Notes under the pieces: model-generated
What the model was told of the DNA's origin: nothing
Seen by the model: the letters and a program-made list of their open reading frames with translations, nothing else
Databases searched by the model: none
Shown here: positions 1-52,733 of the stretch, piece after piece
Position numbering within the stretch: position 1 is the first letter of the stretch
How the letters are laid out: each line of letters opens with the position of its first letter
Program-made: the position numbers and the translations under genes
Origin: Meiothermus sp.
Lineage (GTDB): Bacteria > Deinococcota > Deinococci > Deinococcales > Thermaceae
DNA length: 52,733 bases
Reading direction: 5' to 3'
Assembly: GCF_025060375.1 (NCBI RefSeq)
Contig: NZ_JANXCG010000004.1
Span: 1-52,733, forward strand

Positions 1-120
<120 letters not shown>

Positions 121-125
121 AGTAC

Positions 126-140
126 GCGCCGTAAAGGCGC
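126..140 (+). other. Short hairpin in the 16S 3' trailer
   Basis: A perfect 5-bp stem GCGCC/GGCGC with a GTAAA loop sits 10 nt after the mature 16S end. It may belong to the precursor trailer. The processing stem itself would need the 5' flank of 16S, which is outside the window. Confidence 0.45.
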
Positions 141-178
141 ACTCAAAAGCTACCCAACCTGCGCTTTTCGGGTTTCCA

Positions 179-211
179 CCCACCCCTGCATGGGGTGGGT
201 TTTCCTTTTTT
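179..211 (+). terminator. Rho-independent terminator of the 16S transcript
   Basis: A perfect 8-bp GC stem (CCCACCCC/GGGGTGGG, loop TGCAT) is followed by TTTTCCTTTTTT. It lies 63 nt after the end of 16S and would end the rRNA transcript before any 23S gene. Confidence 0.9.
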
Positions 212-509
212 GCCTCCTGCAGGCGTCCCGGACTTGGTACCAGCGCGCTAGCCCTATGGTGCCCGCGCCCTTGGGGATGAGCGGCTTCCCGGTTCAGAAT
301 CTCTGGGCGGGAATCAGGTGAGCGGGGCTTTCCCTGGTTCCCTGGATGTGGGGGCCAGCCTTCCCCTGCTCGCCCTGGCCGGCGTGCAGGCCTGCTGGCT
401 GGGCTAGACCCCTTCCACCTCTTCCCTGCCCTCGCCGACCCCCGAAGGGGCCCCGCTGAGCTTTCCGGCTCCTGGTCCCAATGGCCTTTTGGTCCGCACC
501 GAGCTGGCA
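212..509. other. Non-coding stretch between 16S terminator and amidohydrolase
   Basis: About 300 nt with no credible gene on either strand. The possible reading frames are rich in Arg, Gly and Pro and lack start signals and family features, so I treat them as chance frames in GC-rich DNA. The stretch ends in the -10 box of the next gene. Confidence 0.6.
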
Positions 510-515
510 TAGGAT
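510..515 (+). promoter_or_regulatory. -10 box TAGGAT, leaderless start of amidohydrolase
   Basis: TAGGAT ends exactly 6 nt before the ATG at 522, and no Shine-Dalgarno fits between them. The mRNA would start at or next to the start codon. Confidence 0.6.
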
Positions 516-521
516 GCAGCT

Positions 522-1946
522 ATGCTGCTTTTGGGAAAGGTCACCACGTTGAGCGAGTTTGGAGAGGCCGAGGCGGTTTTCGTACAAAATGGCCGGATTG
601 CCGACCTAGGGAGCCGGGAAGAGCTCGGCGCCCGGTACCCAGGTGCCCCCCGGTACACTTTCGAGGCGATCACCCCAGGGCTGCACGAGGCCCATGCCCA
701 CCCCCAGCTCTGGGGACAGCAGCTCGAGAGCCTTGACCTGCAAGGCCTCACCGAGCCAGAAGCGGTGGCCCAAAAGGTAGCCGAGAGGGCCCGCCAGCTA
801 CCCCCGGGCCGCTGGATACGGGGGGCAGGCTACCTGTTCCGGGCATACCCCACCCGCCGTCTGCTGGACGAGGCAGCCCCCCATCACCCGGTCTACCTTC
901 AAAGCCGCGACCTGCACTCGGCCTGGGTCAACAGCCTGGCCCTGTCCCTGGCTGGGATTGGAGCAGAAACCCCCGACCCTCCCGGAGGAGCCCTGCTCCG
1001 CGACGAGCACGGTGCGCCCACCGGCTACCTCCTGGAAAACGCCCAGGCCTTGGTGGGCCGGTTGCTGCCCGCACCAGGGAAGGCCGAGCTGAAGCGGGGC
1101 CTTGAGGACCTGGCGCGGCGGGGCTACACCGCGGTGCACCACATGGGTTGGTGCCGTTTTGAGCTAGCCCTAGCCCTAGCCGACGAGCTCCCCGTGCGGC
1201 TCTGGTGGGCTCTGGACCGCGACCAGTGGCTCGAGGCCCCTGCCGGCTGGCACGGGGACAGGCTGGAGTTTGCGGCGGTCAAGTTTTTCGCCGACGGAGC
1301 CCTGGGCAGCCGCACAGCTTGGATGCTCGAGCCCTACCCAGACGGCTCCACAGGAATGATGCTAGAGGCGCCCGAGCAGATCGAGCAGGAGGGCCGGAGG
1401 GTCCTGGAGGCCGGGCTTGGCCTGACGGTTCACGCAATCGGGACCCGGGCGGTGCGGGAGGTGCTGGAGGTCTTTCACCGCCTAAAGCCTTGGGCGCGGC
1501 GCCCTTTCCGCATGGAGCACGTTCAGCACGTGCGGGACGCGGAACTACCACGCTTCACTGGCCTGCCCCTAGCCCTCTCCCTCCAACCCATGCACCTCCT
1601 AGACGACGCTGAGCTGGTGCGGCGGCACCAACCAGGGCGGGAGGCCGAGGCCTTCCGCCTGCGCGACCTGTGGAACACCGGGTTGCCGGTAGCCTTCGGC
1701 TCGGATGCCCCGGTGATGCCGCCAATTTTCGAGCTCAACCTACGGGCCGCCACCCAGCACCCTCTGAACCCCAGGCAAAACCTGAGCCCACAGCAGGTGC
1801 TCTGGGCCCACACCCGAGGGGCGGCCCTGGCCGCGGGCTGGCTCGAGCACGGCCATATCCGCCCCGGGGCCCCCGCCGACCTCACCCTGTGGGAGGGCGG
1901 ACGGCCGATTGGCCGGGTTTTCGCCGGGCGGCTCGAGGTGGGCTGA
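522..1946 (+). CDS. Amidohydrolase family protein (YtcJ-like, amidohydrolase 3)
   Basis: A 474-residue metal-dependent hydrolase of the amidohydrolase superfamily, resembling the YtcJ/amidohydrolase-3 group, which acts on N-acyl or ring amide bonds. Visible marks are the metal-binding HAHP (residues 58-61) after the TPGLHE strand, KFFADGALGSRTAWM in the middle of the barrel, a later HAIGTRA, MEHVQH, and the catalytic-Asp segment GSDAPV. The C-terminus has the usual return to the small beta domain (PGAPADLTLWEGG). The predicted location is cytoplasmic. A leaderless ATG is favoured because of the -10 box at 510-515. It is followed by a peptidase with its own -10 box, so the two may be separate units. 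The substrate cannot be told from sequence. Confidence 0.88.
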   Translation: MLLLGKVTTLSEFGEAEAVFVQNGRIADLGSREELGARYPGAPRYTFEAITPGLHEAHAHPQLWGQQLESLDLQGLTEPEAVAQKVAERARQLPPGRWIRGAGYLFRAYPTRRLLDEAAPHHPVYLQSRDLHSAWVNSLALSLAGIGAETPDPPGGALLRDEHGAPTGYLLENAQALVGRLLPAPGKAELKRGLEDLARRGYTAVHHMGWCRFELALALADELPVRLWWALDRDQWLEAPAGWHGDRLEFAAVKFFADGALGSRTAWMLEPYPDGSTGMMLEAPEQIEQEGRRVLEAGLGLTVHAIGTRAVREVLEVFHRLKPWARRPFRMEHVQHVRDAELPRFTGLPLALSLQPMHLLDDAELVRRHQPGREAEAFRLRDLWNTGLPVAFGSDAPVMPPIFELNLRAATQHPLNPRQNLSPQQVLWAHTRGAALAAGWLEHGHIRPGAPADLTLWEGGRPIGRVFAGRLEVG

Positions 1947-1974
1947 CCCGGCCCCCGGGGGTGGGGTTGAGGGC

Positions 1975-1980
1975 TATAGT
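1975..1980 (+). promoter_or_regulatory. -10 box TATAGT, leaderless start of dipeptidase
   Basis: TATAGT is followed by 6 nt and then ATG at 1987. This decides against an in-frame start at 1909, which would overlap the preceding gene. Confidence 0.65.
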
Positions 1981-1986
1981 TTAGCT

Positions 1987-3339
1987 ATGCCCAATGCCAT
2001 AGACCGCTTCCTGGAGCAAAACCTCGAGGTCTACCTGCAGGAAACCATCCAGCTTTGTGCCCAGCCCAGCGTCTCGGCCACCGGGGAGGGGGTGCGGGAA
2101 TGCGCCGAGCTGGTGGAGCAAATCCTGCGCAAACACGGCTTTGAGACCCAGAAGTTTGAGGGCTACGGCAATCCAGTGGTGGTGGGCCGGGCCAAGGGCC
2201 GCTCCGAGCGCACCCTGCTCTTCTACAACCACTACGATGTGCAGCCCCCCGAGCCCCTGGAGCTTTGGGACTCGCCCCCCTTCGAGCCACAAATCCGCGA
2301 GGGCAAGCTCTACGCTCGCGGAGCCAAGGACGACAAGGGGGAGTTCATGGCTCGCCTCGCCGCGGTGGACGCGGTGCGGGCTGCCCACGGGGGGGAGTTG
2401 CCCTGTGGGGTGCTCTTCGTGGTAGAGGGCAACGAAGAGGTGGGCAGCCCCGGCATTGCCCGGTTCGTGCAGGACCACCTCGAGCTGCTCCGTTGCGATG
2501 GGGCCATCTGGGAAGAGGGGGGTGTTGACTTCGAAGGGCGACCCGGCACCTCGCTGGGGCGGCGGGGAATTCTGGCCGTGGAGCTCGAGGTCCAAACCCT
2601 CTCCCGCGACGCCCACTCCGGCAACGCCCACATCCTGCCCAGCGCCGCTTGGCGTATGGTGCGGGCCCTGGCCTCCCTCAAAGACGAGAACGAGCGCATC
2701 CTGATTCCCGGCTTCTACGACCATGTGCGCCCCGTTTCGGAGGGAGACCTCGAGCTGCTGCGCCGGCTACCTGACCTCGAGCCCCACCTGCGCGAGACCT
2801 TTGGGGTGCGGGGCTTTGTGAACAACCTGAGCGGCTTCGAGTTGCGCAGGGCCGTCTTCAACCCCACCTGCAACATCCAGGGCATCACCACCGGCTACCA
2901 GGGGCCCGGCAACAAGACCGTTATCCCGGCCAGAGCCTCGGCCAAGCTGGACTTCCGGCTGGTGCCGGACCAAGACCCCACCGACATCCTGCAGAAACTG
3001 CGGGCCCATCTAGACGCCGAGGGCTTCACCGATGTCCGCATCACCCACGCCGACCACATGTTCCCGGCCCGCTCCGACCCCAAGCACCCCCTGGTGCAGC
3101 TCGCGGCCCGGACGGGCGAGGAGGTCTACGGAAAGCCCTACCAGCTCATCCCCCTCACCGGCGGCAGCTCGCCCGTGTATGCCTTTTCCAGGCCCTTGGG
3201 CATCCCGGTAATTGACGCGGGGGTGGGCTTCGGCATCACCAACCGCACCCATGCCCCCAACGAGAACATCCGCCTCCAGGACTTCCACAACGCCGCACGG
3301 CACATCGCCCGCATTCTGGACGGATTTGCAGCTCTCTAA
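1987..3339 (+). CDS. M20 family dipeptidase / carboxypeptidase
   Basis: A 450-residue cytoplasmic di-zinc peptidase of the M20/M28 type (CNDP/ArgE/DapE relatives) that cleaves dipeptides or short peptides. The metal and catalytic segments are NHYDVQPP (His82, Asp84), the bridging Asp in YARGAKDDKGE near residue 115, the catalytic Glu pair in VVEGNEEVGSP near 150, and a late HAPNE supplying a His ligand. The dimerisation (lid) insert carries SRDAHSGNAH. The length is normal for the family. The start at MPNAIDRF is chosen from the -10 box 6 nt upstream. It probably takes part in peptide or amino-acid scavenging. Confidence 0.92.
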   Translation: MPNAIDRFLEQNLEVYLQETIQLCAQPSVSATGEGVRECAELVEQILRKHGFETQKFEGYGNPVVVGRAKGRSERTLLFYNHYDVQPPEPLELWDSPPFEPQIREGKLYARGAKDDKGEFMARLAAVDAVRAAHGGELPCGVLFVVEGNEEVGSPGIARFVQDHLELLRCDGAIWEEGGVDFEGRPGTSLGRRGILAVELEVQTLSRDAHSGNAHILPSAAWRMVRALASLKDENERILIPGFYDHVRPVSEGDLELLRRLPDLEPHLRETFGVRGFVNNLSGFELRRAVFNPTCNIQGITTGYQGPGNKTVIPARASAKLDFRLVPDQDPTDILQKLRAHLDAEGFTDVRITHADHMFPARSDPKHPLVQLAARTGEEVYGKPYQLIPLTGGSSPVYAFSRPLGIPVIDAGVGFGITNRTHAPNENIRLQDFHNAARHIARILDGFAAL

Positions 3340-3424
3340 GACGCGGGAAGCCCCGCTTCCCGGTCGGCTCGGCACCCGAGTGGAAGCACCGGCAGACGCT
3401 TGGCCGGTAGGAGGCTCGAGGCCA

Positions 3425-3453
3425 TTGGCAAGGGACAAACCCTGTGCTACCCT
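3425..3453 (+). promoter_or_regulatory. Sigma-70-type promoter of the CCA-adding enzyme gene
   Basis: TTGGCA (3425-3430), a 17-bp spacer and TACCCT (3448-3453). The ATG lies 13 nt after the -10 box, so the leader would be very short and has no Shine-Dalgarno. Confidence 0.6.
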
Positions 3454-3466
3454 CTAGTCCGGCCCT

Positions 3467-4753
3467 ATGGACTACCGCAGGGTGCTGGAGCGGCTTTCCT
3501 TCCTGCCCGACCTCCATCTGGTGGGGGGTGCGGTCCGGGATATCCTCCTGGGGCTGGAGCCCGAAGACCTGGACTTCGCCACCTCGGCCCCACCCGAGGA
3601 GGTCATTCAGCTTGCCCAGCAGCACGGCCTGGGGGTAGCGCCGACAGGTATTGAGCACGGCACAGTCGCGATCCTAATCGATCACCACCCCTACGAGGTC
3701 ACCACATTCCGGCGCGACGTGGAGACCTACGGGCGAAAGGCCAAAGTGACCTGGGGTCAGAGCATAGAGGAGGACCTGGCCCGCCGCGACTTCACCATAG
3801 GGGCCATCGCCATGGACGCGCAGGGACGGGTTATTGACCCCTATGGTGGCAGACGGGACATGGAGATGGGGGTGATCCGGGCAGTGGGCAACCCCCTCGA
3901 GCGCTTCCGGGAGGACTACCTGCGGGTGATTCGGGCGGGGCGGTTCGCCGCGCGCTACGGCTTCCAGATAGAGGGAGAAACCCTGAAGGCCGCCCGCGAG
4001 GCCGCACCGGAGGTGCTCGCCCATGTGGCCGTGGAGCGGGTCACCGCAGAGTTTAACAAGGCCTTCGCCGCACCGCCACCTGCCCAGCCCAGCCGCTTCC
4101 TCCGCTACCTCTACGAGCTGGGAATCCTCCAGCGGCTCATCCCGGAGTTTGAGGACAACCACCTCCTCCTGCAAAACCCTCACTGGCATCCAGAAGGCGA
4201 CGTGCTCACCCATGTGCTGCAGGTGGTGGACCGCGCCCCTCCGCCCTACCGGTGGCACGCCCTCCTGCACGACATCGGCAAGCGGGACACCGCCCGTTGG
4301 AGGCCGGAGGGTTGGTACAGCTTTCCCGGCCACGAGCGGGTGGGCGCGGCCCTCATCCCCCGCATTGCCCGCGACCTCCGCCTGCCTAACCAGCTGCGCG
4401 ATGAGCTGGTGGTCACCACCGGCTTGCACATGGTCCCGGTTCTGACCAAGCCCACCCCCGCTGCCATCCGACGCTTCCAGGCCCAGGCCGGACCCTACCT
4501 GCAGGCCCTCAAGGCCCTGTTCGAGGCCGACGGGGCCGGGCGCAGGCCCAAGGAGGCCTGGGCCTTCTTCGAGCCTCAGCCGGTACCGGTCCAGCCCGTC
4601 CTGATGGGGCGGCACCTCATTGAACGGGGCCACCGCCCTGGAAAGGAGTTTGGGTCCATCCTGAAGGCCGCCTATGAGCATCAGCTCGAGACTGGGGAAA
4701 CCGATGTGGAAAAGCTCTACCGGGCCGCCTTGGCGCGGTGCTCGCAAGGGTAG
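3467..4753 (+). CDS. cca: tRNA nucleotidyltransferase / poly(A) polymerase family with HD domain
   Basis: A 428-residue class II nucleotidyltransferase that adds or repairs the 3' CCA end of tRNA, or acts as a poly(A) polymerase. The head domain shows LVGGAVRDILLG (residues 18-29) and the catalytic EDLDFAT. The ARRDFTIGAIA motif and the ERFREDYLRVIRAGRFAARYGF neck follow. The C-terminal part has an HD phosphohydrolase signature (HALLHDIGK). Deinococcota are reported to split CCA addition between separate enzymes in some species, so specificity for C, A or both cannot be read from sequence. The tRNA-Asn, -Gln and -Glu genes in this window encode CCA, so repair may be its main job. Confidence 0.9.
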   Translation: MDYRRVLERLSFLPDLHLVGGAVRDILLGLEPEDLDFATSAPPEEVIQLAQQHGLGVAPTGIEHGTVAILIDHHPYEVTTFRRDVETYGRKAKVTWGQSIEEDLARRDFTIGAIAMDAQGRVIDPYGGRRDMEMGVIRAVGNPLERFREDYLRVIRAGRFAARYGFQIEGETLKAAREAAPEVLAHVAVERVTAEFNKAFAAPPPAQPSRFLRYLYELGILQRLIPEFEDNHLLLQNPHWHPEGDVLTHVLQVVDRAPPPYRWHALLHDIGKRDTARWRPEGWYSFPGHERVGAALIPRIARDLRLPNQLRDELVVTTGLHMVPVLTKPTPAAIRRFQAQAGPYLQALKALFEADGAGRRPKEAWAFFEPQPVPVQPVLMGRHLIERGHRPGKEFGSILKAAYEHQLETGETDVEKLYRAALARCSQG

Positions 4754-4788
4754 GCCACAAGCCCATGGCCGCAAAGCGCTCCCCGAGC

Positions 4789-4794
4789 TATGCT
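4789..4794 (+). promoter_or_regulatory. -10 box TATGCT, leaderless start of alpha/beta hydrolase
   Basis: TATGCT, then 6 nt, then ATG at 4801. It supports the start at MSIPVVFLH over an upstream in-frame ATG at 4738 that overlaps the preceding gene. Confidence 0.6.
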
Positions 4795-4800
4795 CGAGGT

Positions 4801-5517
4801 ATGTCCATACCCGTGGTCTTCCTACACGCCTTCCCCTACGGCCCAACCATGTGGGAGCCCCAGCTCGAGGCGGTTCGGGGCCACCCCGTCCTGCTGCCGG
4901 ACATCCTGGGCTTTGAGAGCCTGGAACGGGCCGCAGCCCACGTGCTGGTGGAGATGGACCAGCGGGGCTGGCAGAAGGCGGTCTTCGTGGGCCTTTCAAT
5001 GGGGGGGTACGTGATCTTCAGGCTCTGGAACCTGGAGCCGGAGCGATTTTCGGGCATGGTGCTGGCCGATACCCGGGCCACCCCAGATACCCCCGAGGGA
5101 CAGCGGCTGCGGCTAGAACAGGCCGAGCGGGTGCGAAAGGAGGGGATGTCCTTCTTCCCCGAAGCCACCCTCAAGAGCCACCTAGGCCCCACCAGCCACG
5201 CCCAGCGGCCTGAGGTGGTGGCATGGGCACGCCAAGCCCAGCTCCAGGCCGAGCCCCTTCGCGTGGCCAAAAGCCTGGAGGCGCTGGCCCAACGCCCCGA
5301 CTCCACCCCCCTGCTCCCCAGCATCTCGGTACCGACCCTGGTGCTGGTGGGGGAGGAGGATACCCTAACCCCTCCCGGTGAGGCCCGGAACATGGCCGCA
5401 CGGATTCCGGACAGCCGGATGCTCATCCTGCCCGAGGCCGGGCACCTGTCCAGCCGGGAGAACCCCAAGGCCTTCAACACCGCCCTGCGCGGCTTTCTGC
5501 GCGAGCTTCAGGTGTAG
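4801..5517 (+). CDS. Alpha/beta-hydrolase fold protein
   Basis: A 238-residue serine hydrolase of the alpha/beta fold, similar in size to small esterases and 3-oxoadipate enol-lactonase-like enzymes. The nucleophile elbow is GLSMGGY (Ser66). An acid is offered by LVGEEDTLTP and the catalytic His by EAGHLSSRE near the C-terminus. The oxyanion loop is FLHAFPYG near residue 8. There is no signal peptide, so it is cytoplasmic. Its 3' end overlaps by 10 bp the 3' end of the convergent gene that follows. The substrate is unknown. Confidence 0.88.
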   Translation: MSIPVVFLHAFPYGPTMWEPQLEAVRGHPVLLPDILGFESLERAAAHVLVEMDQRGWQKAVFVGLSMGGYVIFRLWNLEPERFSGMVLADTRATPDTPEGQRLRLEQAERVRKEGMSFFPEATLKSHLGPTSHAQRPEVVAWARQAQLQAEPLRVAKSLEALAQRPDSTPLLPSISVPTLVLVGEEDTLTPPGEARNMAARIPDSRMLILPEAGHLSSRENPKAFNTALRGFLRELQV

Positions 5518-8270
5518 GGGCCGGTCTGGCTAAGCCGGAGGGACAAGCAGTCCTCCAGAGCCAGGGGGGACTGGGTCTGCAACCGCTCCCGCAGGGCCTC
5601 CTGGGGCCATATCCGGCCCAGCACGCGGCCGAGCTGGGCCCGGTAAGGGGTGGGCAGCCCGGCGCTGCTCTGCAGCTTCTTCCACGCCGCCTCCTCCTGA
5701 CCCAGGCCCAGGAGGGCCTGGGTCTCCAGCCCCAGCTTCCAGGCCTGCACCCCGGGGTCCTGCAGCTCCCCGATCTGGACCACCTGGGCCAACGCCTCGG
5801 CCCACTTCTCCTGCCTGGCCAGGGTCTCGGCGTAGCCCAGCCGGGCCTGAGCCTGGAAGTAGGGATCGTTTTGCTTCAGATAGCCCTGCATCATCTGCTC
5901 GGCCTGGTCGGCGGGGAGCAACAAGGAGAGCTTCAGGGCCACGTCTATCGCCAAGGCGACGTAGCGGTCACCGGGGAGTTGCTTGGTGGAAAGCTCGCGC
6001 TCGAGCTCCCGCAGAATGCGCAGGGCATCAGGGGCCTGCTGTCCGCCCACATAGGGCGGCAGGTAGGGCAGCCCACAGGCCCGCACCCAGTAGGCCACCG
6101 CAATGCGGTAGAGGGTGCGGCGGTGCCGGTAATGGGCCTCTTCTGGACGCTCCTTCACCTCGCGCAGGTAGCGCTCGGCCTGGGCCAGGAGCTCGAGGGC
6201 CTCCAGGGGCCGGCCCCGGGCCAGCTCGAGCACGCTGGCCTCGCTCATGGCTCGAGCCCGGATAAACTCGTCGGTGGCCTCCTGGATGGACTGGTAGAGG
6301 CACCGCTCCGCCTCAGCAAAGTTGCCGATGCGCCTCAGCACGCTGCCGAAGCGGGCCCGTACCCGGGCCACCTCCTCGGGCGGGGCCCCAGAAGACTCCA
6401 AGGCGGCCAGTCCCTGGCGCATATGGGCCTCAGCCTCGTAGACCCGCCCGATCCGCAGGAGCAGGTCCCCCGACTGGTAGCGGGCCCGACCCACCAGAAG
6501 GGGGTCGTGGCTGACCTGGCGTAGCGCGCTCAAGGCCTCCTCAAAGCGGCCCGCGTCCTTGGCCACCAGCCCCTGCCAGAGCCGCACCCGGTCAGCCAGG
6601 AAGGGGGGAATAGGCAGGGCCAGGGCCTGTTGCACATAGGCCTCGGCCTGAGCGTAGTCGCCCTGCCAACGTTCCACGGCGGCCCAGACCAAAAGCCCCT
6701 CAGCCCCAATCTCGCCCGAGAGCGCCTCCGGAGGGGGCAAAAGCTCCAGGGCTGCGGTGAAGTTCCCCGCGTCCACCCGGGCCTCAGCGGCCTTGACCCT
6801 GGCCCAGGCCTGGATGCTGGAGTCGGCCGAGCGGAAGAGAACCTCCAGGGCCTCCAGGGCCTCAGGGTGGGCGTACTGGCCCAGCACCGCCCGGTAGCGC
6901 ACCACCGCCATAGCCAGCCGCTCCCGCTCGGCAGAGGGCCAGCCCTTGGACTCAGACCAGAGGTTGGGCAGAAGGGCCAGGCGGCTTGGGTCTTCGGAAA
7001 GAAGCTCCAGCAGCCGATCCAAGCGACCAGCCCCCCAGGCGTGGTGGAGCTGGCGGAAGAGGTCGTTCTTGAAGTAGTCCAGGGCCAGAAGGTGAAGCTT
7101 GCGGGCCTCCCGCTCAGGCACGCTGGGCAGGAGGGTCCGCAGGGCAGGCCGGACCTTGCCCTCGCCCAAGGGGGCCAAAAGGGCCCGTTCAGCCTGGGAA
7201 AGGTGCTCCAGTCCTTTACCTAAAGCCTTCTCCAGAAGGGGTACGGGAATCCCCGGGTCAGCCTCCGGCGAGAGCACCGCCAGCGCGTGCAGGATGGGCC
7301 TCAGAGCGGTGTCCTGGGCCAGGTTGGGCGCGCTGCCCTGGGTCTGAGCTGCCTCCAGCAGCACCAGCCGGGAAAGCTCGGCGAAGTTGCGCCCAGCCTG
7401 GTTGACCAGCGCCTCCACCCGCTCAGGGGGCAGGTCGGGCAGCCGGTCTTTCACGTAGCGGCGGGCCTCGGCCCGGCTAGGGGCCGAAAGGGGGTGCCAG
7501 GCCAAGTTGGGCGGAGGCTCGGAGAGCCCAGCCAAGAAGGGAATGGTAAGCCGGCGGAGCAGCGGCTCGATCCAGGCCGAGAGACCCACCGGGTTGCCCT
7601 GGGCATCGCGCAGGCTCAGACCGCCAAGCTGCCCTTCCCTCTCAGCCCGAAGCAGAAGGGGCCTTCCGCAGGCGTTGAGGGCCCGGGCCAGCTCGTTTCT
7701 GAGCTCGTCCTGCAAAGCAGCCTGCAGGGCGTAGGGCTGGGTGGGGGAAAGCTGGGAGAGGATGCCCTCCAGTTCCACCCCCAACCGCTCAGCCAGAGGG
7801 TGCAGGTGGGGGGCCAGCTCCCCTCCCAGGTTCACCATCAGGCAGTCAGGCACCGCCCGCTGGACCGCTGAGAGCAGCACCCCCTTGCCAGTGGCCGGCC
7901 CCCCCACCACCACCATCTGCGGCTTATCGCCCTGCTCTAGGGCCCGCAAAAAGCGGCGGAAAAGCCTGCGCTTGTCCCGCCCGAGGGCCCGCCGGGCCGA
8001 CTCCAGGGCCAGCTCTGAGGGAAGGGGCGGTGGCTCCAGCCCCACCTCGGTGTACAAATCGCAGAGAACCTCAAACAGCCTCAGCTTCTCCTCTGGGCTT
8101 CCCAGGTCCTTGTACAGGATGTTGCGCACCGTTCCAGCCCGCCCACCCCGCTCGGCCACCGCAGCCTCGAGCCAGCGCAAGCTCCCCTTCTTTCCTCGGT
8201 GGTCGCGCCCGGTAAGGTGGGGGCGCAGGGTCTCCAGGTGGGCCTGCCAGAGTGTACTCACCTCTCCCAC
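5508..8270 (-). CDS. Large P-loop ATPase with C-terminal TPR-like repeats
   Basis: A 920-residue protein with a Walker A motif GGPATGKG at residues 123-130, an AAA/STAND-type NTPase region to about residue 330, and a long alpha-helical tail of TPR-like repeats (about 400-900; for example GDYAQAEAYVQQAL, GRFEEALSALRQV, GNFAEAERCLYQSI). The first 90 residues are small and helical and could bind DNA or a partner. The layout recalls signal-transducing STAND ATPases and MalT-like regulators, but I see no clear C-terminal HTH. It starts with GTG; an in-frame GTG three codons later (8259-8261) is also possible, because a TATTTA -10-like box ends at 8273. Tandem 11-bp repeats lie in its promoter region. 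The function is not known. Confidence 0.75.
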   Translation of the reverse strand: MGEVSTLWQAHLETLRPHLTGRDHRGKKGSLRWLEAAVAERGGRAGTVRNILYKDLGSPEEKLRLFEVLCDLYTEVGLEPPPLPSELALESARRALGRDKRRLFRRFLRALEQGDKPQMVVVGGPATGKGVLLSAVQRAVPDCLMVNLGGELAPHLHPLAERLGVELEGILSQLSPTQPYALQAALQDELRNELARALNACGRPLLLRAEREGQLGGLSLRDAQGNPVGLSAWIEPLLRRLTIPFLAGLSEPPPNLAWHPLSAPSRAEARRYVKDRLPDLPPERVEALVNQAGRNFAELSRLVLLEAAQTQGSAPNLAQDTALRPILHALAVLSPEADPGIPVPLLEKALGKGLEHLSQAERALLAPLGEGKVRPALRTLLPSVPEREARKLHLLALDYFKNDLFRQLHHAWGAGRLDRLLELLSEDPSRLALLPNLWSESKGWPSAERERLAMAVVRYRAVLGQYAHPEALEALEVLFRSADSSIQAWARVKAAEARVDAGNFTAALELLPPPEALSGEIGAEGLLVWAAVERWQGDYAQAEAYVQQALALPIPPFLADRVRLWQGLVAKDAGRFEEALSALRQVSHDPLLVGRARYQSGDLLLRIGRVYEAEAHMRQGLAALESSGAPPEEVARVRARFGSVLRRIGNFAEAERCLYQSIQEATDEFIRARAMSEASVLELARGRPLEALELLAQAERYLREVKERPEEAHYRHRRTLYRIAVAYWVRACGLPYLPPYVGGQQAPDALRILRELERELSTKQLPGDRYVALAIDVALKLSLLLPADQAEQMMQGYLKQNDPYFQAQARLGYAETLARQEKWAEALAQVVQIGELQDPGVQAWKLGLETQALLGLGQEEAAWKKLQSSAGLPTPYRAQLGRVLGRIWPQEALRERLQTQSPLALEDCLSLRLSQTGPYT

Positions 8271-8277
8271 AATAAAT

Positions 8278-8318
8278 ACACCCTACTGCGGTGTAGTGTA
8301 GCAAGCAACACCCTACTG
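8278..8318 (-). repeat. Tandem 11-bp operator-like repeats upstream of the ATPase gene
   Basis: On the plus strand ACACCCTACTG occurs at 8278-8288 and again at 8308-8318, identical and 30 bp apart (about three helical turns). Between them lies GTGTAGTGTAGC (8291-8302). One copy overlaps the -10-like box of the downstream minus-strand gene, and the other overlaps the stop codon of the gene before it. This suggests a site for a regulator acting on the 920-residue ATPase gene. Confidence 0.55.
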
Positions 8319-9017
8319 GACCAGCTCCACCTCGAGGTTCTTGTTCTCCGGTATCCGGATGGGGGCGCTCAGGCTCTGGTAGCCAGGGGCCTCAACCCGC
8401 AGGGTGTACTCCCCCGCCTCGAGCAGAAAGCTGGAGCGCTCGAGCCGGCTACTGGCCACCTCCTCTTCGCCCCGAAAAACGCGAACCGTAGGGTTGGGCG
8501 CATTCACGCGAACGCTCAGAAGACAGGGGCAGACCGGCTCCACCTCGCGCACAGCGCCCGAGGTAGGGGCCTCGGGTGCCGGGGGGACTGGCTCAGGCGA
8601 GGGGAAGGCTGGCGCAGTGGGCTCGGGCGTCGGCACCGCAGGCGGGGCGGCCTGGGGCTCTTCCGAAGGATTGGGAATGGTCCCCGAGGCGAGCAGGTTG
8701 GGGCTGCCGCTGTTCAGAAGCACAACGCTGCCAAAGCCCGCCAGCCCCAGCAGAACGGCCAGGGCCGCCGCCCAGCCCGCCAGGCGGCTCCTGAGGTTTA
8801 GCAGGGCCCAAACCAGAAGCAAAACCCCCAGCACCCCCAGTACCCAGAAAACCAGGTGGCCGTATTGCTGGTGCAACCAGGCCCCTCCCAGGCCAAAAAG
8901 ACCCACCAGAAGGCCAAATCCCATCCAGGCCAGCCCACCCCTGGACAGGCGGGTAAGGCCAAAGAGCACGAACAATACCCCTAAAACACCCAAAATCCAT
9001 AGGAACAGCGCGCTCAT
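8313..9017 (-). CDS. Membrane protein with C-terminal PEGA domain
   Basis: A 234-residue protein with four hydrophobic helices (about residues 3-21, 29-47, 53-72 and 80-101), a Pro/Glu/Ala-rich linker (about 115-160), a CPC motif and a C-terminal beta domain (about 168-234). The domain carries the features of PEGA repeats (NAPNPTVRVFRGEEEV, LEAGEYTLRVEAPGY). PEGA domains are usually extracytoplasmic and bind surface polymers or partners. The start ATG at 9017 is chosen because AAAGGAG lies 5 nt upstream; an in-frame start at 9041 has no such support. It lies just upstream of the 920-residue ATPase gene on the same strand and may be cotranscribed with it. Confidence 0.78.
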   Translation of the reverse strand: MSALFLWILGVLGVLFVLFGLTRLSRGGLAWMGFGLLVGLFGLGGAWLHQQYGHLVFWVLGVLGVLLLVWALLNLRSRLAGWAAALAVLLGLAGFGSVVLLNSGSPNLLASGTIPNPSEEPQAAPPAVPTPEPTAPAFPSPEPVPPAPEAPTSGAVREVEPVCPCLLSVRVNAPNPTVRVFRGEEEVASSRLERSSFLLEAGEYTLRVEAPGYQSLSAPIRIPENKNLEVELVQ

Positions 9018-9050
9018 CCCCACTCCTTTCGCAAAAACCACGCACCAGAT

Positions 9051-9056
9051 ACTCTA
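9051..9056 (-). promoter_or_regulatory. -10-like box TAGAGT of PEGA-protein gene
   Basis: TAGAGT on the minus strand lies 33 nt before the ATG at 9017, which leaves room for a short leader containing the AAAGGAG ribosome site at 9023-9029. I see no good -35 element. Confidence 0.35.
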
Positions 9057-9099
9057 GCATCCCTCGATGAGATGGACTTCGCCAAACAATAAGGAAGGA

Positions 9100-9114
9100 C
9101 CCCGGACTCCGGGG
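9100..9114 (-). terminator. Probable terminator of the epimerase/aminotransferase operon
   Basis: The GC hairpin CCCCGG-ACT-CCGGGG lies 20 nt after the epimerase stop. Reading on the minus strand it is followed by a pyrimidine-rich run (TCCTTCCTTATTG), a weak U-tract. Confidence 0.55.
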
Positions 9115-9134
9115 CGGCGGTTCCTGCCAAACCT

Positions 9135-10727
9135 TCAGGCCTGGGGCGTGATCATCGGCGTTTTTTCGTCGGTAGTCTGAAGGTGGGCCCGCTCGATGAG
9201 TTCCCTCTCCCAGCCCAGATAGTACTGCTTGACAACCTCAGAGGCGGTATCTTCGGTCAGGTACTTGACGTTAGAGTACAGGGGGGCCTTGTAGTCCTTC
9301 ACCCTACCGCTCCGCAGCGCCTCAATCACCTGCCGGATGCCCTGCTCCACCGTCCACTGGGGTTCAAAGCCCAGCACGTTGCGAATCTTGGAGAAGTCCA
9401 CCCGGTAGTTGCGCCGGTCCCCATCCCGACCGGAGTCAATCAGCTCAGCATCCGGCACCAGCTTCTTAACCAGCTCCCCCACCATGCCCAGCGTCATGTT
9501 GCCCTCATTGCTGCCCACGTTGAAGGTCTGGTTGTGCACCAGCTCCTTGGGGGCCTCCACGGCCAGGAGAACCGCCCGGGCAGCGTCGTCCACATGGACG
9601 AAGGGCCGCCACTGGTCCCCTCCGAATACGGTGATCTTCTTCTCCACCACTGCCTTGGCGGTAAGCAGGTTGACCACCAGGTCAAACCGGGTGCGGCCCG
9701 AAAGGCCGTAGATGGTGCCAAAGCGCAGGATCACCACTGAGAAATCATCGCTTTGCAACTTGTGCAAAACCTGTTCGGAGGCAATCTTGCTTCGGGCGTA
9801 AAGGGAAACCGGGTTCAGGCTGCTGCGCTCGTTGAGGACCATGTCGCTGGCCCCGTAGACCGAGCAGGTACTGGCGAAGATAAAGCGGCGCACCCCCATC
9901 CCCTTGGCTATCTCGGCGATGGTGCGGGTAGCCACCAGGTTGATCTCGATGGTGAGGTTTTCGTCCAGAGCGCAGGCCGGGTCGCCCACCAGACCGCCCA
10001 GGTGGACCACCGTATCCACCCCCCGCATGGCCTGCACCACCTTGTCGACCTGGCGGAAGTCAGCCTGGATAATCTCCAGGTTGGGGTGGTGCAGCACGTC
10101 GGCGATGGGCTCCTTGCCAAACATCAGCAGGTCCAGCAAGCGCACCTGGTAGCCGCGCTCGAGCAGGCGCGGCAGGAGGGCCGATCCGATGTAGCCCGCC
10201 CCCCCTATGACCAGGATGGTGCGGTCGTTGCCGCTAGGGGAAGGAGCGGGGTTGCCCTTACCCTCGGAGCGGGCCTTGCGCTGGAGCTCCAGGAGGTACC
10301 AGTAGTGCACCCAGGCCCGGGCACCAAGGACAAGCCCCAGGGTGAAGAGGAGGCTCAGCAAGACCACCGCGCTGGGGGGGTCGGCAATGAAGGGCAACAT
10401 GAACACCGTAAAGCCGTAGAGGAGGTAGGTCAAAACCACAGCCTGGGCCACCACCAGCATCTTGTAGCGGCCCCGGTAGGCCCGGCTGCGGGTGTAGAAG
10501 CCGCTGGCCGCAAAGACCACGAAGCTTAGCGGCATCAGCAAGGCAAGGCCCTGCAGAAACGCCGGAAGGTACTGCCCGAGTATGCCCGGGCCAGCCCCAG
10601 AACCGTAGGCCAGCAGGAGGTACAGGCCCGCGGCCGCAGCAAAGCTAAGGGCCACCATCACCTGATCGGCCAAGACCCGCAGAACTACATCCGCACTGAA
10701 GCGCAATCCCTTGAGGTTCTGCAACAT
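9135..10727 (-). CDS. Membrane-anchored NAD-dependent sugar epimerase/dehydratase (SDR)
   Basis: A 530-residue two-part protein. Residues 1-150 form about four membrane helices, like the N-terminal domain of WbpM/CapD-type or polyprenyl-phosphate sugar transferases. From about residue 168 an extended SDR domain follows with Rossmann motif VIGGAGYIGSALL, STCSVYG, catalytic YARSK, and FVHVDDAARAV, typical of UDP-glucose 4-epimerase-like enzymes. The SDR part is not the CapD type normally joined to such a membrane domain. It lies 9 nt after the DegT aminotransferase gene, with GAGGAGG overlapping that gene's stop, so they are cotranscribed and probably translationally coupled. Its likely role is processing a nucleotide sugar at the membrane for surface polysaccharide or S-layer glycan. 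Confidence 0.85.
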   Translation of the reverse strand: MLQNLKGLRFSADVVLRVLADQVMVALSFAAAAGLYLLLAYGSGAGPGILGQYLPAFLQGLALLMPLSFVVFAASGFYTRSRAYRGRYKMLVVAQAVVLTYLLYGFTVFMLPFIADPPSAVVLLSLLFTLGLVLGARAWVHYWYLLELQRKARSEGKGNPAPSPSGNDRTILVIGGAGYIGSALLPRLLERGYQVRLLDLLMFGKEPIADVLHHPNLEIIQADFRQVDKVVQAMRGVDTVVHLGGLVGDPACALDENLTIEINLVATRTIAEIAKGMGVRRFIFASTCSVYGASDMVLNERSSLNPVSLYARSKIASEQVLHKLQSDDFSVVILRFGTIYGLSGRTRFDLVVNLLTAKAVVEKKITVFGGDQWRPFVHVDDAARAVLLAVEAPKELVHNQTFNVGSNEGNMTLGMVGELVKKLVPDAELIDSGRDGDRRNYRVDFSKIRNVLGFEPQWTVEQGIRQVIEALRSGRVKDYKAPLYSNVKYLTEDTASEVVKQYYLGWERELIERAHLQTTDEKTPMITPQA

Positions 10728-10736
10728 CGCTCCTCC

Positions 10737-11927
10737 TCAGCGCGTGGCCTCCTCCATAACCCTCTCCACCGCGTCCGCAACAGCCCGCATGTGCTCCAGG
10801 CCCAGCGTAGGGTGCACCAGGAACATCAGCGCGGTCTCCCCCAGTTCCTTGGCCACCGGCAACCGCTCGGCGGGCTGCCATCCCCGTCGGGTGAAGGCTT
10901 TCTCTAGGTAGACCTCGCTGCAACTACCCGTGCTGCAGGGTATTCCCGCCTCTGAAACGGCTAGCATAATCCGGTCGCGGTTCCAACCCGGCTTGAGCAT
11001 CTCCGGGCGCACATAGACGTAGTACTTGTAGTAGGCGTGGTACAAGTCGGCTGGCACCTCGGGAACCCGCAGGGCAGGAATCTGACGGAAGCGCTCGCTC
11101 AGGTAGTGTGCGTTTTCCCGGCGCTTTTCCACCCAGGCGTCCAGCTTGCGCAGGGCAACCCGCCCTATGGCTGCTTGTACCTCGAGCATCCTCCAGTTGG
11201 TGCCAAAGTCCTCGTGCAGCCAGCGATAGCCCGGGGGGTGCTGGCGGCGGTAGACCGCGTCGTAGCTTTTGCCGTGGTCCTTGAAGCTCCAAGCCCGCTC
11301 CCACAGCGCATCGTCGTTCAAGGTGAGCATGCCCCCCTCGCCGCCGGTGGTCAGGATCTTGTCCTGGCAGAAGCTCCAGGCCCCAGCGTGACCGATGGAG
11401 CCCACGCTTCGGCCCTTGTAGCGGGCTCCGTGGGCCTGGGCGCAGTCCTCTATCACCCAGAGGTTGTACCTTCGCGCCAGGGCCATAATGCCGTCCATAT
11501 CCGCAGGCCATCCCGCCAGGTGCACCACGACGATGGCTTTGGTGCGGGGGGTGATGACCTTCTCAATGCTCTCTGGGGTAATCAGACCGCTGTTGCGGTC
11601 GACATCGGCGAAGACCGGCCGCGCCCCTCGCATCACCGCCGCGCTGGCCGAGGCGATGAAGGTGCGGGGGGTGGTGATCACCTCGTCTCCCTCCCCTATC
11701 CCCATGGCGTAGAGGGCCAGCTCGAGGGCAACCGTGCCGTTGTGCAGGGCAACGGCGTGCTTGGTACCCACGTACTGGGCGAACTCCCGCTCAAACAGGC
11801 GGCCTTCTTCTCCAGTCCAGTAGTTCACCTTGCCCGACCGGAGAACCCTTACCGCCGCTTCAATCTCATCCGCCTCGAAATGGGGCCAAGGGGCAAAGGG
11901 TGGGGCGCTGGAAAGGTTGCTGACCAT
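10737..11927 (-). CDS. DegT/DnrJ/EryC1 family PLP-dependent sugar aminotransferase
   Basis: A 396-residue fold-type I aminotransferase that transfers an amino group, usually from glutamate, to a keto-sugar nucleotide. The PLP lysine is Lys190 in SFCQDKILTTGGEGG. The preceding VIEDCAQAHGARYKG and HLAGWPADM are typical of the family. The start ATG at 11927 has GAGGAG 7-8 nt upstream; a longer in-frame reading to 12032 is rich in codons without family match and is rejected. It forms an operon with the membrane-anchored epimerase that follows. Together they suggest production of an amino-sugar for the cell surface. Confidence 0.9.
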   Translation of the reverse strand: MVSNLSSAPPFAPWPHFEADEIEAAVRVLRSGKVNYWTGEEGRLFEREFAQYVGTKHAVALHNGTVALELALYAMGIGEGDEVITTPRTFIASASAAVMRGARPVFADVDRNSGLITPESIEKVITPRTKAIVVVHLAGWPADMDGIMALARRYNLWVIEDCAQAHGARYKGRSVGSIGHAGAWSFCQDKILTTGGEGGMLTLNDDALWERAWSFKDHGKSYDAVYRRQHPPGYRWLHEDFGTNWRMLEVQAAIGRVALRKLDAWVEKRRENAHYLSERFRQIPALRVPEVPADLYHAYYKYYVYVRPEMLKPGWNRDRIMLAVSEAGIPCSTGSCSEVYLEKAFTRRGWQPAERLPVAKELGETALMFLVHPTLGLEHMRAVADAVERVMEEATR

Positions 11928-11990
11928 GGGAAGCTCCTCACGGGGGGAACGCCCCCATCTGGGATACGAGACCCAGGGTAGGGCAGTGGG

Positions 11991-12106
11991 CGTTATGGGC
12001 GCGTTATTCGCCCAAAGATGCGGCACATACATGCATTGTTGCGCTCGTTACAGCCCCTAGCAAGGGTTCTTGGCCGGGCAACACAGCGGTAACGTGGTCG
12101 ATAACG
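11991..12106. repeat. Five CGTTAY hexamers in the divergent intergenic region
   Basis: CGTTAT occurs at 11991 and 12002 and CGTTAC at 12046 on the plus strand. The inverse forms GTAACG and ATAACG lie at 12089 and 12101. Pairs 11-12 bp apart sit near each divergent gene, in opposite orientation, with spacings of about 43-44 bp across the middle. This looks like an arrayed binding site between the aminotransferase operon and the AcuI-type reductase. Confidence 0.45.
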
Positions 12107-12136
12107 TCGGCCCCGGCAAGGCTGCTCACCTTCGTG

Positions 12137-12142
12137 TATTTT
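12137..12142 (+). promoter_or_regulatory. Extended -10 box TGTATTTT, leaderless start of reductase
   Basis: TATTTT (12137-12142) with an upstream TG, then 6 nt, then ATG at 12149. It supports the start at MQTFRALVV over an in-frame ATG at 12134, which would lie upstream of the box. Confidence 0.65.
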
Positions 12143-12148
12143 GTTGCC

Positions 12149-13132
12149 ATGCAGACCTTCAGAGCCTTGGTGGTGGAATCGGGCGACCCCCAAAGCGCGC
12201 GCATCCGGCAGGCCAGGCTGGACGAGTTGCCGCCAGGGGATGTGCTGGTGCGGGTGGCCTACAGCAGCCTCAACTACAAGGACGGACTGGCCATCACGGG
12301 AGCAGGCAAGGTGATCCGCAGCTTCCCCATGGTGCCAGGCATCGACCTGGCCGGGGTGGTGCTGGAGTCGGATGCGCCCGACTTCAAGCCAGGGGACCCG
12401 GTGCTGCTTACCGGCTATGGCATCGGCGAGCGGCACTGGGGTGGAATGGCCGAGCTGGCCCGGGTGCGCTCGGAGTGGCTGGTGCCCCTACCCCAGGGGC
12501 TCACGCTCAAAGAGGCGATGGGGATTGGGACCGCGGGGTTTACCGCCATGCTGGCAGTAATGGCCCTCGAGGCCCACGGGGTCGACAAATCCCGGGAGCT
12601 GCTGGTTACCGGAGCGGCCGGCGGGGTGGGCAGCCTGGCGGTGGCCCTTCTGGCCCAGCTGGGCTACCGGGTGGTGGCCTCCACGGGCCGCCTGGGCGAG
12701 GAGGGCTACCTGCGGTCGCTGGGGGCCGGGGAGGTCATTGAACGGAGCCTGCTCAGTGCGCCTGCCCGGCCCCTGGAGTCCGAACGGTTCGCCGGTGCGG
12801 TGGACACGGTGGGGGGTGCGGTGCTGGCAGGCGTTCTACCCCGGGTGGCCTATGGGGGCAGCGTGGCCGCCTGCGGCAACGCCGGGGGGGCGAGGCTCGA
12901 GACCACCATCTTCCCCTTCATCCTGCGGGGGGTCAACCTGCTTGGGATAGACTCGGTGATGTGCCCCAGGGAGAAACGCCTTCTAGCCTGGCAACGGCTG
13001 GCTCAGGAGCTGCCCAAGCCCCTCTTGGGGGCTATGGTGCAAACCGTGGAGCTGGAAGAGGTACCCGCCCTGGCCCAGGCCATCCTGCAGGGCCAGGTAC
13101 GGGGGCGGGTGGTGGTGCAGCTTTCAACCTAG
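12149..13132 (+). CDS. AcuI/YhdH-type acrylyl-CoA reductase, quinone oxidoreductase family
   Basis: A 327-residue medium-chain dehydrogenase/reductase without structural zinc. The N-terminal SSLNYKDGLAITGAGKVIR and PMVPGIDLAGVV closely match the YhdH/AcuI group, which reduces acryloyl-CoA to propionyl-CoA with NADPH. The nucleotide-binding segment is VTGAAGGVGSLAVALLAQLGY near residue 150. A late GVNLLGIDSVMCP is also typical of AcuI. The length is normal for the family. It is divergent from the sugar operon and convergent with cmk, 4 nt apart. It acts in the cytoplasm, probably in propionate or acrylate metabolism; the exact substrate is inferred from family only. Confidence 0.9.
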   Translation: MQTFRALVVESGDPQSARIRQARLDELPPGDVLVRVAYSSLNYKDGLAITGAGKVIRSFPMVPGIDLAGVVLESDAPDFKPGDPVLLTGYGIGERHWGGMAELARVRSEWLVPLPQGLTLKEAMGIGTAGFTAMLAVMALEAHGVDKSRELLVTGAAGGVGSLAVALLAQLGYRVVASTGRLGEEGYLRSLGAGEVIERSLLSAPARPLESERFAGAVDTVGGAVLAGVLPRVAYGGSVAACGNAGGARLETTIFPFILRGVNLLGIDSVMCPREKRLLAWQRLAQELPKPLLGAMVQTVELEEVPALAQAILQGQVRGRVVVQLST

Positions 13133-13136
13133 GCGG

Positions 13137-13769
13137 CTACGGGTCGCGCAGGTGTTCCAGCACAGCTTCCACCACCTCTTCCAGCCCAATTCCGCTGGTG
13201 TCCAGAACCACCGCGTCGGGGGCAGGGACGCTTTGCTTCTGGTCGGCGGCGTCACGCCTCAGGATATCTCCCAGAACGGTCGCAAAATCCGCCTCCCGCT
13301 CGGAAACCCGGCGGCGGGCCCGCACCTCGGGGCGCGCGGTCAGGTAGAACTTGTGGCGGGCCTGGGGGAAGACGACGCTGCCCATGTCCCGCCCGTCCAC
13401 CACAAAGGGTGGAGCAATCCGCCGCAACACCTGGTTGACGTAGGCCCGCACACCGGGGCGCTGGGCCACCGCCGAAACCTGGCGGTCCACCTCCAGGCTG
13501 TGTAGGGCTGCGCTGACCTCCTCCCCATCCAAGTAGATTCGGTTCTCCTGAGGGGTAGGCCTGAGCTCAAGGCGGTGCTGCTCTAGATGCCCCTCAATCT
13601 CCTCTGGAGAAGCACCTTTTCGCAAACCCAGAAGGGCCACCGCGCGGTACAGCAGGCCGCTGGAAACATAGGGAATACCAAGGCGCTCCGCCACCCGCCG
13701 GGCTACGCTGGTCTTGCCCGAGGCAGAGGGGCCGTCTATGGTGATGATAAACGGAGCCCTAGCATCCAT
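13137..13769 (-). CDS. cmk: Cytidylate kinase
   Basis: A 210-residue (d)CMP kinase that makes CDP and dCDP from CMP and dCMP. The P-loop is [15 protein letters not shown] near residues 12-26. [33 protein letters not shown] and the Arg-rich lid ([12 protein letters not shown]) are the standard family segments. The start ATG at 13769 overlaps the last codons of aroA; a GTG at 13784 is also in frame but longer than the family needs. Close packing behind aroA is common in bacteria and implies cotranscription. Confidence 0.95.
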
Positions 13770-15054
13770 CGCGAGGAGCTTCACCGCGAAGCCGGCTTAG
13801 GTCTTCCCAAAAGCTCGGGAAGGAGATGCTGGCCCACTGAGCCTCCCGGACCACCACCCCCTTGGGCAAACCGCAGACCGCAAAGGCCATGGCAATGCGG
13901 TGGTCGTGGAAGGGTTCCACCACACCCTCCGAGCGCACCCCACCCCCGCGAATCCGCAGCCAGTCTGGCCCCGCCTCCACCCCTACCCCCAGGTGCTCTA
14001 GGTTCTTAGCGATAGCGGTGAGCCGGTCGGACTCCTTAACCCGCAGCTCGGAAAGGTTGGGGATGTAGGTCTCTCCCTCAGCCCAGGCCGCAGCTGCGGC
14101 CAGAACAGGCACCTCGTCCACCATCAGGGGAATGAGATCCGGGTCCACCGAGACCCCTTTGAGCATCGAGGAGCGGGCCCGTATGGAGCCCACAGGCTCA
14201 CCCTCCTCCCCTTCGGTCACCTCCCAGGCGAGGTCGGCCCCCATCTCCCTGAGCACCGTGAGCAATCCGGTACGGGTAGGGTTCAGACCCACCCCTTCCA
14301 AGACCACCTCCGAATCGGGGGTAATCAGGGCCGCCACCAGGAAAAAAGCCGCGCTGCTGAAGTCACCGGGAACGGTGAGGTCCTTGGCAGCAAAGGGGTC
14401 AGCCCGGCGGGTGCGGACCAGGCGGCCCTCTACCTCGAGGGGCAGCCCGTAGTGCCGAAAGAGCCGCTCGGTGTGGTCGCGGGTGGGCGCCGGCTCTACC
14501 ACCTCGGTATCCTCCTCGGCAAAAAGCCCTGCCAGCAAAACGGCACTTTTGACCTGGGCGCTGGCTACGGGAAGCTCGTAGTGGATTCCCCTAAGCCCCC
14601 CGCCCCGAACCGCAAGCGGGGCCAGCCGCCCGTTTTCACGCCCCTCTATCCGTGCCCCCATCTGTCGAAGGGGCGCAGTAACCCGGCCCATAGGCCGCCG
14701 CCGCAACGAGTCATCCCCGCTGAGCACTGCAAAAAACTCCTGCCCCGCCAGCAACCCAGCCAAAAGGCGCATCAGGGTCCCAGCGTTGCCGCAGTCCAGC
14801 ACATCGGAGGGCTCCTGCAGGCGCAAGCCAATTCCCCGTATACGGAAATGCTCGCCCACCTCGGTAATCTCGGCCCCGAGCTGGCGCATGGCCCGGGCGG
14901 TGGAAAGGGTGTCCCCAGCCTTGAGGGGGTGGTACAGGGTGCTCTCGCCTTGGGCCAACGACCCCAGCATCAGGCCGCGGTGGGTTACCGACTTGTCACC
15001 AGGCACCCGCAGCCGGCCCCGAAGGGAGCGGGTGGGGGGAATTCGCAGCTCCAT
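13759..15054 (-). CDS. aroA: 3-phosphoshikimate 1-carboxyvinyltransferase (EPSP synthase)
   Basis: A 431-residue enzyme of the shikimate pathway that joins phosphoenolpyruvate and shikimate-3-phosphate. The motifs are [17 protein letters not shown] (residues 18-34), [15 protein letters not shown] with the GNAGT signature, [20 protein letters not shown], and [10 protein letters not shown] with DHRIAMAF near the end. The start is ATG at 15054; a TTG two codons upstream is also in frame. A consensus TATAAT precedes it with only about 11 nt between. It overlaps cmk by 11 bp. Confidence 0.96.
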
Positions 15055-15065
15055 AACCAAGCGGG

Positions 15066-15094
15066 ATTATAGCCCCTAAAAGCCCTTTCCAAAA
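15066..15094 (-). promoter_or_regulatory. Promoter of aroA-cmk
   Basis: On the minus strand a perfect TATAAT (15066-15071) is preceded at 17 bp by TTTTGG (15089-15094). The start codon lies 11 nt downstream, which implies a leader of only a few bases. Confidence 0.65.
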
Positions 15095-15156
15095 GCATTC
15101 AGCCGGTTACCCAGCTTTCACACCTCTCTTTCAAGATTGCCAAACACCTCCGCCCT

Positions 15157-15162
15157 TATAGT
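15157..15162 (+). promoter_or_regulatory. -10 box TATAGT of the DHH phosphoesterase gene
   Basis: TATAGT precedes the ATG at 15173 by 10 nt, and a purine-rich GGAAGG lies between. It is divergent from the aroA promoter, with about 85 bp between the two -10 boxes. Confidence 0.5.
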
Positions 15163-15172
15163 GGAAGGTGCT

Positions 15173-16150
15173 ATGGATTCCTCGCTAAATGGCCCTGAGC
15201 CGCGCTACCGGGAAAAGGTGCACACCGTGGCCGGCACCCTGCGGGAGCTCGAGGGGCCCATCTTCATCGTTTCTCACGTAGATCCAGACGGCGACGCCAT
15301 CGGCTCGTCCTTGGGCCTCTACCGAGCCCTGAAGGCACTGGGCAAGAGGGCCTTCTGGATTGCCGACCCCCCACGCTACCTGCGCTTTTTGGCGCGAGAG
15401 GAGGAGTACAGCGACCCGGTGGAACGCTTGCCTGAAGGGGCCACCCTGGTCGTGCTGGACGCCGCCGAACCGAACCGCGTGGCCGGGGCTCCAGTGGAGG
15501 GTTTTGTCATCAACATTGACCACCATGGCACCAACCCCCGATTCGGCTACCTCTCGGTGGTGGACCCCTCCAAGGCCGCCACTGCCCAAATCGTCAAAGA
15601 CCTGATTGACGCCCTGGGCGTGCAGTGGAGCCCTGAGATCGCCACGCCGGTGCTCACCGGACTCATCACCGACACAGGAAACTTCCGCTTTGCCAACACC
15701 ACCCCCGAGGTGCTGCGCGCCGCGGCCGAACTGGTGGGATATGGGGTCAGGCTGGCCGAGCTCACCGACCGCTTGCAGTGGCGCCCGGCGGGCTACTTCA
15801 AGGCCCTAGGGGCGGTGCTCTCCACCGTGGAGTTCCACTTTGGCGGGCTCCTGGTCACAGCCCACCTGCCGCCGGGGCTGAGCGTGGAGGACTCCGACGA
15901 CTTCGTCGGCTTTATCCGCTACGCTGAGGGCAGCCAGATCGCGGTTTTTCTAAGGGAGCGTGAAGAAGGGGTCAAGCTCAGCATCCGTAGCCGGGGCGGG
16001 GTCTCCGCCCAGGCGGTGGCGGTGCGGCTGGGCGGAGGGGGCCACGTCCCCGCCGCTGGGGCCACCCTGCGCGGGGTAAGCCTCGAGGAGGCCTACCGCA
16101 GGGCAAAGGAGGCGGTGCGGGAGGAGTTGGAGCGCACGGGATACCTCTGA
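15173..16150 (+). CDS. DHH/DHHA1 phosphoesterase, NrnA-like (nanoRNase / pAp phosphatase)
   Basis: A 325-residue phosphoesterase with an N-terminal DHH domain (SHVDPDGDAIGSSLGL near residues 35-50, VVLDAAEPNR, INIDHHGTN near 108-116, and TGLITDTGNFRF near 160-171). The C-terminal DHHA1 domain carries the glycine-rich GGGGHVPAAGATL motif. NrnA-type enzymes degrade 2-5 nt RNAs and dephosphorylate pAp, a product of sulfur assimilation. Its place directly upstream of the SAM-regulated methionine operon fits the pAp role, but the two are separated by a promoter and a riboswitch. The ATG at 15173 is chosen from the -10 box and GGAAGG. Confidence 0.92.
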   Translation: MDSSLNGPEPRYREKVHTVAGTLRELEGPIFIVSHVDPDGDAIGSSLGLYRALKALGKRAFWIADPPRYLRFLAREEEYSDPVERLPEGATLVVLDAAEPNRVAGAPVEGFVINIDHHGTNPRFGYLSVVDPSKAATAQIVKDLIDALGVQWSPEIATPVLTGLITDTGNFRFANTTPEVLRAAAELVGYGVRLAELTDRLQWRPAGYFKALGAVLSTVEFHFGGLLVTAHLPPGLSVEDSDDFVGFIRYAEGSQIAVFLREREEGVKLSIRSRGGVSAQAVAVRLGGGGHVPAAGATLRGVSLEEAYRRAKEAVREELERTGYL

Positions 16151-16163
16151 CCCAGGCCCTTTA

Positions 16164-16192
16164 TTGACACCGCCCGGGCAAGCTCCTACCAT
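16164..16192 (+). promoter_or_regulatory. Consensus promoter of the SAM-riboswitch met operon
   Basis: TTGACA (16164-16169), a 17-bp spacer and TACCAT (16187-16192). It is the best sigma-A promoter in the window. It gives a leader of about 200 nt that holds a small hairpin (CTTGCC-TTCT-GGCAAG, 16203-16218) and the riboswitch. Confidence 0.85.
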
Positions 16193-16221
16193 GTCAGGGA
16201 ACCTTGCCTTCTGGCAAGCGG

Positions 16222-18540
<2,319 letters not shown>

Positions 18541-18543
18541 GGG

Positions 18544-18560
18544 CCTTGAAGACCTCAAGG
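18544..18560. terminator. Small hairpin between convergent metF and HNH genes
   Basis: CCTTGA-AGACC-TCAAGG starts 4 nt after the metF stop and overlaps the 3' end of the opposite gene. It has no U-run on either side, so a terminator role is uncertain. Confidence 0.3.
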
Positions 18561-19076
18561 GTGGGGCTCGGCCTCCGGAAGGTAGGGGCGCCAAGCCTCA
18601 GGGAGGCTCGGCAAGTCGGCCACCAGCAGGAGGCTGTGGCGAGGGGCTACCGGACGACGGGCCAGACGCATCCCCGCCTCCTCGGGGGTGCGGTTCTTCT
18701 TCTTCAGGTTGCAAGCCCGGCAGGCGGCAACCAGGTTTTCCCATACGGTGCGGCCCCCACGGCTTTTGGGCAACACATGGTCCACCGTAAGGTCGCCCCC
18801 GCGCTTGCCGCAGTACTGACAGGTGTAGCCATCGCGCCGTAGGATATTGCGTCGGTTTAGAGCGAGCCGCCCCGGAGGGCGGCGAACGAGGCGCTTGAGG
18901 CGGATGATGCTGGGAATGGGATAGGGCCTGCTTGGCGTTCGCAAAAACTCCCCGCTCTCCTCGACTACCTCGGCGGTGCCGTTCATGACCAGAATAACGG
19001 CCCGTTTGACGCTGGCCAGCCCAAGCGGCTCATACCCAGCGTTGAGCACCAGAATGCGGGGGGCATCGAGGTTCAC
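18555..19076 (-). CDS. HNH endonuclease family protein
   Basis: A 173-residue protein with a central HNH nuclease domain: CQYCGKRGGDLTVDHVLPKSRGG and ENLVAACRACNLKKKNRTPEE. It holds the two CxxC zinc pairs and the catalytic DHV core. The N-terminal MNLDAPRILVLNAGYEPLGLASVKRAV is conserved in free-standing HNH proteins of Deinococcota, cyanobacteria and actinobacteria. There is no restriction or intron partner nearby, so it is likely a housekeeping or repair nuclease of unknown role. The start is a GTG at 19076, 7 nt after a TATTCT box. Confidence 0.88.
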   Translation of the reverse strand: MNLDAPRILVLNAGYEPLGLASVKRAVILVMNGTAEVVEESGEFLRTPSRPYPIPSIIRLKRLVRRPPGRLALNRRNILRRDGYTCQYCGKRGGDLTVDHVLPKSRGGRTVWENLVAACRACNLKKKNRTPEEAGMRLARRPVAPRHSLLLVADLPSLPEAWRPYLPEAEPHP

Positions 19077-19083
19077 GGCTCCC

Positions 19084-19089
19084 AGAATA
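19084..19089 (-). promoter_or_regulatory. -10 box TATTCT, leaderless GTG start of HNH gene
   Basis: TATTCT on the minus strand, then 7 nt, then GTG at 19076. There is no room for a usual ribosome site. Confidence 0.55.
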
Positions 19090-19178
19090 CCGGAAAAACG
19101 TCATGGGATTCTAGAGCGCAGCACATTGAAGCCCTCCCAAAGCCTGCCCCAAAACCCTTTTCTCCCCGGCGGCACTGC

Positions 19179-19184
19179 TAAAAT
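19179..19184 (+). promoter_or_regulatory. -10 box TAAAAT of hslO
   Basis: TAAAAT, then CGGAGGG (which may act as a ribosome site), with the ATG 9 nt after the box. The very short leader is divergent from the HNH gene promoter. Confidence 0.5.
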
Positions 19185-19193
19185 CGGAGGGTT

Positions 19194-20117
19194 ATGGGTC
19201 GTTTGATTCGTGGGCTGGCCGCAGAGGGCAACCTGCGGGTTTTGGCTGCAGAGACCACCGACATCGTGGAGGAAGCCCGCTCGCGCCACGGTCTTTCTCC
19301 CACCGCTACCGCTGCCCTGGGGCGGGCGATGAGCGGGGTGCTGCTGCTGGCCTTCCTGCTCTCCAAAACCCCCAAGGAGCGCATTGGCCTCCAGTTCCTG
19401 GGCGATGGCCCCCTGGGGGGGCCGGTGGTGGAGGCCGGGCCAGACGGTTCCGTGCGGGGATACGTGAAAAACCCCTCGGCGCACCCCCCCCTGCGCCCCG
19501 ATGGCAAGCTGGACGTGGGGGCGGCCATCGGCCGAGGCGAGCTAAAGGTGGACCGGCTCCTTGCCAACGAGGAACTCTACCAATCCAGCGTGGAGCTGGT
19601 CAGCGGCGAGGTGGCCGAAGATCTGGTGCGTTACCTCTGGCAATCGGAGCAGATTCCCTCCGCCCTGCTGCTGGGGGTGCGGGTGGCGCCCACCGGCGAG
19701 GTGGCAGCGGCCGGCGGGGTGGTCATACAGGTCCTACCTGGCTGCCCGGAGGAGGTGATTGACCGGCTCGAGCAAAACCTCAAAGGGCAGAACCTCACCC
19801 CTCTGCTGCTGGAGCAGGGCCTTGAGGGCGCGGTGGAAACCCTCCTGCAGGGCCTTTCCTACCAGCCCACCGACCTGCGGGCAGTGGGCTATCCCGAGGG
19901 GCACATCCCCTTGGCCTTCCGCTGTCGCTGCAGCCGGGAGCGGGCCCTGCGGGCGCTGGTCTACTTCACCTCCCAAGAGCGGGAGGAGATGATTGCCCAA
20001 GATGGCGGCGCCGAGGTGCTGTGCCACTGGTGCGGGACCAGGTACCGAATCACGCCGGAGGAAATCCGCTCGATTGATGGGGAAACCCAAGCTCAAGGGG
20101 AAGTCCCGAAAGCCTAG
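19194..20117 (+). CDS. hslO: Hsp33 redox-regulated chaperone
   Basis: A 307-residue holdase chaperone that is activated by oxidation and zinc loss. The N-terminal RGLAAEGNLRVLAAETTDIVEEARSRH, GRAMSGVLLLA and the glycine-rich core (VEAGPDGSVRGYVKNPSAHPPL) are family typical. The C-terminal redox switch has the CxC (FRCRCSRERA) and CxxC (CHWCGTRY) zinc-binding pairs at normal spacing. It acts in the cytoplasm and protects proteins under combined oxidative and heat stress. It is convergent with galK. Confidence 0.95.
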   Translation: MGRLIRGLAAEGNLRVLAAETTDIVEEARSRHGLSPTATAALGRAMSGVLLLAFLLSKTPKERIGLQFLGDGPLGGPVVEAGPDGSVRGYVKNPSAHPPLRPDGKLDVGAAIGRGELKVDRLLANEELYQSSVELVSGEVAEDLVRYLWQSEQIPSALLLGVRVAPTGEVAAAGGVVIQVLPGCPEEVIDRLEQNLKGQNLTPLLLEQGLEGAVETLLQGLSYQPTDLRAVGYPEGHIPLAFRCRCSRERALRALVYFTSQEREEMIAQDGGAEVLCHWCGTRYRITPEEIRSIDGETQAQGEVPKA

Positions 20118-20141
20118 GCGGTCCGCCCTCCCCCAAACAGG

Positions 20142-21185
20142 CTAGAGGAACCGGGCCTGGGGATAGTCCTCAAGCACCCCCTTGCAGAAGGCCTCGTAAT
20201 GGGCCTCCTCTACTAGGGCCACCGTGGCCCCCCCAAAACCAGCCCCGGTCAGCCGAGCCCCCACGGCCCCATGGCGCAGCTCGGCCTCCACCAGCCTATC
20301 CAGCTCGGGGGTGGAGACCTCGTAGTCGTAGCGCAGGGAGTTGTGGGAGGCCACCATCAGCTCTCCAAAGCGCTCTACCTCGCCCTCCTCAAGGGCCCTG
20401 GCCCCCTCCAGCACCCGCGCGTTCTCCGTAACCACGTGGCGAGCCCGACGGCCCAGGGGCTCGGGCAAGCTTTCCAGACGGGGCAGGTCAGCCAGGGAGA
20501 GCTCCCGCAAGGAGGAGATGCCAAGCCAAGCGCAGGCTTCCTCACACTCCCTACGGCGGGTGTTGTAGCCGGATTCGGCCAGCCGGCGAGGCACCCCGGA
20601 GTCCACCACCGCCACCCGGTAGCCCGGGGGGAGCGGGACCAGCCGGGTGCTTAGGTCGCGGGTGTCGAGCAGGAGGCCGTAGCCCAGCCGTCCTGCTGAG
20701 GAGGCCATCTGGTCCATAATGCCGCATCGCACCCCCACATACTCCACCTCAGCCTCCTGGGCCAACCGGGCTATGTCCAGATCGTCCAGGGGCAACCCGT
20801 ACAGCTCCCGCAAGGCCCGCAGGGTAGCCACCTCCAGCGCAGCGGAGCTCGAAAGACCGCCCCCCATGGGCACCTGGCTCCTCACGCAGGCCCGCAACCC
20901 AGGGACCTGGTAGCCGCGGCGGCGCAACGCCCACAAGCAGCCAGCCAGGTAGTCAAGCCAGTCCCCCTGCCTGGGCTCCTCCAGGCCACGCCTTTTAAGC
21001 TCGCCAAAGTTTTCAGCGTAGACCTCCAGCCCCTCCGCAGCAGAGGCTTCCACAAAGGTCTGGTAGGGAAGCGGGGTGGGCAGGACCAGGCCCTGGTTGT
21101 AGTCGGTATGCTCGCCCAGCAGGTTGACCCGGCCCGGGGCTGAGGCCACCACGCTGGGTTCGGAGCCAAAGACATCGCGGTACAT
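20142..21185 (-). CDS. galK: Galactokinase (GHMP kinase)
   Basis: A 347-residue GHMP kinase that phosphorylates galactose at C1 for the Leloir pathway. The galactokinase signature APGRVNLLGEHTDYNQG (residues 16-32), the ATP-binding PMGGGLSSSAALEVA near residue 106, the catalytic Asp region VRCGIMDQMAS and the late RLTGAGFGGATVAL are all present. No galT or galE is in the window. It follows, by 40 nt on the same strand, an M24-like protein, so the two are probably cotranscribed. Confidence 0.93.
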   Translation of the reverse strand: MYRDVFGSEPSVVASAPGRVNLLGEHTDYNQGLVLPTPLPYQTFVEASAAEGLEVYAENFGELKRRGLEEPRQGDWLDYLAGCLWALRRRGYQVPGLRACVRSQVPMGGGLSSSAALEVATLRALRELYGLPLDDLDIARLAQEAEVEYVGVRCGIMDQMASSAGRLGYGLLLDTRDLSTRLVPLPPGYRVAVVDSGVPRRLAESGYNTRRRECEEACAWLGISSLRELSLADLPRLESLPEPLGRRARHVVTENARVLEGARALEEGEVERFGELMVASHNSLRYDYEVSTPELDRLVEAELRHGAVGARLTGAGFGGATVALVEEAHYEAFCKGVLEDYPQARFL

Positions 21186-21225
21186 AGCCCACCCAAGTTA
21201 CCTCAGGGAGGGCCAAGCCGGCGAG

Positions 21226-22230
21226 CTACCCCTCGTAAACCCGGGGCCGAAGCCGCCCCTCGACCCTCTCCATGGGCCAAGAGGGGTCGAAGGTCAGGTT
21301 CTCCAGGCCACCTTCCCCAAGGAGGAAGGTATCCTCAACCTTAGCCCCAGGAAGGCTTGGGTTCCAGGCCAGAGCCATCCCCACCTGAAGCCGGGTGGCC
21401 TCACCCGGGGTTGCCAGCACCTCGCGGCTGCGGTAGCCGGTAAGCCCCCCCTGGTGGTGGTTTTCGAACTCCTCGGGGCATCCCAGGTCTCGGTAGCCAG
21501 CCTGTATCTCCGCCAAAACCTCGCCCAGGCTGGCCCCAGGCCGGGAGGCTGCCAAGGCTCGAGCCTCTACCCGGCAGACTCGAGCGTTTAGGGCCTGGGC
21601 CTCTGGATGCCCAAAGCTCCGCAAGCGGGTCAGGTTGGCAATAAGCCCGTGCCGCCTGCCGCAGACCACCCCCATACACAGCCGTCCCAGCCGGGCTCCC
21701 TTGGGAATAGGGTGGCGGTGGCGAAACAGCCGCTCCTCCCCGGCCACCAGAAGGACCACAGGCTGAATGCCCCGGCTCCACAGTTCCTCGGCAATGGCCC
21801 CGGCCAGCTCGCCCTCGCTCCAGTCAGGGTCAGCGAAACGCAGGCTCTCCCCCAAAGCCTGGGCCGCATCACGCCCAAGGGCGCGGTAGCGCTCCTGCTC
21901 CTCGGGGGAGAGCACCAGGCGCAAAGGGGTCAGATCGTGTTCCTGGTCGCTTGGGCCCTCAGCCCTGGGGGGCGCGTACCAGGGGTAGAGGATCACCTCG
22001 AGCCCCCCAACCTCCTCCTCCCGCAGCCTTCTGGCCTCAATCCGGGAGGAGTGGAGCCGCACGGTCTGAGGGGTCACCTCGAGCCAGGCCGCTACCGGCC
22101 GTAGCGCCAGCACGGTGTTGTCTCCACCCCCGGTGAGCCAGGCAAAGTTCTCCGGCTGCTGAACGAAAAAACGCTCAAACCCCCGGGCGGCCATCCAGCT
22201 CCGCAGACGAGTCAAGGCAATGAGGTTCAC
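21226..22230 (-). CDS. M24 (creatinase/aminopeptidase fold) protein lacking metal ligands
   Basis: A 334-residue protein with the two-domain layout of Xaa-Pro peptidases and creatinase: an N-terminal domain (1-100) and a C-terminal pita-bread domain. The usual five metal ligands are mostly gone. The first Asp is Cys185 (RLCMGVV), the second is Asn199 (IANLTR), and the IEPG Glu is Asn290 (AWNPSLPG). Only His258/His259 and the last Glu (KVEDT, Glu299) remain. It is therefore likely not a metallopeptidase, but either a non-metal hydrolase like creatinase or a binding protein. Its GTG start is 5 nt after a TAGCAT box. It lies upstream of galK. Confidence 0.8.
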   Translation of the reverse strand: MNLIALTRLRSWMAARGFERFFVQQPENFAWLTGGGDNTVLALRPVAAWLEVTPQTVRLHSSRIEARRLREEEVGGLEVILYPWYAPPRAEGPSDQEHDLTPLRLVLSPEEQERYRALGRDAAQALGESLRFADPDWSEGELAGAIAEELWSRGIQPVVLLVAGEERLFRHRHPIPKGARLGRLCMGVVCGRRHGLIANLTRLRSFGHPEAQALNARVCRVEARALAASRPGASLGEVLAEIQAGYRDLGCPEEFENHHQGGLTGYRSREVLATPGEATRLQVGMALAWNPSLPGAKVEDTFLLGEGGLENLTFDPSWPMERVEGRLRPRVYEG

Positions 22231-22235
22231 GCCTT

Positions 22236-22241
22236 ATGCTA
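22236..22241 (-). promoter_or_regulatory. -10 box TAGCAT, leaderless GTG start
   Basis: TAGCAT on the minus strand, then 5 nt (AAGGC), then GTG at 22230. It drives the M24-like gene and probably galK. Confidence 0.5.
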
Positions 22242-22315
22242 GCATCCATTGCTGCAAAATCCCGAGATTCAATCCAAAAAGCCCACCAGTTCGGCGGCAG
22301 GCCCCGAGCAGGACC

Positions 22316-23548
22316 TCAGGGGAGCGGGAATTGGGAGGCAAAAGCCCTAACCTCGTGAGCCAGACGTTCTGGGCTCTCCCCCCTCAGCGCGCGGTCAATG
22401 AAATCCGCGATGATGGGCATGTGCTCCTCGGTCATGCCCCGGGTGGTGATGGCAGGCGTTCCGATGCGGATACCCCCACCGTGGATGATCTTCTCGGTGT
22501 CGTAGGGCAGGGTGCTCTTGGATATGGTGATGTGCACCGCATCGAGGAGCTTGGTGGCCTTGCTGCCGTTCAGCCCCTGCGGGCGCAGGTCCACCACGAA
22601 GAGGTGGTTGTCGGTGCCGCCCGAAACGATCCGGTAGCCCCGCCTTTGCAGCTCGGCAGCCAGGGTCTGGGCGTTTTTGATGATCTGCGCCGCATAGACC
22701 TTGAAGGAGGGCTGCAGGGCCTCCCAGAAGGCCACCGCCTTCCCGGCAATCACGTGCTCCAGAGGGCCTCCCTGAAGGCCCGGAAAAATGGAGCGGTCAA
22801 TGAGGGCCCCAATTTCCAGGTCATTGCTCAGGATAAGCCCTGAGCGGGGCCCGCGCAGGGTCTTGTGGGTGGTGGAGGTGACCACATGGGCGTAGGGCAG
22901 GGGAGAGGGGTGCAGACCTGCCGCTACCAGCCCGGCGATGTGGGCGATGTCGGCCATCAGGTACGCCCCCACCTCGTCGGCAATCTCCCGAAAGGCCTTG
23001 AAATCCAGGATGCGGCTGTAGGCGCTGGCCCCGCAGACAATCATCTTGGGCCTGTGCTCGAGGGCCAGGGCCCGCACATCCTCCATGTGGAGCCGCTCGT
23101 CCTCAGGGCGCACCTTGTAGCCAATAAAGCGGTAGTTGAGGCCCGAGAAGTTCACCGGGGAGCCGTGGGTCAGGTGGCCCCCATGGGACAAGTCCATACC
23201 CAGCACGGTGTCGCCCGGCTTCAGCAGGGCCGTATAGACCGCGATGTTGGCGCTGGAACCGGAGTGGGGCTGCACGTTGGCCCAGGCCGCGCCAAACAGC
23301 TGCTTCGCCCGCTCAATGGCCAAGGCTTCCACCCGGTCCACCACTTCGCAGCCCCCGTACCAGCGCCTACCTGGGTACCCCTCAGCGTACTTGTTGGTGA
23401 GCACGCTACCCACCGCCTCGCGCACCTGGGCCGAGGCAAAGTTCTCCGAGGCGATAAGCTCCAGGCCGCCACGCTGCCGTTCCTCTTCCTGCCGAATAAG
23501 TTCAAAGACCAGCTCGTCGCGAGGGAGGGTTTTGGGGGAAGTCACCAT
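22316..23548 (-). CDS. glyA: Serine hydroxymethyltransferase
   Basis: A 410-residue PLP enzyme that interconverts serine and glycine and makes 5,10-methylene-THF. Family segments include [67 protein letters not shown], the PLP lysine in [14 protein letters not shown], and [12 protein letters not shown]. The length is normal. It starts with ATG exactly 6 nt after a TATACT box, so it has its own leaderless promoter although it lies 50 nt behind the CsoR-like gene. It provides the one-carbon units used by metF. Confidence 0.97.
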
Positions 23549-23554
23549 TTCTAA

Positions 23555-23560
23555 AGTATA
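23555..23560 (-). promoter_or_regulatory. -10 box TATACT, leaderless start of glyA
   Basis: TATACT, then TTAGAA, then ATG at 23548. This is a near-ideal leaderless arrangement. Confidence 0.7.
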
Positions 23561-23598
23561 GCAAGGCTCAGATAAAAATCCCTTCTACGGGCGGGTGC

Positions 23599-23874
23599 TC
23601 ACAGGGTGAACCTGCGCAGCACGGTTGCAATTTGCGCGGGCTTTTTCTCATCGCCTCGAGCTATATCGGCCGCACAAAGGGTCAAGAACTCCTGGAGGAT
23701 CAGGGCGGAGGTGGACTCCATGGCCTTTCTGGTGGCCGTCATCTGGGTCAGCACCTCCTCGCAGGAACGGCCATTCTCAATCATCTTCTGCAGGCCGCGA
23801 ACCTGCCCCTCTATGCGGCGCAGGCGCCTAAGTATGTTCTCCACAACTCCCTTGTCCAAGTCGGTCGTGCTCAT
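23599..23874 (-). CDS. CsoR/CstR-family repressor, persulfide-sensor type
   Basis: A 91-residue all-helical repressor of the CsoR/RcnR/CstR family (RLRRIEGQVRGLQKMIENGRSCEEVLTQ). Copper-sensing CsoR uses Cys-His-Cys; here Cys38 and Cys67 are kept but the His position is Phe63. The 29-residue spacing of the two cysteines and the loss of the His match CstR, the persulfide sensor of Staphylococcus, so sulfane-sulfur sensing is more likely than copper. It lies 44 nt after a metallo-beta-lactamase gene on the same strand and has its own TAGACT box. A rhodanese plus glyoxalase II-like pair is about 3 kb away. Confidence 0.85.
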   Translation of the reverse strand: MSTTDLDKGVVENILRRLRRIEGQVRGLQKMIENGRSCEEVLTQMTATRKAMESTSALILQEFLTLCAADIARGDEKKPAQIATVLRRFTL

Positions 23875-23880
23875 CAGCCT

Positions 23881-23886
23881 AGTCTA
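23881..23886 (-). promoter_or_regulatory. -10 box TAGACT, leaderless start of CsoR-like gene
   Basis: TAGACT, then 6 nt (AGGCTG), then ATG at 23874. Confidence 0.55.
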
Positions 23887-23918
23887 TACCAGCCCAGCCC
23901 AGGGCGAAAAAGCTGCCC

Positions 23919-24815
23919 TCAGGCCACTATCTCCTCTGGGTGGTGCTTGTTCCAGTAACGCACCAGCCCATCTACGCTCATCCAGGCCGGGTCGGCGTAC
24001 TCGTACTCCGCGATTTCAGAGGGACCCAGCCCCGCCGCCCTCAACGCGGCGGCCACATAGGCCTCAAACTCAGCCACCATCTGGGCTCGAGCCTGGCCTG
24101 CCCTAAGCCGCTCCTTGATCCAACCCGCCCAGTCCAACAGCCGGGCCTCCAGGGCCTCTAGGTGAGCCTCCACATCCTCAAACCCGCCGAAATGGGTCAG
24201 GTAGAGCTTCCTTGGGGCCAGTGCGCGAACCTTGGCCAGCGACCCACACCAGCGCTCAATGTGAATCTCCGGGGGTGGGCAGGGGGGCAGCACCGGCCCA
24301 CGACCAATCCTGACCCCGGTAACATCTCCCCCGATCAAGGCCTCCCCAACCAGGTAGGCGTGGTGATGGTCGGCGTGGCCGGGGGTCTCCACGGCCCGGA
24401 CCTCTACCTCCCCGAGGCGCACCACCTCGCCGTCCTGCAAAACCCTCACCTGCCCTTCCGGAACCGAACCCATCTGGCCCCACAAGGCCTCCATCTGCTC
24501 ACCGTAGATGCGCTTGGCAGAGGCCCAAAGCTTGGTGGGGTCCACAAGATGGGGGGCCCCCCTGGGGTGGACGTAGATGGTTGCCCCCCGCTCAGCCATA
24601 CGCCAAGCTGCGCCCGCGTGGTCCAGGTGGATGTGGGTCACGAACACGTGGCGCACGTCCGAGGCCGCGTAGCCCAGCCCGTTTAGACCATCCAGGAGGG
24701 CTGAAAAGCGCGACTCGGGGCCGGTCTCAAAGAGCACCGGGCCCTCGCGGGTCTCCAGCAAAAAGGCGGCGATAACCCGAGGGGCCCGGTCCTGCAGGTC
24801 AAGGACATGGATCAC
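23919..24815 (-). CDS. Metallo-beta-lactamase fold hydrolase
   Basis: A 298-residue MBL-fold protein. The metal site is THIHLDHAG near residue 63, followed by TPGHADHH, GGDVTG and LTHFGGFED, so the ligand set for two metals seems complete. An extra C-terminal helical domain (about 225-298) ends in NKHHPEEIVA. It does not show the HxHADH form of ETHE1 persulfide dioxygenases, so a thiol-ester or general hydrolase role is more likely. It starts with GTG 6 nt after TACAAT. It lies upstream of the CstR-like repressor, which may point to thiol chemistry, but that is inference. Confidence 0.82.
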   Translation of the reverse strand: MIHVLDLQDRAPRVIAAFLLETREGPVLFETGPESRFSALLDGLNGLGYAASDVRHVFVTHIHLDHAGAAWRMAERGATIYVHPRGAPHLVDPTKLWASAKRIYGEQMEALWGQMGSVPEGQVRVLQDGEVVRLGEVEVRAVETPGHADHHHAYLVGEALIGGDVTGVRIGRGPVLPPCPPPEIHIERWCGSLAKVRALAPRKLYLTHFGGFEDVEAHLEALEARLLDWAGWIKERLRAGQARAQMVAEFEAYVAAALRAAGLGPSEIAEYEYADPAWMSVDGLVRYWNKHHPEEIVA

Positions 24816-24821
24816 AGGCCC

Positions 24822-24849
24822 ATTGTACGAAGGTCCAGCCCAGGTTCAA
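24822..24849 (-). promoter_or_regulatory. Promoter of MBL gene, leaderless GTG
   Basis: On the minus strand TTGAAC (24844-24849), a 16-bp spacer and TACAAT (24822-24827), then 6 nt to the GTG at 24815. Both elements are good and the start is leaderless. The tRNA-Asn promoter lies just beyond it on the other strand. Confidence 0.7.
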
Positions 24850-24854
24850 AACCC

Positions 24855-24884
24855 TTGTCAAAAGGGGCCGGCTTTTGCTATATT
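24855..24884 (+). promoter_or_regulatory. Promoter of tRNA-Asn
   Basis: TTGTCA (24855-24860), an 18-bp spacer and TATATT (24879-24884), 22 nt upstream of the mature tRNA. Confidence 0.65.
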
Positions 24885-24906
24885 CTATCCTGCTATTGGC
24901 GGTCGT

Positions 24907-24982
24907 TCCGCGATAGCTCAGTTGGTAGAGCGCTCGACTGTTAATCGAGTGGTCGCAGGTTCGAGCCCTGCTCGCGGAGCCA
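24907..24982 (+). tRNA. tRNA-Asn (anticodon GTT)
   Basis: A 76-nt cloverleaf with acceptor TCCGCGA/TCGCGGA, the D-arm AGCTCAGTTGGTAGAGC, anticodon loop CTGTTAA with GTT at 24940-24942, T-arm GGTTCGAGCC and an encoded CCA (24980-24982). Confidence 0.97.
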
Positions 24983-24986
24983 AGCA

Positions 24987-25009
24987 CCCCCGGGGAAACC
25001 CGGGGGTTT
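24987..25009. terminator. Terminator after tRNA-Asn
   Basis: A perfect 8-bp stem CCCCCGGG/CCCGGGGG with a GAAA tetraloop, followed by TTT. It lies between the tRNA and the convergent ABC transporter genes and may serve both. Confidence 0.75.
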
Positions 25010-25010
25010 C

Positions 25011-25754
25011 CTACAGCCTTCCGGCCTCAATGATGCTCCGCAAAAACTGCTGGGTGCGCTCGCTTCTGGGGTCTTTGAAAATCTCCTCTGGGGGGCCTTC
25101 CTCGTGCACCACCCCGCCGTAGAGAAAGCAGACCTTGTGGGCCACCTCCCTGGCAAAGCCCATCTCATGGGTGGCGAGGACCATGGTCATCCCCTCTTCG
25201 GCCAGCTCCCGCAACAGGTTCAGCACCTCCGAGACCAGCTCGGGGTCAAGGGCCGAGGTAATCTCGTCCAGGAGGAGCAGCATGGGTTCCATGGCCAAAG
25301 CCCGGGCAATGGCCACCCGCTGCTGCTGCCCGCCGGAGAGCTGGTCGGGGTAGGCCTGGGCCTTGTGCTCGAGCCCAATCCTGCGCAAGAGGGCCATGGC
25401 CTTCTCCTGGGCTTCCCCCTCCGGCATCCTGAGCACCCGGGTAGGCGCTAGGGTGATGTTTTGCAGGACGGTCATGTGGGGGAACAGGTTGAAGCTCTGA
25501 AAGACAATGCCCACCTCCCGCCGTAAGGCGTTCAGGTCCACCCCCGGACCGCTGATGCGGTCGCCGTGAAGGCGAATCTCCCCGCCCTGAATCTCCTCTA
25601 GACCGTTGATGCAACGCAACAGCGTGGACTTACCGCAACCTGAAGGCCCAATCAGGCAGACCACCTGGTGCTCCTCCACGCTGAGGCTGATGCCCCGGAG
25701 CACCTCGTTGGCGCCAAAGCGCTTGACCACGTTTATCACTTCCAAAAAGCCCAT
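25011..25754 (-). CDS. Polar amino-acid ABC transporter, ATP-binding protein (GlnQ/ArtP type)
   Basis: A 247-residue ABC ATPase of the polar amino-acid import family. Walker A is GPSGCGKSTLLRC, the Q-loop is in VFQSFNLFPHMT, the signature is LSGGQQQRVAIARAL and Walker B is LLLLDEITSALDPELV, followed by the ATHEMGFAREVAHK switch region. The start ATG at 25754 has GGGAGG 6 nt upstream. It follows its permease by 29 nt in the same operon. No substrate-binding protein gene is in the window, so the amino acid cannot be named. Confidence 0.93.
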   Translation of the reverse strand: MGFLEVINVVKRFGANEVLRGISLSVEEHQVVCLIGPSGCGKSTLLRCINGLEEIQGGEIRLHGDRISGPGVDLNALRREVGIVFQSFNLFPHMTVLQNITLAPTRVLRMPEGEAQEKAMALLRRIGLEHKAQAYPDQLSGGQQQRVAIARALAMEPMLLLLDEITSALDPELVSEVLNLLRELAEEGMTMVLATHEMGFAREVAHKVCFLYGGVVHEEGPPEEIFKDPRSERTQQFLRSIIEAGRL

Positions 25755-25783
25755 GCAAAGCCTCCCAAAGCTAGCCCGGTCCA

Positions 25784-26881
25784 TCACCCCCGCCGCATCC
25801 GGGCCCGGTCGCGCTCCACCAGCTGGTCGACCAGACGGGTCTGGGGAATGGTGATGAGGATGAAAAGAATCGCCACCGTGGTCACCGCGGAGAGGTTGAA
25901 GTCGTTGGAAGCGATGATGCGGGCCTGGTTGAAGGCATCGATCACCCCCACCACATTCACCAAGGCGGTGTCCTTCTGCATCCCGATGAAGTTGTTAAGC
26001 AGAGGCGGAACAATCCGGCGCACCGCCTGGGGGATGATCACAAAGCGCAGGGTCTGGCCATAGGAGAGGCCCAGGCTACGGGCTGCAGCCCACTGGCTGG
26101 GGTGGATGCTCTCCAGCCCAGCCCGGTACACCTCGGCCATGTAGGCCCCGTAGGTCAGGGTCAGGGCCAGCACGGCCAGGGCTTCCAGGGGCATGTTGCG
26201 GAAGAGGCCGATTCCCGTAAGGGGAAGCCCAAAGCCCACCAGGTAAATCACGATGATGGAGGGCAGGCTCAGGAAAGCGTCGGTGTAAAAGGTGGCCAGG
26301 AAGCGGATGGGCTGGGCTGGCCTGCCCGGCAAAAGCTTAGCGACAGCGATGACCAAACCCCAGGCGAGCGAGAGCAGGCCTGCAAAGAAGAAGATGACCA
26401 CGTTGACCCAGAAGGCCCTGAGAATCATCCCGAAGGAGTCGGCGATGAGCTCGAGCTGAAAGAAGGTGCGCCCCACTGCCACGTTGTTGGCGATAAAAAA
26501 AAGCACCAGGAGCAAGAAGATAACCCACGCCCCGGCATACCCCAGGGTGAACCAAGCCCAGGTATGGGCCTCAGCGCTGGCCACCCGAGCGGCGATGAGA
26601 TCGCCTTGGCCCAGCGCCCGCCGGGCCAAGCGGGCCTGGCCCAGGCTGCGCGCGGAGGGCCACAAAAGGGCCAGCGGTGCAAGGGTGACCCCCACCAACA
26701 GCACATCGGCCCAGAGGGCCTGAAAGCCGTTGGCGGCCATGGTCTGCTTGACCCGTCCCATCACCCAAAGCGTGGCCCCAAAGAGCAGGGCCACCAGCAA
26801 AAGACTCCCCCCTGCAAACCCCAGGCCGTCCCGGGGTATGTTGGAGAGCCGCCGCGTCTCCTTTCTAAAGCCTGGCCTCAT
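25784..26881 (-). CDS. Amino-acid ABC transporter permease with N-terminal extension
   Basis: A 365-residue membrane protein. The C-terminal about 220 residues form a His/Glu/Gln/Arg-type ABC permease domain, with the EAA-loop region YRAGLESIHPSQWAAARSLGLSYGQTLRFVIIPQA. The N-terminal about 140 residues are extra, with two or three more membrane helices and a positively charged segment (LGQARLARRALGQGDLIAARV). Normal family members are near 220-250 residues, so the extension is unusual. The ATG lies in an inverted repeat (26881-26900) and 9 nt after TAAAAT. Confidence 0.9.
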   Translation of the reverse strand: MRPGFRKETRRLSNIPRDGLGFAGGSLLLVALLFGATLWVMGRVKQTMAANGFQALWADVLLVGVTLAPLALLWPSARSLGQARLARRALGQGDLIAARVASAEAHTWAWFTLGYAGAWVIFLLLVLFFIANNVAVGRTFFQLELIADSFGMILRAFWVNVVIFFFAGLLSLAWGLVIAVAKLLPGRPAQPIRFLATFYTDAFLSLPSIIVIYLVGFGLPLTGIGLFRNMPLEALAVLALTLTYGAYMAEVYRAGLESIHPSQWAAARSLGLSYGQTLRFVIIPQAVRRIVPPLLNNFIGMQKDTALVNVVGVIDAFNQARIIASNDFNLSAVTTVAILFILITIPQTRLVDQLVERDRARMRRG

Positions 26882-26900
26882 GGGTAAGTGATTTTACCCA
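26881..26900. promoter_or_regulatory. Inverted repeat over the ABC-operon promoter and start codon
   Basis: TGGGTAA-GTGATT-TTACCCA is a perfect 7-bp inverted repeat. It holds the TAAAAT box (26891-26896, minus strand) and touches the ATG at 26881. A protein bound here would block the ABC operon and could affect the divergent rhodanese gene 56 nt away. Confidence 0.5.
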
Positions 26901-26942
26901 AAAAAGCGGCCTGGCACTCAGCGGTTCTTGCCGCTTGGAATA

Positions 26943-26948
26943 TAGAAT
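26943..26948 (+). promoter_or_regulatory. -10 box TAGAAT, leaderless GTG start of rhodanese gene
   Basis: TAGAAT, then 7 nt, then GTG at 26956. A purine-rich GGAGG lies too close to the start to act as a ribosome site. Confidence 0.5.
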
Positions 26949-26955
26949 TGGAGGC

Positions 26956-27639
26956 GTGATCATCAGCGCCGATCCACCACCCGGGGCCCTCTTCGTGGAC
27001 AGCCGCCCACCTGCAGACTACGCCCGGGGCCACCTGGAGGGAGCCATCAACCTCGACCTATCGGGCTTCAGAGGAAGGCTGCGCAGCGAGGAGGAGCTGG
27101 GCCAGCTCGAGCGCGCCCTGGCCGACCTCAACGGGCGCATTGGGGCCGCTCCAGAGCGGCCGGTGGTGGTCTACGACGCCGGCTTCAACACCCGGCTGAC
27201 CAAGACTGCCTTCATGCTGGCCCTGGGGGGGCTCGAGGTCCACCTCTGGCCCCAAGGCTGGGAGCCCCAGGCCACCCAAACCGCCCCCACCACCCCTACG
27301 CCAAGCAAACCCTGGGCGCGACTGGACCGCGACATCCTGCTCACCGCAGATGAAATCCTGGCCCAGCCCGGCCTCCTGCTGCTGGATGTGCGGGAACCCC
27401 ACGAGTTCGCCAGCGGCCACATCCCTGGCGCGCGGAATCTACCGCTGAGCGCTTTCAGAGCAGACAATGCGGGAAGCCTGGGCCTCAGCCCGGGGCAGGA
27501 AGTGGGCGTCCACTGCCGCAGCGGGGCCCGCAGCGCCAGCGCCTTCTGGCTACTGCGACAACAAGGGGTGCGGGCCCGCAACTACCTGGGCAGCATGCTT
27601 GAATGGGAGGCCGAGGCCGACCTGCCGGTGGAGCGATGA
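26956..27639 (+). CDS. Tandem-rhodanese sulfurtransferase
   Basis: A 227-residue protein with two rhodanese domains. The first (about 1-110) has VVVYDAGFN with Asp74 where a Cys would be, so it is inactive. The second (about 130-227) has the active loop HCRSGARS with Cys187, and LLLDVREPHEFASGHIPGARNLP. It transfers sulfane sulfur between thiols, in the cytoplasm. The GTG start is chosen from the -10 box; a TTG at 26935 in frame would precede it. It overlaps by 4 bp (ATGA) the glyoxalase II-like gene, which is a common pairing in persulfide metabolism. Confidence 0.9.
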   Translation: MIISADPPPGALFVDSRPPADYARGHLEGAINLDLSGFRGRLRSEEELGQLERALADLNGRIGAAPERPVVVYDAGFNTRLTKTAFMLALGGLEVHLWPQGWEPQATQTAPTTPTPSKPWARLDRDILLTADEILAQPGLLLLDVREPHEFASGHIPGARNLPLSAFRADNAGSLGLSPGQEVGVHCRSGARSASAFWLLRQQGVRARNYLGSMLEWEAEADLPVER

Positions 27640-28247
27640 AGGTCTACCCTATCACCGTGGGTCCCTTGCAGGAGAACACCTACCTGCTGGTGGGCGAGGA
27701 GGGGCGCGGGGCCATCGTGGACCCCGGCGATGAGCCCGAGCGCATCCTGGCCGAAGTTCAACGGGTGGGGATGAGGCCTGAGGCCATCCTTCTGACCCAC
27801 GCCCACTTTGACCACGTGGGGGCAGTCGGGCCCCTGGTGGAGGCCCTGGGGATTCCGGTCTACCTGCACCCCGCCGACCTGCCGCTGTACCAAAGCGCCC
27901 CCCAGGCTGCCGGCCGCTGGGGGCTTTGGGTGCCCAGCCCTCCGGAACCCACTGAGCCGCTTTACGAGGGGCAGTACCTGGACTTGGGCCTAGGGCTGGA
28001 GGTGCTCTTTCTGCCGGGCCATGCCCCAGGCCACGTGGGCTTCTACAAACCCGGCCACCTGGTGAGCGGGGACGTGCTGTTCCGGGGGAGCATCGGCCGC
28101 TACGACCTTCCCGGCGCCGACCCACAGGCCCTTTTCTCCTCCCTGCAAAAGCTCCTCCAGCTACCCCCAGACACGGTGGTCTACCCGGGCCACGGCCCCC
28201 TCACTACCCTGGGCGAGGAAAGGGCGCACAACCCTTACCTGGGCTAG
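27636..28247 (+). CDS. Glyoxalase II-like metallo-beta-lactamase hydrolase
   Basis: A 203-residue MBL-fold enzyme with LLTHAHFDHVG (HxHxDH), LPGHAPGHVGFY, VSGDVLFRGSIGRYD and VYPGHGPLTTLGEERAHNPYL. These give the full two-metal ligand set of the glyoxalase II/persulfide dioxygenase group. A similar small protein of Thermus thermophilus (TTHA1623) has been studied structurally. The start ATG overlaps the rhodanese stop, so the two are translationally coupled. Its substrate could be a glutathione-like thioester or a persulfide; the rhodanese partner favours sulfur chemistry. Confidence 0.9.
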   Translation: MKVYPITVGPLQENTYLLVGEEGRGAIVDPGDEPERILAEVQRVGMRPEAILLTHAHFDHVGAVGPLVEALGIPVYLHPADLPLYQSAPQAAGRWGLWVPSPPEPTEPLYEGQYLDLGLGLEVLFLPGHAPGHVGFYKPGHLVSGDVLFRGSIGRYDLPGADPQALFSSLQKLLQLPPDTVVYPGHGPLTTLGEERAHNPYLG

Positions 28248-28276
28248 GGGCGGGAAAAACGGCCCTGCAGGGGTGT

Positions 28277-28282
28277 TAGACT
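28277..28282 (+). promoter_or_regulatory. -10 box TAGACT, leaderless GTG start
   Basis: TAGACT, then ATACGT, then GTG at 28289, for the coiled-coil zinc-ribbon protein. Confidence 0.6.
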
Positions 28283-28288
28283 ATACGT

Positions 28289-29029
28289 GTGAGTGACCCG
28301 CTGGCCGAGTTGAACCGCTTGCAGGAACGAGACCTCGAGCTAGACCGAATCCGCGAGGACCAGGCTCAGGTTCCCCAAGAACTCCAGCAAGCCCGCTCGC
28401 AGCAAAAGGCGCTGGAGGACCGGCTCGATTCCCTACGAGAAGAGCTGCAGGAGGTACGCCGGGCTTACCACCAGGCCGACCTCGAGCTGCAAGACCTAAA
28501 GGAAAAATACGCCAGGGCCAAGCAGGCCCAGATGAGCGCCAGTAGCGCCAAGGAGCAGATGCAGTACGGCGAGCAGATGCGCCAGCTTGAAGACCGGATT
28601 GAGGAAATAGAGGGCAACGACAAGAAGAACATTCCCGGCGAAATCCTGCCCCTACTGGAGAGAAAAGAGGCCCTGGAGAAGGAGATTGAGGCCGTCCAGG
28701 CAGAGCTGGAAAAGGCCCGGGCCTCGCGGGAAGAGCTTGAGGCGGCCAACCGAAGAAGGGTGGACAGCCTGGAGGCCGACTATCAGGCCAAGAAGGCCGA
28801 CCGCGATAAGCTGGCAGCCTCCATTCCAGCCCATATCATCAAGGAGTACGAGTCCATCCGCAAAGCCCGCCGAGGCACCGGGCTGGCCCGGGTGGCCAAG
28901 GCCAGCGGCGGTTACCGCTGTACGGCCTGCAACGTCCAGCTCCCCACCCACGTTGCCCAGCAGATCCATCTAGGGCAGAGGATTGTGCGCTGCCCCTCTT
29001 GCGGACGCATCCTGTGGAAAGGCGAGTAG
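28289..29029 (+). CDS. Coiled-coil protein with C4 zinc ribbon (COG1579 type)
   Basis: A 246-residue protein. Residues 1-170 form a long charged heptad-rich coiled coil (RDLELDRIREDQ, LREELQEVRRAYHQ, KEIEAVQAELEKA). The C-terminus has a four-cysteine zinc ribbon, CTACNVQLP and CPSCGRILW. This is the COG1579 architecture, found in most bacteria and thought to bind nucleic acid, but without a settled function. It is leaderless with a GTG start. The NUDIX gene that follows starts inside its last codons. Confidence 0.88.
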   Translation: MSDPLAELNRLQERDLELDRIREDQAQVPQELQQARSQQKALEDRLDSLREELQEVRRAYHQADLELQDLKEKYARAKQAQMSASSAKEQMQYGEQMRQLEDRIEEIEGNDKKNIPGEILPLLERKEALEKEIEAVQAELEKARASREELEAANRRRVDSLEADYQAKKADRDKLAASIPAHIIKEYESIRKARRGTGLARVAKASGGYRCTACNVQLPTHVAQQIHLGQRIVRCPSCGRILWKGE

Positions 29030-29520
29030 GCCCCTACACCCCCATCCTGGCCACCCTGGGCTTCGTCCTCTCCCCTGACCGCCGCTCGGTGCTGCTGGTG
29101 TACCGGGACGCCCGCCCCGAAGACCCGGCCTTCGGCAAGTACAACGGCTTGGGAGGGAAGCTCGAGCCCGGCGAGGACGTGGCCAGCGGGATGCGCCGGG
29201 AAATCCAGGAGGAGGCCGGCCTCGAGGCTCAGGAGCTGGTGCTGCGGGGCACCCTCTCCTGGCCGGGCTTTGGGAAGGGGGGGGAGGACTGGTTTGGCTT
29301 CATCTTTCTGGTGCCGCGCTGGCAGGGCCAGCCCCGGCCCGCCAGCCCCGAGGGAAAGCTGGTCTGGGTGCCCACCGAGCTGCTCCTGCGGCAAGAACTG
29401 CCCATGTGGCCGGGCGACCACCACTTTCTGCCCCTGGTCTTCGACGACGACCCCCGCCCCTTTCACGGGGTGATGCCCTATAAAGACGGCCGCGTGGTCT
29501 TCTGGTCCTACTCCCGCTAG
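29014..29520 (+). CDS. NUDIX hydrolase, MutT/8-oxo-dGTPase-like
   Basis: A 168-residue NUDIX protein with the full Nudix box GKLEPGEDVASGMRREIQEEAGL (GX5EX7REUXEEXGU) near residues 48-70. The preceding YNGLGGKL and the following DWFGFIFLVPRW resemble the MTH1/MutT group that cleans oxidised nucleotides. The start is uncertain: GTG at 29014 and TTG at 28999 are both in frame and overlap the preceding gene. The overlap implies coupling with the zinc-ribbon gene. Confidence 0.88.
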   Translation: MERRVGPYTPILATLGFVLSPDRRSVLLVYRDARPEDPAFGKYNGLGGKLEPGEDVASGMRREIQEEAGLEAQELVLRGTLSWPGFGKGGEDWFGFIFLVPRWQGQPRPASPEGKLVWVPTELLLRQELPMWPGDHHFLPLVFDDDPRPFHGVMPYKDGRVVFWSYSR

Positions 29521-29817
29521 CCGAAACAAACAACCCATACGCTGGGGGCCCCGGGCATCAGGAGGGAAGACCACCGGGGGTGGCCAGCGCAAACCCCAGG
29601 CCACCGGGAGCAGGTGGTGGGCCAGACTACCGGAAGCCCCCGGTCCAGGCCCATCGGCACTATGGTTCTGCCCTCCACCACAATCCGCTCAGCCCGCATC
29701 TCCTCGGGCTTGCCTAGCCCACCCCCGCAAGCCGGGCCCGCATCGGAAGCAGGTCAGGTGGCGTGGGGAAGCTTGCAGATAGACCTGAGCCAGGGCGAAC
29801 TCCTCAGAAACGTGGGG
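29521..29817. other. Intergenic region without a supported gene
   Basis: About 300 nt between the NUDIX gene and the universal stress gene. Short frames exist on both strands (for example one on the minus strand at 29517-29699 beginning MRAERIVVEGRTIVPMGL), but I recognise no family and see no convincing start signal. It may be a decayed gene or a regulatory region. Confidence 0.5.
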
Positions 29818-29823
29818 TATTCT
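29818..29823 (+). promoter_or_regulatory. -10 box TATTCT, leaderless start of universal stress protein
   Basis: TATTCT, then TAGGGC, then ATG at 29830. Confidence 0.65.
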
Positions 29824-29829
29824 TAGGGC

Positions 29830-30264
29830 ATGTACCGGCACATCCTAATACCCACCGACGGAAGCGGCCCCAGCGAGGCTGCGGTCAAGGCAGGCCTCGA
29901 GCTGGCCAAAAGCTTGGGGGCTGAGGCGACCCTGCTCTACGTGATGGAGCCGGTGGTACCCCGAATCCTGATCGGTCCCGAGTCCATCCCCTACTACCCG
30001 GCGCTGGCCCGCGACCTCGAGGCAGCTGGACAAAAGGCCCTGGAGCGGGCAGAGGAGTTTGCCCGATACCTAGGCGTCCCGGCCAGAAGCGAGCTCAAAG
30101 AGGGCAACCCCGCCCAGGTCATCGCCGAAGAAGCCGCACGGCACGATCTGGTGGTGATGGGCACCCACGGACGCACCGGGCTGGACCGGCTCCTTCTGGG
30201 TTCGGTAGCCCAACGGGTTCTGCAGAGGAGCCCCAAACCCGTGCTGGTGGTGCGGGGGTCATAG
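29830..30264 (+). CDS. Universal stress protein (UspA family)
   Basis: A 144-residue Usp domain with ILIPTDGSGPSEAAVKAG at the N-terminus and the ATP-binding motif MGTHGRTGLDRLLLGSVAQRVLQRSPKPVLVVR at the C-terminus (G2xG9xGS/T), so it belongs to the nucleotide-binding class. It is monocistronic and leaderless. The second paralogue at the right end of the window has the same length and layout. Confidence 0.95.
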   Translation: MYRHILIPTDGSGPSEAAVKAGLELAKSLGAEATLLYVMEPVVPRILIGPESIPYYPALARDLEAAGQKALERAEEFARYLGVPARSELKEGNPAQVIAEEAARHDLVVMGTHGRTGLDRLLLGSVAQRVLQRSPKPVLVVRGS

Positions 30265-30323
30265 GAATCCGCCCGTCCATCGGCAGCGGCGCAACCCTGG
30301 CCGGCAGGCCCCCAGGCTCGGCC

Positions 30324-32114
30324 TCAAAACTCCTCGTCCCACTCCACAATCGTCTCACTGGTCAAGCCAGGGTGGGACCTAGAGGTACCGGCCTGCTGGG
30401 TGGTCCGCCCACGCCGCAGAGGGATGCGCTGGTTTTGCAGAAGCCCAAACTGGGCCGCAATACCCCGAAGGCCAACCGTGGCGAAGACGATGACCAAGAA
30501 GACCGTGAGCCCCCAAAAGAGTTGGGCCAACAGGTTCTGCTGAATAGAGAGATGGGTCAGCATCCCCAGAAAGGGCAGGCCCCCGTAGCGAGGATCAGCG
30601 AGGATGGAGCCCACGTATGAAAGACCCTCCATCACCGCCGGCAGCAGCAGGAAGAAGAAGGCCAGCCCTAGGAAGCGCCAGTACACGTTTCGCCCCCCAA
30701 AGGTAAGCCTGAGCAGGTACAGGGGAAAAAAAGCCAGCAACCCCGCAAGGATGAAGAGAAAAGCCCGGGGAATCCCCAAGGTAGCCTGCAGAAGCCCCAC
30801 CTGCAGGGTGTGAAAGGCTCCCAGGCTGCGGCCTTCGATGGCCAAGGCGTTTTCCAAAAGCTCCCCCGAGAGCACCGTAAAGTCGCTGGTACGCAGGCCT
30901 ACCGCCCCCTCCGCCAATCCCAGGACCCGGCGGGTGCGCTGGGCCAACTCGGGCCGCAGAGCCTCCACCAGCGGCTCAATGGCCAGGCGGTAGCGGGCGT
31001 TCACCTGGGCTAGGGTCCGGCGGGCAGCCTCACTTTGGCCGACCTGGGCTTGAGCCTGGGCCTCCAAGAGGCGACCCCGAACCTCCAAAAGCGCCCTCCT
31101 CCAGTCGTCCACGCTGTAGATTCCAGCCCCCGAGAGGCTGTCGGCCACCCGCTCGGCCCGCTGGTGGTCCCGAATCAAGAAGCGCAAATCAGCCAGCAAG
31201 CGCTGGTAATCGTCAACCACGGGAGCAGAAAGGGCCTGAACGGTTGGACGGTCCACAGCAGGCCGCGCAGGGGCAGTCTCCTGGGGCGCGGGTGGAGCAG
31301 GCGGGGCCTCTAGCCGAACCCCCCCAGGGGTGGGGGGGTTCTGCGCAGTAGGGGGAGGAGTCCTTCGCCCTTGCGACTGCGGGCTCGAGACCGCCTTCAG
31401 AAAGTTCTGGGCCTGGGTCAGCAAACCCTGCACATCCCCCCTGAACCCACTGAGGTTGCCGCTGGAAAGCTTGCCCATGGCATCCACAAAACCCCTGGCG
31501 CTCAGCCCCTGAGCTCGGGGGGAGTCCTGCACGATCAGGTAGAGCGCATAGGCTCGGGTGGCCTCAAGATAGGCTTGCACCGGACTGTTCTGGGCCAGGG
31601 CTCGCTGCAGGGCATTGGCGATGCCCTGAGCGTAGGTGCGCTCGAAGAAGCGGCGCAACCCCTCGAGGTTGTTGACTGCAACCAGGGCCTCGGCCTGGGC
31701 CTGAAGCCCCGCGGGCAGCCCGCTGGCCGAGAGAAGCTTGGGCAGAAGACGGGCGGCTTCGGCACCTCGGCCTTCCGTTAGAGCCTTGAAGTAGTCGTCG
31801 TAAAGGGCCTTGCCTAGGATGGCCTTGACGATTTGAACCCTGGCTTCAAGGTCAGCGCTACTGCGGCGGGCTAGGGACTGACGGGCATCGGCCAGCGACT
31901 GCAGTACGCCATCCCGTAGCACTGGGGGAAGCTCCGCTGCACCCTTGCGGAAATCATCCTCAGCCTTGGTCAGGAGCTCCAAAGCCCGCGCCGGATTGCT
32001 GTTCTGCAACGAACGCACTTGGTCCAGCGTGGGCGCAATCTGGTCATAGAGGGTGAGGGCCGGGGTAGCCCAACCCAGACCCAGCAAGGCAAAAAGGGCG
32101 AACCATTGCTTCAT
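30324..32114 (-). CDS. Exported helical protein with three C-terminal membrane helices, unknown function
   Basis: A 596-residue protein not recognised beyond its layout. It has a signal peptide (MKQWFALFALLGLGWATPA), a helical extracytoplasmic part (about 20-235), a Pro-rich linker (about 245-290), a coiled-coil stretch (about 300-400) and three membrane helices (about 440-460, 466-490 and 510-540). It ends in a charged cytoplasmic tail (ETIVEWDEEF). Its start shares one base with the stop of the upstream roadblock-like gene (TGATG), so the two are coupled. It could be an envelope sensor or scaffold coupled to a cytoplasmic partner. Confidence 0.75.
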   Translation of the reverse strand: MKQWFALFALLGLGWATPALTLYDQIAPTLDQVRSLQNSNPARALELLTKAEDDFRKGAAELPPVLRDGVLQSLADARQSLARRSSADLEARVQIVKAILGKALYDDYFKALTEGRGAEAARLLPKLLSASGLPAGLQAQAEALVAVNNLEGLRRFFERTYAQGIANALQRALAQNSPVQAYLEATRAYALYLIVQDSPRAQGLSARGFVDAMGKLSSGNLSGFRGDVQGLLTQAQNFLKAVSSPQSQGRRTPPPTAQNPPTPGGVRLEAPPAPPAPQETAPARPAVDRPTVQALSAPVVDDYQRLLADLRFLIRDHQRAERVADSLSGAGIYSVDDWRRALLEVRGRLLEAQAQAQVGQSEAARRTLAQVNARYRLAIEPLVEALRPELAQRTRRVLGLAEGAVGLRTSDFTVLSGELLENALAIEGRSLGAFHTLQVGLLQATLGIPRAFLFILAGLLAFFPLYLLRLTFGGRNVYWRFLGLAFFFLLLPAVMEGLSYVGSILADPRYGGLPFLGMLTHLSIQQNLLAQLFWGLTVFLVIVFATVGLRGIAAQFGLLQNQRIPLRRGRTTQQAGTSRSHPGLTSETIVEWDEEF

Positions 32115-32767
32115 CACTCCAAACCTCCCAGTCGCTCAGCGCCTACCCGGATGGCCTCTATCTTCCGCATACGGAAGAGGAACTGCCCAAGATTGGCCCC
32201 GCTCTGCGCAAGCAGGGCCAGATACCCACGCCCCAAGGGCCGTAGCACCATCTGGACCTCCCCCAGCACAGTGTAAAACACCCGGTAGCCTCCCCTGCGT
32301 TCAAGCAACCCATGGGCCGCCCTAAGCATCTCCAGCAAACCCGGCCCAAAACCCCCTAGCCGGAGCGCCCGACCATAGGTGGACTCCAGTACCACCGCCA
32401 AAACCCCCTCACCCCGGGCTAGGCTCTGCACCAGGGCCTGACGCTCCTCCTCGCGGCTTAGGTCTACATACTCGGTCGTGTCGGGAAGCTCCAGGGTAGG
32501 CCGGGCAACCTTCCCCGAGTCTGAAGCCTCCCTATCCTGAGCCCGCAGCTCACGTGCCAACCGACCTAGCTCGGGCAACAACCCGCTGACCGGAAGAATG
32601 CCCACCAGCTCCCGCTGCAAGGGCCCCTCAATCAGCTCTGCCCAAGCCCTGGGGCCCAGCAGATGAGGTGGCTGGCCCCGTAAGGCCCGCTGGAGCAGGC
32701 TTCGTGCCGCTGTGGGAGAAACCAACTGGCTGAGGACCTCAACAACCTTTTGCTCTATCTCCTTCAA
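32114..32767 (-). CDS. Roadblock/LC7-like domain protein
   Basis: A 217-residue protein. The C-terminal half (about 110-215) has the pattern of a roadblock/LC7 or MglB fold: ALVQSLARGEGVLAVVLESTYGRALRLGG, then YRVFYTVLGEVQMVLRPLGRGYLALLAQSGANLGQFLFRMRKI. The N-terminal half (about 1-80) is a helical domain with no match known to me. MglB-like proteins bind or regulate small GTPases such as MglA in polarity and motility. No GTPase gene is here. The start is a TTG, supported by GGAGGAGG 4-5 nt upstream. The assignment is by pattern only. Confidence 0.6.
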   Translation of the reverse strand: MKEIEQKVVEVLSQLVSPTAARSLLQRALRGQPPHLLGPRAWAELIEGPLQRELVGILPVSGLLPELGRLARELRAQDREASDSGKVARPTLELPDTTEYVDLSREEERQALVQSLARGEGVLAVVLESTYGRALRLGGFGPGLLEMLRAAHGLLERRGGYRVFYTVLGEVQMVLRPLGRGYLALLAQSGANLGQFLFRMRKIEAIRVGAERLGGLE

Positions 32768-32804
32768 AAAGCCTCCTCCGGGTGAGGACCCAGGTCCCTA
32801 GGAG

Positions 32805-32810
32805 ATTATA
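32805..32810 (-). promoter_or_regulatory. -10 box TATAAT of the roadblock-like operon
   Basis: A perfect TATAAT on the minus strand, 37 nt before the TTG start, followed by a strong GGAGGAGG ribosome site at 32772-32779. No -35 element at normal spacing is clear. Confidence 0.5.
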
Positions 32811-32819
32811 GAAAAGCCC

Positions 32820-32848
32820 TTGCCAAAATCCGGGTCATCTTGTACCAT
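32820..32848 (+). promoter_or_regulatory. Promoter of tRNA-Gln/tRNA-Glu
   Basis: TTGCCA (32820-32825), a 17-bp spacer and TACCAT (32843-32848) with an upstream TG. Confidence 0.75.
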
Positions 32849-32880
32849 ACCGGTTGCCTGCAGGCGCAGGCCCTGGCCGT

Positions 32881-32954
32881 TGGGGCATCGTCTAACGGTA
32901 GGACTACGGATTCTGGCTCCGTCAATCGTGGTTCGAATCCACGTGCCCCAGCCA
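32881..32954 (+). tRNA. tRNA-Gln (anticodon CTG)
   Basis: A 74-nt cloverleaf: acceptor TGGGGCA/TGCCCCA, anticodon stem ACGGA/TCCGT with loop TTCTGGC and CTG at 32913-32915, T-loop GGTTCGAATCC, and encoded CCA. Confidence 0.96.
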
Positions 32955-33023
32955 GAATTATCTTGGACCGCGGTACGGTGGGGCCAAACCCCGCGCAACC
33001 GAGTTCAAGATAACCATTTTCCT

Positions 33024-33098
33024 GGCCCCATCGACTAGCGGTTAGGTCACCGCCCTTTCAAGGCGGCGGCAGGGGTTCGAATCCCCTTGGGGTCACCA
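33024..33098 (+). tRNA. tRNA-Glu (anticodon TTC)
   Basis: A 75-nt cloverleaf: acceptor GGCCCCA/TGGGGTC with one G-T pair, anticodon stem CCGCC/GGCGG with loop CTTTCAA and TTC at 33057-33059, T-loop GGTTCGAATCC, and encoded CCA. It is cotranscribed with tRNA-Gln, whose end is 69 nt upstream. Confidence 0.96.
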
Positions 33099-33099
33099 C

Positions 33100-33129
33100 A
33101 AGGCCCCCAGCCCATCCTGGGGGCCTTTT
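33100..33129 (+). terminator. Terminator of the tRNA-Gln/Glu transcript
   Basis: A perfect 11-bp stem AAGGCCCCCAG/CTGGGGGCCTT (loop CCCATC) starts 2 nt after tRNA-Glu and runs into TT. Confidence 0.9.
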
Positions 33130-33173
33130 GCGGATTTTCCAGACAGAATTCGTCCCGTTTTGGAGCCTAAAGC

Positions 33174-34274
33174 TTGAGCAAAGCCGCGTACCCTCCACGG
33201 TCACGCCTGATCCTGGGCAGCACGCTGGGCCTTTTCATGACCGGGGCCACCGGCGCTGCAGTGGGGGCGGTTCTCCCCCAGTGGCAGCTGGACTTCGGGG
33301 TAAGGGGCGAACTCTCTTGGTACTTCAACCTGCTCTTCGCAGGGGCCGCCGTTGGCATCCTGCTGAGTAGCCGCATGCGGCGCCGCCACCCTTGGCTCTC
33401 CCTGGCCCTGTTGAGCGAAGGAGTGGGGCTGGGTATCCTCGCCCTAACCCCGGAGGTTTGGGGAATCTTTGGGGGCGCTTTTCTCCTGGGGATAGGGGTG
33501 GCCATCGCCAACTTCCACTGCAACGCGCTGCCCCTGGACCTCTATCCCACCGGGCATGCGGTGGTGCTGAACCGCGTTGGCGCCGCTTTCGGGATCGGGG
33601 CGGTTTTGGCACCCCTGCTGATGGTGGGGTTGCCCTGGCGGCTGGCCTACGGGCTTCTGGCCGGGGTGGCGTTGGTGGCCGCGGCGCTCCTCTGGAAGGC
33701 CCCTCCACCCCCTGCCCCCAGCCCTCCCCAAAGCAGCGCCCCCCAGGGCCTGCTCCTTCACGTGCTGGGAGCAACGATGGCTTACGTTTCGGCCGAGCTG
33801 GTAGTCTCGAGCTTCTCCGGTCTCTACCTGCGCCACTTAGGCTACGACCCACCCCTGGTAGGGGTGCTCCTCTCGCTGTTTTGGGTGGCCTTCACCCTGG
33901 GCCGGCTCGGGCTGGCCCCCCTCTTAGCCGAGCAACCCCTAGCGCGCCTCCTTGGGCTACACCTGCTGGCCTTGGGGGTGGCGCTCGTCTACTCCATACC
34001 CCCTTTGGCCTGGGCCTTTCCCCTGCTGGGCTTTCTGCTGGCCCCCACCTTCCCCACTCTCTACAGCTTCGCCCGGGAGGCCATTGGCCCCCACAGCGCC
34101 ACCTACCTCTTCTACGCCGGAGCGGTGGGGGCCAACCTAATCCCTGCGGCCTTCGCGTGGATGCCCCAAGGGGCGCTGGGCTTGGGGATGCTAGGGGCAG
34201 TGGGCTGGATGACCCTGGCCACCTACTTCCTAAGGAGGCGGCATGAAGCTTCAAGCTCTGCTCTTCGACCTTGA
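33174..34274 (+). CDS. MFS transporter
   Basis: A 366-residue integral membrane protein with about 10-12 hydrophobic helices in two halves, a central Pro-rich loop (APPPPAPSPPQSSAP near residue 180) and the loop 2-3 basic motif SRMRRRHP. The start is a TTG with TGGAG 8 nt upstream; an internal start would cut the first helix. The next gene begins within its last codons (32-bp overlap). It resembles sugar/fucose-type or drug-type permeases, but the substrate is not clear. Coupling to a beta-phosphoglucomutase-like HAD enzyme hints at a sugar. Confidence 0.85.
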   Translation: MSKAAYPPRSRLILGSTLGLFMTGATGAAVGAVLPQWQLDFGVRGELSWYFNLLFAGAAVGILLSSRMRRRHPWLSLALLSEGVGLGILALTPEVWGIFGGAFLLGIGVAIANFHCNALPLDLYPTGHAVVLNRVGAAFGIGAVLAPLLMVGLPWRLAYGLLAGVALVAAALLWKAPPPPAPSPPQSSAPQGLLLHVLGATMAYVSAELVVSSFSGLYLRHLGYDPPLVGVLLSLFWVAFTLGRLGLAPLLAEQPLARLLGLHLLALGVALVYSIPPLAWAFPLLGFLLAPTFPTLYSFAREAIGPHSATYLFYAGAVGANLIPAAFAWMPQGALGLGMLGAVGWMTLATYFLRRRHEASSSALRP

Positions 34275-34905
34275 CGGCACCCTGGCCGATACCGATCGCC
34301 TGCATGAGCAGGCCTGGCTCGAGGCCCTGGCCCGCTACGGCATAAAGGCCGACCACCACTACTACCAAACCCAGATTAGCGGGGGCCTGAACCCTGAGAT
34401 CGTGCGGCGGGTGTTGCCCCAACTCTCCCAGGCCGAAGGTGATCGCTTCCTGGCGCAAAAGGAGGCCCGCTTTCGCGAACTGGCCACCCAAGTGGCGCCG
34501 CTGCCGGGGCTGCTGAAGCTCTGGAAGTGGGCCCAGGAAAGAGGCCTCAGGCGAGCCTTGGTGAGCAATGCACCCAGGGAAAACGCCGAGCACATTCTGG
34601 GGCAATTAGGCCTTTGCTTCGACCTCGTGGTGCTCTCTGAAGAACTCCCCACCGGCAAACCCGACCCCCTGCCCTACCGGACCGCGCTACAGCGACTGGG
34701 CCTCGGCCCAGAGGCAGCGCTGGCCTTCGAGGACTCGCCCTCAGGGGTGCGGTCGGCGGTGGGCGCTGGTATTCCCACCGTGGCCCTCACCACCGGCCAC
34801 AGGGCTTACAACCTAGAGCAGGCCGGGGCCTTCCTCTGCATCCCCGACTTTACCGATGCGCGGCTGTGGAGCTGGCTAAGGAGCCACGACCCAGCAGCAC
34901 CCTAG
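34243..34905 (+). CDS. HAD-superfamily hydrolase (beta-phosphoglucomutase-like)
   Basis: A 220-residue HAD phosphatase with motif I LLFDLDGTLADTD, a helical cap, motif II in LVSNAPRE, the Lys of motif III in PTGKPDPLPY and motif IV in AFEDSPSGVRSAVGAG. The C1 cap and the GKPDP and EDSPSG motifs place it in the beta-phosphoglucomutase/phosphoglycolate group. AAGGAGG lies 5 nt upstream of the ATG, inside the MFS gene. Its stop codon shares CTAG with the stop of the convergent next gene. Confidence 0.92.
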   Translation: MKLQALLFDLDGTLADTDRLHEQAWLEALARYGIKADHHYYQTQISGGLNPEIVRRVLPQLSQAEGDRFLAQKEARFRELATQVAPLPGLLKLWKWAQERGLRRALVSNAPRENAEHILGQLGLCFDLVVLSEELPTGKPDPLPYRTALQRLGLGPEAALAFEDSPSGVRSAVGAGIPTVALTTGHRAYNLEQAGAFLCIPDFTDARLWSWLRSHDPAAP

Positions 34906-35354
34906 TACACCCAGGGAATCAACTTTCTTACCCGGCGCTTGTAGGCTCGGTACTCAGGGTAAATTTCCTCTAGGAACTGCTCCTCGAGCCCCGCCTTTCG
35001 GTCCAGCAGCCCAAACAGCAGCGCACTCAACAGAAGCGTCCAGGGATTGAGGTGGGCCAGGCTACCCCCTGCGGCCCAAAGCAGTAGCCCGAAGTAGATG
35101 GGATGGCGCACCACCTGGTACAACCCCTCCTGCACCAGATGCCCCCCCACCCTCGGTTTGGGCCAAGCGGTCAGGTTGCGCCCAAGCTGCCAAGCCGCTA
35201 GCAGCAGCACCAGGAGGCCCAACCAGGCCACCGCCCACCCCATCCCAGCTAGCCAGGCTGGGCTGAACGAAGGCGTGAACCACCAAGCCAGGGCCAGCAA
35301 GGCCAGCAGGACAAGCTGCCCTACCACATACCCTTCGCCCCGGTCAAAGCCCAT
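34902..35354 (-). CDS. Isoprenylcysteine carboxyl methyltransferase family membrane protein
   Basis: A 150-residue membrane protein with three or four helices and the C-terminal motif of the ICMT/PEMT family: GLYQVVRHPIYFGLLLWAAG, then LDRKAGLEEQFLEEIYPEYRAYKRRVRKLIPW. In bacteria such proteins methylate lipids or small substrates using SAM. The start ATG at 35354 lies 6 nt after TATTCT; longer in-frame starts add residues outside the fold and are not supported. It is divergent from the glycosyltransferase gene and may share a role in membrane lipids. Confidence 0.87.
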   Translation of the reverse strand: MGFDRGEGYVVGQLVLLALLALAWWFTPSFSPAWLAGMGWAVAWLGLLVLLLAAWQLGRNLTAWPKPRVGGHLVQEGLYQVVRHPIYFGLLLWAAGGSLAHLNPWTLLLSALLFGLLDRKAGLEEQFLEEIYPEYRAYKRRVRKLIPWVY

Positions 35355-35360
35355 GGGCAC

Positions 35361-35366
35361 AGAATA
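35361..35366 (-). promoter_or_regulatory. -10 box TATTCT, leaderless start of ICMT-like gene
   Basis: TATTCT, then GTGCCC, then ATG at 35354. It decides the start. Confidence 0.65.
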
Positions 35367-35472
35367 ACCCACCATGACCCCGCCAGCCCACACCAAGCCA
35401 GGGGCAGAAGGTCCTCGAGCGGCCGCCACCGGCGGCCTAAGACCGCCCAACAGGTAGATCAAGGGGGTGTGC

Positions 35473-35478
35473 TAACAT
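35473..35478 (+). promoter_or_regulatory. -10 box TAACAT, leaderless GTG start of glycosyltransferase
   Basis: TAACAT, then ATACCC, then GTG at 35485. Confidence 0.65.
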
Positions 35479-35484
35479 ATACCC

Positions 35485-36684
35485 GTGCGCCTATACCGTA
35501 TCGGCCTTTTTACCGACACCTATTTACCAGGGCCAAACGGGGTCGCCACCAGCGTGTATCTGCTCAAACGTGAGCTGCGCCGCATGGGCCACGAGGCCTG
35601 GGTTCTGGCGCCAGAGATGCCCGACGCCGACCCCCACGAGGAATGGGTGGTGCGGGTGCCCAGCGTTCCCTATCCATTTTTCGAAAACCAGCGCCTGGCT
35701 ATGCCCAGCAGCCGCTACCTTCCCACCGAGTTTGAAATATTCCACACCCATACCCCCCTCTTCATCGGCATCTGGGGAGCCCGGCTGGCCTACCGAAACC
35801 GCCTACCCCACGTATCCACCTTTCACACCCACCTGGAAAAGTACGCCCACTACATTCCCGGGGTAGCGACGCTCAACAAGTACGTGGGCATCATGCAAAA
35901 AGTCTGCCAGGCTTTCTACAACCGGGCGGATGTGGTCATCGCCCCCACCGAGCCGGTGAAGCGTCTGGCCGAGAGCTACGAGATAGAACGGGAGATCAAG
36001 GTAATCCCCACCGGCATAGATACCGACCTTCTGGAAGCCGCCCCTGACCCGGTCCCCCCCTGGCCCTCGGGCAAGCGCCGCCTGCTGCATGTAGGGCGCT
36101 TGGGCAAGGAGAAAAGCGTGGACGTGGTCATCCGGGCCCTGGCCGAGATACGCCGCCACGTTGACGCCCATCTGGCCCTGGTAGGGATGGGCCCCGACCA
36201 GCAGGAGCTGGCCCGGCTGGCCCGTCAGCTGGGGGTGGAGGAGCACCTTACTTTTGTGGGGCCGGTGCCCTATGAAAGAATCGGCGGCTACTACCGCTTG
36301 GCCGAGCTCTTCCTCTTCGCCAGCGAAACCGAGACGCAGGGGCTGGTCCTCTGGGAAGCCCAGGCGGTGGGCCTGCCGGTGGTGGCGGTGGGGGCGGCCG
36401 GCACCCTGCAGGGAGTGGACGACGGCAAGAGCGGCTACCTGGTGCCGCCGGGGGATTACCGCACCATGGCCGCGCGGGCTCTAGAGCTGCTCCAGGATGA
36501 AGCCCTACGGCAGCAGTTTAGCAAAGGGGCCCAGCGCTTCGCCGACCAGCGCACCGCCAGGCGGGTGGCCGAGCAAATCGTGGCCGTCTACGATGAGGCC
36601 AGCCGGCTGGTACAGGTTGAGCCGCGTCGGCTCAGTTTCCCCTTTCCGCGCTTTCCGCAAAGTGGCCTCACCAGTTCGCGTTAG
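35485..36684 (+). CDS. GT4 family glycosyltransferase (diacylglycerol glucosyltransferase-like)
   Basis: A 399-residue GT-B fold enzyme. The N-terminal domain has RIGLFTDTYLPGPNGVATSV and HTHTPLFIG; the nucleotide-sugar domain has LLHVGRLGKEKSVDVVI and the EX7E motif in SETETQGLVLWEAQAVGLPVVA. This pattern is typical of GT4 alpha-glucosyl- and mannosyltransferases that act on diacylglycerol, phosphatidylinositol or similar lipids. Thermaceae membranes are rich in glycolipids, so a glycolipid role is likely. It is leaderless with GTG. Confidence 0.9.
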   Translation: MRLYRIGLFTDTYLPGPNGVATSVYLLKRELRRMGHEAWVLAPEMPDADPHEEWVVRVPSVPYPFFENQRLAMPSSRYLPTEFEIFHTHTPLFIGIWGARLAYRNRLPHVSTFHTHLEKYAHYIPGVATLNKYVGIMQKVCQAFYNRADVVIAPTEPVKRLAESYEIEREIKVIPTGIDTDLLEAAPDPVPPWPSGKRRLLHVGRLGKEKSVDVVIRALAEIRRHVDAHLALVGMGPDQQELARLARQLGVEEHLTFVGPVPYERIGGYYRLAELFLFASETETQGLVLWEAQAVGLPVVAVGAAGTLQGVDDGKSGYLVPPGDYRTMAARALELLQDEALRQQFSKGAQRFADQRTARRVAEQIVAVYDEASRLVQVEPRRLSFPFPRFPQSGLTSSR

Positions 36685-36758
36685 CGTCAGTCTGTTTGTT
36701 TATACGAGCTAGGCGCAACTCTATGCGCTCTAGGGTAGCCAGAAGGCCTGGGAGGTGC

Positions 36759-36764
36759 TATGCT
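36759..36764 (+). promoter_or_regulatory. -10 box TATGCT of carB
   Basis: TATGCT lies 11 nt before the ATG at 36776. The implied leader is about 5 nt, with no ribosome site. A GTG at 36755 in frame would lie upstream of this box. Confidence 0.45.
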
Positions 36765-36775
36765 TTCCCTTTGGT

Positions 36776-39700
36776 ATGCCGGCTCGCAGCGACCTAAAAA
36801 AAATACTAATCATCGGCTCAGGCCCCATCACCATCGGCCAGGCCGCCGAATTTGACTACTCCGGAACCCAGGCCCTGAAGGCCCTAAAGGGCGTGGGGTA
36901 CGAGGTGGTGCTGGTTAACTCCAACCCCGCTACCATCATGACCGACCCTGAGCTTTCGGAGGGAACCTACCTCGAGCCCCTCACGGTGGAGTTTCTGGAA
37001 AAAATCATCGCCAAGGAGCGCCCAGATGCCCTCCTGCCAACCCTGGGAGGCCAGACCGCGCTCAACCTGGCCATGGCCCTCTTTGAGCAGGGCATCCTGG
37101 AAAAATACGGGGTAGAGCTCATTGGGGCTAACGCGGAGGCCATAAAGAAGGGGGAAGACCGGCAGGAATTCCAGCGGGCCATGCTCAGGATCGGGCTGGA
37201 CGTGCCTCGCGGCAGGATGGTGGGAAGCCTCGAGGAAGGTCTGGCGTTTGTCCGAGAGGTCACCGGCTACCCGGTGGTGGTGCGGCCCAGCTTCACCCTG
37301 GGGGGTACCGGCGGTGGCATTGCCGAAAACGAGGCCGAGTTTGTGGAGATCCTCTCCCGGGGGCTTTCCCTCTCCCCTACCCACACCGCGCTCGTGGAGG
37401 AGTCCATTGTGGGTTGGAAGGAGTACGAGCTCGAGGTCATGCGCGACAGGAACGACACCGTGGTCATCATCACCTCCATCGAGAACCTGGACCCGATGGG
37501 CGTTCACACCGGCGACTCCATCACCGTGGCCCCCGCGCAGACCCTCTCGGATGTGGAGTACCAGCGGATGCGCGACGCGGCCATCGCCATCATCCGCGAG
37601 ATCGGGGTGGAGACCGGCGGCTCCAACATTCAGTTCGCCATAGACCCCAAAAGCGGGCGGATGGTGGTGATTGAGATGAACCCCCGGGTCTCGCGCTCCA
37701 GCGCCCTGGCCTCCAAGGCCACCGGCTTCCCCATCGCCAAAATCGCCGCCCTGCTGGCGGTGGGCTACACCCTGGACGAGATCCCCAACGACATCACCCA
37801 GAAAACCCCCGCCTCCTTTGAGCCCACCATTGACTACGTGGTGACCAAAATCCCCCGCTTCGCCTTCGAGAAGTTCAACACCCTGCCCAACACCGAGCCC
37901 AAAGGCTTCTCCGACCGGCTGGGTACCCAGATGAAGAGCGTGGGCGAGGTGATGGCCATCGGGCGCACGTTCAAGGAGTCCTTCGGCAAGGCCCTGCGAA
38001 GCCTCGAGGCGGATGTGCGGGCGGAGCTCTCCGGCTACACCACTGCCGAACTCTACGAGAGGCTTTACCCCAACCCCACCCGCATCCACGCCGTGCTGGA
38101 GTTGTTGCGGCGAGGAGAACCTGTAGAACGCCTCCACGAGAGGACCCGCATTGAACCCTGGTTCCTGCACCAGTTCAAGGAAATTGCGGAGGCCGAGGCA
38201 GGCCTCCTCCGGTCAGCGCCCAAGGATGCTGAAGAGTGGCGTTACCTAAAGGGGTTGGGCCTGTCGGACAAGCGCCTTGGGGAGCTGCTAAGGACCGGTG
38301 AAGGGGAGGTGCGCCGGGCCCGCCAAGCCCTAGGGGTGCGCCCGGTTTACAAGACCGTGGACACCTGCGCTGCCGAGTTCGAAGCCTACACCCCCTACCA
38401 CTACAGCACCTACGAGCTGGAAGACGAGGTGCGCCCCACTGAAAAACCCAAGGTGGTGATCCTGGGCTCGGGGCCCATCCGCATCGGGCAGGGGGTGGAG
38501 TTCGACTACGCCACCGTGCATGCGGTCTGGGCCCTGCGCGAGGCGGGTTACGAGACCATCATGGTCAACTCCAACCCCGAGACGGTCTCCACCGACTACG
38601 ACACCGCCGACCGGCTCTACTTTGAACCCCTTACCCTAGAGGACGTGCTCAATCTGGTTGAGCACGAACGGCCCCTGGGGGTCATTGCCACCCTGGGTGG
38701 CCAGACCCCCCTCAAGCTGGCCCGCCCCCTGGCCGAGGCTGGGGTGCGGCTTTTGGGCACCCCCTGGGAGGCCATCCACAAGGCTGAGGACCGCGCTGAG
38801 TTCAACCGGCTATGTGCCCAACTCGGGATTCCCCAGCCCAAAGGCGCGGTGGCCCAGGACCCGGAGGAGGCCCTGCGGCTGGCCGAGCAGCTGGGCTACC
38901 CCCTGATGGCCCGGCCCAGCTATGTGCTGGGGGGGCGGGCCATGCAGGTGGTGCGAAGCCCCGAGGAACTGCGTTGGTACCTGAGCGGCATCTACGCTGC
39001 TCTGGCTGAGCGGCCCTCCATCCTGCTTGACCAGTACCTTGAAAACGCGCTCGAGCTCGATGTGGACGCCCTCTGCGACGGACAGCGGGTGGTGGTGGCG
39101 GGCATCATGGAGCACATCGAGCGGGCCGGGGTACACTCGGGCGACTCAGCCACCATCCTGCCCCCCATCTCGCTCTCTCCCGAGCAGCTCCAGCTCATCA
39201 AAGACTACACCCGCAGGCTGGCCCTGGCGGTGGGGGTCAAAGGCCTCATCAACGTGCAGTATGCCGTCAAGGACGGGGTGGTCCACATCCTGGAGGCCAA
39301 CCCCCGCGCCTCCCGCACGGTGCCCTTCGTCTCCAAGGCGATTGGGCACCCGCTGGCCAAGTACGCCGCCCTAATCGCGGTGGGCAAAACCCTAGACGAC
39401 TTGGGCTTCACCCAAGACCCTACCCCGGCCTTCTACTCGGTGAAGGAAGTGCTGATCCCCTGGCTTAAGTTCCCCGGGGTGATTCCGGTGCTGGGGCCAG
39501 AGATGCGCTCTACCGGCGAGAGCATGGGTATGGACACCGACCCCTACCTGGCCTACTACCGGGCTCAGCTAGGGGTAGGGCAGCGGCTTCCCCTCTCGGG
39601 AAAGGTGCGCTTCATTGGAGCCGACGAGCTGAAAGCCGAGTGGACCGCGGCCGGTTTTGAGGCTTCCGAAGGCGATTACGACCTGCTGATTGCCCTCACC

Positions 39701-39859
39701 CCCCACCCCGAGCTGCGCCGGGCGGTGGAGACCGGCCGGCCCTTCATCACCACGCGGGAGGGCGCGAAGTGGAGCCTCGAGGCCATCCGGCGGGCCAGGG
39801 CCTCCGGGCTGCCGGTGCGGTCGTTGCAAGGCTGGCACACCGCCCCGATACCCCGCTAG
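36776..39859 (+). CDS. carB: Carbamoyl-phosphate synthase large subunit
   Basis: A 1027-residue enzyme that makes carbamoyl phosphate for arginine and pyrimidines. Two homologous ATP-grasp halves are visible, each with [10 protein letters not shown]-type N-termini ([19 protein letters not shown] at about 12, [19 protein letters not shown] near 560) and the [14 protein letters not shown] and [14 protein letters not shown] segments. The middle oligomerisation domain spans about 390-545. The C-terminal allosteric MGS domain (about 935-1027) ends [18 protein letters not shown]. The length is close to the 1028-1073 usual. carA is not in the window. Confidence 0.97.
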
Positions 39860-39868
39860 GGCCTGAGG

Positions 39869-40315
39869 CTAGCCCAGGCTTTGCTCCTTTTGCACCAGCT
39901 CGGCCAGGCTTTGCACAATCTCTTTGGAGCACTGGTCGAACTCCCCCGCGAGGAGCGCCAAGGCCGCAGCCTGGCCCTGCAAGCGCAGGGCCTGCACTAC
40001 CCGGGCCGCCGCCAGGTGAAAGCGCCGGTGGGCCTCGCGCAGCCGGGCAAACTCCGGGTGCAAGGCCAGGGTGGTTCTGGCCGCCTCGAGGTAAATCCAC
40101 TGGCCAAGCCGGCACTGGTCGTCGCGCACGATTACCGAGAGGTCAAGTTCTTCGATTTGGCAGCGCTCAACCGCCTCCTCTAACCGCCGGCGCCAGGCTC
40201 GGTGGGCCTCCAGCACCTCCGGGATATCCAGCCCCTGGAAGCGCCTCTCCTGCTCAGACAACCCTGCAGCACTGCCGCCCCTGAGCCAGTTCTGCAACCA
40301 GTCCAACAAGCCCAT
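39869..40315 (-). CDS. Free-standing CZB (chemoreceptor zinc-binding) domain protein
   Basis: A 148-residue protein made almost only of a CZB domain. The ligand pattern H38 (EAHRAWRRRL), C68 (QCRLGQWIY), H96 and H100 (REAHRRFHLAA) matches the three His and one Cys zinc site. A short amphipathic N-terminus (MGLLDWLQNWLRGG) could bind a membrane. CZB domains sense zinc, redox state or HOCl on chemoreceptors and cyclic-di-GMP enzymes. Here there is no receptor or cyclase partner in the protein. ATG at 40315 has AAGGAGG 5 nt upstream. It is convergent with carB. Confidence 0.85.
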   Translation of the reverse strand: MGLLDWLQNWLRGGSAAGLSEQERRFQGLDIPEVLEAHRAWRRRLEEAVERCQIEELDLSVIVRDDQCRLGQWIYLEAARTTLALHPEFARLREAHRRFHLAAARVVQALRLQGQAAALALLAGEFDQCSKEIVQSLAELVQKEQSLG

Positions 40316-40418
40316 TGGAACCTCCTTCACGGCAGTTCCTCAGCTACCATTATCGGGCAACCCTCGCAGCGCGGTTATTCAAACCAGTCCAGCTCGAGCC
40401 ACACTCCCACCCCTCGGT

Positions 40419-40448
40419 CTGAGCCCTCCCCGCCCAAAGAGGGCTCAG
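40419..40448. other. 10-bp perfect hairpin in intergenic region
   Basis: CTGAGCCCTC/GAGGGCTCAG with a 10-nt loop. There is no U-run on either side. It lies between the CZB gene and the aceA control region. Confidence 0.4.
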
Positions 40449-40508
40449 CGCCAGGCCAGAGCACCTTTCGGCCACCGCCGTTCCAAAAAGGCTACACAGG
40501 CCGAACCA

Positions 40509-40580
40509 GTGTAGGTGTACCCAGCAAAAGTCTACACTATTTTGTAGGTGTCTACAACACCGATATACACAAATTCTACA
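40509..40580 (+). promoter_or_regulatory. Operator-rich promoter of isocitrate lyase
   Basis: TTGTAG (40542-40547), a 16-bp spacer and TATACA (40564-40569) form a likely promoter. Overlapping it is the palindrome TTGTAG-GTGT-CTACAA (40542-40557), and beside it CTACA-CTATTT-TGTAG (40532-40547). TGTAGGTGT repeats at 40510 and 40543, and TCTACA at 40531, 40551 and 40575. A repressor or activator very probably binds here. Confidence 0.65.
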
Positions 40581-40617
40581 CAGCTAGCCACCCCCATACT
40601 CAAAGGCAGGAGGTTGT

Positions 40618-41913
40618 ATGTCCAAGCTGACCCCTGAGATGAAGCTGGAGGCCGAGAAGCTGCGCAGAGAATGGGAAACCAGCCCACGCTGGAAAGGCAT
40701 CAAGCGCGACTACAGCGCTGAGGACGTGGTGCGCCTGCGACCCAGCCTGCTGCCCGAGCAAACCCTGGCCAGGGCTGGAGCCGAGCGCCTTTGGGAACTC
40801 CTGCACACCCGCCCTTACGTCAACACCTTTGGCGCCTACACCGGGGCCCAGGCGGTGCAGATGGTGAAGGCCGGCCTGGAGGCCATCTACCTCTCGGGCT
40901 GGCAGGTGGCCGCCGACGCCAACCTGGCCGCCCAGACCTACCCCGACCAGTCCCTCTACCCCGCCAACTCGGTGCCGGCCATCGTGAGGCGCATCAACAA
41001 CGCCCTGATGCGGGCCGACCAGATTGAGCGAGCCGAGGGCAAAAGCGGCCGCTACTGGTACGCCCCCATTGTGGCCGACGCCGAGGCCGGGTTCGGCGGC
41101 CCCCTCAATGCCTTTGAACTGATGAAGGCCATGATCGAGGCTGGGGCTGCAGCTGTCCACTGGGAGGACCAGCTTTCCAGCGAGAAAAAGTGCGGTCATC
41201 TGGGGGGCAAAGTGCTCATCCCCACCTCCCAGCACATCCGCACCCTGAACGCAGCCCGGCTGGCCGCCGATGTGATGGGGGTGCCCACGCTCATCATCGC
41301 CCGTACCGATGCCGAGGCCGCAACCCTCATCACCAGCGACATAGACGAGCGTGACCGGCCCTTTGTGAAGGAAGGGGAGCGCACGCCGGAGGGCTTCTAC
41401 CGCTTCAAAAACGGTCTGGAGGCCTGCATTGCCCGCTCTCTGGCCTATGCCCCATACGCGGACCTCCTGTGGATGGAGACCAGCACCCCTGATCTGGAGG
41501 TGGCCCGCAGGTTTGCCGAGGCCATCCACAAGGAGTTCCCCGGCAAGATGCTGGCCTACAACTGCTCGCCCAGCTTCAACTGGAAGAGAAACCTTGACGA
41601 CGAAACCATCGCCCGCTTTCAGCGGGAGCTGGGGGCCATGGGTTACAAGTTCCAGTTCATCACCCTGGCCGGCTGGCACAACCTCAACTACCGCACCTTC
41701 GAGCTGGCCAAAGCCTACAAGGAGCGCGGCATGAGCGCCTTTGTGGAGCTCCAGCAACTCGAGTTTGCCGCCGAAAAGGACGGGTTCACCGCGGTCAAGC
41801 ACCAGCGCGAGGTGGGGGCAGGCTACTTCGACGAGGTGCTGATGGCCATCACCGCTGGGCAGGCCTCCACCGCGGCGTTGGCTGGCTCAACCGAGGAAGC
41901 CCAGTTCCACTAA
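40618..41913 (+). CDS. aceA: Isocitrate lyase
   Basis: A 431-residue enzyme that splits isocitrate into succinate and glyoxylate, the first step of the glyoxylate shunt. Landmarks are [44 protein letters not shown], the catalytic KKCGH motif in [27 protein letters not shown], and [16 protein letters not shown] lies 4 nt before the ATG. Malate synthase is not in the window. It has a dense operator region upstream, consistent with carbon-source control, and is followed by a large hairpin. Confidence 0.97.
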
Positions 41914-41921
41914 CCCCCGTG

Positions 41922-41960
41922 CTCCACGGGAAGCGCCCGCGGGCGGCTCTTCCCGTGGAG
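41922..41960 (+). terminator. Large hairpin after aceA
   Basis: The 12-bp stem CTCCACGGGAAG/CTTCCCGTGGAG encloses a GC-rich inner palindrome (GCCCGCGGGC), 9 nt after the aceA stop. It lacks a U-run, so it may end transcription poorly or act as a 3' stabiliser. Confidence 0.55.
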
Positions 41961-41988
41961 GCTCTAGAGGCGCTGCCCGAAGGGGGCT

Positions 41989-41994
41989 TAGCAT
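41989..41994 (+). promoter_or_regulatory. -10 box TAGCAT, leaderless GTG start of DUF58 gene
   Basis: TAGCAT, then 7 nt, then GTG at 42002. Confidence 0.5.
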
Positions 41995-42001
41995 AAGCCC
42001 T

Positions 42002-42721
42002 GTGACCCGCTACCGCATCCGCGCCCGGCCCACCCAGCCCTTTGCTGGGGAGCGCGCCCAGGTTAGGCCCGGCCGGGGGCTGGAGTTTTATGAGCTCCGC
42101 GGCTACGCGCAAGGCGACGAGCCCCGGTTCATAGACTGGCGCGCCTTCGCCCGCACCGGCCGGCTCTACACCCGCCTCTTCCAGGCCGAGGCCCCAGCCC
42201 ACTTCACCTTTTTCTTGGATGGCTCAACCAGCATGGGGCTTTTTGGTAAGCAGGCCTTTGCCGAGCGGGTCTTCCGGCTTCTGGTGGGGCTCGCCCGCCC
42301 AGAGGGGGCCTTTCTTTGGGGCAGGGGGCGCTACCGAGGACAGCCAGCGCCGGTGGCAGCAGGCCCCAGGGCCCTCCTGGGCACTCCCCGGCCCAAGGGG
42401 GTAACGGTCCTCATCACCGACGGCCTGGACGAGCTGGACTGGCTGGAGCTGCTAAAGAGGCTAAAACGGGTGGTGCTGGTTCAGGTAATGGCCCCTGAGG
42501 AGCTGGCCCCCAGCTTCGCTGAGGCGCTTTTGCGCGATGTGGAAACTGGGGGGCAGCTCGAGGTGGGCCCCGCCGAGGTGCGGGGGTACCAGGAGACCCT
42601 AGAAGGGCACCTCCTTCGGCTCCGAACCGCGGCCCGCCGGCTGGGAAGCTACGCGCTGTTGCGGGTGGGAGAGCCCATACTCCCTGCACTCCTCCGGCAA
42701 GGGGTGCTGGAAGAACGCTGA
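42002..42721 (+). CDS. DUF58 domain protein (vWA-like)
   Basis: A 239-residue protein of the DUF58 family. The conserved start is LEFYELRGYAQGDEPRFIDWRAFARTGRLYTRLF. A vWA-type MIDAS core follows (FFLDGSTSMGLFG, with the DxSxS pattern) and LITDGLDELDW. DUF58 proteins usually occur with a MoxR AAA+ ATPase and act in assembly or maturation of protein complexes. No MoxR gene is near. It is short compared with members that have membrane helices, so it is likely cytoplasmic. It is convergent, by 6 nt, with a shikimate-dehydrogenase-like gene. Confidence 0.85.
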   Translation: MTRYRIRARPTQPFAGERAQVRPGRGLEFYELRGYAQGDEPRFIDWRAFARTGRLYTRLFQAEAPAHFTFFLDGSTSMGLFGKQAFAERVFRLLVGLARPEGAFLWGRGRYRGQPAPVAAGPRALLGTPRPKGVTVLITDGLDELDWLELLKRLKRVVLVQVMAPEELAPSFAEALLRDVETGGQLEVGPAEVRGYQETLEGHLLRLRTAARRLGSYALLRVGEPILPALLRQGVLEER

Positions 42722-42727
42722 GGTGGG

Positions 42728-43480
42728 CTATAGCGCAAAGACCTCCGGCGGCAGGTCGTAGCCCAGGGGCTCCAAAAGGGCCGAGAGCCAAAACCTCTGC
42801 CACAACTCCGGGGAAAGACACTCCCCTACCCGCAGGAGGGCTTCGGAGGCAAGGGGCCTGAGGGCCAGCACCCGGTGGTAGGGCTGGAGCAACCCCAAAG
42901 CCAGGGGTCCACCCGCGTAGATGAGAAGGTCAGCCTGGCGGGCCACGGCCTGGGCCTGAGCCTCGCTCACCGCCACCACCCCCCGCTGGGGCGAGGGCAG
43001 TTGCCGCAAAAAGGCCTCACCCTCGGGAAAGCTGGGGCTCACCACCGAAACCACGCTAAGCCCCCGCAGGCCTGGGAGCAGCTCGGGGCGCAGCGGGCCC
43101 ACCCAGAGGGCTTTATCACCCAAGGCGTAGCGCCCGATGAGCCGGGCCAGGGCGATGGCCCCCTGGTAAAAACCCCGGCTTCCCCCAGGTTCCGGCACCA
43201 CCAGGTCCACCTGCCGGGCCTGGGCCGCCTCCGGCTCGAGGTGCGGAAGGTAGGCCGCAGCCTGGGCTTGCAGGGCAGGGTCCTCCAGCACAGCCCCGCC
43301 CAACCCCAAGGGAAAAAGCCCCTCCAGCGCAGCCTCGAAGGGGCCCTGGGGCTCTTGGGCGTACACGAAGAGGGGCAGATCAAACTGCAGGGCCACCGTC
43401 AGCAGGGGAGGGTACCACTGGCTCTTCCCCCGGTAAAGCACCACCAATGGACGAAAGGCGGCGTGCCTGGGAGCAACCAT
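42728..43480 (-). CDS. Shikimate-dehydrogenase-like protein (degenerate)
   Basis: A 250-residue protein with the likely outline of shikimate/quinate dehydrogenases, but poor motif conservation. The N-terminal PRHAAFRPLVVLYRGKS and the region VVPEPGGSRGFYQGAIALARLIG resemble the substrate and TD..G regions; a Rossmann-like middle (KALWVGPLRPELLPGLRGLSVVSVVS) and the C-terminal GECLSPELWQRFWLSALLEPLG follow. The usual catalytic Lys-Asp pair is not evident, so it may be non-catalytic. I am unsure of the fold. It begins 3 nt after the stop of the exported protein upstream, so the two are coupled. Confidence 0.45.
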   Translation of the reverse strand: MVAPRHAAFRPLVVLYRGKSQWYPPLLTVALQFDLPLFVYAQEPQGPFEAALEGLFPLGLGGAVLEDPALQAQAAAYLPHLEPEAAQARQVDLVVPEPGGSRGFYQGAIALARLIGRYALGDKALWVGPLRPELLPGLRGLSVVSVVSPSFPEGEAFLRQLPSPQRGVVAVSEAQAQAVARQADLLIYAGGPLALGLLQPYHRVLALRPLASEALLRVGECLSPELWQRFWLSALLEPLGYDLPPEVFAL

Positions 43481-43483
43481 ACT

Positions 43484-43939
43484 CTACCGGAGCTCCACCA
43501 CAAAGCCCACCGTGAAGCGCTGAAAACTCTCCGAACCCACCACCTGGCTGAGCTCGAGGTAGGGCCGATACCCCCGCTCTGGGAACTGCAGGCCCAACGA
43601 GAAAACGGCGTAAATGCGCTCGCCAAAGCGCAACCGAAGCTCGTTTTGGGAAGTATAGCCGGTGATGCCCAGGGCCAGTCCAGCAGCCAGGTAGGGCCGA
43701 AGCAACAGGTAAAGCGGCGGCAAATAGACTGCCTCCACGCTCAGGTAAAGCCCACCGGGAGAGCCCAGCACCAGCTGGGAGCGAAAGTCCACCGGAACGC
43801 CGTCCAGATAAACCCCCAGGTGCCCCATGAAGTTCCCGTTGGGCCCGTTGCGCACCGAGAAGCCAAGGTCGGCTCCACCCGCCATACCCAGCCCCCAGAA
43901 CGGCCAAGCTACCACAAATACCTTCAAAAACCGCCGCAT
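43484..43939 (-). CDS. Small exported beta-rich protein, unknown function
   Basis: A 151-residue protein with a signal peptide (MRRFLKVFVVAWPFWGLGMAGGA) followed by alternating hydrophobic strands rich in Tyr, Gly and Leu (LGVYLDG, LYLSVEAVYLP, LRLRFGERIYAVFSLGLQF, YRPYLELSQV). The last residues, RFTVGFVVELR, end in an aromatic/hydrophobic strand. This fits a small outer-membrane barrel or a beta-sandwich envelope protein. The start at 43939 lies 6 nt after TAGGGT; an ATG two codons earlier is in frame. It is upstream of and coupled to the shikimate-dehydrogenase-like gene. Confidence 0.65.
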   Translation of the reverse strand: MRRFLKVFVVAWPFWGLGMAGGADLGFSVRNGPNGNFMGHLGVYLDGVPVDFRSQLVLGSPGGLYLSVEAVYLPPLYLLLRPYLAAGLALGITGYTSQNELRLRFGERIYAVFSLGLQFPERGYRPYLELSQVVGSESFQRFTVGFVVELR

Positions 43940-43945
43940 GACCAT

Positions 43946-43951
43946 ACCCTA
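43946..43951 (-). promoter_or_regulatory. -10 box TAGGGT, leaderless start of exported beta protein
   Basis: TAGGGT, then ATGGTC, then ATG at 43939. Confidence 0.5.
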
Positions 43952-43984
43952 CCGAACCCCAGGCCCTTTAGCAAGGAAAATCCC

Positions 43985-44013
43985 TTGCATTGCGGCCCAG
44001 CCTTGGGAATACT
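43985..44013 (+). promoter_or_regulatory. Likely promoter of the ATP-grasp/esterase pair
   Basis: TTGCAT (43985-43990), a 17-bp spacer and AATACT (44008-44013). The leader of about 20 nt carries CCGGAGG before the ATG at 44040. Confidence 0.5.
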
Positions 44014-44039
44014 GAGGGCAAAAAATCCGGAGGCATGGC

Positions 44040-45200
44040 ATGAACGTAGTCTTCCTGTCCCCCCACTTCCCCCCCAACTTCTGGCCGTTCTGCGTTCGCC
44101 TGCGGGAAGCTGGGCACAACGTGCTGGGCCTGGCCGACGCCGAGTACCACCAGCTTCGGCCAGAGCTACGCCAAGCCCTTACCGAGTACTACAAGGTGGG
44201 AGACCTGCACCGCTACGACGAGCTCCTGCGGGCCCTGGGCTACTTCACCCACCGCTACGGGAAGATAGACCGCCTGGACTCCCTCAACGAATACTGGCTG
44301 GAGACCGAGGCCATGCTCCGGGAAGACTTCAACATCTTTGGTCTGAGGCCCGCAGACATGGACCGGTTCAAGCGCAAATCGGTGATGAAGCAGTTCTTCC
44401 AGAAGGCCGGGCTGCGGGTAGCCCGGGGCAAGGTCTGCAAAAGCGCCGCTGAGGTGCAGGATTTCGTAGACGAGGTGGGCTACCCGGTGGTGGCTAAGCC
44501 CGACGTCGGGGTGGGCGCAGCAAGGACCTACAAGCTGACCAACGACGAGGAGCTGAGGAACTACATCGCCACCAAACCCCCGGTGGACTACATTGTGGAG
44601 GAGTTCATCCCAGGCCGCATCGTCACCTACGACGGGCTTACCGACCCCAAGGGGCAGGTGGTGCTGGACAGCTCAATGGAGTACTCCAAAGGCGTGATGG
44701 AGGTGGTCAACGAGGACAGCGACATCTACTACTATATGGTCCGGGAAATTCCTGAAGACCTGCGCGAGGCCGGGCGGCGGGTGGTGGAGGCTTTCGGCGT
44801 ACGGGAGCGCTTCTTCCACTTTGAGTTCTTCCGCTTGGAGGATGGCTCGCTGGTGGCGCTGGAGGTGAATGCGCGCCCACCTGGGGGGCTTACCGTGGAC
44901 ATGTTCAACTATGCCAACGATATGGACATCTTCCGAGAGTGGGCCAACCTGCTCACCCACGGCGAGGTAAGGCAGAAGCCCACCTACCCCTACTTCGCCA
45001 CCTACGTCGGACGCAAAGACCATATCCCCTACCGGCGCTCCCACGAGCAGGTTCTGGCCGAGTTCGGAGCCCTCATCGCCCACCACGAAGCCATCAGCGG
45101 CATTTTTGCTGGGGCCATCGGCAACTACGGCTACATCCTGCGCCACCCCGACCTAGACACCCTCCTGGCCGCAGCCCAGGCTATTCAGGAACGGGCCTAG
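44040..45200 (+). CDS. ATP-grasp domain protein (carboxylate-amine ligase type)
   Basis: A 386-residue ATP-grasp protein. The N-terminal Rossmann-like part (MNVVFLSPHFPPNFWPFC) is followed by the ATP-binding domain (SVMKQFFQKAGLRVARG, YPVVAKPDVGVGAARTYKL, VEEFIPGRIVTYDGL) and the metal-binding LVALEVNARPPGGLTVDMFNYAND. Such enzymes form an amide, thioester or ester bond through an acyl-phosphate; the substrate is not recognisable. GGAGG lies 6-7 nt before the ATG. The esterase gene follows 2 nt after the stop, so both act on the same pathway. Confidence 0.87.
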   Translation: MNVVFLSPHFPPNFWPFCVRLREAGHNVLGLADAEYHQLRPELRQALTEYYKVGDLHRYDELLRALGYFTHRYGKIDRLDSLNEYWLETEAMLREDFNIFGLRPADMDRFKRKSVMKQFFQKAGLRVARGKVCKSAAEVQDFVDEVGYPVVAKPDVGVGAARTYKLTNDEELRNYIATKPPVDYIVEEFIPGRIVTYDGLTDPKGQVVLDSSMEYSKGVMEVVNEDSDIYYYMVREIPEDLREAGRRVVEAFGVRERFFHFEFFRLEDGSLVALEVNARPPGGLTVDMFNYANDMDIFREWANLLTHGEVRQKPTYPYFATYVGRKDHIPYRRSHEQVLAEFGALIAHHEAISGIFAGAIGNYGYILRHPDLDTLLAAAQAIQERA

Positions 45201-45202
45201 CC

Positions 45203-45943
45203 ATGCACACCGAGCACCACAAGTGGTACAGCCCAGCCCTGGGACAGGAGATGGAGCTCAAGGTGTATGGCCACTACGGGCAGCCCATCGTGGTCTTCCC
45301 AGCCCAAAACGGGCGCTGGTATGACTGGGAGGGGCACGGGGGCATGGTGGAGGCCTGCCGGCATCTGCTCGAGGCGGGGCGAATCAAGTTTATCTGCGTG
45401 GATGGGATCGACTGGCAGAGCTGGACCAACACCGCTATTCCCCCCTGGGAACGGGCCCGTCGCCACAACGACTACGACGCCTACATCATGGGGGAGGTGG
45501 TGCCCTTTGTGCAGAGAAACACCGGCCTAGCCACCATGTGGCTCACCGGCTGCAGCATGGGGGCCTTTCACGCGGCCAACTTCTTCTTCAAGCACCCTGA
45601 GGCCTTTGACGGGGTCATTGCGCTTTCGGGGCTTTACCAGGTGGGAGGCTTTGTGGGGGACGAAGGGGGAATGGACGCCTACTTCAACTCACCCCTCTGG
45701 TACCTGGCCAACATGCACGACGAAGCCCTTCTGGAGCGCTATCGGCAAGGCAAAAAAATCGTCTTTGTGGTCGGGCAGGGCCGCTGGGAGGAGGAGTGCA
45801 TCGCCGACACACGGGCCATGGAGCGGGTGCTGGCCGAAAAGCGCATCCCCGCTTGGGTGGAGTACTGGGGCCACGACGTGGACCACGACTGGCCGTGGTG
45901 GCGCAGGATGCTGCCCTACTACCTCGAGCGCCTGGGGGTCTGA
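45203..45943 (+). CDS. Esterase-family alpha/beta hydrolase (EstD-like)
   Basis: A 246-residue hydrolase of the putative esterase (esterase D/PF00756) fold. The nucleophile is in TGCSMGAFHAANF (Ser near residue 116), with a D/H pair in the C-terminal half (GQGRWEEE; YWGHDVDHDWPWWRR). HHKWYSPALGQEMELKVYGHYGQPIVVFPAQ near the N-terminus is conserved in small bacterial esterases of this type. There is no signal peptide. It lies 2 nt after the ATP-grasp gene, with no own promoter seen, and is probably translationally coupled. It is convergent with mrpG. Confidence 0.88.
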   Translation: MHTEHHKWYSPALGQEMELKVYGHYGQPIVVFPAQNGRWYDWEGHGGMVEACRHLLEAGRIKFICVDGIDWQSWTNTAIPPWERARRHNDYDAYIMGEVVPFVQRNTGLATMWLTGCSMGAFHAANFFFKHPEAFDGVIALSGLYQVGGFVGDEGGMDAYFNSPLWYLANMHDEALLERYRQGKKIVFVVGQGRWEEECIADTRAMERVLAEKRIPAWVEYWGHDVDHDWPWWRRMLPYYLERLGV

Positions 45944-45947
45944 AACC

Positions 45948-46328
45948 TCACTCCGAGGGGTCGGGCGCGGGGGGTTTGACCTCTACCGACTCGAGCCGGT
46001 GGTTTTTCTGGTAGTGCCCGGCCAGCTCGTCTATGTAGGTATCCTCACAAGGCTTGACCCCCGATAGGTAGGCGGCCCGCCCCAGAGCGTGGGCCGCCAC
46101 AGGTGCGGTCAGGACGATAAAGGCCAGCGTGGCCAAGGCCCGCGCGGCCACCGAAAGGTCCCAGTAAAAAACTGCCACTGCTACCAGAATGAGGCCCACC
46201 CCTAGGGTGGCGGCCTTGGAGGTGGCGTGCATCCGGTTGTAAAGGTCGGGCATCCGCACCACCCCTATAGCGGCAATGAAGAGGAAAAAAATGCCGCCCA
46301 AGACCAGGACATAGACCAGCGTGAGCAT
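45948..46328 (-). CDS. mrpG: Na+/H+ antiporter subunit MrpG
   Basis: A 126-residue subunit with three membrane helices (YVLVLGGIFFLFIAAIGVVRMPDLYNRMHATSKAATLGVG is the family signature) and a hydrophilic C-terminal tail. TAGGAGG precedes the ATG at good distance. It is the last gene of the mrpABCDEFG operon, with 12 nt after mrpF. Confidence 0.95.
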   Translation of the reverse strand: MLTLVYVLVLGGIFFLFIAAIGVVRMPDLYNRMHATSKAATLGVGLILVAVAVFYWDLSVAARALATLAFIVLTAPVAAHALGRAAYLSGVKPCEDTYIDELAGHYQKNHRLESVEVKPPAPDPSE

Positions 46329-46340
46329 CGGGCTTACCTC

Positions 46341-46607
46341 CTAATCCTCCCTGTGGCCGCGGTACTCAATGTAGCGGGCCAGCCCCAGCGTGGCGAGAAA
46401 AGCGAAGAGCGCTAGGGCTGTAGCCACGTCCAGGAAGGCGGTCTGGCCGCTCACCAAAGCGTACAGGGCAGCCAGGGCCACCGAGACTGTGGTGATGAGG
46501 TCGAGCCCCACCACCCGGTCGGGCAGGGTGGGGCCGCGGACAAGCCGGTAGACGGCAAAGGGTAGGGTGAGCAGGAGGGCAATCAGCGCCCCTTCCAGAA
46601 AACTCAT
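46341..46607 (-). CDS. mrpF: Na+/H+ antiporter subunit MrpF
   Basis: An 88-residue small membrane subunit with three helices; YRLVRGPTLPDRVVGLDLI is typical. It overlaps mrpE by 4 bp (ATGA). Confidence 0.95.
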   Translation of the reverse strand: MSFLEGALIALLLTLPFAVYRLVRGPTLPDRVVGLDLITTVSVALAALYALVSGQTAFLDVATALALFAFLATLGLARYIEYRGHRED

Positions 46608-47083
46608 CGGGTCACCTCCAACACCGCTTTCTCTAAGTTGTCGCGAATGGACTCCACAACCGCCTTAGGGTCCTCCACGAACATCCCGTGGACATAGAGC
46701 ACCCTGCGGTCGGAGGAAACATCCAGGCTCAAGGTGCCCGGGGTGAGGGTGATGAGGTTGGCCAGCAGGGTAATTTCGAGGTCGCTTTGGGCCTCCAGTG
46801 GGTAAGCCACAATCCCCGGCCTGATGCGCATCCGGGGTGAGAGCACCGCTCGAGCCACCTGCAGGCTGGAGAGGACAATCTCCCAAAGCATCTTGGCGAC
46901 AAACCAGGGGAGCCGCCAAGCCAGGGTGAAATAGCGCCTGGATGTGGGGTCAAAGAGGGAGCGGGCCAGAAAAAGGAGCAGAAAGCCAATGGCAAACCCT
47001 ACCAGGAAGTTGGCTAGGGTGAAACTTTCGGTCACCAGCATCCAAAAGATGGCGAGGAGGACATTGTGCACAAAAGCCCTCAT
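46604..47083 (-). CDS. mrpE: Na+/H+ antiporter subunit MrpE
   Basis: A 159-residue subunit with an N-terminal pair of helices (LLAIFWMLVTESFTLANFLVGFAIGFLLLFLA) and a conserved C-terminal domain with NLITLTPGTLSLDVSSDRRVLYVHGM. The start is ATG at 47083, which overlaps the mrpD stop (ATGA); a longer in-frame reading upstream lies inside mrpD and is rejected. Confidence 0.95.
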   Translation of the reverse strand: MRAFVHNVLLAIFWMLVTESFTLANFLVGFAIGFLLLFLARSLFDPTSRRYFTLAWRLPWFVAKMLWEIVLSSLQVARAVLSPRMRIRPGIVAYPLEAQSDLEITLLANLITLTPGTLSLDVSSDRRVLYVHGMFVEDPKAVVESIRDNLEKAVLEVTR

Positions 47084-48555
47084 CGGCTCACCCCCAGCAC
47101 GGCCTGGATGTAAGGGGTGGGCTCGAGCAACTCCCGGGCCGCCTGCTGCGAGAGGGCCATCAGGGGCTCGGCCCAAAGCCCGATACCCAGGGTCAAAACC
47201 GCGAGCAAAACCACTGGAACGGCCAGCCTCCCCCAACCCTCCGGGACAGACCTCCCCTCAGGGGAAGCCTTCCAAAAGACCTCGGCAAAGACCATCGCCA
47301 TGGAGAGAAGGGTCAGGAGGCCCACCAAGAGCGCCACCCCCACAATCGCGTAGGCCCCGGCCTCTAGCCCCGCAGCGGCCAGGGTGAACTTGGCCCAAAA
47401 CCCCGAAAAGGGCGGCAGGCCGGCCAGGGAAAAGGCTGGGAGCAGGAAAAGCAGGGCCAGCCCGGGATGGCTGCGGTAGAGGCCACCCATCCTCACCAGC
47501 ACCGAGGTACCCTGCAGGCGGTCAAGCAGGCCCGCCAGAAGGAAAAGGGCCGAGATGACCAGCATGTGGTTGAGCGCGTAGAAAACCGAGCCGGCCAGGG
47601 CCAGCGGGGTCAGGAGGCCCAGCCCCATGAGCATATACCCGATGTGGCTCACAAGCTGGAAGGACAGAAGACGGCGCAGCTCCCCTTGGGCTAGGGCCAA
47701 AAGCACCCCCAGGAGGAGGGTAAGCCCAGCCACCCAGAGGATCACCCCATGGGTGAAAGCCGGGTCTTGAGTAAAGAGCAAGGTAAAAACCCTTAGCAGA
47801 GCGTAGACCCCCACCTTGGTAAGAAGGCCGGCAAACAGGGCGGATATGGCAACTGGAGGGGCTGGATAGGAAGCGGGCAGCCAGAAGAAGAAGGGAAAAA
47901 CCGCTGCCTTGAGCCCAAAGGCGGTCAAAAAGAGCATGGCCAAGGCGTTTTGAAGGCCTAGGGGCAGCTCGCCCACCCGGGTAGCCAAATCCGCCAGGTT
48001 CAACGCCCCGGTAGAACCGTACAAGAGCCCCACCGCCACCAAGAAGAGGACCGAGGAGAAGAGGGAGACAGCAAAATACTTGACCCCCCCGGCGAGCTGG
48101 GCTCTGCCGTTGCCCAGCACCATCAGCACGAAAGAGGAGAGCAGGAGAACCTCAAACCAGACGTACATGTTGAAAATATCGCCGGTGAGGAAGGCCCCGT
48201 TGACCCCAAAGAGCAGGAAGTAACTGAGGGGGTGGTAGCCCAACCGTTCACGGGGGGGATCGGGCTCAGCCAGAGCATAAAGGGCCACCGCTAAGGCCAC
48301 CACGCTGCTCGCGAAAACCATCAGGGCCGAGAGGTGGTCGGCCACAAAGGTGATGCCGAAAGGGGCTGGCCAGTTCCCAATTTGCACGGCCTGGATGCCC
48401 CGCCGGTGCACCTCAAGGAGGAGGGCCAGCGCCGAGGCCAGCAGGGCCAAGGCCCCCAGCAAGCCCAAGGTGCGCTGGACCCTAGGCTGGGCCACCACCA
48501 AGCAGAGCACAGCCGTGGAGAGGGGGACCAATAGGGGCAGAACGAGAACGCTCAT
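47080..48555 (-). CDS. mrpD: Na+/H+ antiporter subunit MrpD
   Basis: A 491-residue polytopic membrane protein of the NADH-dehydrogenase-like proton channel family (about 14 helices). FFFWLPASYPAPPVAISALFAGLLTKVGVYALLRVFTL carries the conserved charged residues of the channel. It overlaps mrpC by 4 bp. It is one of the two large ion-translocating subunits of the complex. Confidence 0.96.
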   Translation of the reverse strand: MSVLVLPLLVPLSTAVLCLVVAQPRVQRTLGLLGALALLASALALLLEVHRRGIQAVQIGNWPAPFGITFVADHLSALMVFASSVVALAVALYALAEPDPPRERLGYHPLSYFLLFGVNGAFLTGDIFNMYVWFEVLLLSSFVLMVLGNGRAQLAGGVKYFAVSLFSSVLFLVAVGLLYGSTGALNLADLATRVGELPLGLQNALAMLFLTAFGLKAAVFPFFFWLPASYPAPPVAISALFAGLLTKVGVYALLRVFTLLFTQDPAFTHGVILWVAGLTLLLGVLLALAQGELRRLLSFQLVSHIGYMLMGLGLLTPLALAGSVFYALNHMLVISALFLLAGLLDRLQGTSVLVRMGGLYRSHPGLALLFLLPAFSLAGLPPFSGFWAKFTLAAAGLEAGAYAIVGVALLVGLLTLLSMAMVFAEVFWKASPEGRSVPEGWGRLAVPVVLLAVLTLGIGLWAEPLMALSQQAARELLEPTPYIQAVLGVSR

Positions 48556-48965
48556 GCCGGTACACGCTCCTTCTCGGACCTTGGGGCCTCCACCTGGTCC
48601 ACCGGGGAGGGTGCAGGGGCCGGTTCGAACACCTCGGGCATGGCCTCGGCGCTGAGCGTACCTAGGCCCTGTTCAGCCCTGTAGAAAAGCACGATACCGA
48701 AAGCGGCCAGACCAAAGCCAATTACGATGGCCGTGAGGATTAGGGCTTGTGGCAGTGGGTTGGCGATGGGCTCCAACAACCCGCCATCCCTCTGCACAAG
48801 GGGAGGAAACTGGCTTCCCAAGCGGCCTGCGGTAAAGATAAGGAGGTTGGCAGCGTTGCCCAGGACCAAAAAGCCCACTAAAAACTGGATCAGGTGAGGC
48901 CTAAGCATCAGATAAACCCCCACCGCCGCAAGCCCCCCCACCAGGAAAGCGAGCAGAACCTCCAT
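48552..48965 (-). CDS. mrpC: Na+/H+ antiporter subunit MrpC
   Basis: A 137-residue NuoK-like subunit with three helices (GLAAVGVYLMLRPHLIQFLVGFLVLGNAANLLIF) and a Pro/Glu-rich C-terminal tail (about 100-137) longer than in Bacillus. Confidence 0.94.
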   Translation of the reverse strand: MEVLLAFLVGGLAAVGVYLMLRPHLIQFLVGFLVLGNAANLLIFTAGRLGSQFPPLVQRDGGLLEPIANPLPQALILTAIVIGFGLAAFGIVLFYRAEQGLGTLSAEAMPEVFEPAPAPSPVDQVEAPRSEKERVPA

Positions 48966-49390
48966 CAGCCTCCCTCCTGGCCGCCGGTCCTGGCGGTCTC
49001 CTCGAGCCCAAACAAGGCCGACAGGAGCGCCCCAAACACGGTTAGATATACCCCAATGTCAAAGATGACCGGGGTACCCACCTTCACCCCAAACAGGCTG
49101 AACCAAACCCCGGTCATGAGCGGTTTGTTCAGGAAGAGGGCCACCAGAGCACTCAACAGGGCCACCAGAAGGCCCCACCCCACCAGCCGTAGGGGATGCA
49201 GGGGCAGCAGCTTGCGGGCCGCTTTGAGCCCGTGGGCCAAGGCATAGAGCGCATAGGCCCCTACCGCCACCAGCGCCCCGATAAAACCTCCGCCGGGCTC
49301 GTTGTGGCCCCGGAACAGCAAGAACACGGAAAGCAGGAGCAGAAGGGTGAAGAGGAAGCTCGAAGTCGTCCTCAGGATTAGGGTATTCAC
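48965..49390 (-). CDS. mrpB: Na+/H+ antiporter subunit MrpB
   Basis: A 141-residue membrane protein with four helices; [24 protein letters not shown] is the family signature. The start is GTG overlapping the mrpA stop (GTGA). Confidence 0.94.
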
Positions 49391-51660
49391 GGCTTTCCCT
49401 CCTTTCTAAGGCCCTTTAACAGGGCATAGACTCCTAAGCCAGCCAGCCCCACCACGGTAATCTCCCCAAAGGTATCAAGGCCGCGGAAGTCCACCAGGAT
49501 AACGTTCACGATGTTGCGCCCGAAACCTTCCGGCAGGCTTTTCTCAGCGAAAAACTGAGCAAGGTGGGGGCTCATGGGCTGGGCCAGCATGGCGAGCATC
49601 AGAAGGGTCAAAATCCCACCAAAGCTTAGCGCCACCAGCTTGTCCAGAAAGCGCCCCCGGGGCACCGCCCCAATGCGGCGAATCTGCAACAGCACCAACG
49701 CAATCAGCACAGCGGTCAGGGTCTCCACCAAAAACTGCGTGATGGCTAGGTCGGGGGCGTTCTGCAACAGGAAAACAATCGCCACACCAGCCCCCACGAT
49801 GCCCACCACCACCACCGTCGCCAGGTGAGAACGCAAGCGGAGCGCGGCCAGTGCAGAGAGCAACATGAGCGCCAGCAAAACCGCCTGGCCAGGGTGCAGC
49901 CCTTGAAGCTGGGGCCAAAGGAGACCATCCCCCCGTAACAAAGCCAGGCCCACCAGGGCTACTAGCCCCATAAACGTCCAGACCAAGTAGGCCCTGAGGG
50001 AACCGCTTTGCAAGAGGCGCTCGAGCTTACCCGAAAACCGCATCAATCCCCGCATGAGGCCCACATAGGCGCTTTCCGGACCAGGGATCGGCTCCCGGGC
50101 CATCCAGGCCAGGAGCCGGGGGTAGAGGAAGTAGAGCCCCACCCCCAAGAGCACCGTAACCAGGCTCAGCAACAGCGGCAGGTTGAGGCCATGCCAGAGC
50201 TTCAGATGATACGCAACCGGCGCCCCTTTCACCGCGCTGGCCACAGCATCGGCCAGAGGGTTGTAAAGCCCCGGAAACAACCCCACCAAAAGGCCCAGCC
50301 CCGCCAGCACCACAGGCCCCAGCCAGAGGCTTGGGGACCCCTCATGCACCCCTTCGGGGGGCTGGCCGCGGAAAAAGGGCACCGTGAGGATCAGGGCCAG
50401 GGTCACCCCCACCGCAAAGCCCAGCACCGCCAGCCCGGTCATCCAGGCCGGTGCCGCCTCTAGGAAAGCGGCATAGAGGGCCTCCTTGCCGATGAACCCC
50501 AACACCGGTGGCAACCCAGCCAGCGACAGGGCCGAGAGCCCCACCGCTACCCCCGTGATGGGCATGGCCCGAAAGAGACCCGAAAGCTGGCTGACATCAC
50601 GGGTCCCAACCTCGTGGTCCACCGCCCCCGCCGCCATGAAGAGGCCCCCCTTGTAGAGTGAGTGGGCCAGCAGGAAGGCAGCAAACCCTACCGCCCCGTA
50701 GTAGCTGGTGAGGGGCACTGCCCCAATGGCAAAGACCAAGGCCCCCAGCGCGGCCACTGTGGAGTAGGCCAGAAGCCGCTTGAGGTCGGTTTGGCGGAAG
50801 GTGAGGGTGGCCCCGGTGAGCAGGGTGGCCAGCCCGAAGGCCATCAGGGTACTGCTCCAGACCTCGGTGCCGCCTAAGGCGGGCTGGAGCCGGGCCAGCA
50901 GGTACACCCCGGCCTTGACCATGGTGGCCGAGTGCAGGTAGGCCGAGACTGGAGTAGGCGCCTCCATGGCGTTGGGCAGCCAGAAGTGGAAGGGAAACTG
51001 GGCCGATTTGGTAAAAGCCCCCACCAGCACCAGCACAAGCGCCCCCAGGTACCACGGATGCGCCCGCAGCACCTCGCCCTTCGTGAGCAGCTCGGAAATC
51101 TCCCACGAACCCCCCATCCCCGCCAGCAGGATGAGCCCGGCCAGAAGCGCCAGACCACCCCCTGCAGTGACGAAGAGGGCCTGGGTGGCTGCCCGACGGG
51201 AGCGGAACTCGGTGTGGTTGAACCCAATCAGCAGATAGGAGGTGAGGCTGGTCAGCTCCCACATTACAAACAGCGTTACGATGTTGTCGGCCAACACCAG
51301 CCCCAGCATGGAGGCCATAAAGAGGAGGATGACCAGGTAGAAGCGGCCCAGGTCCGGGTGGCCCTTTAGGTAGCCCCCTGAGTAGATCACGATGAAGGTG
51401 CCGATGCCCGTGATGAGCAGGGCAAACAGGAGGGAGAGCCCGTCCAGGTAAAAGGACAGACCCACCCCAAGGCTGGGTACCCAGGCAACCCCGTGGCGCA
51501 GGGTCTGACCAGCGAGCACCGCAGGCAGAAGACTGCTGAAGTAGAGGGTAAGACCTAGGGGCAGAAGGGCCAGCACCCAGCCCGCCCGATTCCCCAAGCC
51601 GCGGTAGACCCAGGGAGCACCCAAAGCCCCGGCGAAGGCAACCAGCACAGAAGTAACCAT
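49387..51660 (-). CDS. mrpA: Na+/H+ antiporter subunit MrpA
   Basis: A 757-residue polytopic protein, first gene of the operon. The N-terminal part is NuoL-like ([55 protein letters not shown] with conserved Glu and Lys). The C-terminal part (about 620-757) has the MrpA-specific domain with [31 protein letters not shown] and [18 protein letters not shown], as in full-length group 1 MrpA. ATG at 51660 is preceded by CCGGAG; the in-frame reading upstream to 51831 is not supported. The operon exchanges Na+ for H+ at the inner membrane and serves pH and Na+ tolerance. Confidence 0.97.
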
Positions 51661-51829
51661 ACGCAACTCCGGAAAAAAAGCCTTACACAAGATAACAAAG
51701 GGCAGAGACCTTTGACAGCCTCCACCCAAAAGCGCTGCTCGGACGCAGCCCGGTTTTGGCAAAGTGTAGGGCAAAGCCCGGCTCTGCTGCAACAGGGACA
51801 CCAGGCCCTCCGGGTAGTAACCTAAGTGC
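51661..51829. promoter_or_regulatory. Divergent control region of mrp operon and four-helix membrane protein
   Basis: 169 bp. On the minus strand TATCTT (51689-51694) is a possible -10 box of the mrp operon, with weak -35. On the plus strand GGGACA (51795-51800), 17 bp and TAACCT (51818-51823) then 6 nt to ATG at 51830 make a leaderless promoter. No other gene is seen. Confidence 0.45.
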
Positions 51830-52273
51830 ATGTACGAGCTTCTGCTTACCCTTCACAACCTAGCCCGCTGGCTGGTTTTGCTGGCCGCAGCCCACCTGCT
51901 CTACCGCGCCTGGACAGGCTTGCGCAACCGCAGCTACACCCCTGCTGACCGACGCGCGGGGCTGGTCTACACCGCCTTGATGGACCTTCAGCTCCTGGTC
52001 GGTGCCTTGTTGATGGTCTTCAGCCCATTTATGGTTGGCCTCTACGCAAATCCAGGCGCGGCGATGAAGGCCGCCTCGAGCCGGTTCTTCCTGGCCGAAC
52101 ACTGGGTGATGATGCTCCTGGCGGTGGCCCTGGCCCACCTGGGCGGCGCGCAGGTAAAGAGGGCCAGCAGCGAAGAATTGAAGCAGCGCCGAGCCCTTCT
52201 GTGGTACGGCCTAAGCCTGGCCCTGGTGCTTCTGGCCATCCCCTGGTGGCGTCCGCTTCTGCGACTGGGCTGA
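51830..52273 (+). CDS. Four-helix membrane protein, possible haem-binding
   Basis: A 147-residue membrane protein with four hydrophobic helices (about 8-27, 48-67, 86-105 and 120-138). Conserved-looking histidines sit near helix ends (LLTLHNLARW, FLAEHWVMM, ALAHLGG), a pattern seen in small cytochrome b-like membrane proteins, but binding of haem is not shown. It is leaderless. Similar proteins occur in several phyla as uncharacterised membrane proteins. Confidence 0.75.
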   Translation: MYELLLTLHNLARWLVLLAAAHLLYRAWTGLRNRSYTPADRRAGLVYTALMDLQLLVGALLMVFSPFMVGLYANPGAAMKAASSRFFLAEHWVMMLLAVALAHLGGAQVKRASSEELKQRRALLWYGLSLALVLLAIPWWRPLLRLG

Positions 52274-52282
52274 GGGCTTTCC

Positions 52283-52717
52283 CTATCTACTCCGAAGTAC
52301 CAGCACGGGCTTCTCCGAACGATGCAACACTGCTTCGGTCACAGAACCGAGCATGAACCGGTCTAGGCCGCTGCGCCCGTGGGTCCCCATCACAATCAGG
52401 TCGTGGTGCTTGGCCTCAGCCAGGATGGACTCCACCGGGCGGCCCTCCACAAGCTTGGTTTCGTAGGGCACCCCCGCCGCTTGGGCCAGTTCGGCGGCCT
52501 TTTTGAGGGCCTCCTGACCCACCCGCTTGAGATCCTCCATTAGCTCCAACCCGTACGGAAGGCTCTCCGGGCTGATCCAGAGGCTGTAGCTAATATTCTC
52601 CAGCACGTACAAAAAGGTCACCTGGGCCCCGCTGAGCCTGGCCAGCTCGAGCCCCTCGCCAATGGCCTTTTGGCTGGCCGCACTTCCATCGGTCGGCATC
52701 AAGATTTTTTTGTACAT
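52283..52717 (-). CDS. Universal stress protein (UspA family), second copy
   Basis: A 144-residue Usp with ILMPTDGSAASQKAIGEGLELA and the ATP-binding MGTHGRSGLDRFMLGSVTEAVLHRSEKPVLVLR. ATG has GGAGG in the leader. It is the same length and domain layout as the protein at 29830-30264 and convergent with the four-helix membrane protein, 9 nt apart. Confidence 0.95.
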   Translation of the reverse strand: MYKKILMPTDGSAASQKAIGEGLELARLSGAQVTFLYVLENISYSLWISPESLPYGLELMEDLKRVGQEALKKAAELAQAAGVPYETKLVEGRPVESILAEAKHHDLIVMGTHGRSGLDRFMLGSVTEAVLHRSEKPVLVLRSR

Positions 52718-52733
52718 GGCCCCTCCAGGCTAC

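Follow-up and report, generated by a model that had tools for sequence, protein, structure and literature searches.

Results

CTCGAG is a highly iterated palindrome (HIP) shared across a lineage, the Thermaceae and related families of Deinococcota, and its over-representation is genome-wide and goes beyond both Markov and codon expectation. The window, by which we mean the whole stretch of 52,733 nucleotides that was analysed, carries 79 CTCGAG sites, against a mean of 14.7 and a maximum of 26 in 100 dinucleotide shuffles. The whole genome of 2.39 Mb carries 3,407 (1.42 per kb), and the reversed word GAGCTC occurs 1,252 times in it. As comparator we used GTCGAG, which is of identical composition with a single base different; it occurs about 293 times per strand in this genome, and the CTCGAG:GTCGAG ratio was used across genomes. 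The observed/expected ratio (O/E) in the window was 5.5, 3.8, 2.7 and 1.19 under Markov models of order 1, 2, 3 and 4, respectively, the last value being uninformative because the word itself is absorbed by the model, about half of TCGA (54% of occurrences) lying inside CTCGAG. Sampling 643 kb of the genome gave 934 sites. Their O/E was 3.9 at order 2, which no other of the 64 hexamer palindromes reached, and 2.8 at order 3, not the value near 1 that the original prediction had named as its refutation.

That prediction was drawn from the first 5 kb, and all 15 positions that it listed (723-4869) do carry CTCGAG. An in-frame site (frame 0, CTC GAG, Leu-Glu) lies at 723-728 in an amidohydrolase gene (522-1946), and the sites at 1230-1235, 1326-1331, 1842-1847 and 1932-1937 are likewise in frame 0, as are those at 2023-2028, in an M20 peptidase gene (1909-3339), and at 2479-2484, 2584-2589, 2749-2754 and 2776-2781. 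The site at 3415-3420 is intergenic by the gene calls applied; those at 3896-3901, in a gene of poly(A) polymerase / CCA-adding type (3467-4753), and at 4685-4690 are in frame 0; that at 4793-4798 is intergenic or in the start region of the following gene; and that at 4864-4869 is in frame 0 of an alpha/beta hydrolase gene (4738-5517). Thus, by gene calls made here, 13 of the 15 are in frame 0 and two are intergenic, so that the claim of several reading frames was wrong for the first 5 kb; it holds as a minor component for the whole window (66 sites in frame 0, six in frame 1, three in frame 2 and four intergenic). Sites do recur further on, the remaining 64 being scattered throughout 6000-52651. 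The first 5 kb has 15 sites where genome density predicts 7.1 (P(>=15) = 0.007 per single 5-kb window), its genes are ordinary metabolic ones, and 104 non-overlapping 5-kb windows have a mean of 7.0 and a variance of 7.9. We rejected 723-4869 as a local feature of its own: the enrichment is real, but the cluster is a Poisson tail of the genome density.

One rival explanation is translation alone: in a GC-rich genome that prefers the codons CTC and GAG, and with Leu-Glu a common dipeptide, CTCGAG would be frequent. Besides the in-frame sites of the first 5 kb, the dominance of frame 0 among all coding sites (752/896, 84%) fits this, and synonymous codon shuffling predicts about 501 of the 896. 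The observed number is nevertheless in excess (O/E 1.79, z 20), in frames 1 and 2 (10.9 and 2.6) as well as in frame 0 (1.6), and intergenic DNA has 38 sites against 15 expected (O/E about 2.6). Moreover, equivalent codon pairs are depleted (GTC GAG 0.19, CTC GAC 0.50), in-frame sites are retained in excess between species, and O/E reaches 4-10 in relatives of lower GC. As a full explanation, which the original prediction had also named as a refutation, codon usage is refuted and very improbable as the cause; the claim that codon use alone is insufficient stands, with Leu-Glu usage remaining a partial explanation. A feature that the first reading missed is the depletion of the other NTCGAN words in this genome (codon-shuffle O/E 0.16-0.60).

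Spacing of CTCGAG is near-Poisson (CV 0.9-1.1), and therefore spacing is not the selected property. No longer palindrome of 8 or 10 bp surrounds the word, the flanks being merely G/C-biased with few A/T. DNA uptake sequences are 9-12 bp long. CTCGAG as such a sequence was rejected, since it is a 6-bp palindrome with no extended consensus and not a longer non-palindromic repeat of 9-12 bp. More generally, a nucleoid, chromosome-organising or DNA-uptake protein might read CTCGAG and be the object of selection, methylation being secondary. The density, intergenic presence and conservation of the word are compatible with this, as is the orphan CTCGAG methyltransferase of Nocardia, whose motif is reported to form clusters near the origin of replication, next to dnaA (Blow et al., 2016; PMC4752239). 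That system resembles ours in the identical motif and in an orphan enzyme conserved in a family, but differs in its origin clustering, CTCGAG being enriched genome-wide here; an origin-like cluster was not found in the 643 kb sampled, from which dnaA was not recovered. Given also the near-Poisson spread of a short palindrome, we consider selection for reading by a protein quite improbable.

The excess is not limited to one genome. Throughout the window's genus (18 of 18 genomes) the CTCGAG:GTCGAG ratio lies in the range 5-19, against 0.59 in other phyla (76 loci, 1.18 Mb). At conserved Leu-Glu positions shared with the sister species G033, CTCGAG is kept at 62-65%, where independent retention of CTC and GAG predicts 37-43% (p = 6e-6 and 1e-4); a comparison with G030 yielded 13 ortholog pairs, too few. 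The ratio is 6-6.5 in genus g2 and 21 in G073. Density is graded: most genomes of f5, which we take to be Trueperaceae, are near-neutral, the window's genus is intermediate, and f3 and f2/g7 are near saturation, the densest genomes being G005-G008 (f3) and G002-G003 (f2). In uncultured Deinococcales MAGs, CTCGAG reaches 6-8 per kb (about one per 150 letters, 25x expectation) and occupies 70% of the positions that encode Leu-Glu, as well as about 45% of the other possible sites. It is so dense in these relatives that their proteins have changed, with Leu-Glu doubled. Searches of an open-access library turned up no earlier account of CTCGAG being over-represented in Thermaceae, which is weak evidence of absence.

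A candidate enzyme, P0001, is encoded outside the window in the same genome (G000:C23:3879-5552), with glmS and an unrelated ORF as neighbours and no restriction enzyme adjacent. It has motif I (DPAFGGGVF), a catalytic GNPPF (NPPF/Y motif) and domains above cut-off for PF02384, PF22837 and PF07669 (N6_Mtase, Eco57I), and a sequence search places M.BseCI and M.TaqI among its relatives of solved structure; by these sequence criteria it is a putative gamma-class N6-adenine DNA methyltransferase. P0001-type enzymes occur in 14 of the 18 genomes of the genus and P0002-type ones in the other four (G027, G031, G039, G043), never both or neither. These four may form a single clade, and therefore the complementary distribution may reflect one or two events. 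The two families are remotely homologous (489 columns, hhalign probability 99.6%). P0002 itself (G108) adjoins a decayed XhoI-family (PF04555) gene, and plasmid homologues of P0002-type enzymes at 50-55% identity adjoin genes annotated 'PaeR7I family type II restriction endonuclease', so that P0002-type enzymes are predicted PaeR7I/XhoI-type methyltransferases (CTCGAG). The enzymes of the genus are orphans, because an XhoI-family endonuclease is absent from the window's genome and from the genus. P0001-type genes lie at conserved loci with no recurring partner; a search for one via plasmid homologues gave unannotated neighbours or, in one distant case (24% identity), the XamI family. Distribution and remote homology suggest that P0001 is specific for CTCGAG.

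Among f5 genomes, carriers of either enzyme have a median ratio of about 2.2 and non-carriers one of about 1.06 (counted by genome, p = 7e-5; counted by genus, p = 0.018), yet G098 carries a P0001-type enzyme at a ratio of 1.05. Conversely, P0001-, P0002- and P0003-type enzymes are absent from genus g2 and G073 despite their high ratios, and from G005-G008 and G002-G003, barring a P0002 homologue of 27% identity in G008. We sought a methyltransferase common to every dense genome with PF07669, PF02384, PF01555, PF00145, PF02086 and three protein queries, and none emerged.

Thermus offers a different reading, in which TaqI-like cutting selects against TCGA, and CTCGAG, which a CTCGAG methyltransferase protects, is left over and not favoured. 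Thermus has 1,400-2,500 CTCGAG per genome against 5-63 GTCGAG per strand, TCGA is nearly absent outside CTCGAG, and codon-shuffle O/E is 0.61 for CTCGAG, the other NTCGAN words tested standing at 0-0.18. The TaqI system, directed at TCGA, is known from Thermus (PMC5587805). An orphan P0003-type enzyme is present in most Thermus, and relatives of that enzyme adjoin intact XhoI-family endonucleases in G013-G015. In the window's genome, too, the other NTCGAN words are low and total TCGA is not raised. On the other hand, CTCGAG exceeds codon-shuffle expectation in this genome and in f3 (4-10), in G034 it stands at 4.0 with no depletion of GTCGAG, CTCGAC, ATCGAG or TTCGAG, and Thermus without a P0003 match (G045, G047, G059) have the identical pattern. 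TaqI-type systems share with our case the TCGA core and, in Thermus, its strong avoidance, and account for depletion of the neighbour words but not for the CTCGAG excess. That CTCGAG is only a leftover is rather unlikely.

Discussion

The analogy with HIP1 that the original prediction drew is well borne out: the enrichment is genome-wide and genus-wide, persists at order 3 and after codon shuffling, and extends over every coding frame and intergenic DNA. Cyanobacterial HIPs go with methyltransferases that lack a restriction partner (Elhai, 2015; PMC4390886), and the candidate CTCGAG methyltransferases here likewise appear without one. HIP1 (GCGATCGC) and the alternate cyanobacterial HIPs (PMC4390886) are also short GC-rich palindromes, strongly over-represented in genes and between them, that vary among relatives. 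They are linked to methyltransferases, orphan or lone, whose specificity matches the palindrome, as is probable for CTCGAG. CTCGAG differs in phylum and word, in having a 6-bp core without a fixed 8-bp extension, in being overlaid on TCGA avoidance and in its density in f3 (up to 6-8 per kb against 0.5-2.5 per kb in Elhai's survey, rCCGGy excepted; PMC4390886). Moreover, the candidates here are of the gamma class and seem to be specific for adenine; the model of Elhai requires methyl-C beside G (PMC4390886). PaeR7I/XhoI systems have the same recognition sequence, and the P0002-type enzymes of the genus are homologous to methyltransferases adjoining PaeR7I-family endonucleases; unlike in those systems, no endonuclease stands beside the methyltransferase in the window's genome, the genus has no XhoI-family endonuclease, and CTCGAG is enriched. 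Restriction sites tend toward avoidance.

Methylation by orphan methyltransferases is the best mechanism for CTCGAG, and we infer both the methylation itself and the drive. We consider it fairly probable that CTCGAG is a Thermaceae HIP in which methylation by the orphan P0001 is combined with favoured gain or retention of the site, TCGA avoidance being a second layer. CTCGAG in the window's genome would be N6-adenine methylated by this gamma-class enzyme and would build up wherever protein sequence permits, since its creation and retention would be favoured, either by methylation-directed repair or by selection to have the site methylated. The second layer, a TaqI-like avoidance of the TCGA tetramer from which CTCGAG is exempt, would be separable and shared with Thermus. 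It is also possible, though we hold it with more doubt, that a CTCGAG-specific drive, perhaps coupled to methylation, saturated most permissible positions and doubled Leu-Glu in the uncultured Deinococcales, while non-orthologous orphan methyltransferases swap in cultured Thermaceae and keep the methylation.

Finally, CTCGAG is a counterpart of HIP1 that arose independently outside the cyanobacteria; for HIP1 itself we know of no agreed function or origin since its first description. The graded densities, the exchange of orphan enzymes and the availability of hosts that can be grown (Meiothermus-type, with Thermus as a TCGA-avoiding contrast) make the cause testable, and the palindrome provides a case of DNA-level pressure that measurably shifts the dipeptide frequencies of a proteome.

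Abundance and codon use of CTCGAG

All 15 CTCGAG sites that the original prediction listed in the first 5 kb were confirmed at their positions, and the window holds 79 copies against 14.7 in dinucleotide shuffles (maximum 26). The genome of the window (G000; 2.39 Mb, 96 contigs) contains 3,407 copies, or 1.42 per kb, with observed/expected ratios of 3.9 and 2.8 under Markov order 2 and 3, respectively (643 kb). At this density 7.1 sites are expected in the first 5 kb (P = 0.007 for a single window, of which the genome holds about 480), which is simply a rich stretch, and the genes carrying its sites are ordinary metabolic genes. Few sites are found in 46000-52000, where an Mrp/MBH-type antiporter gene lies on the minus strand and AT skew reaches about 0.3 across the last 6 kb.

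The sites of the first 5 kb do not occupy several reading frames as had been proposed, 13 of the 15 being in-frame Leu-Glu codons (frame 0), as are 66 of the 79 in the window. Codon use is a genuine share of the count in G000 but not its sole cause: shuffling synonymous codons inside each gene, which preserves proteins and codon usage, gave 501 coding sites against 896 seen (ratio 1.79, z 20; genes called here by codon likelihood, not taken from annotation), and 38 intergenic sites were found against 15 expected from base composition. The ratio was 1.6, 10.9 and 2.6 in frames 0, 1 and 2, and 0.16-0.60 for GTCGAG, CTCGAA, GTCGAC, CTCGAC, ATCGAG and TTCGAG. Thus, CTCGAG is favoured beyond codon use, and neighbour words containing TCGA are disfavoured.

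Inter-site distances were near exponential (CV 0.89 and 1.08), therefore no fixed spacing is maintained. In 77-78 ortholog pairs shared by G000 and G033, conserved Leu-Glu retained CTCGAG in frame in 62-65% of cases, where the retention of CTC and GAG at other places predicts 37-43%. The comparison rests on in-frame sites because out-of-frame ones were too few.

The likeness to HIP1 was well founded, the element fitting the highly iterated palindrome class of Elhai (PMC4390886), whose survey covers 97 cyanobacteria and mentions neither Thermus, Meiothermus, Deinococcus nor CTCGAG. No report of CTCGAG over-representation in Thermaceae was found in the open-access literature searched.

Distribution over the phylum

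Across the phylum, CTCGAG and its composition-matched neighbour GTCGAG were tallied in 111 genomes, giving a CTCGAG:GTCGAG ratio of 5-19 in the genus of the window (g1, presumably Meiothermus), 3-6.5 in genera g2 and g3, about 1 in most genomes of family f5, which we take to be Trueperaceae, and about 30-370 in g4, presumably Thermus, because GTCGAG is nearly absent there. Genomes G009 and G108 are presumably Marinithermus and Truepera. TCGA in Thermus G044-G070 is almost confined to CTCGAG (GTCGAG 5-63 per strand per genome vs 1,400-2,500 CTCGAG), and is also scarce in Thermus phage P23-45 (29 in the first 50 kb). With 6-8 sites per kb, the ratio was 22-55 in family f3 (G005-G008) and about 70-90 in f2/g7 (G002, G003). 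Outside the phylum, CTCGAG was rarer than GTCGAG (0.59; 76 loci retrieved by the search that gave the f3 records below).

Family f3 is assigned by public records to uncultured Deinococcales (JANXTZ010000081.1, JAAFJQ010000224.1, JANYHH010000023.1, JAAFIG010000011.1) and showed 972 sites against 39 expected (nine stretches, 150 kb). CTCGAG fills 70% of Leu-Glu pairs and 42% and 47% of possible frame 1 and 2 positions in f3, 85%, 35% and 65% in G003 (only about 20 kb sampled), and 30%, 6% and 6% in G000; the codon-shuffle ratio was 4-10 in f3, G003 and G096. Leu-Glu itself stood at 2.3, 2.2 and 1.3 times the amino-acid-composition expectation in f3, G003 and G000, where the reverse Glu-Leu stood at 0.8-0.95; Leu-Glu in controls from other phyla stood at 0.91 (sd 0.22, maximum 1.49). 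Palindrome avoidance is unusually wide in f3 and f2/g7: these genomes have next to no GAGCTC, with 2-25 copies each (4 in 4.4 Mb), and the sampled stretches lack many other palindromic hexamers (GGCGCC, TCGCGA, CTGCAG, TGGCCA).

Candidate methyltransferases

An orphan CTCGAG methyltransferase is known in Nocardia, with sites clustered at the origin (PMC4752239). G000 encodes P0001, a gamma-class adenine methyltransferase (C23:3879-5552) adjoining glmS and an unrelated 304-aa ORF, with no endonuclease found among its gene neighbours. Its type occurs in 14 of 18 genus members and its remote homologue, the P0002 type, in the other four, none having both or neither. P0002 adjoins an XhoI-family gene containing stops in G108, and homologues at 50-55% adjoin PaeR7I-family endonucleases on plasmids; its specificity is therefore very probably CTCGAG. 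The G108 locus (C1:1095688-1096226, L131/L132), where the stop-split endonuclease gene lies by the intact methyltransferase, seems to be a restriction-modification system decaying toward an orphan enzyme.

Of the 111 genomes, only 4 carry XhoI-family endonucleases. In G013-G015 (L128-L130; G013:C125, G014:C417, G015:C8) intact ones adjoin P0003, a third, beta-class (TSPPYW) type, not the gamma-class PaeR7I type, so this endonuclease family is partnered by two unrelated methyltransferases. Most Thermus carry the P0003 type without the endonuclease. A beta-class methyltransferase ORF of about 300-345 aa, conserved in nearly all non-Thermus Thermaceae (C74:5679-5873 in G000; also most genomes of the genus, g2 and g3), is another candidate for an orphan enzyme shared by all.

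No candidate CTCGAG enzyme was found in f3, f2/g7, g2 or G073, and the evidence for a methylation link fails there. In f5, CTCGAG:GTCGAG ratios are higher in genomes with a P0001- or P0002-type enzyme. This association and the enzyme distribution in the genus, correlational and with kinship handled by genus means only, are the best evidence for a link between CTCGAG abundance and methylation.
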